Below are positions 1 to 32,858 of a stretch of DNA of 32,858 nucleotides, one piece after another. Each line of letters starts with the position of its first letter. Within the stretch, counting starts at the first letter, position 1. Under the pieces are notes generated by a model that was not told where the DNA came from, ran no database searches, and worked only from the letters and a program-made list of their open reading frames with translations. The stretch spans positions 1 to 32,858 of the forward strand of contig JASHTL010000064.1 in NCBI GenBank assembly GCA_030040595.1, written 5' to 3'. Both the position numbers and the translations under genes were made by a program. This DNA is from Microcaldota archaeon (GTDB lineage: Archaea; Micrarchaeota; Micrarchaeia; Micrarchaeales; CABMGC01).

Positions 1-70
1 TTATGAAATTTATCCTTTTCAGGGATTCGACTATGGCTGGGTCTAAGCTCATTTCTGAGAATGCTTTCAA
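1..70 (-). CDS. DEAD-box RNA helicase, N-terminal fragment (runs off left edge)
   Basis: The minus strand reads open from a TTG at 70 to the window edge, giving 23 codons that begin LKAFSEMSLDPAIVESLKR (the initiator would be read as Met) and end in INFI. This matches the start of the Q-motif region of DEAD-box RNA helicases, where an F-x-E-M/L-x-L-x-P block precedes the PT-x-I-Q sequence that would lie outside the window. A GGTG Shine-Dalgarno-like block lies 5 bases before the TTG, and an in-frame TAA stands just upstream, so no longer start is possible. A TATA-like element on the minus strand lies near 101-110. The gene is divergent from the one at 213. The family call rests on a short stretch and is moderately sure. 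Confidence 0.62.
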   Translation of the reverse strand, partial: MKAFSEMSLDPAIVESLKRINFI

Positions 71-174
71 ACTTTACACCTTTCCTAAAAGCAAAGAAGT
101 AGTTATACGACGACTAATTATAGCCTGACTTATAGGAACTACTGTATCTGCTCGCAATAATCTATATCGACACT

Positions 175-186
175 GATATTTAAACC
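175..186 (+). promoter_or_regulatory. TATA element for the gene at 213
   Basis: GATATTTAAACC lies about 30 bases before the ATG at 213. The spacing places the transcript start a few bases before the ATG, the usual near-leaderless archaeal arrangement. Confidence 0.5.
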
Positions 187-212
187 TTGACATTGTAAGG
201 TCTTGCGGTCAC

Positions 213-2663
213 ATGGCAGATCTGGATGCGCCCGGCCAGTCTTCATTCAGGCAGAATGGGCTTCTTACTCGCGTTTCCGGAGTGCTTGCCATAGTTGCAG
301 CAGCGCTCACGATATATTTTCTGTACAGGAATGGCCTCAGAGGACTATCGGAATTAGTCTTCATAGCCACCTCACTCGCAGTTTTCATCGAAGGAATGCT
401 GCTATTAAGGCAAACCAGGCACCGGATCATAGCCATAATGATTATTTTAGAAGCTGTAGTGCTTTTCATATTTTTTCAATATTCGCCATACAGGTGGTTT
501 GTTGTTCCTCTCTTGCTGATATCAGGACTACTAAATTTGATATACAACCCCGTCCCAAAACCCAAATCTCCCCACCCGATCTCACAAAAATGGCCGGCAT
601 TGGTACTGCTCTCTTCCATATTCATGCTTATTGTGATAATTATAATGGAAATCCTGCAGTATTACCTGATATCCTCGCAGAATGCAAGCTTCCTGTATGT
701 TCTATCGCTCGTTGGTTACTCTACATACCTCCTATATGCATCATGGATCGTGGGCATGATGCTGCCCCTGACCCTCCTGGTTTCCGGCCTGAAAATGCGA
801 TCCACTGAAATAAACAAAGTGAGGAGATGGTCTTTGATTTCGCTGGCACTCTCAATTCTCGTTGCGATATTCGCATATACTCTCCTATCCGCCCCTTATA
901 ATTTTGCACTTCTTTCTTCGATAGCTTCGGGAGCTACCACAGCCAGCCATAATCAAATTAACATCGTATTGCTCTTAGGAATTATTGGAGGGATAACATT
1001 ATTTGGGGGGATAGGAACAGCGGCATCTGCATTTGCGGTGTTCAGAAGTAAGGCAAACGAGAGCCTTCCTAAATTCGTAACCAAACGATACAAACTGGTT
1101 GTACTAACTGCAGTAGCCGCGGTAATTATTATAGCAGTATATCTGAATGTATCGATTTCCCTGGGAAATGCCTACGCGCTGAAAAGTCTCAATGACCAGA
1201 TATACGAATACGGAGGAAACCTAAGATATCTGCTCGCAAACAAGACAATGTTTCTTTCCCTTATCAGCACGAATTCCGGATATTATACACAGAACTATTC
1301 GCAGTTATACGAAGCGCTCTACAACGAGTCACACAACCAGACAACAATTAACGAGGCCCTTGGTCCGAATTCCACATATAGTGGTGCGGCAACCGCATAT
1401 GACTGGGGAGAATACAATCCCATAATCCGAGGCACTGTTGTATATACATTATACTACTTGGGGCTTCCAGTACTGAACAGCACAAAAACCCCACCCACGC
1501 TTAACCTTCCTGAGAGCGCCACGGATCTTGAATCTCTGTATCAGCTCAGGAGCACCGGTACCGGAATCCTGCTCATAGCAGATGCTCTAAGTGTGCTGTA
1601 TTATTCTGGCGTATTCGGAGGAACTGTGAACTATACCGCATATACCAAACAAAGACAGCTGACATATGTTGATTATACATACGGTAATTACGTAGGATCT
1701 GAATCTCCTTATTACTCGTCAAAACTGAGTGGAGGGGTAACCACAACGGCATCAACAACATCAAGCGGCGATCAGTACGATTACTCGTCTGCTAGCGTAG
1801 TTGGATGGCTAGTTCTAGCATCTAACATTGGAGGACCCCTACAACTATTGTCCTACCGTGGGCTCTATAACAATACCATTACAGACAAGCAGCTATTTTA
1901 TCTTGCGGCGCTGACCCAGTACGATGGCTACCTATCATCTCAAATACTCTACAACAAAAGCATGGGGGCTGGGATTGACGGTTTGGTGTATAATGGAAAC
2001 ACTTTAATCATAGACCTTGGAAACCTGAATCTTACTTCGAACCAGTCAATATCACTGCATGTGGATGGCATCGCGAGCAACTATACTAGATATTACAACT
2101 TCCTTGTCGCTGACGGAACCATTGGGGTGGGCCTGCATAACATAACCGTTGGAATAGGAAGCCAGTCTTCCTCGGCCCCGCTTTATATCTCACCAGCCGT
2201 GCTGGAACCTGAATCTGTCACTCTGTCTACAAATGGAAACCTGTCCATGACGCTTTCAAACCAATTCTCGTTATACACGCCAAATTATTCCAACCATACA
2301 TACCGTAATTCAAATTACACGTTTTATCCAAAACCAGGATTTGGCAATGTGATCTTATCCGATATCAACCTATCAAATGCTCCTCCAAGTTTCGATTACA
2401 TAAACGGAACGCGTGTCAATAGCGTCAAAGAGTTTCCCGGAATCATGGAGTATGCAACACAAAATTCTTACGGTGACATAACATATTCGAATGCTGTAGC
2501 GGTGACCCCAAATCAGAATTATACTATCCCAAGCAATAGCGAGGCCCAATTGACTTTCTATACTGGCCCGCCCAGCTCTGTGGGTTCGCAACACATCTTC
2601 TTCTTTTCCGCCAACAGCAATTACGGCAAGGCCTATTACATAATCTATACAAAAACCACTTAA
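213..2663 (+). CDS. Large multi-pass membrane protein with a glycosylated ectodomain
   Basis: This 816-residue protein has about nine hydrophobic membrane segments in residues 15-320, then an ectodomain of nearly 500 residues rich in Tyr, Asn, Ser and Thr. At least 20 N-x-S/T sequons fall in the ectodomain, so it is likely a heavily N-glycosylated surface protein. The ectodomain has no recognised enzymatic motif. From about residue 470 it contains a Gly-Ser-Thr-Tyr-rich stretch, then a beta-rich region toward the C terminus. The start is supported by the TATA element about 30 bases upstream. Codon use looks more AT-rich than in the next gene. It could be a lineage-specific surface or envelope protein. 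No function is assigned. Confidence 0.8.
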   Translation: MADLDAPGQSSFRQNGLLTRVSGVLAIVAAALTIYFLYRNGLRGLSELVFIATSLAVFIEGMLLLRQTRHRIIAIMIILEAVVLFIFFQYSPYRWFVVPLLLISGLLNLIYNPVPKPKSPHPISQKWPALVLLSSIFMLIVIIIMEILQYYLISSQNASFLYVLSLVGYSTYLLYASWIVGMMLPLTLLVSGLKMRSTEINKVRRWSLISLALSILVAIFAYTLLSAPYNFALLSSIASGATTASHNQINIVLLLGIIGGITLFGGIGTAASAFAVFRSKANESLPKFVTKRYKLVVLTAVAAVIIIAVYLNVSISLGNAYALKSLNDQIYEYGGNLRYLLANKTMFLSLISTNSGYYTQNYSQLYEALYNESHNQTTINEALGPNSTYSGAATAYDWGEYNPIIRGTVVYTLYYLGLPVLNSTKTPPTLNLPESATDLESLYQLRSTGTGILLIADALSVLYYSGVFGGTVNYTAYTKQRQLTYVDYTYGNYVGSESPYYSSKLSGGVTTTASTTSSGDQYDYSSASVVGWLVLASNIGGPLQLLSYRGLYNNTITDKQLFYLAALTQYDGYLSSQILYNKSMGAGIDGLVYNGNTLIIDLGNLNLTSNQSISLHVDGIASNYTRYYNFLVADGTIGVGLHNITVGIGSQSSSAPLYISPAVLEPESVTLSTNGNLSMTLSNQFSLYTPNYSNHTYRNSNYTFYPKPGFGNVILSDINLSNAPPSFDYINGTRVNSVKEFPGIMEYATQNSYGDITYSNAVAVTPNQNYTIPSNSEAQLTFYTGPPSSVGSQHIFFFSANSNYGKAYYIIYTKTT

Positions 2664-2692
2664 ACGACATCAACCACTCCTGATTTAGGGAC

Positions 2693-2703
2693 ATTTATTA
2701 TAC
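2693..2703 (+). promoter_or_regulatory. TATA element for the gene at 2728
   Basis: ATTTATTATAC is centred about 29 bases before the ATG at 2728, fitting a leaderless transcript. Confidence 0.5.
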
Positions 2704-2727
2704 ATAACGTCACTAAATAATCTAAAC

Positions 2728-3795
2728 ATGGAGAAGAATGGGGAATCGGCGCCTAAAGACAGGTTCACCCTGATATTCCTCAACCTTGCATCGCTGATGC
2801 TTGTCCTGGGGTCCGTGTACATAGTTGAGGAAATCTCGATAATATACGGGATAGGCGCCGGAGCGGTGATCCAGAGCTCCTACGACAATAACGCGACTAT
2901 AGCGCCGTCGATAGCTGCTGCGGCACAGCAGCTGCTGGCGGTCCACAAGAGCATACTGGAATCGTATGTCCTCTTCATCGTGGCATTGGCCCTAATGGGC
3001 TGCGCATTCCTTATGTTCATCAGGCGCAATGAACGCAACACCGCTTCGCAGACAAGGTACGTGCCGCTGCACGCCGGCATGGTGGCAGTCTACACGCTCC
3101 TGCTTTATGTCATCCTCTCTGGACTCTTCACAACGATACAGAATTACTACATGGACGTAACCTATGCGGGAATAGTTGTCTGCTTCGCGTGCGATGCCTT
3201 CATAGAGTACACGAACAGGACGCGGAGCGTATCAAGGGTCACAAAGGTGAGGCACACCATGGCAATAGACCCTGCGAAGCCGTTCTCGAACCTGATCAGC
3301 CTTCGGGAGAGCATCTTCGCAAACCTCTCCGGCCATCTCCGCATAATAGACAAGCACTTCAATTCGACTGCGCTCTCCAACCTGCACAGGCTCATCGAGG
3401 AGAGCAAGGGCAACTTCAAGAAGATCACCATACTCACCTCAAAGGAGATGCTCGATTCCGATACAAGCAGCTCAGTGTCAGATTTCAGGAGCGAGCTTGC
3501 GCATGACGGAATAGCATTCGAGATGAGGCTAATGGACGACAAGGACGCGGTGGAGCAGCACGAGAGGCTCATGCTCGACGACAAGATAGCGTACAAGGTG
3601 CCTCCGTTCAACATAATAAACAAGAAGAGCGAGCACATAACCACCGTGAGCTTCTCCACGGCAAGCAGGAGGTTCGAATACCTCTACGGAAGGGCAATAC
3701 GGCTTGACAACTACATGACAAAGATGGCAAGGCCAGGCAACGAAGCCGGCGTGGCAGAGCACGGACAGGAAGGGAACAATACCCCCAGCCCATGA
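2728..3795 (+). CDS. Membrane-anchored protein with a PLD-like cytosolic domain
   Basis: Residues 10-165 hold about four membrane segments, with an Ala-rich loop between the first two. A soluble domain of some 180 residues follows. Near residue 280 of 355 it contains H-E-R-L-M-L-D-D-K, followed by a short hydrophobic strand and an Asn. This resembles the H-x-K/R-x(4)-D half-motif of phospholipase D-like domains, in the non-catalytic form often seen in archaeal regulators. Only one such half-site is seen, so a role in binding or dimerising is as likely as catalysis. The start follows a TATA element at 2693. A polar, low-complexity tail ends the protein. The next gene, a tandem-HTH regulator, is on the same strand with its own promoter. 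The domain call is tentative. Confidence 0.72.
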   Translation: MEKNGESAPKDRFTLIFLNLASLMLVLGSVYIVEEISIIYGIGAGAVIQSSYDNNATIAPSIAAAAQQLLAVHKSILESYVLFIVALALMGCAFLMFIRRNERNTASQTRYVPLHAGMVAVYTLLLYVILSGLFTTIQNYYMDVTYAGIVVCFACDAFIEYTNRTRSVSRVTKVRHTMAIDPAKPFSNLISLRESIFANLSGHLRIIDKHFNSTALSNLHRLIEESKGNFKKITILTSKEMLDSDTSSSVSDFRSELAHDGIAFEMRLMDDKDAVEQHERLMLDDKIAYKVPPFNIINKKSEHITTVSFSTASRRFEYLYGRAIRLDNYMTKMARPGNEAGVAEHGQEGNNTPSP

Positions 3796-3863
3796 CCTGC
3801 TTTACAAAAGAGAGAGCTGCACCCATGGCGTTGGTTATTTTGGGATGTAGCAATTTTGGCAAA

Positions 3864-3873
3864 GTTTAAATGC
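3864..3873 (+). promoter_or_regulatory. TATA element for the Lrp-like regulator
   Basis: GTTTAAATGC is centred about 27 bases before the ATG at 3895. It argues against the in-frame TTG at 3856, which lies upstream of this element. Confidence 0.55.
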
Positions 3874-3894
3874 CTTTTTGTTTTATATGAGAGC

Positions 3895-4977
3895 ATGGAG
3901 CACAATCCATACTCGTTCAGGAGCGAGTTTAACGAGAGGCAGAGTCCGCTCACAAGGCAGGTCCTCAGGGCCCTCTCCGAGGATTCTAGAATATCCATAC
4001 TCGAACTCTCAAAGAAGCTTGAAGTCTCAAGGCGCACGGTCAAGGAGCGCATCCGCAAGGCGGAGGCAGAGCTCGGGATAAGGTATACGATAGAGCTGAA
4101 CGAGGAGCTGCTCGGCCTGAACAGCCCGCACATAATAATGCTCAAATTCGTGAACAAGCCCAACTACAACGAGGTACTCTCCCTACTTGAGAAATCATAC
4201 ATACCGCAGGTTGCAGTCCAGGTCCGCGGCAAGTACGACATGATAATATACGCGAACGCGATCAGCAGCCAGGATTACGTGCACTGGGACAAGACAATGC
4301 AGATCGCGCTCTCGAAGTACGGCGTGCTCTGGCAGGCGTCTGACGTGGCGCACAGGTCGCTTGGGTTCTTCCCCTCAAGGAACCAGCTGATAGACAGGCT
4401 CTCGATCCCTTCGAAGTACAAGGAGATGCTCAAGCTGCTGAATGTTGATGCAAGGATGTCGTACAAGCAGATATCGGACAAGCTCGGCATGCACTTCAAC
4501 ACCGTTGCTTACAACTTCAAGAAGCTTACCGAGCTCGGATACGTCAAGCGCTTCACCATGGTCATGAAGCCGCAGGATAACACGTCGATAATGTCGATGT
4601 TCGGCAAGTACATACTCGCAGAGAACTTCGAAGTGGACGGCTCTCGGCTGCGGCGCGAGATACTCCAAAGCGACGACAATGATCCAGTGGTATGCAGGTT
4701 CCCGCTTGCCGCGCAGATGGTTGGCAGCTATGACTATTTCCTCCTTGGTGTATTCGACAATTACGACGTGGCATACAAGCGCCAGATACAGTACTACAAG
4801 GAGCGCTTCAGGCGGCACCGCGTAAAGGTCCTTTACGGCGAGGTTACCAGGCTCCTCCTTGGCGACCTGCCGCTCAGAAGCATAGATACAAAGAAGGAGT
4901 TTACCCCTATAAAGTGGCACTCCGAGCAGGCCGAGCCGCGCGCGCAGGAGCAGCAAGCCGAGATGCAGGAAGCATAG
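3895..4977 (+). CDS. Lrp/AsnC-type transcriptional regulator with two HTH-sensor modules
   Basis: The 360-residue protein contains two winged-helix units. The first is at about residues 18-66, with the pattern ILELSKKLEVSRRTVKERI. The second is at about 176-222, with SYKQISDKLGMHFNTVAYN. Each is followed by a beta-alpha region resembling the RAM effector domain of Lrp/AsnC proteins. The tandem arrangement is about twice the usual Lrp length, so one chain may act as an internal dimer. The C-terminal tail is rich in Glu, Gln and Ala. The start at 3895 is chosen because a TATA element at 3864 would place the transcript start at the ATG. Target genes are not evident. The adjacent membrane genes are candidates. 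Confidence 0.8.
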   Translation: MEHNPYSFRSEFNERQSPLTRQVLRALSEDSRISILELSKKLEVSRRTVKERIRKAEAELGIRYTIELNEELLGLNSPHIIMLKFVNKPNYNEVLSLLEKSYIPQVAVQVRGKYDMIIYANAISSQDYVHWDKTMQIALSKYGVLWQASDVAHRSLGFFPSRNQLIDRLSIPSKYKEMLKLLNVDARMSYKQISDKLGMHFNTVAYNFKKLTELGYVKRFTMVMKPQDNTSIMSMFGKYILAENFEVDGSRLRREILQSDDNDPVVCRFPLAAQMVGSYDYFLLGVFDNYDVAYKRQIQYYKERFRRHRVKVLYGEVTRLLLGDLPLRSIDTKKEFTPIKWHSEQAEPRAQEQQAEMQEA

Positions 4978-5041
4978 CAAAAGCGAACTTTCGCGCAGTG
5001 ATTATAAACGCTTTCGGCAAGAATAATATCAAGGCATCTCC

Positions 5042-5710
5042 ATGGCGCAGCAACAAAACACTCCTACGGCAACGGGCCAGCCGGCAGGCCAGCAGGGCCA
5101 GGACAGGACCCGCCTTTACATAATAATAGGCATCATAGTAGCGGTAATCGTAGCCCTGATACTTCTGGGGATATACTTCTCCTCATCTGGCGTTCCGGCG
5201 CTTACGCAGACCGCATCGCAGAACTCCACCTCAATACCGATGGGCTCGGCCCAGGCGCAGACCCTGCTGGGGTCTTCCCTTATCAACTACAGCGTCTCGG
5301 ACCTTTTCAACCCGGCATCGCCTCTGAACATGTCCGACCTGATATCGGTTGTCCCGCAGCTATACGACAATGCGACCAGCGGGTGGATCACAGTTGCACA
5401 GGGATCCAACGCAACCTCGAACGCCAGCATCGAGTATATTGCCATCACGACCTCGAACGTGCAGACGATCTCGAGCCTGCTCGGTTCGGCATCGGTCTCT
5501 GGGCTTCCAATGACCGAGGAGAAGACCAACACGGGCAGCGTGAACGGGTTTGCCTACACGTACTGGCTCTATTCCAATTCCACCGCCAACATGCAGGTGC
5601 TCTCCGGATGGAAGAACAACGACGCAGCTATAGCTATAATCCTCTCAAATCCTCCATTCACGGTGAACGAGACCGCGCTGGTAAGCGCAGTGGCGAACGA
5701 CACCCCGTGA
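5042..5710 (+). CDS. Small membrane-anchored surface protein, unknown function
   Basis: A short Gln/Thr/Gly-rich cytosolic N terminus is followed by one strongly hydrophobic segment at residues 25-47, then a secreted domain of about 175 residues with several N-x-S/T sequons. The domain contains repeated Thr/Ser-Asn-Ala patterns and no Cys, and no family is recognised. A TATA-like GATTATAAACGC at 5000-5011 lies about 36 bases before the ATG. The stop codon at 5708-5710 directly abuts the stop of the convergent kelch-like gene, with no intergenic base between them. It is probably a cell-surface protein with a lineage-specific role. Confidence 0.75.
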   Translation: MAQQQNTPTATGQPAGQQGQDRTRLYIIIGIIVAVIVALILLGIYFSSSGVPALTQTASQNSTSIPMGSAQAQTLLGSSLINYSVSDLFNPASPLNMSDLISVVPQLYDNATSGWITVAQGSNATSNASIEYIAITTSNVQTISSLLGSASVSGLPMTEEKTNTGSVNGFAYTYWLYSNSTANMQVLSGWKNNDAAIAIILSNPPFTVNETALVSAVANDTP

Positions 5711-6850
5711 TCATGGCATCTGCGTGAAATAAGTCGATCCGCTCTGGTTTATGCCTCCAACACAGTACACATATCCGCCAGTAGCGGCACAGCTCCCCTC
5801 TCCCAGGCCCGGACCGGGGTAGACAGTCCCGTCGCTCCACACGCCGAACCCCGAACCCGATATACTGGCATAATACGTGTTGCTTATTGGCGTGGCATTG
5901 TATTCATCTCCACCAACGCAGTAAACCGTGCCGCTGGAGGTGACGCAGCTGGGATCATAGGCTGGCAGCGGGTACGTTCCGGAACCGTTCCATTCCTCTA
6001 TCTGGTCTAACGCGGAGGAATTTACCGTACCGTAATAGTCGTCCTGACTGCCTGTTCCTCCCACGCAGTATATCTCGTCCTCCTGGCTAACGCAGCCGGC
6101 TAGGGACGTGTTTACGGGATACGGATCTGTAGCGGCCCAGGATGTATACTTGCCATCTTCCAAAGTCGCGTGGTTTACCGCATCTGTGCTTGCGCCGTAA
6201 CTGTATCCGCCTATGCAGTAAAGGCTATTGCTGGCAATCACGCACGACGTGCTATCTATTGGGATAGGATATAGGCGCACAGGTCTCCATCCTGACACTC
6301 CTGAAGAGCTTAAGTTTGCGTAGTATGCGGTCGAGACGGTGCCATAGGCATCGCCTCCTCCTATGCAGTATACTGTGCTCGAGTAAAGAGCGCATGAAAG
6401 TCCGCTCACGTTGGCCGGGTAAGAGGCCGTGGCCTCCCAGCTGCCTATGCCTGACTGCGAGACCTTGGCGAAGTAGACGCTGTCAGTGTCAAAGCCCTGG
6501 CCAAGCGTGCCGTCAATGCAGTAGATGTACCCGTTCAGGCCCACGCACGTCTCATTGTATACTGGAAGCGGATACTGCGATGATGCCTGCCATTGCCCCG
6601 GCTTCCCGGCTGGCAGCACCGTGGTAGTGGCTATGGACGATACGATTGTAGTTGTTTGCGAGGTCGTTGCCTGGGTCGTGGTGGCCGGAATCGTGCCTGT
6701 GACATTTATCACCGATAGCACCGATGTTGTTGAAAGGACTGTTGTGGTGGTTACCTTCCCGCCTGATGCGTATATGCTTGATAGTATGACAAACACTATG
6801 AGGGCGATCACTGAAACGGCCAAGAGGATAAATGGCGAGACCTGCTGCAT
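5711..6850 (-). CDS. Membrane-anchored kelch-like beta-propeller, six Cys-paired repeats
   Basis: With the start at 6850 the protein has 379 residues: a single membrane segment at about 6-25, a Thr/Ser/Val-rich linker at about 30-80, and six repeats of roughly 50 residues to the C terminus. Each repeat carries a Trp near its start, a Y-P pair, and a core C-x(6-8)-Y-C-[IV]-[DG]-G. This resembles kelch/galactose-oxidase blades with a disulfide in each blade (12 Cys). Six blades would close a propeller outside the cell. The start is set by a TATA element at 6871-6883 on the minus strand. A longer reading to 6961 would run into the glycosylase gene. Ligand is unknown. It converges on the gene at 5042 with zero spacing. 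Confidence 0.82.
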   Translation of the reverse strand: MQQVSPFILLAVSVIALIVFVILSSIYASGGKVTTTTVLSTTSVLSVINVTGTIPATTTQATTSQTTTIVSSIATTTVLPAGKPGQWQASSQYPLPVYNETCVGLNGYIYCIDGTLGQGFDTDSVYFAKVSQSGIGSWEATASYPANVSGLSCALYSSTVYCIGGGDAYGTVSTAYYANLSSSGVSGWRPVRLYPIPIDSTSCVIASNSLYCIGGYSYGASTDAVNHATLEDGKYTSWAATDPYPVNTSLAGCVSQEDEIYCVGGTGSQDDYYGTVNSSALDQIEEWNGSGTYPLPAYDPSCVTSSGTVYCVGGDEYNATPISNTYYASISGSGFGVWSDGTVYPGPGLGEGSCAATGGYVYCVGGINQSGSTYFTQMP

Positions 6851-6870
6851 GCTCGCAATTAGCCATATCA

Positions 6871-6883
6871 GATTAATATATCT
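6871..6883 (-). promoter_or_regulatory. TATA element for the kelch-like gene
   Basis: On the minus strand AGATATATTAATC is centred about 27 bases before the ATG at 6850, which supports that start over an upstream one. Confidence 0.5.
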
Positions 6884-6910
6884 ATTCGGGCTTGATGCAC
6901 CTGGCAACGC

Positions 6911-6937
6911 GCATCGAGGCGGTTTGCGATGCCGCCT
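6911..6937. other. Two overlapping, mutually exclusive inverted repeats
   Basis: GCATCG (6911-6916) pairs with CGATGC (6927-6932), while AGGCGG (6917-6922) pairs with CCGCCT (6932-6937). The arms overlap, so only one hairpin can form at a time. They lie just past the stop of the glycosylase gene and before the kelch-like promoter, so a 3'-end or termination role is possible. Confidence 0.3.
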
Positions 6938-6950
6938 ATTGCGATCCTCA

Positions 6951-7520
6951 TCACAGTTCACCGTATCTGAAGCAATAGGTCATGTGGTCATTGACCATGC
7001 CCGTGGCCTGCATGTGCGCATAGCATATCGTGGTGCCAACGAAGCTGAATCCTCTTTTCTTGAGGTCCTTGCTCAGCGAATCGGACTCCGCTGTGCTCGC
7101 AGGCACCTGGTCCATGCTCCTCCACCTGTTCCTTATCGGCTTGCCCCTGACGAACTTCCATATGTAAGAGTTGAAGCTGCCGAACTCTTCCTGCACCTTG
7201 AGGAAGCATTTTGCGTTGTTCACCGCAGACTCTATCTTCAGCCTGTTCCTTATTATCCCGGCATCATTAAGCAGGTTCTTTATCATCGGGCCTGTGAATA
7301 CGGCTACTTTCCCAGGATCAAAGCCGCTGAAAGCCTTCCTGTACCCTTCGCGCCGGCTGAGTATCGTGAACCAGCTAAGCCCTGCCTGCGCGCCCTCGAG
7401 CACAAGGAATTCGAAAATTCTCCTGTCATCATGTACGGGCACGCCCCACTCCGTATCATGGTACCTTATGTAGAGGGGATCTGTATTGGACCACTCGCAG
7501 CGCCTTATTTCTTTTGCCAT
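6951..7520 (-). CDS. tag: DNA-3-methyladenine glycosylase I
   Basis: The 189-residue length and motifs match the Tag family, which removes 3-methyladenine from alkylated DNA. The Zn ligands are visible as Cys8 in RRCEW, His21 in RYHDTEWG, and His179 and Cys183 in NDHMTYC. Glu42 in LEGAQAGLSW corresponds to the base-recognition Glu of the family. The ATG at 7520 lies inside the end of the upstream MFS gene (16-base overlap), so the two are co-transcribed. Its pairing with a multidrug-type exporter suggests a toxin- or alkylation-defence unit, which is inference. A second alkyl-DNA glycosylase candidate lies at 13258. Confidence 0.93.
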   Translation of the reverse strand: MAKEIRRCEWSNTDPLYIRYHDTEWGVPVHDDRRIFEFLVLEGAQAGLSWFTILSRREGYRKAFSGFDPGKVAVFTGPMIKNLLNDAGIIRNRLKIESAVNNAKCFLKVQEEFGSFNSYIWKFVRGKPIRNRWRSMDQVPASTAESDSLSKDLKKRGFSFVGTTICYAHMQATGMVNDHMTYCFRYGEL

Positions 7521-8926
7521 CGTTCACGCCCTTCCTCGTTGCCTTTAATCGCCGCCCTGTTCTCCTTGCCCCTGGCATATGATAGAACCGCAGCTATGAA
7601 GAGCACGATTATCGAGAGCACCAGCGCGGCGTCTATCCCTGTGATGAATGCGGTGGAGACGCCGCCTATGAGCTTGGATGTCCCAAGGAAGATCGAAAAT
7701 GCTATTGGCCTTGAGACCGCGAGCGATGCCACGGTGAGTATTATCACGTAGCTGGCAAGCGTGCCTATGTTCTGCATCAGCCGTGAGAGCCCGGATATGC
7801 TGCCGTAATGCTCGCGCTGGGCATTGGCCATTATCGCGCTCATGTTTGCAGGGAAGAACATCGAGACCCCGATTCCCGATATGAACGACGCAACGAGTAT
7901 TATGTAAAGGCTGCTTGTAGCGGTCAGCGTAAGGTAGATGGCCACTGTCGCCATCATCAGGATAAGCCCCACAGTCGCTATTATGCGCGCACCATGGGTA
8001 TCAGAGAGCCTGCCCATCTTCGGCCCCACTATTGCCGTTATTATGTAACCCGGAGTCAGCAGGAGCGAGGCATCGAGCGGGTTAAGTCCCCTGACGCCCT
8101 GCAGGTACATTATGATTATGAAGACAACGCCAAGGTACCCTAGGCTCATGAAGAATGTCGCAAGGATGGAGTAGGTGAGCACCCGGTTTCCCTTGAAGAT
8201 TCCGAGGTTCATGAGGGGGCTCTTGCTCCTTATCTCGACAATGAAGAAGAGGCCCAGGACAACAACTCCCGCTGCCATCAGGCCGATGTTGAGCGGAGTA
8301 GCTCCCTGTCCCGCAATGTCTATAGCACCATATGCTATCAGGAGCAGCGATGAAGTAAGCGTGACCATGCCTGGCCAGTCGATCTGCGCCTTGATCCGCT
8401 GATTGTCCTTTATGTACCTAATTCCATAATACGTTGCAACTATGCCGATCGGCACGTTTATGTAGAATATGTACTGCCACCCTGCGAAAGTGGTCAGGAC
8501 TCCGCCGAGGAGAATGCCGAGCATTGCGCCAAAGCTCCACCCGACTGAGGTATAGCCGAATGCGCGGCCGCGCTGGTGCGGCTCGAACGTGTCTGCTATT
8601 ATGGCTCCGGAGTTGGCCTGGAGCATGGCGCCGCCTGTTCCCTGGATGATCCTGAAGAGTATCAGGAAGATGATTCCGGGGGCAAGCCCGCAGAGGAAAG
8701 AGCCTATTGTGAAAACGGCGAATCCAAGGTTGAATATCCTGCCACGGCCGTATATGTCGCCTATCCTGCCAAACTGGGTCGTGGCAACCGCTATGACAAG
8801 CAGGTATGCAAGGATTATCCAGACCGATAATACCAGGTTGGTGTGAAGTGCCTGGTTGATGGTAGGCAGCGCGAGCAGCACTATGGTAGTGTCTATGGCG
8901 CCCATGAGCACCCCCAGCACAAGCAC
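7505..8926 (-). CDS. MFS transporter, DHA2 (14-TM drug:H+ antiporter) family
   Basis: The protein is about 473 residues with some 14 hydrophobic segments. Its first segment carries G-A-I-D-T-T-I-V-L-L-A-L-P, the DHA2 signature of QacA/EmrB-like exporters, and G-R-I-G-D-I-Y-G-R-G-R follows between TM2 and TM3. It likely exports drugs or organic compounds using the proton gradient. The start is uncertain. The coordinate given is a GTG that leaves almost no N-terminal tail. A GGTG block at 8959-8962 precedes in-frame ATT (8956) and CTG (8953) codons, which would add about ten residues (LNNQGKILAV) and give a family-typical tail. The 3' end overlaps the tag gene. Confidence 0.88.
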   Translation of the reverse strand: MLVLGVLMGAIDTTIVLLALPTINQALHTNLVLSVWIILAYLLVIAVATTQFGRIGDIYGRGRIFNLGFAVFTIGSFLCGLAPGIIFLILFRIIQGTGGAMLQANSGAIIADTFEPHQRGRAFGYTSVGWSFGAMLGILLGGVLTTFAGWQYIFYINVPIGIVATYYGIRYIKDNQRIKAQIDWPGMVTLTSSLLLIAYGAIDIAGQGATPLNIGLMAAGVVVLGLFFIVEIRSKSPLMNLGIFKGNRVLTYSILATFFMSLGYLGVVFIIIMYLQGVRGLNPLDASLLLTPGYIITAIVGPKMGRLSDTHGARIIATVGLILMMATVAIYLTLTATSSLYIILVASFISGIGVSMFFPANMSAIMANAQREHYGSISGLSRLMQNIGTLASYVIILTVASLAVSRPIAFSIFLGTSKLIGGVSTAFITGIDAALVLSIIVLFIAAVLSYARGKENRAAIKGNEEGRERWQKK

Positions 8927-9117
8927 TGCAAGTATCTTGCCTTGATTGTTCAGAATAACACCTTTATTTTTGCGGCTGACCGCCTTGGGCTACCAGCCGG
9001 CATGAAAACTATGCTACTAGAAAATTATAAACCTACCGCAGGAATGCCCCCTGTGTTTGCGAAACGATTGGATTGTTTCTAATACCTTATTGTGGCATAT
9101 GTAATTGAGTGATTTCC

Positions 9118-9933
9118 ATGGCCAATGCCGAAATGATAAAATACAAGACACAGGTTGGCAACGACATATACGCATACCTGGCAAGACCTGACGGTGAGGA
9201 AAAGCTGCCAGGCGTCGTGCTGATACACGAGATATTTGGGCTAAGCGGCCATGTCAAGGCCGTTGCTGACAGGATAGCAAAAGAGGGCTATGTGGTCCTG
9301 GCTCCCCATCTCTATTCATTCAGCCCTGAGATCTCCTCTGTCTTCTCAGATCAGAATCTGGCTGCGACTATGCGCTTCATGGGGAAAATCCCAAGGGAGA
9401 AGATGCGCGATCAGGAGTTCGTCCAAGGAGAGCTCTCAAAAGTGCCTTCACCGGAACGCGAGACGGTGCAGAGGGTCATGGGAATGATGTTCGGAGGGCT
9501 CCCTATGGACAAGCTGACCACGGCAGGGGTGGACGGCGTGGAGTACCTTAGGTCGCAGGATTACGTCAATGGTGATAGGATAGGCACAATCGGCTTCTGC
9601 TTTGGAGGCGGCATCTCGGTAAACATAGCATGCAACACGAGGACAGCTGCGTGCATAATCTTCTACGGAAACAACCCCTCGCCAATAGAGCTCGTGGAGA
9701 AGATCCAATGCCCGGTGATGGGGCTGTACGGAGCAGAGGACATGCACATCAATGCAAACCTTGACAAGCTTACGGCAGCTATGGCAAAATACCGGAAGGA
9801 CTTCGAGATGAGGATATATCCGGGAGCCGCGCATGCGTTCTTCAACAACACCAACAGGCAGGTGTACAACAGCGCGGCGGCGAAGGATTCGTGGAAGAGG
9901 GTAAAGGGGTTCTTCAAGCGCACGCTTAAATGA
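9118..9933 (+). CDS. Dienelactone hydrolase family protein (alpha/beta hydrolase)
   Basis: This 271-residue alpha/beta hydrolase carries the dienelactone-hydrolase triad: Cys161 in GFCFGGG (nucleophile elbow), Asp208 in YGAEDMH, and His239 in GAAHAFF. The IHEIFG block at 36-41 provides the Glu38 that in DLH partners the cysteine. The family hydrolyses lactones or esters. The real substrate is unknown. The start at 9118 is preferred over the in-frame GTG at 9109 because GAGTGAT, part of an archaeal Shine-Dalgarno sequence, lies just before it. The stop is followed after six bases by the stop of the convergent DoxX gene. Confidence 0.9.
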   Translation: MANAEMIKYKTQVGNDIYAYLARPDGEEKLPGVVLIHEIFGLSGHVKAVADRIAKEGYVVLAPHLYSFSPEISSVFSDQNLAATMRFMGKIPREKMRDQEFVQGELSKVPSPERETVQRVMGMMFGGLPMDKLTTAGVDGVEYLRSQDYVNGDRIGTIGFCFGGGISVNIACNTRTAACIIFYGNNPSPIELVEKIQCPVMGLYGAEDMHINANLDKLTAAMAKYRKDFEMRIYPGAAHAFFNNTNRQVYNSAAAKDSWKRVKGFFKRTLK

Positions 9934-9939
9934 CGATAT

Positions 9940-10314
9940 TCACTTCCTGATCCTGAGGTAGTCGGTATCGTCGAAGGCGAGGGCCATCGCCAGAAGCAGT
10001 ATCGCAAGGTCCCTTATCACGATGTCGTTGAATCCGAAGTAGTAGGTTACCGAAACTACTATCGAAAGCATGATCAGCGAGGCAATCACGGCCATGGCCC
10101 TGAGATAAAGGCCAAGGAGCACGGCTATTCCCACTATGACCAGAACCACTCCGTGTATCATGACAAAAGTGTTTATGGCTATGAATGCTGAGAAGAACGG
10201 AGGGACATACGAGGCCCAATAGCTTGGCTGCACAATCTCCCATATGCCTATGCCTACGAAGACTACGGCAAGGCCAAGGCGCATCAGCAGATGGCGTATC
10301 TGTGAGTTCTTCAC
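9940..10314 (-). CDS. DoxX-like small membrane protein
   Basis: The 124-residue protein has four membrane segments in the DoxX/DoxD-like pattern. The first is R-L-G-L-A-V-V-F-V-G-I-G, followed by a polar loop with aromatic residues, then two helices with conserved small residues and a short cytosolic C terminus. DoxX-type proteins are linked in various organisms to membrane quinone or thiosulfate redox chemistry and to oxidative stress, but the function of this copy cannot be read from sequence. It starts 12 bases after the stop of the secreted-repeat gene on the same strand, so the two form an operon. Confidence 0.78.
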   Translation of the reverse strand: MKNSQIRHLLMRLGLAVVFVGIGIWEIVQPSYWASYVPPFFSAFIAINTFVMIHGVVLVIVGIAVLLGLYLRAMAVIASLIMLSIVVSVTYYFGFNDIVIRDLAILLLAMALAFDDTDYLRIRK

Positions 10315-10326
10315 CGGCTTACCCCT

Positions 10327-10908
10327 TCAGCTGCTCTTGTTGGAAGTCGGCGGAACAGTTGGCGTTGGCAGCGTGACTATATACCATACGCCTCCAACTC
10401 CCTCGCCGGTTATTGTGCCTGATGCCTTGTCCTGGGCATAGTAGTAGAGAGGCCACCCGTCATACGCGAGCTGTTTCTCGCCGCCTGTTCTTGTTATAGT
10501 GGAGAACTCAGAGATGTTTACCCCGGCAGGCACTTCAAGCGTGTAGTTTCCCGACACTATGAACGGCGGCCAGATGGTTGCGCATGAACCATAGCACGCG
10601 CTCGAGTTGCTGTACTGCTTGTCAGGAGTGTAAAGATACAGGGTCCATCCGGTGGCGTTGGAAAGGTAATAACCGTAGGTTGTGTTGTAAGCAGCGGTGA
10701 ATCTGTAAACTGTGCTCGTGCCTGCCGCGGTTGCCGTAGTAGCTGCGCTTGTAGCTCCTGCTCCTATCACGGCAGGCGAGGTAGTGGCCGGCGCCGAAGC
10801 CGACGTAGTGCTGTAAGAAGTCGCGGGCTGGTGGTATGCCAGGTACGCCGCTGCCGCTATTATCACTACAACAACAATTATCGCTCCCACAATGGCTGCA
10901 ATATTCAT
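10327..10908 (-). CDS. Secreted protein with Lipoprotein_15-type repeats
   Basis: An N-terminal membrane anchor (residues 3-25) is followed by a Ser/Thr/Ala linker and a domain of about 125 residues. Two related halves are seen: G-Y-Y-L-S-N-A-T-G-W-T-L-Y-L-Y-T-P-D with C-Y-G-S-C and W-P-P, then Q-L-A-Y-D-G-W-P-L-Y-Y-Y-A-Q-D-K with G-E-G-V-G-G-V-W-Y. This is the pattern of the secreted repeat family of unknown function (COG4315, PF03640). The two Cys likely form a disulfide outside the cell. Its downstream partner, 12 bases away, is a DoxX-like protein, which suggests a shared membrane redox or stress role (inference). Confidence 0.85.
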   Translation of the reverse strand: MNIAAIVGAIIVVVVIIAAAAYLAYHQPATSYSTTSASAPATTSPAVIGAGATSAATTATAAGTSTVYRFTAAYNTTYGYYLSNATGWTLYLYTPDKQYSNSSACYGSCATIWPPFIVSGNYTLEVPAGVNISEFSTITRTGGEKQLAYDGWPLYYYAQDKASGTITGEGVGGVWYIVTLPTPTVPPTSNKSS

Positions 10909-10966
10909 GCAATCCCGTTACATATGCTCGCATTGTAAATATAAACCTAGCAGGATATGCGGGTTG

Positions 10967-11581
10967 CTATGCCTTCTTGTCGCGCGCCTCCCTGAGCGCC
11001 CTCGCCATCCAGAGCAGGTCCTCCATGAAGACCGCTAGGTGATCCAGTCCCAGGCTTCCGTCCCTGAGCGGAGCGAAGAGCTCCTCGTTCGATATGTTCG
11101 GGTTGCCAGCCAGCTTCCCCGTGATGCTCTGGCCTATGTGTATGGCCCTGCTTATGGGCACTCCCCTGAGCTCTATAACAACCTCGCGGAGCTGCTCCAC
11201 GGCCCTGGCCCCGCTTACGCTCCCATAGCTCACAAATCCTATTGGTTTCCTGTTCCATTCGGGATACGTCCAGTCGATCGCGTTCTTCAGCTGACCCGGA
11301 TAGCCGTGATTGTACTCCGGCGAGATTATTATAAACGCATCGGCCTCTTCAAGCTTATCAGCCCATCTCTGCACGTCCTCATTCGGGTACTTCCTGGCGA
11401 GCATCTTCGGCGAAGTAGGCAGGTCATACCACGGCAGTTGGTAATCCTTGATGTCCAGAAGCTCAGCGTCCACTCCTTCCCACGCCTTGAGCTGCCCCTC
11501 GATCCACCTGGCCGGCCTTTCACCGAACCTCTTCTGCCTTACGCTTCCCAGTATTATCTTTATTCTTATCTTCTCATCCAT
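10967..11581 (-). CDS. NAD(P)H-dependent FMN reductase family flavoprotein
   Basis: The 204-residue protein has the flavodoxin-like fold of the NADPH-dependent FMN reductase family. The N-terminal G-S-V-R-Q-K-R-F-G-E-R motif binds FMN phosphate, and S-P-E-Y-N-H-G-Y-P-G-Q-L-K-N-A-I-D is the signature loop near residues 88-104. Such enzymes reduce flavin, quinones or metals using NAD(P)H and act in the cytosol. A minus-strand TATA-like ATATATAAATAT lies upstream near 11620-11632. The C terminus is a basic, charged helix. The substrate is not predictable. In a metal-rich acidic setting, quinone or metal reduction would be reasonable. Confidence 0.9.
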   Translation of the reverse strand: MDEKIRIKIILGSVRQKRFGERPARWIEGQLKAWEGVDAELLDIKDYQLPWYDLPTSPKMLARKYPNEDVQRWADKLEEADAFIIISPEYNHGYPGQLKNAIDWTYPEWNRKPIGFVSYGSVSGARAVEQLREVVIELRGVPISRAIHIGQSITGKLAGNPNISNEELFAPLRDGSLGLDHLAVFMEDLLWMARALREARDKKA

Positions 11582-11848
11582 GCTCTAGCCTCTTTACCCA
11601 TACAATATACGCATGCAAGATATATAAATATAGCACGTCCTATACCACAGCCGCTCAACAGGGAAGGAAACAAGGCCGGGCTGCCCTTCCGAATCCGCCT
11701 GACGGCGGATAACCTCATGGGCTATTGGAATACCGATGAAAATGAGACCGGGCACATAATGCGCATTTCTGACGTCAGAAACGTGCTGAAAAAGCGAAAT
11801 GAAAACCTAAGCATCGCGATGCCTTTTTATAGGACGGGTCTCAACTAA
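11582..11848. other. Gene-poor interval with three perfect inverted repeats
   Basis: No convincing gene is seen. Three perfect inverted repeats stand out: TCCGCC-TGAC-GGCGGA at 11694-11709, the 16-base palindrome TTTCTGACGTCAGAAA at 11766-11781, and GCATCGCGATGC at 11811-11822, which touches the TATA element of the next gene. A short open frame from an ATG at 11718 (43 codons, ending at 11848) exists but looks fortuitous. The interval could carry operators or a small structured RNA. Confidence 0.4.
11823..11831 (+). promoter_or_regulatory. TATA element for the YNG-repeat gene
   Basis: CTTTTTATA lies about 22-26 bases before the ATG at 11849. It is directly preceded by the palindrome at 11811-11822, placing that palindrome at the TFB recognition side. 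Confidence 0.45.
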
Positions 11849-12592
11849 ATGTTTGGCGAGTATATGAAGAAGATAGCAAAAGCCAGAATAAAAAAGCAGC
11901 ATCTCTTGCTGCTCTCAGTTGCGGCTGTAGCCCTTATGGGGGCTGTTGGAGCTGCAGGTTTCGGAGGAGCCTTCAACGGTTTCTTCGGAATACACAGCAA
12001 TGGTTACAATGGCGAGGCGAACCAGGCCAGGTACAATTCCTACAATGGGGTGCTAGTCCACGTGCCATACAATGGCATATACAACGGCAGTTTTACGTAT
12101 AACGGGGTATATAACGGAATGCCAGCCAGGCCAATCCAGATGTACAATGAGACAAACACGATAAAGGCCGATGCAGCTGTTGACCAGTGCAAGACGACCT
12201 ACGCAAACAACGTCTCTACTGTGGCATCGAACAGCGCGGGCCTTACAATAAGCCCAACGCAGGTAGACCAGGCAAATGCAAACCTGCAGAGCAACGTGAC
12301 TGCCAATGCGACTAGCTGGGATACCACGATCAGCCTTGCATTCTTTACGAATGCGTACCAGAACTTCATGCTGCATTACTTGCTAGCAACACACCAGCTT
12401 AATTCGACCGCGGCATCGACTCTGAATGCCTCGCTGAACGGTACCAGGACATCGCTGCAAAACTGCATATCCACCAACAGCACGGCGCAACCGGGCTATG
12501 GACCTTATCCGACAAGATCCGGATTCGGCGGCTTCGGGACCGGGCTTGGGATATCGGGCAGACTATGGATGGGATCCGGCTGGGATAGATAA
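11849..12592 (+). CDS. Secreted protein with degenerate YNG repeats
   Basis: A Lys/Arg-rich start is followed by a hydrophobic signal or anchor (about residues 18-40), then a stretch at about 42-92 in which Y-N-G or F-N-G recurs about eight times with spacers of 2-14 residues. The next 120 residues are predicted alpha-helical and rich in Asn, Thr and Ala, with two Cys (QCKTTY and QNCIST) that could form a disulfide. The C terminus is Gly-rich and aromatic. An internal ATG at 11864 is possible, but the TATA spacing favours 11849. No known family is recognised. It is probably a surface or extracellular protein. Confidence 0.75.
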   Translation: MFGEYMKKIAKARIKKQHLLLLSVAAVALMGAVGAAGFGGAFNGFFGIHSNGYNGEANQARYNSYNGVLVHVPYNGIYNGSFTYNGVYNGMPARPIQMYNETNTIKADAAVDQCKTTYANNVSTVASNSAGLTISPTQVDQANANLQSNVTANATSWDTTISLAFFTNAYQNFMLHYLLATHQLNSTAASTLNASLNGTRTSLQNCISTNSTAQPGYGPYPTRSGFGGFGTGLGISGRLWMGSGWDR

Positions 12593-12611
12593 ATACATCA
12601 AAGTCAGGGCG

Positions 12612-12634
12612 GGCTGCAGTCCCAACCTGCAGCC
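12612..12634. terminator. Perfect 8-bp hairpin between convergent genes
   Basis: GGCTGCAG (12612-12619) and CTGCAGCC (12627-12634) are separated by TCCCAAC, and the structure sits between the stops at 12592 and 12652. Neither side is followed by a strong T run, so it may mark transcript 3' ends or simply block read-through. Confidence 0.4.
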
Positions 12635-12651
12635 TCCCTTACCCACTCGGC

Positions 12652-13185
12652 TCACTTCCTCTTAGTTATCACACTGCCTTTTGACTCTTTTATTTCCTGC
12701 TCCATCGCGCTTATTTCAGGAATTGCGGCCTTAGGAACCCTGTCATGCCACCTCCTTCCCTTCTTTATTATGTTCCTGATTTTTGTGGCCGAGAGTCTTC
12801 TCCTGTCATACCATTTCGGCGATATGACGCGTATGCCGTGATCCCTGAAGATCCTCTTCACCAGTTTTGTCTGCGAGAAGACAACGTCTATCCCTGGGTC
12901 ATTTCTGATTATGTAACTGAACCACTTATCGTTGTCGTTGAAATCAGGTATCATAAGAAACCTCACGCGTCTCTGGAACGCAGGGCCCTTAATCGCAGAC
13001 CTTATTATCCGTATGCGGTCCATCGCGGAAAGAGGATTTATCTCTGTTCCGGATTCCTGCGCGCTGCCCACCCCAATAACAACCTTGTCGCACATGCTTA
13101 GGGCTACCAACAACGCCTTCATGTGACCTTTGTGCAGCGGCTGGAACCTGCCGATGAACAGGCCATTGCTGAACTTCCTGGGCAT
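12652..13185 (-). CDS. nadM: Nicotinamide-nucleotide adenylyltransferase, archaeal type
   Basis: The 177-residue protein matches archaeal NadM, which joins NMN (or NaMN) to AMP from ATP in the last step of NAD synthesis. The nucleotidyl-transferase motif G-R-F-Q-P-L-H-K-G-H lies at about residues 12-21, and the second motif R-L-S-A-T-K-I-R at about 132-139. The family is normally 165-185 residues. The start at 13185 (MPRKFS) is favoured by a minus-strand TATA element at 13209-13217 that places the transcript start there. The in-frame ATG at 13203 would be too close to the TATA. It converges on the YNG-repeat gene. Confidence 0.93.
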   Translation of the reverse strand: MPRKFSNGLFIGRFQPLHKGHMKALLVALSMCDKVVIGVGSAQESGTEINPLSAMDRIRIIRSAIKGPAFQRRVRFLMIPDFNDNDKWFSYIIRNDPGIDVVFSQTKLVKRIFRDHGIRVISPKWYDRRRLSATKIRNIIKKGRRWHDRVPKAAIPEISAMEQEIKESKGSVITKRK

Positions 13186-13208
13186 GCATTTATACGATAA
13201 CATGCATG

Positions 13209-13217
13209 CTTTATATT
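13209..13217 (-). promoter_or_regulatory. TATA element for nadM
   Basis: Minus-strand AATATAAAG is centred 28 bases before the ATG at 13185 and decides that start. Confidence 0.5.
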
Positions 13218-13257
13218 GGAATGTATGGGGCCTATACGGAAATGAACATTCCTAATA

Positions 13258-14346
13258 TCAGGATGACCCGTACCTTAATACGGCTTCTGACTCGAGGAAA
13301 TCTCCATATCTGCTGGCCGATTCCCTTATGCCAGCAACTTGTTCTCTTGTAAACTTTCTGAATGGGGTTACAGTTACAACAGACTTTCCCTTATCATTGG
13401 ATCTCTTCCATGTACCTACAACCTTTCCATCGGATATTACCATTGGCAGGAAGAGAAGCGTTGAACCGTTGATTATCTTCTTCGCGTATTTTGGCTCCAG
13501 CACGTCGCTGCGGTCGCTGTACGATATTATATACTCGTCGAATGAGGGGAGCAAGTAGACGGAACCCGCGTTCCGAGCGGATATGCCGGTTTTCCTTGAC
13601 ATCCAGTAGCTCTTTCCGGACAGCTCTACCTCTTTTAGGTTGGATTTTATGCTCTCGATCCCGACCTTCGCCTCTGATATTCTGAGGCCAGACCACCATG
13701 CGAAGTCCTTTATTGTCGCAGGGCCATGGCTCTCAAAGTACACTGAAGCAAATTTGGCTAGAGACGTCTCACGATTGTAAGTATTGGCATCAGGCACCAT
13801 CACGTTCAGCAATTTGAATGCGGGCTGGTTGCCAACGTATCCGCTGAAACAGATTATGCCTCTTCTTCCCGCCCTTCTGGTTATGTGCCTCTGCACTTCC
13901 GTATTCCTGAGTTCGGGAATGCCGGATCGTGAAAGAATGCCGCCCAACTCCTTATAGGTCAGCTGCTCATCGCCCTCGAATGCGTCCCGCACTATTTCAA
14001 GCCCTCTTTTGAGCATACGTTCTGTAAGACCATTCCTGCGCTGGTAGCTCGGGATGGACTCATCCGGATAGAGGCTCAGCATCCATCTGACTTCCAGCGG
14101 CGGGACAAAGTGCCATGTGCCCCGCATTGACCAGGTCCTTATTATCTTCTTATTCGCTATCGCATCCTCTACCTCTGATTGCGTCGCACTCCTGCAACGG
14201 AGGCCTACGGCCCATAGCGCGTCCCTATACGCCTGCGCCTGCAGCGCGCCCAGGGACTTGACAACGCCGACCGGACCTGACGCTACTACTGAAGAGATAT
14301 GCTGGTTGGCGAGCCTGGCATAGGGTATATCCTGAAGATCCATCAT
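13258..14346 (-). CDS. Winged-helix DNA-binding protein, AlkZ-like DNA glycosylase
   Basis: The 362-residue protein has the hallmarks of the HTH_42/AlkZ family, made of tandem winged helices: R-T-W-S-M-R-G-T-W-H-F at about residues 71-81, and an N-terminal L-G-A-L-Q-A-Q-A-Y at 32-40. The Q36-A-Q38 pair matches the catalytic QxQ of AlkZ, which excises bulky or crosslinked alkylated bases, rather than the QxD of YcaQ. A TATA-like GTTTTTAAGC on the minus strand lies at 14365-14374, leaving ATG at 14346 or 14343 (or TTG at 14349) as starts. It sits alone between nadM and the peptidase. Whether it is active on crosslinks needs assay, but the motif is clear. Confidence 0.82.
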   Translation of the reverse strand: MMDLQDIPYARLANQHISSVVASGPVGVVKSLGALQAQAYRDALWAVGLRCRSATQSEVEDAIANKKIIRTWSMRGTWHFVPPLEVRWMLSLYPDESIPSYQRRNGLTERMLKRGLEIVRDAFEGDEQLTYKELGGILSRSGIPELRNTEVQRHITRRAGRRGIICFSGYVGNQPAFKLLNVMVPDANTYNRETSLAKFASVYFESHGPATIKDFAWWSGLRISEAKVGIESIKSNLKEVELSGKSYWMSRKTGISARNAGSVYLLPSFDEYIISYSDRSDVLEPKYAKKIINGSTLLFLPMVISDGKVVGTWKRSNDKGKSVVTVTPFRKFTREQVAGIRESASRYGDFLESEAVLRYGSS

Positions 14347-14394
14347 CAATTACTCCGTTCTAAAGCTTAAAAACAGGAGGCCTCAAGAGCCGTA

Positions 14395-15519
14395 TCAGAA
14401 GTGATGGCCTATCGGAACTGTCGTCGTAGGCCTGATGGTAGTGGTGGTCGTGCTGGTAGTGGCTGCCTTCGGTTCCGAGACCGTGAAGCTAGTTCCGTCA
14501 GTGCTTAGGGCTGAAGGCGTTGCCAGCGTGGTCAGGGTCCTTCCATTCTCGCTGACCATGGTTATGGAGGTGACGCCAGGCATGCTGCTTATCGGCTCAG
14601 TGCCTGAGCCCATGTTCGCAAAATTGGTTCCAGGCACGCCGGTGTTGTCGCTGCCGTAGTAAGCGGTGCCGAAGCTTGCGAGCGTGGTGAGCGAGCACGA
14701 TGATCCCGAGCATAATTCAGGCCTCTCCTCGACCCAGTCAGAAGACTTCTGCGATGAGCTGTATGTCACGATGATGCTGAATCCTTTGTGCTGCGTCACG
14801 TCCACAAGCGTTACGTTCCATTCATCCGAAGTGCCAGGCACCTGGGTGACGCTTGCGTTTATTATGTCACCTGGAGAGACGGATATTCCTGATATTGGGG
14901 TCTCGGCAGCTGGTAGTACTTCGTACCATGCTGTGTAATGCGCTGCGCCATCGTAGTAGTCAGACTCTGTGCCCGTCTGCACCAGGGTGTCGTCGCTGTA
15001 CCCTCCTATCCCGATCCATTCTGATGAGTATGTCGCGCTTGAAGTTGATCCTGGAGCCTGTACGACCCAAGAGCCCTTTACCGATGTCGTTACAGGCGAG
15101 CTTGACGTTCCGACATAGCCTGCCCAGTTAAGGGACTCTACCTGGTTCACCAGGCTCTTTCCCTCTGTGATGGCGCCGGAGTAGGAGAGACCGCTCGGCT
15201 GGCAGTTGTATATGCCATTGGTATAGTTACCGTTCGTGCCAGCCTGCAGGCTGCATGGCGAGACCACATTCTTGTAATTCTGGCTGTACGCGTTGCCGAG
15301 ACCGAACACCTTGTTGTCACCAACATATGTGTACGGTGTGCTTTGGCTTATTGTTACGTTATTAACCATGTCCGATATGTTGCCGTGCTGAAGCTGTGGG
15401 CCTGGAAACTGTGCAAGCTGGGACCCTAGAATGCCGGAATAGCCCGTTGCCACCACAAAAGTCGCGCTAAATACCGCAGCCAAGGCCATGACAAAAAGTT
15501 TGTTTTTGAGAGCACCCAT
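14395..15519 (-). CDS. Secreted glutamic endopeptidase, eqolisin (G1/A4) family
   Basis: After a signal or anchor segment (about residues 5-28) and a variable pro-region with Cys89 and Cys106, the mature-like domain begins near N131-W-A-G-Y-V and resembles eqolisins. It contains E-W-I-G-I-G-G (about 167-173), the catalytic Gln181 in L-V-Q-T-G-T, an A-W-Y-E block at about 197-200, V-S-P-G-D at about 214-218, and Glu265 in D-W-V-E-E-R-P, the catalytic Glu position. The family cleaves proteins at low pH. The C terminus is a Thr-rich tail, possibly a glycosylated linker. A GGTG Shine-Dalgarno block precedes the ATG at 15519, and a TATA-like TTTAAATACC lies at about 15552-15563. The family is best known from fungi, with bacterial and archaeal members. 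Confidence 0.85.
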   Translation of the reverse strand: MGALKNKLFVMALAAVFSATFVVATGYSGILGSQLAQFPGPQLQHGNISDMVNNVTISQSTPYTYVGDNKVFGLGNAYSQNYKNVVSPCSLQAGTNGNYTNGIYNCQPSGLSYSGAITEGKSLVNQVESLNWAGYVGTSSSPVTTSVKGSWVVQAPGSTSSATYSSEWIGIGGYSDDTLVQTGTESDYYDGAAHYTAWYEVLPAAETPISGISVSPGDIINASVTQVPGTSDEWNVTLVDVTQHKGFSIIVTYSSSQKSSDWVEERPELCSGSSCSLTTLASFGTAYYGSDNTGVPGTNFANMGSGTEPISSMPGVTSITMVSENGRTLTTLATPSALSTDGTSFTVSEPKAATTSTTTTTIRPTTTVPIGHHF

Positions 15520-15566
15520 CCCACAGCACCTTGCTCTCTATTAAGATCCCTAGGTATTTAAAAGTT

Positions 15567-15578
15567 TTGGACTCGGCG
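15567..15578. repeat. 12-base copy of the tRNA-Ala 3' end (site A)
   Basis: TTGGACTCGGCG is identical to 19103-19114, which covers the last bases of the tRNA-Ala gene (reading as CGCCGAGTCCAA on the minus strand). Same orientation as the tRNA copy. It also lies just upstream of the TATA element of the peptidase gene. Confidence 0.6.
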
Positions 15579-15595
15579 CCTCTGTAGCGCTTCTT

Positions 15596-16090
15596 CTAGG
15601 TTCTAAATGCTGCCTTCACGTGATCTATGGCTTCCTCCGGGGTGCTTGCACTTTGTATTTCCCGGAAAGACTGGCTAAGCTGCCTGAAGAAAGCTATACT
15701 CTCCGAGCTATTCCCCAACAGTATGACGGGCTTTCCCTCTTTTATGCCCAGGGCCGCTTCGCTGGCAGTGCCCGGATTCATGCCTACTACCACCAACGCG
15801 TCGCTGGTAAGCACATTGATGCAGTTTCTCGCCTGCTCCATGTTTGTTACGATTGGTATGTCCAAATGTTGAGACCAGTCTGAAGTGTTGCTGTTTGGAA
15901 GTATGCCTACGGTAAGGCCTCCCTCCTCATGCGCACCTCTCATCGCAGCCCCCATGACGCCGGCTTCCCTTCCCCCACTCAGGGTCACCCATCCGTTCCT
16001 TGCTATCAGCCTGCCGACCGCGTATGCATTATCGGTGTGCGGTTGAGTAGCATCTCCTGGTCCCATTACTCCAACTATGCGCTGCCTCAC
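15596..16090 (-). CDS. SLOG/LOG-like Rossmann protein (TIGR00725 type)
   Basis: The 164-residue single-domain protein shows the LOG-like Rossmann pattern: G-V-M-G-P-G-D near the N terminus, S-G-G-R-E-A-G-V-M-G-A-A at about 38-49, G-I-L-P, and the C-terminal G-T-A-S-E-A-A-L-G-I-K-E-G-K-P-V. Members of this superfamily bind nucleotides. Some cleave the N-glycosidic bond of nucleoside monophosphates, others act as sensors in conflict systems. The start is a GTG at 16090, with a minus-strand TATA-like CTTTAAATAT at 16121-16130. It is divergent from the Fic gene. Its base use looks like the host, unlike the Fic gene. Confidence 0.85.
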   Translation of the reverse strand: MRQRIVGVMGPGDATQPHTDNAYAVGRLIARNGWVTLSGGREAGVMGAAMRGAHEEGGLTVGILPNSNTSDWSQHLDIPIVTNMEQARNCINVLTSDALVVVGMNPGTASEAALGIKEGKPVILLGNSSESIAFFRQLSQSFREIQSASTPEEAIDHVKAAFRT

Positions 16091-16163
16091 ACAATCCCCG
16101 GGAATTTAATGATTATCCTGATATTTAAAGCAGCCGTTTCGGGCTTGCACTCGGATCACCACT

Positions 16164-16283
16164 TTACCCTTACATTTCATTATAAATTCAATATTTATAC
16201 AAATATGTGAGGGTAATAATGTTATTCGCTATTACCCTTACTTTAAATTAGAAAAGTAACTATTTATATATTTGTAAGGGTAA
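16164..16283. promoter_or_regulatory. Duplicated promoter with four GTRAGGGTAA operator-like sites
   Basis: Four 10-base sites alternate in orientation: TTACCCTTAC at 16164-16173, GTGAGGGTAA at 16207-16216, TTACCCTTAC at 16232-16241 and GTAAGGGTAA at 16274-16283. They form two inverted pairs with 33- and 32-base interiors, and each interior contains an ATTTATA TATA element (16193-16199 and 16262-16268). The second TATA serves the fic start at 16293, and its right-hand site lies between TATA and start, a classical repressor position. The period of the duplication is 68 bases. Confidence 0.6.
16219..16251 (+). CDS. Possible 10-codon leader peptide before fic
   Basis: ATG at 16219 opens a 10-codon frame, MLFAITLTLN, ending at TAG 16249-16251. 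It begins about 26 bases after the first TATA element, exactly where a leaderless start would fall. It may be fortuitous, since the second operator-like site forms part of its coding sequence. Confidence 0.2.
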   Translation: MLFAITLTLN

Positions 16284-16292
16284 GTACCAGAT

Positions 16293-17189
16293 ATGGTTGT
16301 TATAAAGAAAAAGCAGATAGGCGACAAAACCTACTATTATCTTGGACATACGTATCGCCAACAAGGCAAAGTAAGGTACAAAGAGACATACCTAGGAAAT
16401 AAGGTACCTGCTGACATCGAAAATGTAAAGAAAGGATTCCTACAGCAACTATACAAGGAAAAATGGTTTGGCCTGTTTGAAAAGATAAAATTGGAATATG
16501 CTAAAGATCTCAAGAAAACACCGCCAGAAGTGTTAGAAAAGAATCTAGAAGCATTTATGATATCATTTACGTATAACACCAACAGAATAGAAGGCTCAAA
16601 ATTATCCCTCAAAGACACTGCATTGCTGTTGGAACATGGAATAACCCCTAAAGGCAGGCCCATTGGGGATGTAAAGGAAACTGAAGCACATAGAAAAGTA
16701 TTCTATGAGATGTTGGAATATGAAGGAGACTTATCCATAGGGATACTGCTCAAATGGCATAGAGAGTTATTTGGCGAGACAAAACCCGAAATAGCGGGTA
16801 AGATAAGAGATTACCAAGTCTATATTACTGGAACCAGATATAAACCCCCAAGCGCAATTGAGGTTCAGGCATACATCCTAGAGTTCTTCAGATGGTACAA
16901 CAGGGAAAAGAGTGCATTGAACCCTGTCGAACTTGCGGCTCTTATCCATGTAAAGTTTGAGGCAATTCACCCATTTGGTGATGGTAACGGCAGAATTGGA
17001 AGACTAATCATGAACTTCGTATTGCATAAGAACGATTACCCGATGTTAAACATACCATATACAAATAGGCTAGGTTATTATAACGCACTTGAAAAAGCGC
17101 AGATAAAAAAAACAGATTCAATCTTTGTCTTGTGGTTCTTCAGAAGGTACCTAAAAGAATGCGGCACGTATCTGCCAAGAAGTAAGTAA
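16293..17189 (+). CDS. Fic family protein (AMPylase-type) with inhibitory motif
   Basis: The 298-residue protein carries the Fic core H226-P-F-G-D-G-N-G-R234-I-G-R. The His acts in transferring AMP (or another phosphate-containing group) to a target hydroxyl. Upstream, T96-N-R-I-E100-G101 fits the (S/T)xxxE(G/N) inhibitory helix that keeps Fic proteins inactive until released. This copy is N-terminal to the core (class II-like). Residues 1-45 form a short basic beta-rich segment of unknown role. The start is leaderless from the TATA at 16262-16268. The gene is clearly AT-rich compared with flanking host genes. Its target cannot be read from sequence. No separate antitoxin is needed if the inhibitory helix works. 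Confidence 0.92.
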   Translation: MVVIKKKQIGDKTYYYLGHTYRQQGKVRYKETYLGNKVPADIENVKKGFLQQLYKEKWFGLFEKIKLEYAKDLKKTPPEVLEKNLEAFMISFTYNTNRIEGSKLSLKDTALLLEHGITPKGRPIGDVKETEAHRKVFYEMLEYEGDLSIGILLKWHRELFGETKPEIAGKIRDYQVYITGTRYKPPSAIEVQAYILEFFRWYNREKSALNPVELAALIHVKFEAIHPFGDGNGRIGRLIMNFVLHKNDYPMLNIPYTNRLGYYNALEKAQIKKTDSIFVLWFFRRYLKECGTYLPRSK

Positions 17190-17219
17190 ACTATTTCGCA
17201 CCAAGTTAAATGGACGTAG

Positions 17220-17230
17220 TGGACTCGGCG
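17220..17230. repeat. 11-base copy of the tRNA-Ala 3' end (site B)
   Basis: TGGACTCGGCG is identical to 19104-19114, in the same orientation, and lies between the fic and vapC genes. Flanking bases differ from the tRNA copy. Confidence 0.6.
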
Positions 17231-17300
17231 AAACCAGCAAATGAGTATGATGTAAGAACAACATTAGATAATGGTGTTTAATAGTACTTGATAGTATTCA

Positions 17301-17687
17301 CTAGCATTCTATTGTCTTGACTCCGGCTTTTCTAGCAAGGTTTGCCTGATTATTGTCGCAGGTCACTAATTCGTAAGCATTCTTTAGTGCTGCAGCTACA
17401 AACATAGCATCATATATCGACGAATTGTATTTCCTAGCAATTTCAAAGGCCTTACTCGTATGTTTTCTTTCCTCTATAAACCTAAAGGTATCAGGGTACC
17501 TCTCGAGAATCTCGACTGCCTTCTTATATTCAAGCTCATTCTTACGGACTTTTTTCAGAAGTGCGCTGCCTAGCTCTATCATGGAAAGTTCTATGCTTAT
17601 TGGTTCGTAGAGATACTTTTCAACCTCTTCCCATCCTGGCTCTTCTGAAAAGTACTTGACAATAACGGAGCTATCAATAAGCCTCAT
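17301..17687 (-). CDS. vapC: VapC-type PIN domain ribonuclease toxin
   Basis: The 128-residue PIN domain begins M-R-L-I-D5-S-S-V, with the acidic metal-binding residues at Asp5, Glu38, Asp93 (S-I-Y-D-A-M-F) and Asp111 (V-T-C-D-N-N). Such toxins cut RNA, in known cases tRNA or rRNA. The start at 17687 overlaps the end of the vapB gene by 14 bases, so the two are translated together, as expected for toxin and antitoxin. It is AT-rich and lies within the tRNA-bounded segment. Length and fold are normal, so it is probably functional. Confidence 0.92.
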   Translation of the reverse strand: MRLIDSSVIVKYFSEEPGWEEVEKYLYEPISIELSMIELGSALLKKVRKNELEYKKAVEILERYPDTFRFIEERKHTSKAFEIARKYNSSIYDAMFVAAALKNAYELVTCDNNQANLARKAGVKTIEC

Positions 17688-17892
17688 TTCTATCCTCCCT
17701 TATTGATTTCACCGCGAATCCGGCTTTAGATGGTTTTGAGGTTTTAATAATTTCTTTCAATTCGAGTAAGACTTTTTTGGCATTTGCCTTCCATGCAATA
17801 TCCTCTATGTATTCTTTTGGGTTTATGCCAGCCCTTTTGAGCTGTTCTGCAGTGCCACGCCTTACTCTAATACTGATTACTTCGGTGTCCAT
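17674..17892 (-). CDS. vapB: VapB-type antitoxin
   Basis: The 72-residue protein begins with a short beta strand, T-E-V-I-S-I-R-V, followed by R-R-G-T-A-E-Q-L-K-R-A-G and N-P-K-E-Y-I-E-D. This resembles a short ribbon-helix-helix DNA-binding domain, and a C-terminal tail likely wraps the toxin. It would neutralise VapC and repress its own promoter. The ATG at 17892 is placed by a minus-strand TATA at 17911-17920, giving a leaderless transcript. A palindrome lies between TATA and start. Confidence 0.85.
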   Translation of the reverse strand: MDTEVISIRVRRGTAEQLKRAGINPKEYIEDIAWKANAKKVLLELKEIIKTSKPSKAGFAVKSIREDRNEAY

Positions 17893-17897
17893 GATTA

Positions 17898-17909
17898 TAT
17901 GTCAGCATA
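17898..17909. promoter_or_regulatory. Palindrome between the vapB TATA and start, candidate operator
   Basis: TATG-TCAG-CATA is an inverted repeat with 4-base arms lying between the minus-strand TATA (17911-17920, AGATATATAA on the plus strand) and the vapB ATG. A second inverted repeat, AAACA-TTTC-TGTTT, lies on the other side of the TATA at about 17919-17932. Position suits autorepression. Confidence 0.4.
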
Positions 17910-18042
17910 CAGATATATAAACATTTCTGTTTACTTAGTCGATTACACAAATACCAGATGGGCTCGGTTATGGAAGATCTTCAAGTAATGGTTGTACTTT
18001 CACAATCGATAACTGGACATTCTATATATTTTTTGCAGGTGC

Positions 18043-18954
18043 TTACCTTTGCATATACGTGTCCACTTCAGAACGAACAGGTAAAGAAGAAGACGCTCCT
18101 AAACGCTGGACACTTAGTGCCGCAGCTTTATTGGCAAAGCTGAGTGCATCATTCAACGATTTTTGTTCTGACAATGCAACTGCAAAAGCCCCAGCAAAGC
18201 AATCACCTGCAGCAGTAGTATCAATTGCATTTACTTTAATCCCTTCCACTCTGACTTCTCCATGCTGATTAATACAGAGCGCACCTTTTGCACCCAAAGT
18301 AACAATTATTGTCTGGTCTTTCCTAGCTTTTACTTTATTTGCATAGTTTTTAATGGTCTCTATGTCCTCAGTAACTGTTTTGTTTGCAAAGAAGGCAACC
18401 TCATGCTCATTTACTATTAAATAATCTGCAAGGATAAGGAGCTCTTTAGAGCATTTCGCAGCTGGTGCTGGGTTAAGTATCGTCTTAGCGCCTGCGATCT
18501 TGGCTCTTTTGAAGAGTGATAGTATTGTTTCTTGTGGTATCTCGAATTGTGATAAGAGAATGTCAGAGCTGCCCAGCTTTATTGAAGATACATCATCAGC
18601 AGATACTTTGGCATTGCTTCCAAGGACTACCACTATTGAGTTTTGCGAATCTTTATCAACACATATAATAGCCGTGCCAGTTGGTGTGCCCTTTGTAAAT
18701 CTTATCCCATCGACCTTCATCTTTTCCTTTTTCAAGACTTCATATATTGACCTTCCAAAATCATCTTCTCCCACCCTGCCTATGAATTCTACGTTACCAT
18801 TAAGTCTGCTTGCCGCAATTGCCTGGTTAGAACCCTTACCACCAAGTATAAAATGAAGACTATCCCCCAGTACTGTTTCACCCGGTTTTGGCATTTTATC
18901 TGTTCTAGTGACAACATCCATGTTAATGCTGCCAACAACGACTATCTTCCCCAT
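18043..18954 (-). CDS. rbsK: Ribokinase (PfkB family sugar kinase)
   Basis: The 303-residue protein has the PfkB signatures in order: G-S-I-N-M-D at 8-13, G-G-K-G-S-N-Q-A at 38-45 (sugar binding), N-P-A-P-A near 161-165, and D245-T-T-A-A-G-D251, with the catalytic base Asp251. The DTTAAGD form is common in ribokinases, which turn ribose into ribose-5-phosphate. The substrate of archaeal PfkB proteins can also be a nucleoside, so ribose is likely but not certain. The gene is AT-rich. It lies alone between VapBC and the tRNA, within the probable integrated segment. No ribose transporter lies nearby. Confidence 0.9.
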   Translation of the reverse strand: MGKIVVVGSINMDVVTRTDKMPKPGETVLGDSLHFILGGKGSNQAIAASRLNGNVEFIGRVGEDDFGRSIYEVLKKEKMKVDGIRFTKGTPTGTAIICVDKDSQNSIVVVLGSNAKVSADDVSSIKLGSSDILLSQFEIPQETILSLFKRAKIAGAKTILNPAPAAKCSKELLILADYLIVNEHEVAFFANKTVTEDIETIKNYANKVKARKDQTIIVTLGAKGALCINQHGEVRVEGIKVNAIDTTAAGDCFAGAFAVALSEQKSLNDALSFANKAAALSVQRLGASSSLPVRSEVDTYMQR

Positions 18955-19103
18955 TTATTTGCCTCGATACCTTACTTATGATTGTTAATAATTAAGATAC
19001 TATCTTACTCTGGACAGATCGACGCAGGATTCCCATACCATGTATCATAAGCTTTATATCATTTTCAGGGGTCCACTGCGCCAGTCCACAAAGGAAACGT
19101 AAT

Positions 19104-19177
19104 TGGACTCGGCGGGATTCGAACCCGCGACCTCGCCGTTGCGAACGGCGCGCAAACTACCGCTGTGCTACGAGCCC
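19104..19177 (-). tRNA. tRNA-Ala (anticodon CGC)
   Basis: The minus strand folds as a standard cloverleaf. The acceptor GGGCTCG pairs with CGAGTCC and contains G3-U70, the alanine identity pair. The anticodon stem CGCCG/CGGCG holds loop TTCGCAA with anticodon CGC. The T arm is GCGGG-TTCGAAT-CCCGC. The discriminator is A73, and CCA is not encoded, so the CCA-adding enzyme at 20644 would complete it. No intron is seen. The end of the LAGLIDADG gene overlaps its first ten bases, and its 3' end is copied at sites A and B. Confidence 0.95.
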
Positions 19178-20178
19178 TTTGGTAATAGTCTACCTGTCTT
19201 TATCCATTGGCCATACCTTTCTTTTATCAAAGGATGCGATGTACCTATATTGTACATCCATCTTCTTATATTCCTATTACCACGCAAAACTACGTCTCCC
19301 GAGTCTCGTTTATTTTGCCAATGAACATATGCTGGGAAATCTAAATTGTTTAGTAATTCTCCCATATCATAAAGGAACGACTTACTCCCACTAGATATTT
19401 TAAGTTCTAGATATTTGTAATCCTCGTCTTTTCTCGCGTATAGACAACCATCTGTATCAAGCAAACCACGCAACACTGACGCTTTAACATCTATTGGACT
19501 ATTGAATATCTGCTCTGTTATTCTCAATTTATTCTTCTTTTCACCTATGGGCATACCTAATGAATTAAAATAATCGAATATTAGTCTACTTTTTATCGGA
19601 ATGCCTATTACGTGTTCACTTGATCGTTTATAATAGTAACCCGATAAATTAAACCTCCTCTGTAAAATTGGTATTACATAATCTAGATAATAATGTAAAT
19701 CGTCGGTCATATTCCCAGTAAATAAGGTCTGATAGCACCAACGGTTTTCGTATGTAGAGAAAAATTTTGACAAGCATCCATCTCCCATGCAAATGCCTAC
19801 CAACTCCCATATTTGCGGATCCACCTGCGGTAAGTCCACTGTATGTCTAAAACTTCTAACGAATGCCATTCTTGAGTTTATCTGATTTTTATATTTCCTA
19901 TAAGATTCTAGACCTCCGAGGCGGTTTCCCCAATTGGAAGGATAGGTTTCTATGCCCTTTGAAACTTTTCTTTTAATATCTGGCGAAGATATGTCCAGAA
20001 GTTCATTAAAAACCTCTTCAGGTATAAGTCTAGTACCAGAACACCAATTCTTAACTGCAGAATAACCGTACCCTAATTTTTTACTTAGGTCTATTATAGA
20101 AATTTGATTATCTTGCAGAATATTGTCAAATAAGAGTGCTCGTGATTCATCATTAAGTCTTATTCTATCCCCACCCAT
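19168..20178 (-). CDS. LAGLIDADG homing endonuclease-like protein with N-terminal HTH
   Basis: The 336-residue protein contains two dodecapeptide motifs, E-L-V-G-I-C-M-G-D-G-C at 125-135 and V-L-R-G-L-L-D-T-D-G-C at 235-245, each with the acidic residue needed for metal-dependent DNA cleavage. Residues 10-55 look like a helix-turn-helix (I-D-L-S-K-K-L-G-Y-G-Y-S-A-V-K-N-W). It is free-standing, not within an intron or intein. A minus-strand TATA at about 20205-20217 precedes the ATG at 20178. It is AT-rich, a sign of transfer. Its TAG stop is formed by tRNA positions 8-10, so it ends inside the tRNA-Ala gene. The protein looks intact. Confidence 0.85.
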   Translation of the reverse strand: MGGDRIRLNDESRALLFDNILQDNQISIIDLSKKLGYGYSAVKNWCSGTRLIPEEVFNELLDISSPDIKRKVSKGIETYPSNWGNRLGGLESYRKYKNQINSRMAFVRSFRHTVDLPQVDPQIWELVGICMGDGCLSKFFSTYENRWCYQTLFTGNMTDDLHYYLDYVIPILQRRFNLSGYYYKRSSEHVIGIPIKSRLIFDYFNSLGMPIGEKKNKLRITEQIFNSPIDVKASVLRGLLDTDGCLYARKDEDYKYLELKISSGSKSFLYDMGELLNNLDFPAYVHWQNKRDSGDVVLRGNRNIRRWMYNIGTSHPLIKERYGQWIKTGRLLPKGS

Positions 20179-20289
20179 TCAGATCCGATTATAATAAAAA
20201 CCTCAGATTATTTATACCATTGGACAGCGTGGCTGACAAAGATATCAAGCGTTATAAGCTTTACATTGGGAAGTAATATCGGTGCGCCA

Positions 20290-20622
20290 ATGGCAGTGCA
20301 ATATCTGGGGTACATACTGATCGGGCTGGGCATAGCGATAATACTGCTTGCCCTGGTCCTCGGATACGGGGTCTACATAAGCGCGAGCGGAAACATCAAC
20401 AGCGCTGCGCTTGCCAGTCCAAGCAGAAACAGCACGATCAACGGCTCAGTGAGCACGCTCGCCAGCAACCTTCAGAATACCGCTACCGTAGGAACGTACA
20501 CTGCAATAGAGATAGCAGTGCTCTTCCTGATAGCATCGATAGGGTACAAGCTTTCGTACCTCGGGCTGCAGATGAACGGCAGGCAGAGCACGCCGGGCAA
20601 GCAGGCCAAAATGAACGATTGA
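20290..20622 (+). CDS. Small two-segment membrane protein
   Basis: The 110-residue protein has hydrophobic segments at about 8-30 and 75-98, an outward loop rich in Ser/Asn with N-x-S/T sequons, and a short basic tail. A TATA-like CGTTATAAGC at 20250-20259 favours the ATG at 20290 over the in-frame TTG at 20266, which is too close to the TATA. It lies 21 bases before the CCA-adding enzyme gene and is probably its operon leader. Function is unknown. Confidence 0.7.
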   Translation: MAVQYLGYILIGLGIAIILLALVLGYGVYISASGNINSAALASPSRNSTINGSVSTLASNLQNTATVGTYTAIEIAVLFLIASIGYKLSYLGLQMNGRQSTPGKQAKMND

Positions 20623-20643
20623 TTCGGGAAACAGGTTGAGAAC

Positions 20644-22023
20644 ATGGAAGTCAGGAAGATAAGAAAGGCTGAGCAGGTATTCGCGCGTGCGCTCTCCGAG
20701 GTAAAGCCAAGTGCCGTAGAGACTAACGCAACCATAGCGAGCATAAACACGGTAATGCACAGGCTCGGCAAGATCGTCGACAACGGCGTAGAGCTCAAGG
20801 TCGTCGGCTCCATAGCCAGGGGCACAAACCTCAAAGGCGATTCCGATGTGGACATATTCGTACTGTTCCACAAGAAAACCGACACGAAGGAGCTTGTGAA
20901 GAAGGGCCTGGCATACGGAAAAATCCTTGCAAGCGGCAAGCGCGACAGGTATGAGATAAAGTACGCGGAACATCCGTACATAAGGATCTACCTTGACGAG
21001 CTCGCGGTCAGGATAGACCTGGTGCCGGCGCTGAAGATAGACAGCATAGAGGAGATGGGCACCACAGTGGACAGGACGCCGATGCATGCTGATTTCATAA
21101 ACTCCAACCTAAGCGAGAAGCAGAGGGACGAGGCGCGCGTGCTCAAGTACCTGCTCAAGGAACACAACATATACGGTGCGGAGGTAAAGGTTGGCGGATT
21201 CCCCGGATACCTGTGCGAGATACTGATATACCAGTTCGGTTCGCTGCTCAGGCTTCTAGATAACGCGGCAATGTTCAGCCTTCCCGTCATACTCGACCCG
21301 AAAACGAAGAACAAGCTCAGCGACAAGTCCATTGCAAAGAGGTTCAGCTCCGATTTCGTGGTAATAGACCCTGTCGATCCTGACAGGAATGTCGCAGCCG
21401 GCGTATCTCAGGAATCGCTGGCGAGATTCGTGCTCCTGGCACGCCGCTTCGTCGCAGATCCGAGCATGAAATGCTTCTACGGGCAAGGTTTCTCCGACAC
21501 GTCTGCTAGGAACATGGTCGGCAGGTTCGTGAAAAGCTCCGGCCTGTCAGTGTATCTACTCTCCGCAAAGGTCCCTGATAAGAGCGAGGATGTGGTCTGG
21601 CCGCAGCTAAGGAAGGTTGCAAACATGGTTGCGGAACTGGCCTCGCGCTACGATTACGAAATCTACCTTACAATACCATGGATAGCGAACGGGTCAGGAA
21701 ACGTACTCTTTATAATGCCCGACTCAAGGGTCAGGGCCCGCATGCTTAAAGGCCCCGATGTCTTCATGCGCGACGCATCTAACAATTTCATAAAGACGCA
21801 CAAGGCCGCAATGGGCACGATTATCAGGGGATCATCCATCTACACCATAGAGAGGAACAGGTACCAGAGCATGGAGGACTTCCTGAGAGGAGTGCTCAAG
21901 AACGGAACGGTGGTAAGGCACAAGGACATAAATCTCAAGTCCGCTAAGCTCTACATCAATAAGATACCAAAGGAGCTCTCGGAGAGCGCCTATTCCGAGA
22001 TACTTAAGCGGATAACCCTGTAG
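20644..22023 (+). CDS. cca: CCA tRNA nucleotidyltransferase, archaeal class I
   Basis: The 459-residue protein adds CCA to tRNA 3' ends. The nucleotidyltransferase motif V-G-S-I-A-R-G-T-N-L-K-G-D-S-D-V-D starts at about residue 54, with metal-binding Asp68 and Asp70, and the third carboxylate Asp124 is in V-R-I-D-L-V-P-A. The length is normal for archaeal class I enzymes, with the tRNA-binding body and tail following the catalytic head. The tRNA in this window lacks an encoded CCA, so the enzyme is needed. It follows a small membrane gene by 21 bases and precedes a J-domain gene by 18, on one strand, a probable operon. Confidence 0.96.
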   Translation: MEVRKIRKAEQVFARALSEVKPSAVETNATIASINTVMHRLGKIVDNGVELKVVGSIARGTNLKGDSDVDIFVLFHKKTDTKELVKKGLAYGKILASGKRDRYEIKYAEHPYIRIYLDELAVRIDLVPALKIDSIEEMGTTVDRTPMHADFINSNLSEKQRDEARVLKYLLKEHNIYGAEVKVGGFPGYLCEILIYQFGSLLRLLDNAAMFSLPVILDPKTKNKLSDKSIAKRFSSDFVVIDPVDPDRNVAAGVSQESLARFVLLARRFVADPSMKCFYGQGFSDTSARNMVGRFVKSSGLSVYLLSAKVPDKSEDVVWPQLRKVANMVAELASRYDYEIYLTIPWIANGSGNVLFIMPDSRVRARMLKGPDVFMRDASNNFIKTHKAAMGTIIRGSSIYTIERNRYQSMEDFLRGVLKNGTVVRHKDINLKSAKLYINKIPKELSESAYSEILKRITL

Positions 22024-22041
22024 GCAGAATCGGTTGTTGGC

Positions 22042-22848
22042 ATGGGATTCCTGGACGGAGTGGCTGGAAGGCTCAAGAAGTTCAGCGATGGCAGGATCGA
22101 AGGCAGGGTCGAGAGGATAACAAGGGAGACCGAGAGGATCGAATCGCAGTTCAGGGCCGAGGCAAAGAAATTCGGCATTGAGATATACAGGACGGCATCG
22201 AGGAACTACTACGAGATACTGGGGATAAGGTACACCAACGACCAGAAGCAGATCAGGGACGCGTATCTGAGGCTGATAAAGAGGTACCACCCCGACGTGA
22301 GCAGCGACGTCTCGGCCAAGGAAAGGTCCGAGGAGATTAACGAGGCGTACGGCGTGCTCAAGGACAGGTCGAAGAAACTCGATTATGACACCGCCTTCTC
22401 CAAGGGCACGAACCGGCTTGGCGCCGGAGCAAGCAGGGCCATGTCCGACGCGCTGCTCAAGAGGTACATGGAAATGCGCGAGAAGGAGTTCAACGAGTTC
22501 AGGGAAAGGATCTCCACGCCACAGTATAAGGATGCGATAAAATCTGCAATAGAGGATGTTACCGACTGGAAAAAGAGATTCAAGAAGTCGGAGAGCTACG
22601 TCTTCGGCCCGATTCTTGACCAGGCCAGGTCGATCCGGAAGCTAGGAAGGGTAAACAGTTCCATATTGAAGAGCAAATACGGATCCAGGTATTACGAGAA
22701 ACTGAGCAGGAACGCAAGGACTCTTGCGATGCTCTCCGAATCCGCATCAGAGATAGAGAAGGGAATAGCGGCTGTCGCTGCAAGCACAAGGTCGAAAATC
22801 GGAGAAGATGAGGAAAAGATAGCGCGCAGGCTGCGCGCATCGGTGTAA
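22042..22848 (+). CDS. J-domain protein (type III)
   Basis: A J domain lies at about residues 54-117, with R-N-Y-Y-E-I-L-G-I at its start and the H83-P-D85 motif that stimulates Hsp70 ATPase. There is no Gly/Phe-rich region or zinc centre, so it is a type III J protein rather than true DnaJ. The N-terminal 50 residues and the region after the J domain are charged helices, likely coiled coil. It sits between the CCA-adding enzyme and a histidine phosphatase, with only two bases before the next start. It may recruit Hsp70 to a particular client, unknown here. Confidence 0.9.
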   Translation: MGFLDGVAGRLKKFSDGRIEGRVERITRETERIESQFRAEAKKFGIEIYRTASRNYYEILGIRYTNDQKQIRDAYLRLIKRYHPDVSSDVSAKERSEEINEAYGVLKDRSKKLDYDTAFSKGTNRLGAGASRAMSDALLKRYMEMREKEFNEFRERISTPQYKDAIKSAIEDVTDWKKRFKKSESYVFGPILDQARSIRKLGRVNSSILKSKYGSRYYEKLSRNARTLAMLSESASEIEKGIAAVAASTRSKIGEDEEKIARRLRASV

Positions 22849-22850
22849 GC

Positions 22851-23474
22851 ATGAGACTCATATTGATAAGGCACGGGCGGACGCATTCGAATGCGAAGAG
22901 CATAGTTCAGGGCGACCTTGACAGCCTGAACAGGGAGGGCATATCGCAGGCAAGGCGCGCTGCCAAACGCCTCAGGAAAGAGGAAATAGACGTCATATTC
23001 TCGAGCGACATGAAGAGGGCAAGGCAGACAACCAGGGAGATAGTCAAGTTCCATGACGTTCCTGTATACTACGTCAAGGACATAAGGGAGAGGAACTCAG
23101 GAGCACTAAGAGGAAAACCGCTCGAGCGTATGCTTGAAGAGATGCGCAGGAGCGGAGTGCCTGCGCACAAATACGCGCCGAAGAACGGAGAGAGCATAGC
23201 CCAGGTGCGGAAGAGGGCCATCAAGTTCATCAGGAAGCTCCATGGCAGGTATAGGGACAAGACCGTGCTGCTTGTAACGCACGGACATGTCATAAGGGGA
23301 ATAGCCTCGTTCTATCTGGGGCTCCCGCTGGAGAGGCTTGTTGACGTGCCTGTGAAGAACACCGGAGTAATGATAATACGCTTTGAGGGAAAGAAGGCAC
23401 GGAAGGTGAAGGACGAGATGTTCCTCTGGAAATTGGAAAGATCAAGGCGCGCTGCCAAGCATGCCGGCAACTAG
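22851..23474 (+). CDS. Histidine phosphatase family (phosphoglycerate mutase-like)
   Basis: The 207-residue protein starts with the catalytic R7-H8-G9 motif (LILIRHGRT). It also has S-S-D-M-K-R-A-R-Q-T and a second His in L-V-T-H-G-H-V-I-R-G, both typical of the family. It removes phosphate from a small molecule or phosphoprotein. The substrate is unknown, and mutase activity is unlikely without further evidence. The start follows the J-domain gene by two bases. The C-terminal tail is Arg/Lys-rich. Its last 33 bases overlap the end of the convergent zinc-ribbon gene. Confidence 0.9.
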   Translation: MRLILIRHGRTHSNAKSIVQGDLDSLNREGISQARRAAKRLRKEEIDVIFSSDMKRARQTTREIVKFHDVPVYYVKDIRERNSGALRGKPLERMLEEMRRSGVPAHKYAPKNGESIAQVRKRAIKFIRKLHGRYRDKTVLLVTHGHVIRGIASFYLGLPLERLVDVPVKNTGVMIIRFEGKKARKVKDEMFLWKLERSRRAAKHAGN

Positions 23475-24251
23475 CATGCCCTTTGCAGTAAGCCTGACAT
23501 GCCTGCTTTTCAGCACAGAGCCAACGCCCCTCTCCTCGACCAGCGAGAGTCTGGCGAGATCCTTCACCTGCTCCTCTATAAGCCCCTGGGTCCTGTGCAC
23601 AGGGCTCTTCTCCATTATCCTCCTTGCAAGATCCTGCACCTTGCTCTCGCCGGATTTTGCCAGGTCAACAAGTATCTGCTCCATGTAGCCCCTGTCGCCT
23701 ATGAACGCCACAACGGTTCCGTCGCCAAGCTGGACCGCCTTTGGCATCGCGTCGTTTATCCTCCAGACATTGAACCTGTTGATCAGCGACGCATACGATC
23801 CTGTCTTTGACTTCTCGCGCTCCGCGTCTGCAGCATGCTTCTCGCAAAGGTAGACGCTCTTGCCCTCGCTCAGCCTTATGAATATTTCCGCGGGCTCATA
23901 ACGCGCCTCCTCGTTGTAGCAGATGTCGCAGCAGAAGATCGCGGTCATAACATCCTGCTTTACCCCTGCCTTTATCTCCTTCATCCTGTACTGCTGTATG
24001 CCGGTGACCTTGTAGAGGTAGCCGCACTCCCTGCATCTCGAGACTATGCTCCAGTTGGTTCCGTGCGAGTCCGCAGGGGAGACCATGACCTTGAATTGCG
24101 GAGTGGTGGGTGTCATCGCCTCAGTGCTGAAATCCGGCCTCTCCGCATAGAATGCATCCTGCTCCGTGTCCTTCAGGCAGACAGGGCATCTTCTTATGAC
24201 AAGTTCAAGGGGATGCAGCACCATCCTTTTCTTCGACGACAACAGGACCAT
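23442..24251 (-). CDS. Zinc-ribbon protein with C-terminal winged-helix-like domain
   Basis: The 269-residue protein has Cys pairs at C22/C25 (RCPVC) and C73/C76 (RCREC), Cys107/108/111 (CCDIC) and Cys136 (LCEKH), enough for two zinc sites. The last 75 residues look like a winged helix: E-S-K-V-Q-D-L-A-R-R-I, then a strand ending in V-R-L-T-A-K-G-M. This suggests a nucleic-acid-binding or regulatory role. No family is recognised. The start at 24251 is preferred because AGGTG, a Shine-Dalgarno block, lies 6 bases before it. That block overlaps the stop of the upstream threonine-synthase-like gene, so the two are co-transcribed. Confidence 0.75.
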   Translation of the reverse strand: MVLLSSKKRMVLHPLELVIRRCPVCLKDTEQDAFYAERPDFSTEAMTPTTPQFKVMVSPADSHGTNWSIVSRCRECGYLYKVTGIQQYRMKEIKAGVKQDVMTAIFCCDICYNEEARYEPAEIFIRLSEGKSVYLCEKHAADAEREKSKTGSYASLINRFNVWRINDAMPKAVQLGDGTVVAFIGDRGYMEQILVDLAKSGESKVQDLARRIMEKSPVHRTQGLIEEQVKDLARLSLVEERGVGSVLKSRHVRLTAKGMLVAGMLGSAP

Positions 24252-24260
24252 GCTATGCAC

Positions 24261-25361
24261 CTAGGCATTGTTCCCTGTGACTACTATTACTGCGCTCTTG
24301 CCAACAAGCTCTCTCCTGCTTCTTTCGTACAGGTCCGCGAATCCTGCGAAACCTGCTGCCCCGCCTGGTTCCGCTCCGATTCGATTCCTGCCAAGCTTCT
24401 TTACGGCTGCGATTATGTCGGTGTCTTGCACGCGTATTGCGCTGCCTCTGCTCTCCCTGAGCGCCTTTATCGCCTCGAAACCGAAAGTGGGATAACCTAC
24501 CGCAATCGCGTCAGCAACTGTATGCGGCTCCACGTACCCGATCTTCCCCTTCCTATTATATGCCTTGACGAGCGGATCGCAGCCTGAGGACTGCACCGCT
24601 ATTATCCTTGGCAGCTTCTTTATCCATCCGAGCATCTGCCACTCCTTGAAGCCTTTCCAGAGCCCGGAGAGCAGGGTTGCGTTGCCGACTGGCAGGAAGA
24701 CCATGTCCGGAACCACGTATCCCGACTGCTCAATTATCTCATAGGCAACGGTCTTTTGCCCCTCTTTCCTGAAATGATAGTCGCCGCAGACGAATGCCGA
24801 TTCCGATACTGCGAATGACTCAGCCTTGCGCAGCGCCTCGTTGAAATCCTTGCTGACGCGGACCAGATCGGCCCCATACTTCCTTATCCTGGCCACCTTT
24901 GCCCGGTTTGCGTTTGCGCTTATGAAGATTGTAGCCTTTATGCCTGCTTCTTTCGCATAACGCGCAATGGACATGCCCATGTTGCCTGTGGATGCGCAGA
25001 CTACCCTGTCGTAGCCGAAGTCAACAGCCTTGGTTATCTCAAGCGCTGATCCGCGATCCTTGAACGACCTGGTTGGATTCTTCGTCTCAAGTTTGAACGA
25101 GAATCTGACACCATCGTATCTGGAGATGCGCTTCGAAACCAAGGGTGTGCCTCCTTCTCCCAGATCGACCCTGAAAGAGTCTGCTGGCAGGAAAGGCAGG
25201 TACTTTGCGTTGCTAGGCCTCTCTTTCCTGAAACCCTTGGGAAGCGAGAGCCTTGAATAGTCAAGCTCGACTTCGAGAATGGATCTGCAATTCCTGCATC
25301 TGAATGCAGTGCGATCGCGCGAATACCTGGAGCACCCTGCGCATTTCAGTCTATAGTCCAT
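24261..25361 (-). CDS. thrC: Threonine synthase-like PLP enzyme
   Basis: The 366-residue fold-type II PLP enzyme has an N-terminal zinc ribbon (Cys7, Cys10, Cys22, Cys25), typical of the class of threonine synthases that carry one, and the PLP lysine K101 in T-R-S-F-K-D-R-G. The phosphate loop appears in the G-N-M-G region near residue 130, and the C-terminal G-A-E-P-G-G-A-A block fits the family. The reaction would be phosphohomoserine to threonine. No homoserine kinase gene lies nearby, so a relative with another substrate is possible. The next gene downstream starts ten bases on, a probable operon. Confidence 0.87.
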   Translation of the reverse strand: MDYRLKCAGCSRYSRDRTAFRCRNCRSILEVELDYSRLSLPKGFRKERPSNAKYLPFLPADSFRVDLGEGGTPLVSKRISRYDGVRFSFKLETKNPTRSFKDRGSALEITKAVDFGYDRVVCASTGNMGMSIARYAKEAGIKATIFISANANRAKVARIRKYGADLVRVSKDFNEALRKAESFAVSESAFVCGDYHFRKEGQKTVAYEIIEQSGYVVPDMVFLPVGNATLLSGLWKGFKEWQMLGWIKKLPRIIAVQSSGCDPLVKAYNRKGKIGYVEPHTVADAIAVGYPTFGFEAIKALRESRGSAIRVQDTDIIAAVKKLGRNRIGAEPGGAAGFAGFADLYERSRRELVGKSAVIVVTGNNA

Positions 25362-25432
25362 AAGATACAGAGTTTATTCTGATAGCAGGATTATATTTGT
25401 TGTTATGCCGCAACAGCAGATGCGCGAAGGCA

Positions 25433-26839
25433 TCACGTCTGTGTGCCGACAATTCCTGACACGCCGCTGACCGCAGAAGCTACGCTGCTCCCTATCCCCC
25501 CGCCCCCTATTCCAGTTCCTCCTATGCCTCCGCCTCCGCTACCGACATTTCCTCCATTCCCACCGCTCCCGCCACCAGTGTTCGCGCCTCCACTCGCGCC
25601 GCTTCCAATGCTTATGCCACCACCCCCACCTCCGATTCCACCTATGCCTGCAGCACCACCTCCAGATACTGCGGTTCCCACTGTTCCTCCTACGCCTCCT
25701 GTATAGTTACCTGCGCCTGTCGCCCTGCCAGTGCCAACTATCGGGTTGCCTGCACCCACATTCCCGGTAAAGTTGGTTACTATAAGCAGATTATTCCTGT
25801 ACCGCGAGACCATGTTTCCTCTTGGAAAGGTCTCGTTTGCCAGGAGAGAACCTGTTGTTGTGTTAATGCCTATTGTTGCGTTTTCATATTCTGTCAGGTT
25901 TCTTACCATATACCCGTTAAGGTTCATGTCAAAGTGCGAAGTAGCACCTATCCTGCCCTGGTGCTGCACTGATATGATGTTCCTGTTTGTCACTGCGATA
26001 GTCGCGTTGCTTGAATAAGTGGCAGTGATAGACGGAAGCATTACCACTGCTCCCGTTCCGGTTATGTGGAGCGACTTCTCCAGGTTGACGTCCAGGTTCA
26101 CCCAGTTGGTTGTCGCATTTGACACGTTGAATGTGGTGTTGAGCGAGATTATGTATCCCGGAAGCAGCACGCTCTGGTTCATGCCGTTGATCCTGGCCGA
26201 TACATTGCTGAGCCTAAGCGTAACATTGCCGTATTCGCCTGCAGGCAGTACCACGTTTGCTATCTCCTGCGAGATATTGTCCAGCGCCACCAGGTCAGCC
26301 CTGTCAGTGGTGAGCGGCAGCACGTACACATTCCCGGAAGACGCACTCGTGACGGAAATGCTGTTTATGCTTACGTATACGTCTGTAATGTTATAAGACT
26401 GAGGATCGTCTGACACGCTGAATACCGTGGTTCCGTTGCTGATAGGCGTTAGATTCGATGGAGAGGAGAATGCCGATATTGACGAGGTGCCGCTAACCGG
26501 GCTTGTATGGGCAGGGTGCCAGAATACCGTGAAGACCAGCAGGCCGACTACGGTCAACGAAACGAGGGCCGCCCAGATAAGCCTGTTGTCTGGCATTCCA
26601 GAACGCTGCTGTTCCTGCTTTTTGGTCTCTACCATAGCCATGTTAATTGAATAGTACTTCCATTTCTTCGAAGTGCTGAGGTTGGACTCCACTATCCTTC
26701 CAGATTCGAGAAGCTCATGAAGATGCTGGCTTACTGTTGACGGAGCCAGGCCAAGCTCTTGGCTAAGGTCTGTCAGGGTCCTGCTCTTCTTCTTTAGAGA
26801 TTCCAGTATCCTTGCCTTGGTCTCCCATGTTCGGCTCAT
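25433..26839 (-). CDS. Membrane-anchored winged-helix protein with DUF4382-like ectodomain and Gly-rich tail
   Basis: The 468-residue chain has, in order: an ArsR-like winged helix (about 6-65, with T-L-T-D-L-S-Q-E-L-G-L-A-P-S-T-V-S-Q-H-L), one membrane segment (about 87-107), an extracellular beta-rich domain (about 138-285) resembling DUF4382 with a V-Y-V-S-I-N-S-I-S-V core and several N-x-S/T sequons, a second beta region to about 365, and a Gly-rich repeat tail (about 371-455). This is a one-component transmembrane regulator design: DNA binding inside, sensing outside. Its target genes are unknown. A GGGGGT block precedes the ATG at 26839, and a TATA-like GCCTTTAATA lies at about 26871-26880 on the minus strand. 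Confidence 0.85.
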   Translation of the reverse strand: MSRTWETKARILESLKKKSRTLTDLSQELGLAPSTVSQHLHELLESGRIVESNLSTSKKWKYYSINMAMVETKKQEQQRSGMPDNRLIWAALVSLTVVGLLVFTVFWHPAHTSPVSGTSSISAFSSPSNLTPISNGTTVFSVSDDPQSYNITDVYVSINSISVTSASSGNVYVLPLTTDRADLVALDNISQEIANVVLPAGEYGNVTLRLSNVSARINGMNQSVLLPGYIISLNTTFNVSNATTNWVNLDVNLEKSLHITGTGAVVMLPSITATYSSNATIAVTNRNIISVQHQGRIGATSHFDMNLNGYMVRNLTEYENATIGINTTTGSLLANETFPRGNMVSRYRNNLLIVTNFTGNVGAGNPIVGTGRATGAGNYTGGVGGTVGTAVSGGGAAGIGGIGGGGGGISIGSGASGGANTGGGSGGNGGNVGSGGGGIGGTGIGGGGIGSSVASAVSGVSGIVGTQT

Positions 26840-26972
26840 TTTACCCCCAGATACGATACGTTCATGATGGTATTAAAGGCTCCTCCATGTTTCGGTTTTT
26901 ATCTCTGAACATGGCGTGCGCAGAGGCAGGGGCAAAACCGAAATATGCTTTAATGATATAAGTACTGCGAAT

Positions 26973-26987
26973 CCGATATGATATCGG
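26973..26987. promoter_or_regulatory. Perfect palindrome CCGATAT-G-ATATCGG
   Basis: Seven-base arms flank one G. It lies just downstream of a plus-strand TATA-like GATATAAG (26955-26962), where the start of the candidate RNA would be. It could be an operator or the first hairpin of the transcript. Confidence 0.4.
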
Positions 26988-27113
26988 TTTAGAGGATGAA
27001 GGACTCTCCGGGATCCGTGTGGCACACCATTGCGCGCACGATTCCGCGCCTGTCCTGACCCATAACCCCACAATAAAGCCCGGCCATTCACGCGCGGCCG
27101 GGCTCTTTTCTTT
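26983..27113 (+). ncRNA. Candidate structured RNA with its own promoter and terminator
   Basis: No reading frame is convincing here. A TATA-like element at 26955-26962 would start transcription near 26983. AGGAC (26999-27003) can pair with GTCCT (27052-27056), enclosing hairpins GTGT-GGC-ACAC and GCGCG/CGCGC. After a run ending in AACCCCACA, the strong 9-bp hairpin at 27077-27104 and a T-rich tail follow. An ACA triplet 13 bases after the outer stem is compatible with an H/ACA guide RNA, but a k-turn was not found. The class is therefore unassigned. The region lies between two genes with independent promoters. Confidence 0.35.
27077..27113 (+). terminator. Intrinsic-terminator-like hairpin
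   Basis: AGCCCGGCC (27077-27085) pairs with GGCCGGGCT (27096-27104), nine G/C-rich pairs around a 10-base loop, followed by CTTTTCTTT. Read on the other strand, it is also followed by TTTATTG, so it could act both ways. Confidence 0.55.
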
Positions 27114-27130
27114 AGCGCCTGGTTGAAAAC

Positions 27131-27140
27131 CTTTTTATAT
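27131..27140 (+). promoter_or_regulatory. TATA element for the rhodanese-like gene
   Basis: CTTTTTATAT is centred 26-27 bases before the ATG at 27163, giving a leaderless transcript. Confidence 0.5.
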
Positions 27141-27162
27141 CATGATTGCATAGAGATAATTC

Positions 27163-27495
27163 ATGCAGGAACGGAATGGCGTAAGGGAAGTGAGCTTCGA
27201 CGAGGCAACTGAGATGCTGAAAGGCAATGGCGTCAAGTTCGTCTGGCTGGGAAGGGAGCCCCTCGAGTACATAGTCAAGCTGCTGGAGATAGAGCCGACG
27301 AAGGCGGAGATGATTCCGCCGAGGAGCTTGGTGGAGGGAAACAGCGAGGAGATCGAATCGCTGAAAGGGGCCATATTCGCATGCTATCACGGAAACACCT
27401 CGGGTGTGGTGGTGAAGTCGCTCAAGTCAAGGTTCGGGATAGAGTCATACAGCCTGAAGGGCGGAGTCACTGCGGTAGTCGGCGAAATATTCTGA
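27163..27495 (+). CDS. Small rhodanese-like protein
   Basis: The 110-residue protein has a rhodanese-like C-terminal half. Cys74 in A-C-Y-H-G-N-T-S occupies the active-site loop position (C-x(5)-S, like C-R-x-G-x-R-S), followed by a helix and then Y-S-L-K-G-G-V-T-A-V, the usual G-G-x-x-x-[WV] block. The N-terminal half is shorter than in full rhodaneses, so sulfur transfer is possible but substrate and activity are unproven. The start is leaderless from the TATA at 27131. It converges on the site-2 protease gene with 19 bases between the stops. Confidence 0.7.
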   Translation: MQERNGVREVSFDEATEMLKGNGVKFVWLGREPLEYIVKLLEIEPTKAEMIPPRSLVEGNSEEIESLKGAIFACYHGNTSGVVVKSLKSRFGIESYSLKGGVTAVVGEIF

Positions 27496-27514
27496 CAGGC
27501 TGGGCAAGACTCGG

Positions 27515-28588
27515 CTACATCGCATTGAGCGTGTGCTTTTTCTTCATGATGTGCAGGGAGACGAAGAGCTGGAGCTGCTGGTAGGTGAGCACGCCTGCAA
27601 GCTTGCCGTTCTTTGTGACTGCAGCAATCGCCACGTCAGCAGCGGTAAGTTTCGACATGCCGTCTGATACTGACATTCTCGAATCCAGCGTCATTATCGG
27701 CACAGCCAGCTGACCGGCCCTCTCAATGACGTTTCCCCTCACCTTCTTCCCGAGGTCGATAAGGCCGTATCCGGTGCCTATACGCGTTATCACGGCATGC
27801 TCGCCGCTGTCACGCACCTTGCCGTACAGCTGCTCTATGGTAGCATCCGGATCGACGTACACGAAATGCCTGCTTGCAGCCTCGCCTATCTTCACCCCTG
27901 CCGTATCCCTCCTTACAATCACGCTGTTCTCCTCCGACTTGAGCCCTCCGTAGAGGAATACCACTATGACTATCGTAAGAAGAAGGTCGAAGAGCCGCTG
28001 CTCGAGGGAGTACGCGCTATAGAAGAAGACGAGAGCCAGGGTCGCCACGACTATCAGTACAAGCATGATCTTGCTGACCTTTGCCGTTATCATTGTCGCG
28101 TCAAAGAAGTTGTGGTTCTTCTGGATGTAGCTCCTGAAGATCCTGCCTCCGTCCATTGGGAATGCGGGTATTATGTTGAATGCGCCGAGGAAGACGTTAA
28201 GTATGAAGAGTATGTTCGCCAGCTGCTCAACCGGGCCGGAAGGCAGTATCACCGCGATAATGCCGAAGACGCCGCCGATGAAAAGGCTCATCAGCGGCCC
28301 TGCAATCGAGATGTTGAACTCGACCCTGGGATTTATCTTTGTCGTGTCTATGACCGATGCGCCTCCGAAGGGCAGCAGTATTATCCTGCTCACATTCACC
28401 TTGTTCCTTACCGCAGTAACTGAATGCGCGAGCTCGTGTATAAGCACGCACACGAACAGAAGCACAAGCACCAGGCCGAAGACCGGTATATAGATCAGGA
28501 AGAGGAGTATCATCAGGATGAAGATCCAGTTTAGCTCTATGGGTATGCCGTATATCTTGCCTATGCCTAAAGATCCGGGTGAGGCCAT
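27515..28588 (-). CDS. Site-2 protease-type membrane metallopeptidase (M50) with CBS pair
   Basis: The 357-residue protein has H51-E52-L-A-H55 in a membrane segment, the zinc site, and N-I-I-P-A-F-P-M-D146-G-G, the third ligand, followed by further membrane segments. Residues from about 240 form two CBS-like halves (V-Y-V-D-P-D-A-T-I-E-Q-L and the later A-V-P-I-M-T-L-D-S-R-M-S-V-S-D). Such proteases cleave membrane-bound substrates, often regulators. A membrane-anchored HTH protein lies at 25433, which makes a regulatory link worth testing. The start at 28588 is set by the shared palindromic TATA at 28615-28624 (in-frame TTG at 28591 is the alternative). It is divergent from the phosphoesterase. 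Confidence 0.92.
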   Translation of the reverse strand: MASPGSLGIGKIYGIPIELNWIFILMILLFLIYIPVFGLVLVLLFVCVLIHELAHSVTAVRNKVNVSRIILLPFGGASVIDTTKINPRVEFNISIAGPLMSLFIGGVFGIIAVILPSGPVEQLANILFILNVFLGAFNIIPAFPMDGGRIFRSYIQKNHNFFDATMITAKVSKIMLVLIVVATLALVFFYSAYSLEQRLFDLLLTIVIVVFLYGGLKSEENSVIVRRDTAGVKIGEAASRHFVYVDPDATIEQLYGKVRDSGEHAVITRIGTGYGLIDLGKKVRGNVIERAGQLAVPIMTLDSRMSVSDGMSKLTAADVAIAAVTKNGKLAGVLTYQQLQLFVSLHIMKKKHTLNAM

Positions 28589-28614
28589 CAAACCAGTTAT
28601 CTATGCCGGAAGAG

Positions 28615-28624
28615 GCTTATAAGC
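28615..28624. promoter_or_regulatory. Palindromic TATA box shared by divergent genes
   Basis: GCTTATAAGC is a perfect 10-base palindrome. Its centre is about 32 bases before the ATG of the protease gene (28588) and about 26 before the ATG of the phosphoesterase gene (28646). No other TATA-like element fits either start as well. Confidence 0.55.
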
Positions 28625-28645
28625 ATATCTTGTTATTTCCATAAT

Positions 28646-29371
28646 ATGCTCGTCTCATTCGTCAAGGGCAAGCCTGCCCTCATGATAAACAGGGAAAGGA
28701 TCCTTATAGCCAGCGACCTGCACATAGGAAACGAGTTCAAGGCCGCAAGGTCGGGAATGCACTTCGTAGGAGCGACGAGGAGAATGGCCGAGGAGCTGCT
28801 TGGCATATACAAGAGGAGTAGGGCGAAGGGGATTGTGCTGCTCGGCGACGTGAAGGAGAGCGTGGGATACCCGCAGCGTGACGAGTTCGACGCGATCGCA
28901 ACCTTCTTCCACATGTTCAGGGATATCGACATAACCATGGTGAGGGGAAACCACGATGCGCATATGCACGAGCTACTGGCCAGGATAGGCATAAGCATCT
29001 ACCCGGTGAAGGAACTGCTCACAGAGAGAATTGCACTGATACACGGAAACGCGATGCCTTCGGAATCTGCAATGAAAAAAGATTACATAATAGCAGGTCA
29101 TTCCCACATAGCCGTGGAATCCGATGGAGGCGTTACAAAGGGATGGTTGAGGGCAGAAATAGGAAGCGGCGCAGCAAAGGAGTACAAAACATACAACAAG
29201 AGGATAAGGCTTGTGGTCATGCCCGCATTCAACAGCCTAATAACTGGGGTGAAAGTGGGTACTGAGACAAAATGGTCGATGCCGCTTCTAAGGAACAGGG
29301 TATTTGACCCGGAAAAGGCAATGGCATACGACCTGAACGACAAGTTACGATTCAAGGGATCAGGGTTATAA
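28646..29371 (+). CDS. Metallophosphoesterase
   Basis: The 241-residue calcineurin-like phosphoesterase has the five metal-site blocks: D24-x-H26 (S-D-L-H-I-G), G-D68, G-N102-H-D104, H133 (L-I-H-G-N) and G-H152-S-H154. Two divalent metals would sit there to hydrolyse phosphoesters. The second block lacks the usual His, reading L-G-D-V-K-E. The substrate is unknown (nucleic acid, nucleotide or protein). Transcription probably starts from the shared TATA at 28615. The MsrB and MsrA genes follow on the same strand, the first 24 bases later, so they may be co-transcribed. Confidence 0.92.
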   Translation: MLVSFVKGKPALMINRERILIASDLHIGNEFKAARSGMHFVGATRRMAEELLGIYKRSRAKGIVLLGDVKESVGYPQRDEFDAIATFFHMFRDIDITMVRGNHDAHMHELLARIGISIYPVKELLTERIALIHGNAMPSESAMKKDYIIAGHSHIAVESDGGVTKGWLRAEIGSGAAKEYKTYNKRIRLVVMPAFNSLITGVKVGTETKWSMPLLRNRVFDPEKAMAYDLNDKLRFKGSGL

Positions 29372-29395
29372 TGGAGAAAAGGGAAATACAATAAT

Positions 29396-29779
29396 ATGAA
29401 ACTCAACAAGCTGACAAAGGAGGAGGAACGGGTCATACTGCATAAAGGGACTGAGCTTCCCTATACCGGCGAGTACGACAACTTCTACGAATCAGGAACA
29501 TACTACTGCAAGAGGTGCGGGGCCAAGCTCTTCAAGTCGGAAAGCAAGTTCGATGCGCATTGCGGCTGGCCCGCATTCGACGACCAGATACCCGGCGCGG
29601 TTGAGAAGGGAGAGAATCAGGGCCTGATATTCGGCACTGAGGTGCATTGCGCGAGATGCAAGGCCCATCTTGGGCATGTCTACCACAACGAGTTCCTGAC
29701 AAGGAAGAATACAAGGTACTGCATAAACTCCATCTCCATGAGGTTTGTGCCTGACAAAAAGGGAAAGAATGGAAAATAA
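29396..29779 (+). CDS. msrB: Peptide methionine-(R)-S-oxide reductase
   Basis: The 127-residue enzyme reduces the R form of methionine sulfoxide in proteins, repairing oxidative damage. The four zinc Cys are Cys38/Cys41 and Cys85/Cys88, with the block H-C-G-W-P-A-F near 55-61 and the catalytic Cys109 in R-Y-C-I-N-S. Its length is that of the free-standing single-domain form. The stop overlaps the msrA start by 11 bases, so the two are translated from one transcript and cover both sulfoxide isomers. Confidence 0.95.
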   Translation: MKLNKLTKEEERVILHKGTELPYTGEYDNFYESGTYYCKRCGAKLFKSESKFDAHCGWPAFDDQIPGAVEKGENQGLIFGTEVHCARCKAHLGHVYHNEFLTRKNTRYCINSISMRFVPDKKGKNGK

Positions 29780-30314
29780 AACTGAAAAGATAGTACTCGG
29801 AGGAGGATGCTTCTGGTGCGGAGAAGCGGTCTTCAAGATGATTAAGGGAGTGAAGGAGGTTACCCCAGGATATGCAGGCGGACATACCGTCAATCCTACC
29901 TATGAGGACGTTTGCACCGGCAGGACCGGACATGCAGAGGTTGTTGAGATAGTATACAATCCTGACGAGACTACCCTCGAAAAGATCCTTGATGTCTTTT
30001 TCAGGATGCACGATCCTACATCCCTCAATAAGCAAGGAGCTGACTTTGGCAGCGAGTATAGGTCGATAATACTCTACATATCCCAGAAGCAAAAGAAAGA
30101 AATAGAAGATTTCGTAAAGAACTCTCAGAAAAATTTTGATAAGCCGATAGCCACCGAGGTTAAGAAATTAGACAAATTCTATCCCGCTGAGGATTACCAC
30201 AAGAACTTTTACGAAAGAAACCCTCTCCAGCCATATTGCATATTCGTCACAAGGCCAAAGGTTAAGAAAATCAGGGAAGAGTTTAAAGAAGAGCTAAAAT
30301 CAGAATACAAGTAA
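29769..30314 (+). CDS. msrA: Peptide methionine-(S)-S-oxide reductase
   Basis: The 181-residue protein (start MENKTE) holds the catalytic Cys14 in G-G-G-C-F-W-C-G-E and the family's G-Y-A-G-G and H-A-E-V-V-E-I blocks, then Q-G-A-D-F-G-S-E-Y-R-S and F-Y-P-A-E-D-Y-H. It reduces the S form of methionine sulfoxide. The ATG at 29769 is chosen since GGGAAAGA precedes it and the family starts just before the GGCFW block; a GTG at 29745 would add eight residues inside msrB. The C terminus is Lys-rich. Confidence 0.95.
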   Translation: MENKTEKIVLGGGCFWCGEAVFKMIKGVKEVTPGYAGGHTVNPTYEDVCTGRTGHAEVVEIVYNPDETTLEKILDVFFRMHDPTSLNKQGADFGSEYRSIILYISQKQKKEIEDFVKNSQKNFDKPIATEVKKLDKFYPAEDYHKNFYERNPLQPYCIFVTRPKVKKIREEFKEELKSEYK

Positions 30315-30398
30315 ACGCTAGGATTTATTGCGCAATCGCGATCGGCCTGAAGACACACAAGATGCGCGTAAGACAACATTGTGCGAAACCCTCCCGAA

Positions 30399-30412
30399 GC
30401 CTATAAAAAATA
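30399..30412 (+). promoter_or_regulatory. TATA element for the gene at 30432
   Basis: GCCTATAAAAAATA is centred about 27 bases before the ATG at 30432. It lies inside the alternative reading that begins at GTG 30381, which argues for the shorter protein. Confidence 0.5.
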
Positions 30413-30431
30413 CAAACCCGAATACATACGC

Positions 30432-30977
30432 ATGGCGATCTCAGAAGAGCTGATCATAGTCATCGCGATAATGATCTTTTTCATAGGACGCATGACATGG
30501 CGGACCATGAAAGGGACGAAGTACTCGGTAAGAAGCATATTCACGCGGCCTGTGATATACATAATTCTTTCCGCATTCCTGGTGCTCGGACTGCTGCTGT
30601 GGCAGGATGCGCTTGTGGTCGTGGTTGCGGCCGCCGGACTGCTCATCGGCCTGGTTCTCGGTAAACGGTCGAACCTATTCGAGAAAAACGGACAGGTGAT
30701 GTACAAAAGGTCAAACGAGGTCATGATCCTATGGCTTGTCGCATTCGTAATAAGGATAAGCATAGACTTGCTGTACGATCCGGCGCTCTCTTCTATTACC
30801 TCAAACGAGTCGCTCTCCTCGATACTTGCTGCGGCGACTGCATATGAGAGCACTCCGCTTGCCTTCGGCGCGGACCTACTCCTCGCCTTCTCCGCGGGCC
30901 TCTTGCTCGGCGAGGCATTCGTGCTCTACAGGAACCACAAGGCCAAATATCCTAAGACTAAGGCTACTCGGGGGTAA
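30432..30977 (+). CDS. Four- to five-segment membrane protein, unknown
   Basis: The protein has 181 residues. After a short start it has hydrophobic segments at about 5-23, 43-60, 64-82, 102-120 and 140-168, separated by short basic loops such as R-M-T-W-R-T-M-K-G and K-R-S-N-L-F-E-K-N. It is loosely like small CcdC/DUF1453-type proteins, but the match is weak. The start is set by the TATA at 30399. The alternative GTG at 30381 would contain that TATA. The last 14 bases overlap the end of the convergent ABC permease gene. Confidence 0.7.
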   Translation: MAISEELIIVIAIMIFFIGRMTWRTMKGTKYSVRSIFTRPVIYIILSAFLVLGLLLWQDALVVVVAAAGLLIGLVLGKRSNLFEKNGQVMYKRSNEVMILWLVAFVIRISIDLLYDPALSSITSNESLSSILAAATAYESTPLAFGADLLLAFSAGLLLGEAFVLYRNHKAKYPKTKATRG

Positions 30978-31731
30978 GCCATCTTCTTGTGGCAATGACT
31001 CCAAGTACCAGCATCACCGCGCAGAAAATGATGAGATAGAGCACGTAAAGGAAGTTGGGGGCCTGTCCGAAGAGCGCCTCCCTTCCAAAGAGCGCGGCAT
31101 AGCTTATCGGGTTGAAGGCGCTTATTGTCTGCATCCATGGCGGGAAGAGGCTTGCGGGAAAGAGAGCCTGGCTGGAGAACATCAGCGGCAGGTTTATCAG
31201 GTTCGAGACGACTCCCGGGGTCTGCCAGTCCCTTGATCTCATGGTTATTATCGCGTAGACGCAGGACATGCCTATGCCTAGCAGGAAGAGCGAGCAGATC
31301 CAGACGAAGACGTAAAACGCGTTGGTATTGAAGGTCACGCCGAACAACATGGCCACAACCACCATGACGGGTATCTGGATAATGCCGCGCGCTGCTGCGC
31401 CTGCCACCTTTCCGAAGAAGATCGCCTCCTTTGGCGCCTTTGTGACCATCATGCGCTTCAGGAACCCGAACCGCTTGTCCTGGATCATTGACATCGAGCT
31501 GAACATGCCTATGAGTATCATTCCCGTTGCGAGCTCCCCTGGAAGCAGGAATGAGATATAGTTGTTTGTTCCGAACAGCGAGGTCAGAAGGCTGGTCGGC
31601 AGTCTTGCAAGACTATTCCCGAAGAAGACAAGCCACATCAGGGGCTGTATGAACATCATCGCCACTACTGCCTTGTTCCTGTAGGTACGCTTCACCTCCC
31701 TGAGAAATATTGCGTATGTCTCCTTGATCAT
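30964..31731 (-). CDS. ABC-2 type transporter permease
   Basis: The 255-residue permease has six hydrophobic segments with an N-terminal R-E-V-K-R-T-Y-R-N-K coupling region and the ABC-2 pattern of cytosolic loops (Q-D-K-R-F-G-F-L-K-R). It works as a dimer with the ATPase encoded just before it. The start codon overlaps the ATPase stop by four bases (ATGA), so the pair is one operon. The substrate is unknown. The family exports drugs, lipids or polysaccharides. Confidence 0.92.
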   Translation of the reverse strand: MIKETYAIFLREVKRTYRNKAVVAMMFIQPLMWLVFFGNSLARLPTSLLTSLFGTNNYISFLLPGELATGMILIGMFSSMSMIQDKRFGFLKRMMVTKAPKEAIFFGKVAGAAARGIIQIPVMVVVAMLFGVTFNTNAFYVFVWICSLFLLGIGMSCVYAIITMRSRDWQTPGVVSNLINLPLMFSSQALFPASLFPPWMQTISAFNPISYAALFGREALFGQAPNFLYVLYLIIFCAVMLVLGVIATRRWLTPE

Positions 31732-32696
31732 TGCCTCGCCCTCTGCAGCTGCCTGTAGAACTTCCTGTAGTCGATTGGATGGTCCTCTTCCTGTTCTGCC
31801 ATGGTAGATCCAGTGAGCTTTATGAACGCGGTATCAAGGCTCGGCTTCTCAAGCCTCAGGGCGCTGACCTGGAAGAGGTCTATCTTCTTGAGTACCGAGA
31901 CGAACGAGTCCTTGCTCTTTCTCAGATGGATCTTGATCTCGTTGCCCTGCCTCTTGTAGCTGAGACTTCTTATGGAGGACATGCTGAATTCGCCTGTCAC
32001 GGTGAGCACGACCACGCCGCCCCCGGCCTTGGACCTTAGCTTCTCCGGAGTGCCTATCGTCACTATCTTGCCCTTGCTTATTATTGCGATCCTGTCGCAG
32101 AGCTGGTCTGCCTCGTCCATGTAGTGCGTCGTAAGGAATATCGTGACCTTGTGCTCGTCCCTTGTCTTCTTTATGAGGTCCCAGAGCATGCTCCTTGTCC
32201 CGACGTCGAGACCCAGGGTCGGCTCGTCCATGAAGATGACGCTCGGATCTCCGAGCAGGGCCATTGTTATCTCGACCTTCTTCCTCATTCCCGTTGAAAG
32301 GTTGCCTGCCCTCATCTTCACCGTGTTCTTTATCCCGAAATATTCCAGCAGGCGCATCGCTGTTGCGTACCAGTCGCTTACTCCCTGCAGGTCTGCCTGG
32401 AGCTTCAGGTTCTCTATTACCTGCAAATCGTCGTCAAGTATCACCTCCGATGCGATCCATCCTATGTCCCGCTTCACGACGCGTGGCTCCTTCCGAACGT
32501 CGTGCCCGTTGATTATGCAGATTCCGCTGGTCTGCGGAATGAGCGTAGTCATTATCTTTATTGTAGTCGTCTTGCCTGCGCCGTTGGGCCCCAGGAGTGC
32601 GAATATCTCGCCCTGTTTTACGCTAAAGGAAACGTTGTCTACTGCTTTGAAGGCTCCATACGTCTTTACAAGGTTCCTTACGACTATCGTATCCAT
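31728..32696 (-). CDS. ABC transporter ATP-binding protein, DrrA-like
   Basis: The 322-residue ATPase has Walker A G36-P-N-G-A-G-K-T, a signature reading L-S-T-G-M at 133-137, Walker B V-I-F-M-D157-E158, and a D-loop and H-loop (T-T-H-Y-M-D). It belongs with the daunorubicin-resistance (DrrA) type, having an extra C-terminal domain of about 90 residues. The usual LSGG is LSTG here, so signature function may differ slightly. It pairs with the permease at 30964. Confidence 0.95.
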   Translation of the reverse strand: MDTIVVRNLVKTYGAFKAVDNVSFSVKQGEIFALLGPNGAGKTTTIKIMTTLIPQTSGICIINGHDVRKEPRVVKRDIGWIASEVILDDDLQVIENLKLQADLQGVSDWYATAMRLLEYFGIKNTVKMRAGNLSTGMRKKVEITMALLGDPSVIFMDEPTLGLDVGTRSMLWDLIKKTRDEHKVTIFLTTHYMDEADQLCDRIAIISKGKIVTIGTPEKLRSKAGGGVVVLTVTGEFSMSSIRSLSYKRQGNEIKIHLRKSKDSFVSVLKKIDLFQVSALRLEKPSLDTAFIKLTGSTMAEQEEDHPIDYRKFYRQLQRARQ

Positions 32697-32776
32697 TTTC
32701 TATTCATCGTATATTCTTGTGCTTTATTTGCCTTTTATTACAACCGGTAACGTTACGTCTATATGGCAGGCAACGC

Positions 32777-32786
32777 ATATAAATAT
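32777..32786 (+). promoter_or_regulatory. TATA element before the edge gene
   Basis: ATATAAATAT-type sequence (GCATATAAAT) lies about 30-38 bases before the start candidates at 32809 and 32816. Confidence 0.4.
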
Positions 32787-32815
32787 CGTACAGCCTATAT
32801 TATACGAGTGGAAAG

Positions 32816-32858
32816 ATGGAAAGGTACTGCGGTTGCGACATGCGCGGCATGCTCACAT
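32816..32858 (+). CDS. Start of a gene running off the right edge
   Basis: ATG at 32816 opens 14 codons (MERYCGCDMRGMLT) to the edge. A GTG at 32809 opens another frame and cannot be excluded. No family can be named from this much. Confidence 0.3.
   Translation, partial: MERYCGCDMRGMLT

What the first reader, a model, noticed from the sequence alone, without database searches (positions are those of the whole stretch)
15567..19177. Two tandem units bounded by copies of the tRNA-Ala 3' end
TTGGACTCGGCG occurs at 15567-15578 and, as the 3' end of the tRNA-Ala gene, at 19103-19114; 11 of its bases recur at 17220-17230. All three are in the same orientation. That is the arrangement left when elements integrate at a tRNA 3' end: the intact tRNA on one side and short copies at the far ends. 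It delimits unit 1 (vapBC, ribokinase) and unit 2 (SLOG protein, fic), about 1.9 and 1.65 kb. No integrase is present, so the units may be moved in trans or be remnants. Caution: site A also sits next to the peptidase promoter, and the SLOG gene has host-like composition.
Basis: partly seen in the sequence, partly recalled or inferred. Interest (0 to 1): 0.8.

Follow-up and report, generated by a model that had tools for sequence, protein, structure and literature searches.

The report
Gene cassettes stacked behind a tRNA
In an uncultured dwarf archaeon, small one- or two-gene packets (ribokinase, a VapBC toxin-antitoxin pair, a Fic enzyme) have been stacked one after another behind an alanine-tRNA gene, each ending in a copy of the tRNA's tail, and related archaea carry the same packets shuffled in other orders, which looks like an archaeal counterpart of bacterial integron gene cassettes built on a tRNA gene.

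Summary
The repeats are real. The 12-mer occurs twice in the whole 0.95-Mb genome, both times here; three in-register 11-mers against 0.01 expected. Comparison with 78 family relatives (Micrarchaeota) shows an array of cassettes of about 0.7-1.1 kb: ribokinase (17970-19103), vapBC (17231-17958), fic (17219 to about 16157), possibly SLOG (to 15568). A boundary missed by exact matching lies at 17959-17969. Cassette ends carry recurrent arm sequences just outside the tRNA-tail core; hold-out profile searches find them in the window at E 7.5e-16 and 1.8e-11. The vapBC cassette recurs core-to-core in three other genomes at 84-86% DNA identity (up to 93% protein, while a housekeeping neighbour is 46-50%), with different neighbours each time. 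fic is the sole cassette gene in two genomes. Elements with a tyrosine integrase and the same arms sit at the same tRNA in relatives, so integrase-less cassettes are probably moved in trans. That step, circular forms and current activity are inferred. The outer border at 15568 is weak: no arm, host-like composition. New variant of a known kind.

The parts
19104..19177 (-). tRNA-Ala(CGC), intact; its 3' end is the receiving site
   Evidence: ARAGORN, Rfam tRNA 58 bits; tRNA-Ala(CGC) next to the CCA-adding enzyme gene is conserved across the order
19104..19114 (-). core copy 1 (CGCCGAGTCCA) = tRNA 3' end
19064..19103 (-). left-end arm, type 'a', of the ribokinase cassette (ATTACGTTTCCTTTGTGGACTGGCGCAGTGGACC)
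   Evidence: clusters with the sequence right after the core in 7 other loci, with and without an intact tRNA
17970..19103 (-). cassette 1: ribokinase (PfkB) gene 18043-18954, 40% GC
   Evidence: Pfam/NCBIfam ribokinase; boundaries from arms and cores
17959..18039 (-). right-end arm type D of cassette 1 plus its diverged core (CCGAGCCCA, 17959-17969)
   Evidence: hold-out profile from two other genomes hits here with E 1.8e-11; blastn 79% to L021
17231..17958 (-). cassette 2: vapB (17674-17892) and vapC PIN toxin (17301-17687), 38% GC
   Evidence: core-to-core DNA homology at 84-86% with cassettes in G066, G061 and G060
17220..17302 (-). right-end arm type A of cassette 2 plus core copy 2 (17220-17230)
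   Evidence: hold-out profile from 20 other arms: E 7.5e-16; whole-genome search finds no other copy in this genome
17180..17219 (-). left-end arm type 'd' (CTACGTCCATTTAAC...) of the next cassette
   Evidence: 14 of the first 15 bases equal the arm after the core at L059:9077
16157..17219 (+). probable cassette 3: fic (16293-17189), 37% GC; far border inferred
   Evidence: Pfam Fic; fic is alone between two cores 1.09 and 1.10 kb apart in G013 and G047; composition step at about 16140
16146..16156 (-). possible decayed core (TGCACTCGGAT, 3 mismatches) at the composition step; weak
   Evidence: sequence only; a 3-mismatch match alone is expected by chance in this span
15579..16145 (-). SLOG (LDcluster4/TIGR00725) gene 15596-16090, host-like 53% GC; possible fourth unit or resident DNA
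   Evidence: no recognisable arm next to 15568
15567..15578 (-). core copy 3 (exact 12-mer), outermost candidate border, next to the Peptidase A4 promoter
19168..20178 (-). LAGLIDADG gene abutting the 5' end of the tRNA, 35% GC; separate insertion on the other side
   Evidence: Pfam LAGLIDADG_3; homologues abut the same tRNA in L056, L108, L112

Best explanation
The locus is an array of small integrase-less gene cassettes inserted one after another at the 3' end of tRNA-Ala(CGC). Each cassette is a short DNA (0.7-1.1 kb here, mostly one gene or one toxin-antitoxin pair) with its own left and right arm sequences around an 11-bp core that matches the end of the tRNA gene. A tyrosine integrase recombines core with core; the tRNA is regenerated, the new cassette lies next to it, and older cassettes are pushed outward, each keeping a core copy at its outer edge. 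Shown: core copies, matching arms, core-to-core homologous cassettes in other genomes in different orders and neighbourhoods, and integrase-bearing elements with the same arms at the same tRNA in relatives. Inferred: that an integrase from such elements, supplied in trans, inserts and excises the cassettes as circles, and that arrays are still active.
For: Exact repeats far beyond chance. Extra cores lie 3' of the tRNA in the same orientation: 14 downstream, 0 upstream, 1 opposite. Recurrent arms: type A in 20 other places, type B in 12, type D in 2 others; hold-out hits in the window at E 7.5e-16 (A) and 1.8e-11 (D). The arm model searched through 79 whole genomes gave 22 strong hits; 21 are the seeds and the one new hit (G048:C32) is again an array unit behind a tRNA-Ala. 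vapBC cassette: 84-86% DNA identity exactly from core to core in G066, G061 and G060, with different neighbours in each; vapC is 93% identical in G060, whereas the CCA enzyme is 46-50% between genera. fic alone between cores in G013 and G047. Cargo recurs with its arm type: fic, vapBC and PIN pairs with A; an unnamed 89+121 aa pair and radical-SAM genes with B. Integrases just 3' of the same core in at least 10 genomes, two families; element G070:C9 14901-23707 has the b/A arms of the fic cassettes, G005:C2 19131-23716 the a/B arms of small cassettes in G020 and G091. Contig ends fall at cores 13 times against 2.7 expected; in G018 the last 51 nt of the tRNA continue into two different sequences.
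Against: No integrase in this genome (83% complete). No empty site or circular junction seen for this genome. No arm at 15568, and SLOG has host composition, so the outer part is not explained. Window fic lies in the opposite direction to the fic of the classic cassettes and belongs to a sub-family (60-64% relatives) that elsewhere is not in type A cassettes. All genomes are metagenome assemblies or drafts, so contig breaks may have other causes. Homologous recombination between arms could also shuffle cassettes.
Confidence: 0.78

Rival explanations
1. Remnants: larger integrase-bearing elements integrated serially at the tRNA and then lost most of their genes, leaving short dead stretches between att sites.
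For: Integrase elements do sit at the same tRNA in relatives; some cores are diverged; no integrase in this genome.
Against: Units have intact genes and both arms, narrow sizes, and the same unit (vapBC, fic, PIN pair, 89+121 aa pair) recurs intact in different genera and array positions; independent decay would not give the same minimal units.
Confidence: 0.15
2. Cassettes move between arrays mainly by homologous recombination through the shared arms and cores, not by site-specific recombination.
For: Arms of one type are alike (mean column identity 69-75%) and adjacent to every core.
Against: Does not explain the core being the tRNA end, the single orientation, or the presence at different tRNA-Ala genes (CGC, TGC, GGC) with different cores.
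Confidence: 0.1
3. Chance repeats beside unrelated genes.
For: For the 15568 copy alone: no arm, host-like flank, next to a promoter.
Against: 0.01 copies expected, whole-genome uniqueness, arms at 17220 and 17959.
Confidence: 0.03
4. A true integron array (IntI/attC).
For: Single-gene cassettes rich in toxin-antitoxin pairs, as reported for archaeal integrons (PMC9668308).
Against: No consensus fold in type A arms, no Rfam hit other than the tRNA, no integrase in this genome, the core is a tRNA end, arrays lie at tRNA genes.
Confidence: 0.02

Closest known systems
tRNA-targeted integrative elements of archaea (tyrosine-integrase iMGEs, e.g. Thaumarchaeota, PMC6563490; review PMC8371274)
   Same: Insertion at a tRNA 3' end, tRNA regenerated, short direct repeats (as short as 8 bp, median 17 bp in Thaumarchaeota), tandem integrations known, tyrosine integrases at the same site in relatives.
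   Different: Here most units are 0.7-2 kb, carry one or two cargo genes and no integrase, share arm families, and recur as interchangeable modules in different orders.
Integron gene-cassette arrays, including integrase-less clusters (archaeal integrons, PMC9668308)
   Same: Arrays of single-gene cassettes, many toxin-antitoxin pairs, recombination site at the outer end of each cassette, arrays without their own integrase.
   Different: Receiving site is a tRNA gene, the site is a tRNA-tail core with linear arms, no attC-like fold found, cassette genes can lie in either direction, integrases in relatives are ordinary phage-type.
Tycheposons and tRNA-site genomic islands
   Same: tRNA 3'-end integration, varied cargo, copies of the tRNA end mark borders.
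   Different: From general knowledge (original paper not read here) those are larger and usually carry their own recombinase.

Membership tests
tRNA-3'-end site-specific integrative elements | direct repeats identical to the tRNA 3' end, same orientation, intact tRNA on one side | tested here: met
tRNA-3'-end site-specific integrative elements | element-specific sequence begins and ends at the repeats (presence/absence between genomes) | tested here: met
   vapBC cassette core-to-core in 4 genomes; an empty site for this genome itself was not found
tRNA-3'-end site-specific integrative elements | encodes its own integrase | tested here: not met
   no PF00589 match in G000; relatives have integrase-bearing elements with the same arms, hence filed as a non-autonomous variant
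tRNA-3'-end site-specific integrative elements | excises as a circle | not testable with these tools
   no reads available
Integron | IntI integrase (with its own extra domain) near the array | tested here: not met
   no tyrosine recombinase at all in this genome; the IntI-specific patch was not searched in relatives
Integron | attC sites: conserved hairpin fold with variable sequence | tested here: not met
   no consensus fold over 21 type A arms; type B shows only a near-invariant inverted core repeat
Integron | tandem array of promoterless single-gene cassettes in one direction | tested here: inconclusive
   single-gene cassettes in tandem, but genes lie in both directions and fic has its own operator-like palindrome

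The most novel reading that the evidence does not exclude
Micrarchaeota have an integron-like gene-cassette system in which tRNA-Ala genes are the receiving platform: minimal one-operon cassettes (toxin-antitoxin pairs, Fic, small enzymes) with typed arms are captured, stacked and shuffled between species by integrases supplied in trans by larger elements.
Probability: 0.5. Interest if true: 0.85.

Novelty: new variant of a known kind. Interest (0 to 1): 0.72.

Why it matters
How tiny DPANN archaea gain genes is largely unknown. A platform at a tRNA gene that stacks interchangeable one-operon cassettes would explain gene exchange between genera (vapC 93% identical where a housekeeping neighbour is 50% or less) and would be a second, independent route to what integrons do. 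It also supplies arms and cores with which hidden cassettes can be found in other genomes, and a defined integrase-site pair for tests in vitro.

Tried and rejected
attC-like folding of the arms: single arms seemed to show hairpins with compensating changes by eye, but RNAalifold finds no consensus structure for type A, so it was dropped. Empty site for this genome: the peptidase and AlkZ genes beyond the array are patchy in the genus (3 and 2 of 10 genomes); AlkZ lies 3' of tRNA-Ala in both genomes that have it, so it may be old cargo. Viral vector: the family-I integrase, VapC and arm patterns give no real relative in IMG/VR; the single arm-pattern match lies in unrelated DNA. fic as a general tRNA-linked gene: in the nearest homologues from other archaeal groups it has the same operator-like palindrome but is generally not next to a tRNA. 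SLOG homologues are not beside a recognisable array. No paper found on tRNA cassette arrays or integrative elements in Micrarchaeota (the archaeal recombinase review does not mention DPANN).

Full report
OBSERVATION. The exact 12-mer is found only twice in the whole genome, both times here; the 11-mer occurs three times in the window against 0.01 expected. The copy at 19104 is the 3' end of an intact tRNA-Ala(CGC).

HOST. Contig G015:C7 of a family member has the length and the fic position of JAGWGI010000038.1, 'Candidatus Micrarchaeota archaeon isolate REEA36', so the family is taken to be Micrarchaeota (DPANN). tRNA-Ala(CGC) next to the CCA-adding enzyme gene is conserved across the order, so the site itself is ancestral and what follows the tRNA 3' end varies.

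RELATIVES. The 11-mer was searched in 79 genomes of the family. About half of the 108 places are tRNA genes; the rest fall into scattered single copies, as the reversed-pattern control would predict, and clusters. Within 10 kb of a tRNA core, 14 extra copies lie downstream in the same orientation, none upstream, one in opposite orientation. Spacings run from 0.56 to 8.8 kb.

ARMS. Flanks of extra cores are not random. Left of the core, two large families recur (type A...GTTTGTACATCATACTCAATTGCTGACGTC|core; type B...GGATGGGACTGCA...GCTGCAAGGA|core) and a smaller type D; right of the core, types a, b, c and d recur, and the same right-flank types occur after intact tRNAs and after bare cores. 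That is expected if each unit has its own two ends. In the window: type a after the tRNA, type D before a diverged core at 17959-17969, type A before the 17220 core, type d after it. Hold-out tests: profile A without the window hits 17220-17302 with E 7.5e-16; profile D from two other genomes hits 17959-18039 with E 1.8e-11. Searching 79 whole genomes with the A model gave 22 strong hits; 21 are seeds, and the one new hit, G048:C32, is again behind a tRNA-Ala (TGC). The seeds were first found through the core, so this is a test of absence elsewhere rather than a fully independent count.

CASSETTES. The vapBC cassette is the clearest. An alignment of four genomes from three genera shows homology starting right after the core (or the tRNA end) and stopping at the next core. 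In G060 it lies directly after a tRNA-Ala-like 3' end and is followed by a fic cassette; in G066 and G061 it is the second unit; in the window it follows ribokinase. DNA identity is 84-86% and vapC is 93% identical in G060, while the CCA enzyme of these genera is 46-50% identical: recent transfer of a precise unit. fic is the only gene between cores in G013 (1.09 kb) and G047 (1.10 kb). Other units carry PIN toxin pairs, an unnamed 89+121 aa pair, a radical-SAM protein, RibD_C, LMW phosphatase, glyoxalase-like and OmdA proteins. fic also sits between duplicated tRNA-Asp parts in G004, G005 and G016, a different and longer repeat, so the gene travels on more than one kind of element.

INTEGRASES. 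This genome has no PF00589 match (83% complete). In relatives, tyrosine integrases lie directly 3' of the tRNA-Ala core in at least ten genomes and form two families: 394-406 aa (with a zinc-ribbon-like tail in the two scanned) and 280-336 aa; the second is 64-90% identical across genera. Two complete elements have the arms of integrase-less cassettes: G070:C9 14901-23707 with b/A arms (as the fic cassettes of G013 and G047) and G005:C2 19131-23716 with a/B arms (as small cassettes in G020 and G091). This is the basis for proposing movement in trans; it is inference from matching sites, not shown.

ACTIVITY. Contig ends lie within 250 bp of a core 13 times against 2.7 expected. In G018 two contigs share exactly the last 51 nt of the tRNA and then diverge. 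Both fit mixed populations with different junctions, but assembly artefacts or a second tRNA copy are not excluded.

WHAT REMAINS OPEN IN THE WINDOW. Cassette 3 (fic) has a good end at 17220 and a plausible end near 16146-16156 at the composition step, where only a 3-mismatch core is seen. SLOG and the exact core at 15568 are unexplained: either an older, differently ended unit or a lucky 12-mer. The AlkZ-like gene further out is found in only one other genome of the genus, also just 3' of tRNA-Ala, so the variable region may reach to about 13,260.

COMPARISON. It works like serial tRNA integration, with tandem insertions and short att sites already known in archaea (PMC6563490, PMC8371274), and resembles integron cassette arrays in layout and cargo (PMC9668308: toxin-antitoxin cassettes prominent). 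It is not an integron on the tests done: no integrase here, no attC-like fold, tRNA as platform. I file it as a new variant of tRNA-targeted integrative elements: integrase-less cassettes in arrays. The literature check covered only open-access papers.

Noticed in passing
window 19168-20178: LAGLIDADG_3 gene whose 3' end runs into the first bases of tRNA-Ala; homologues (46-53% identity) abut the 5' end of the same tRNA in L056, L108 and L112, so a homing-type gene repeatedly sits exactly at the 5' border of this tRNA.
   Followed up: partly
L139 7805-8984, L141 192-1318, L145 3225-4389: fic gene enclosed between tRNA-Asp and a second near-complete tRNA-Asp copy (about 62 nt or more), in three genomes: a longer-repeat integration system at another tRNA carrying the same cargo.
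   Followed up: partly
L131 about 380-710 and 1600-1720: A fic gene flanked by copies of a roughly 37-nt CRISPR-repeat-like sequence (GTTTCCGCAAGAGAAATCCCTATCAACTGACGGCAAC).
   Followed up: no
L136 about 970-2300: fic inserted at the 3' end of a coding sequence, with about 80 bp of that 3' end duplicated on both sides.
   Followed up: no
L137 1-3105: Several GGGG/CCCC hairpin repeats (CAACCCCACCGCAAACGGTTGGGG-like) just upstream of fic.
   Followed up: no
fic upstream regions, e.g. window 16160-16290 and L181-L197: A conserved palindrome (TACCCCTACATTT...TGTAGGGGTA) upstream of fic across many archaeal groups, doubled in the window sub-family; looks like an operator.
   Followed up: no
L129 761-1818: A 67% identical ribokinase in the same genus lies about 60 bp 3' of tRNA-Tyr; no repeat of the tRNA end was found after it.
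   Followed up: partly
L026 and L115 (G018 C6 and C48): The last 51 nt of the same tRNA-Ala continue into two different downstream sequences in one assembly.
   Followed up: partly
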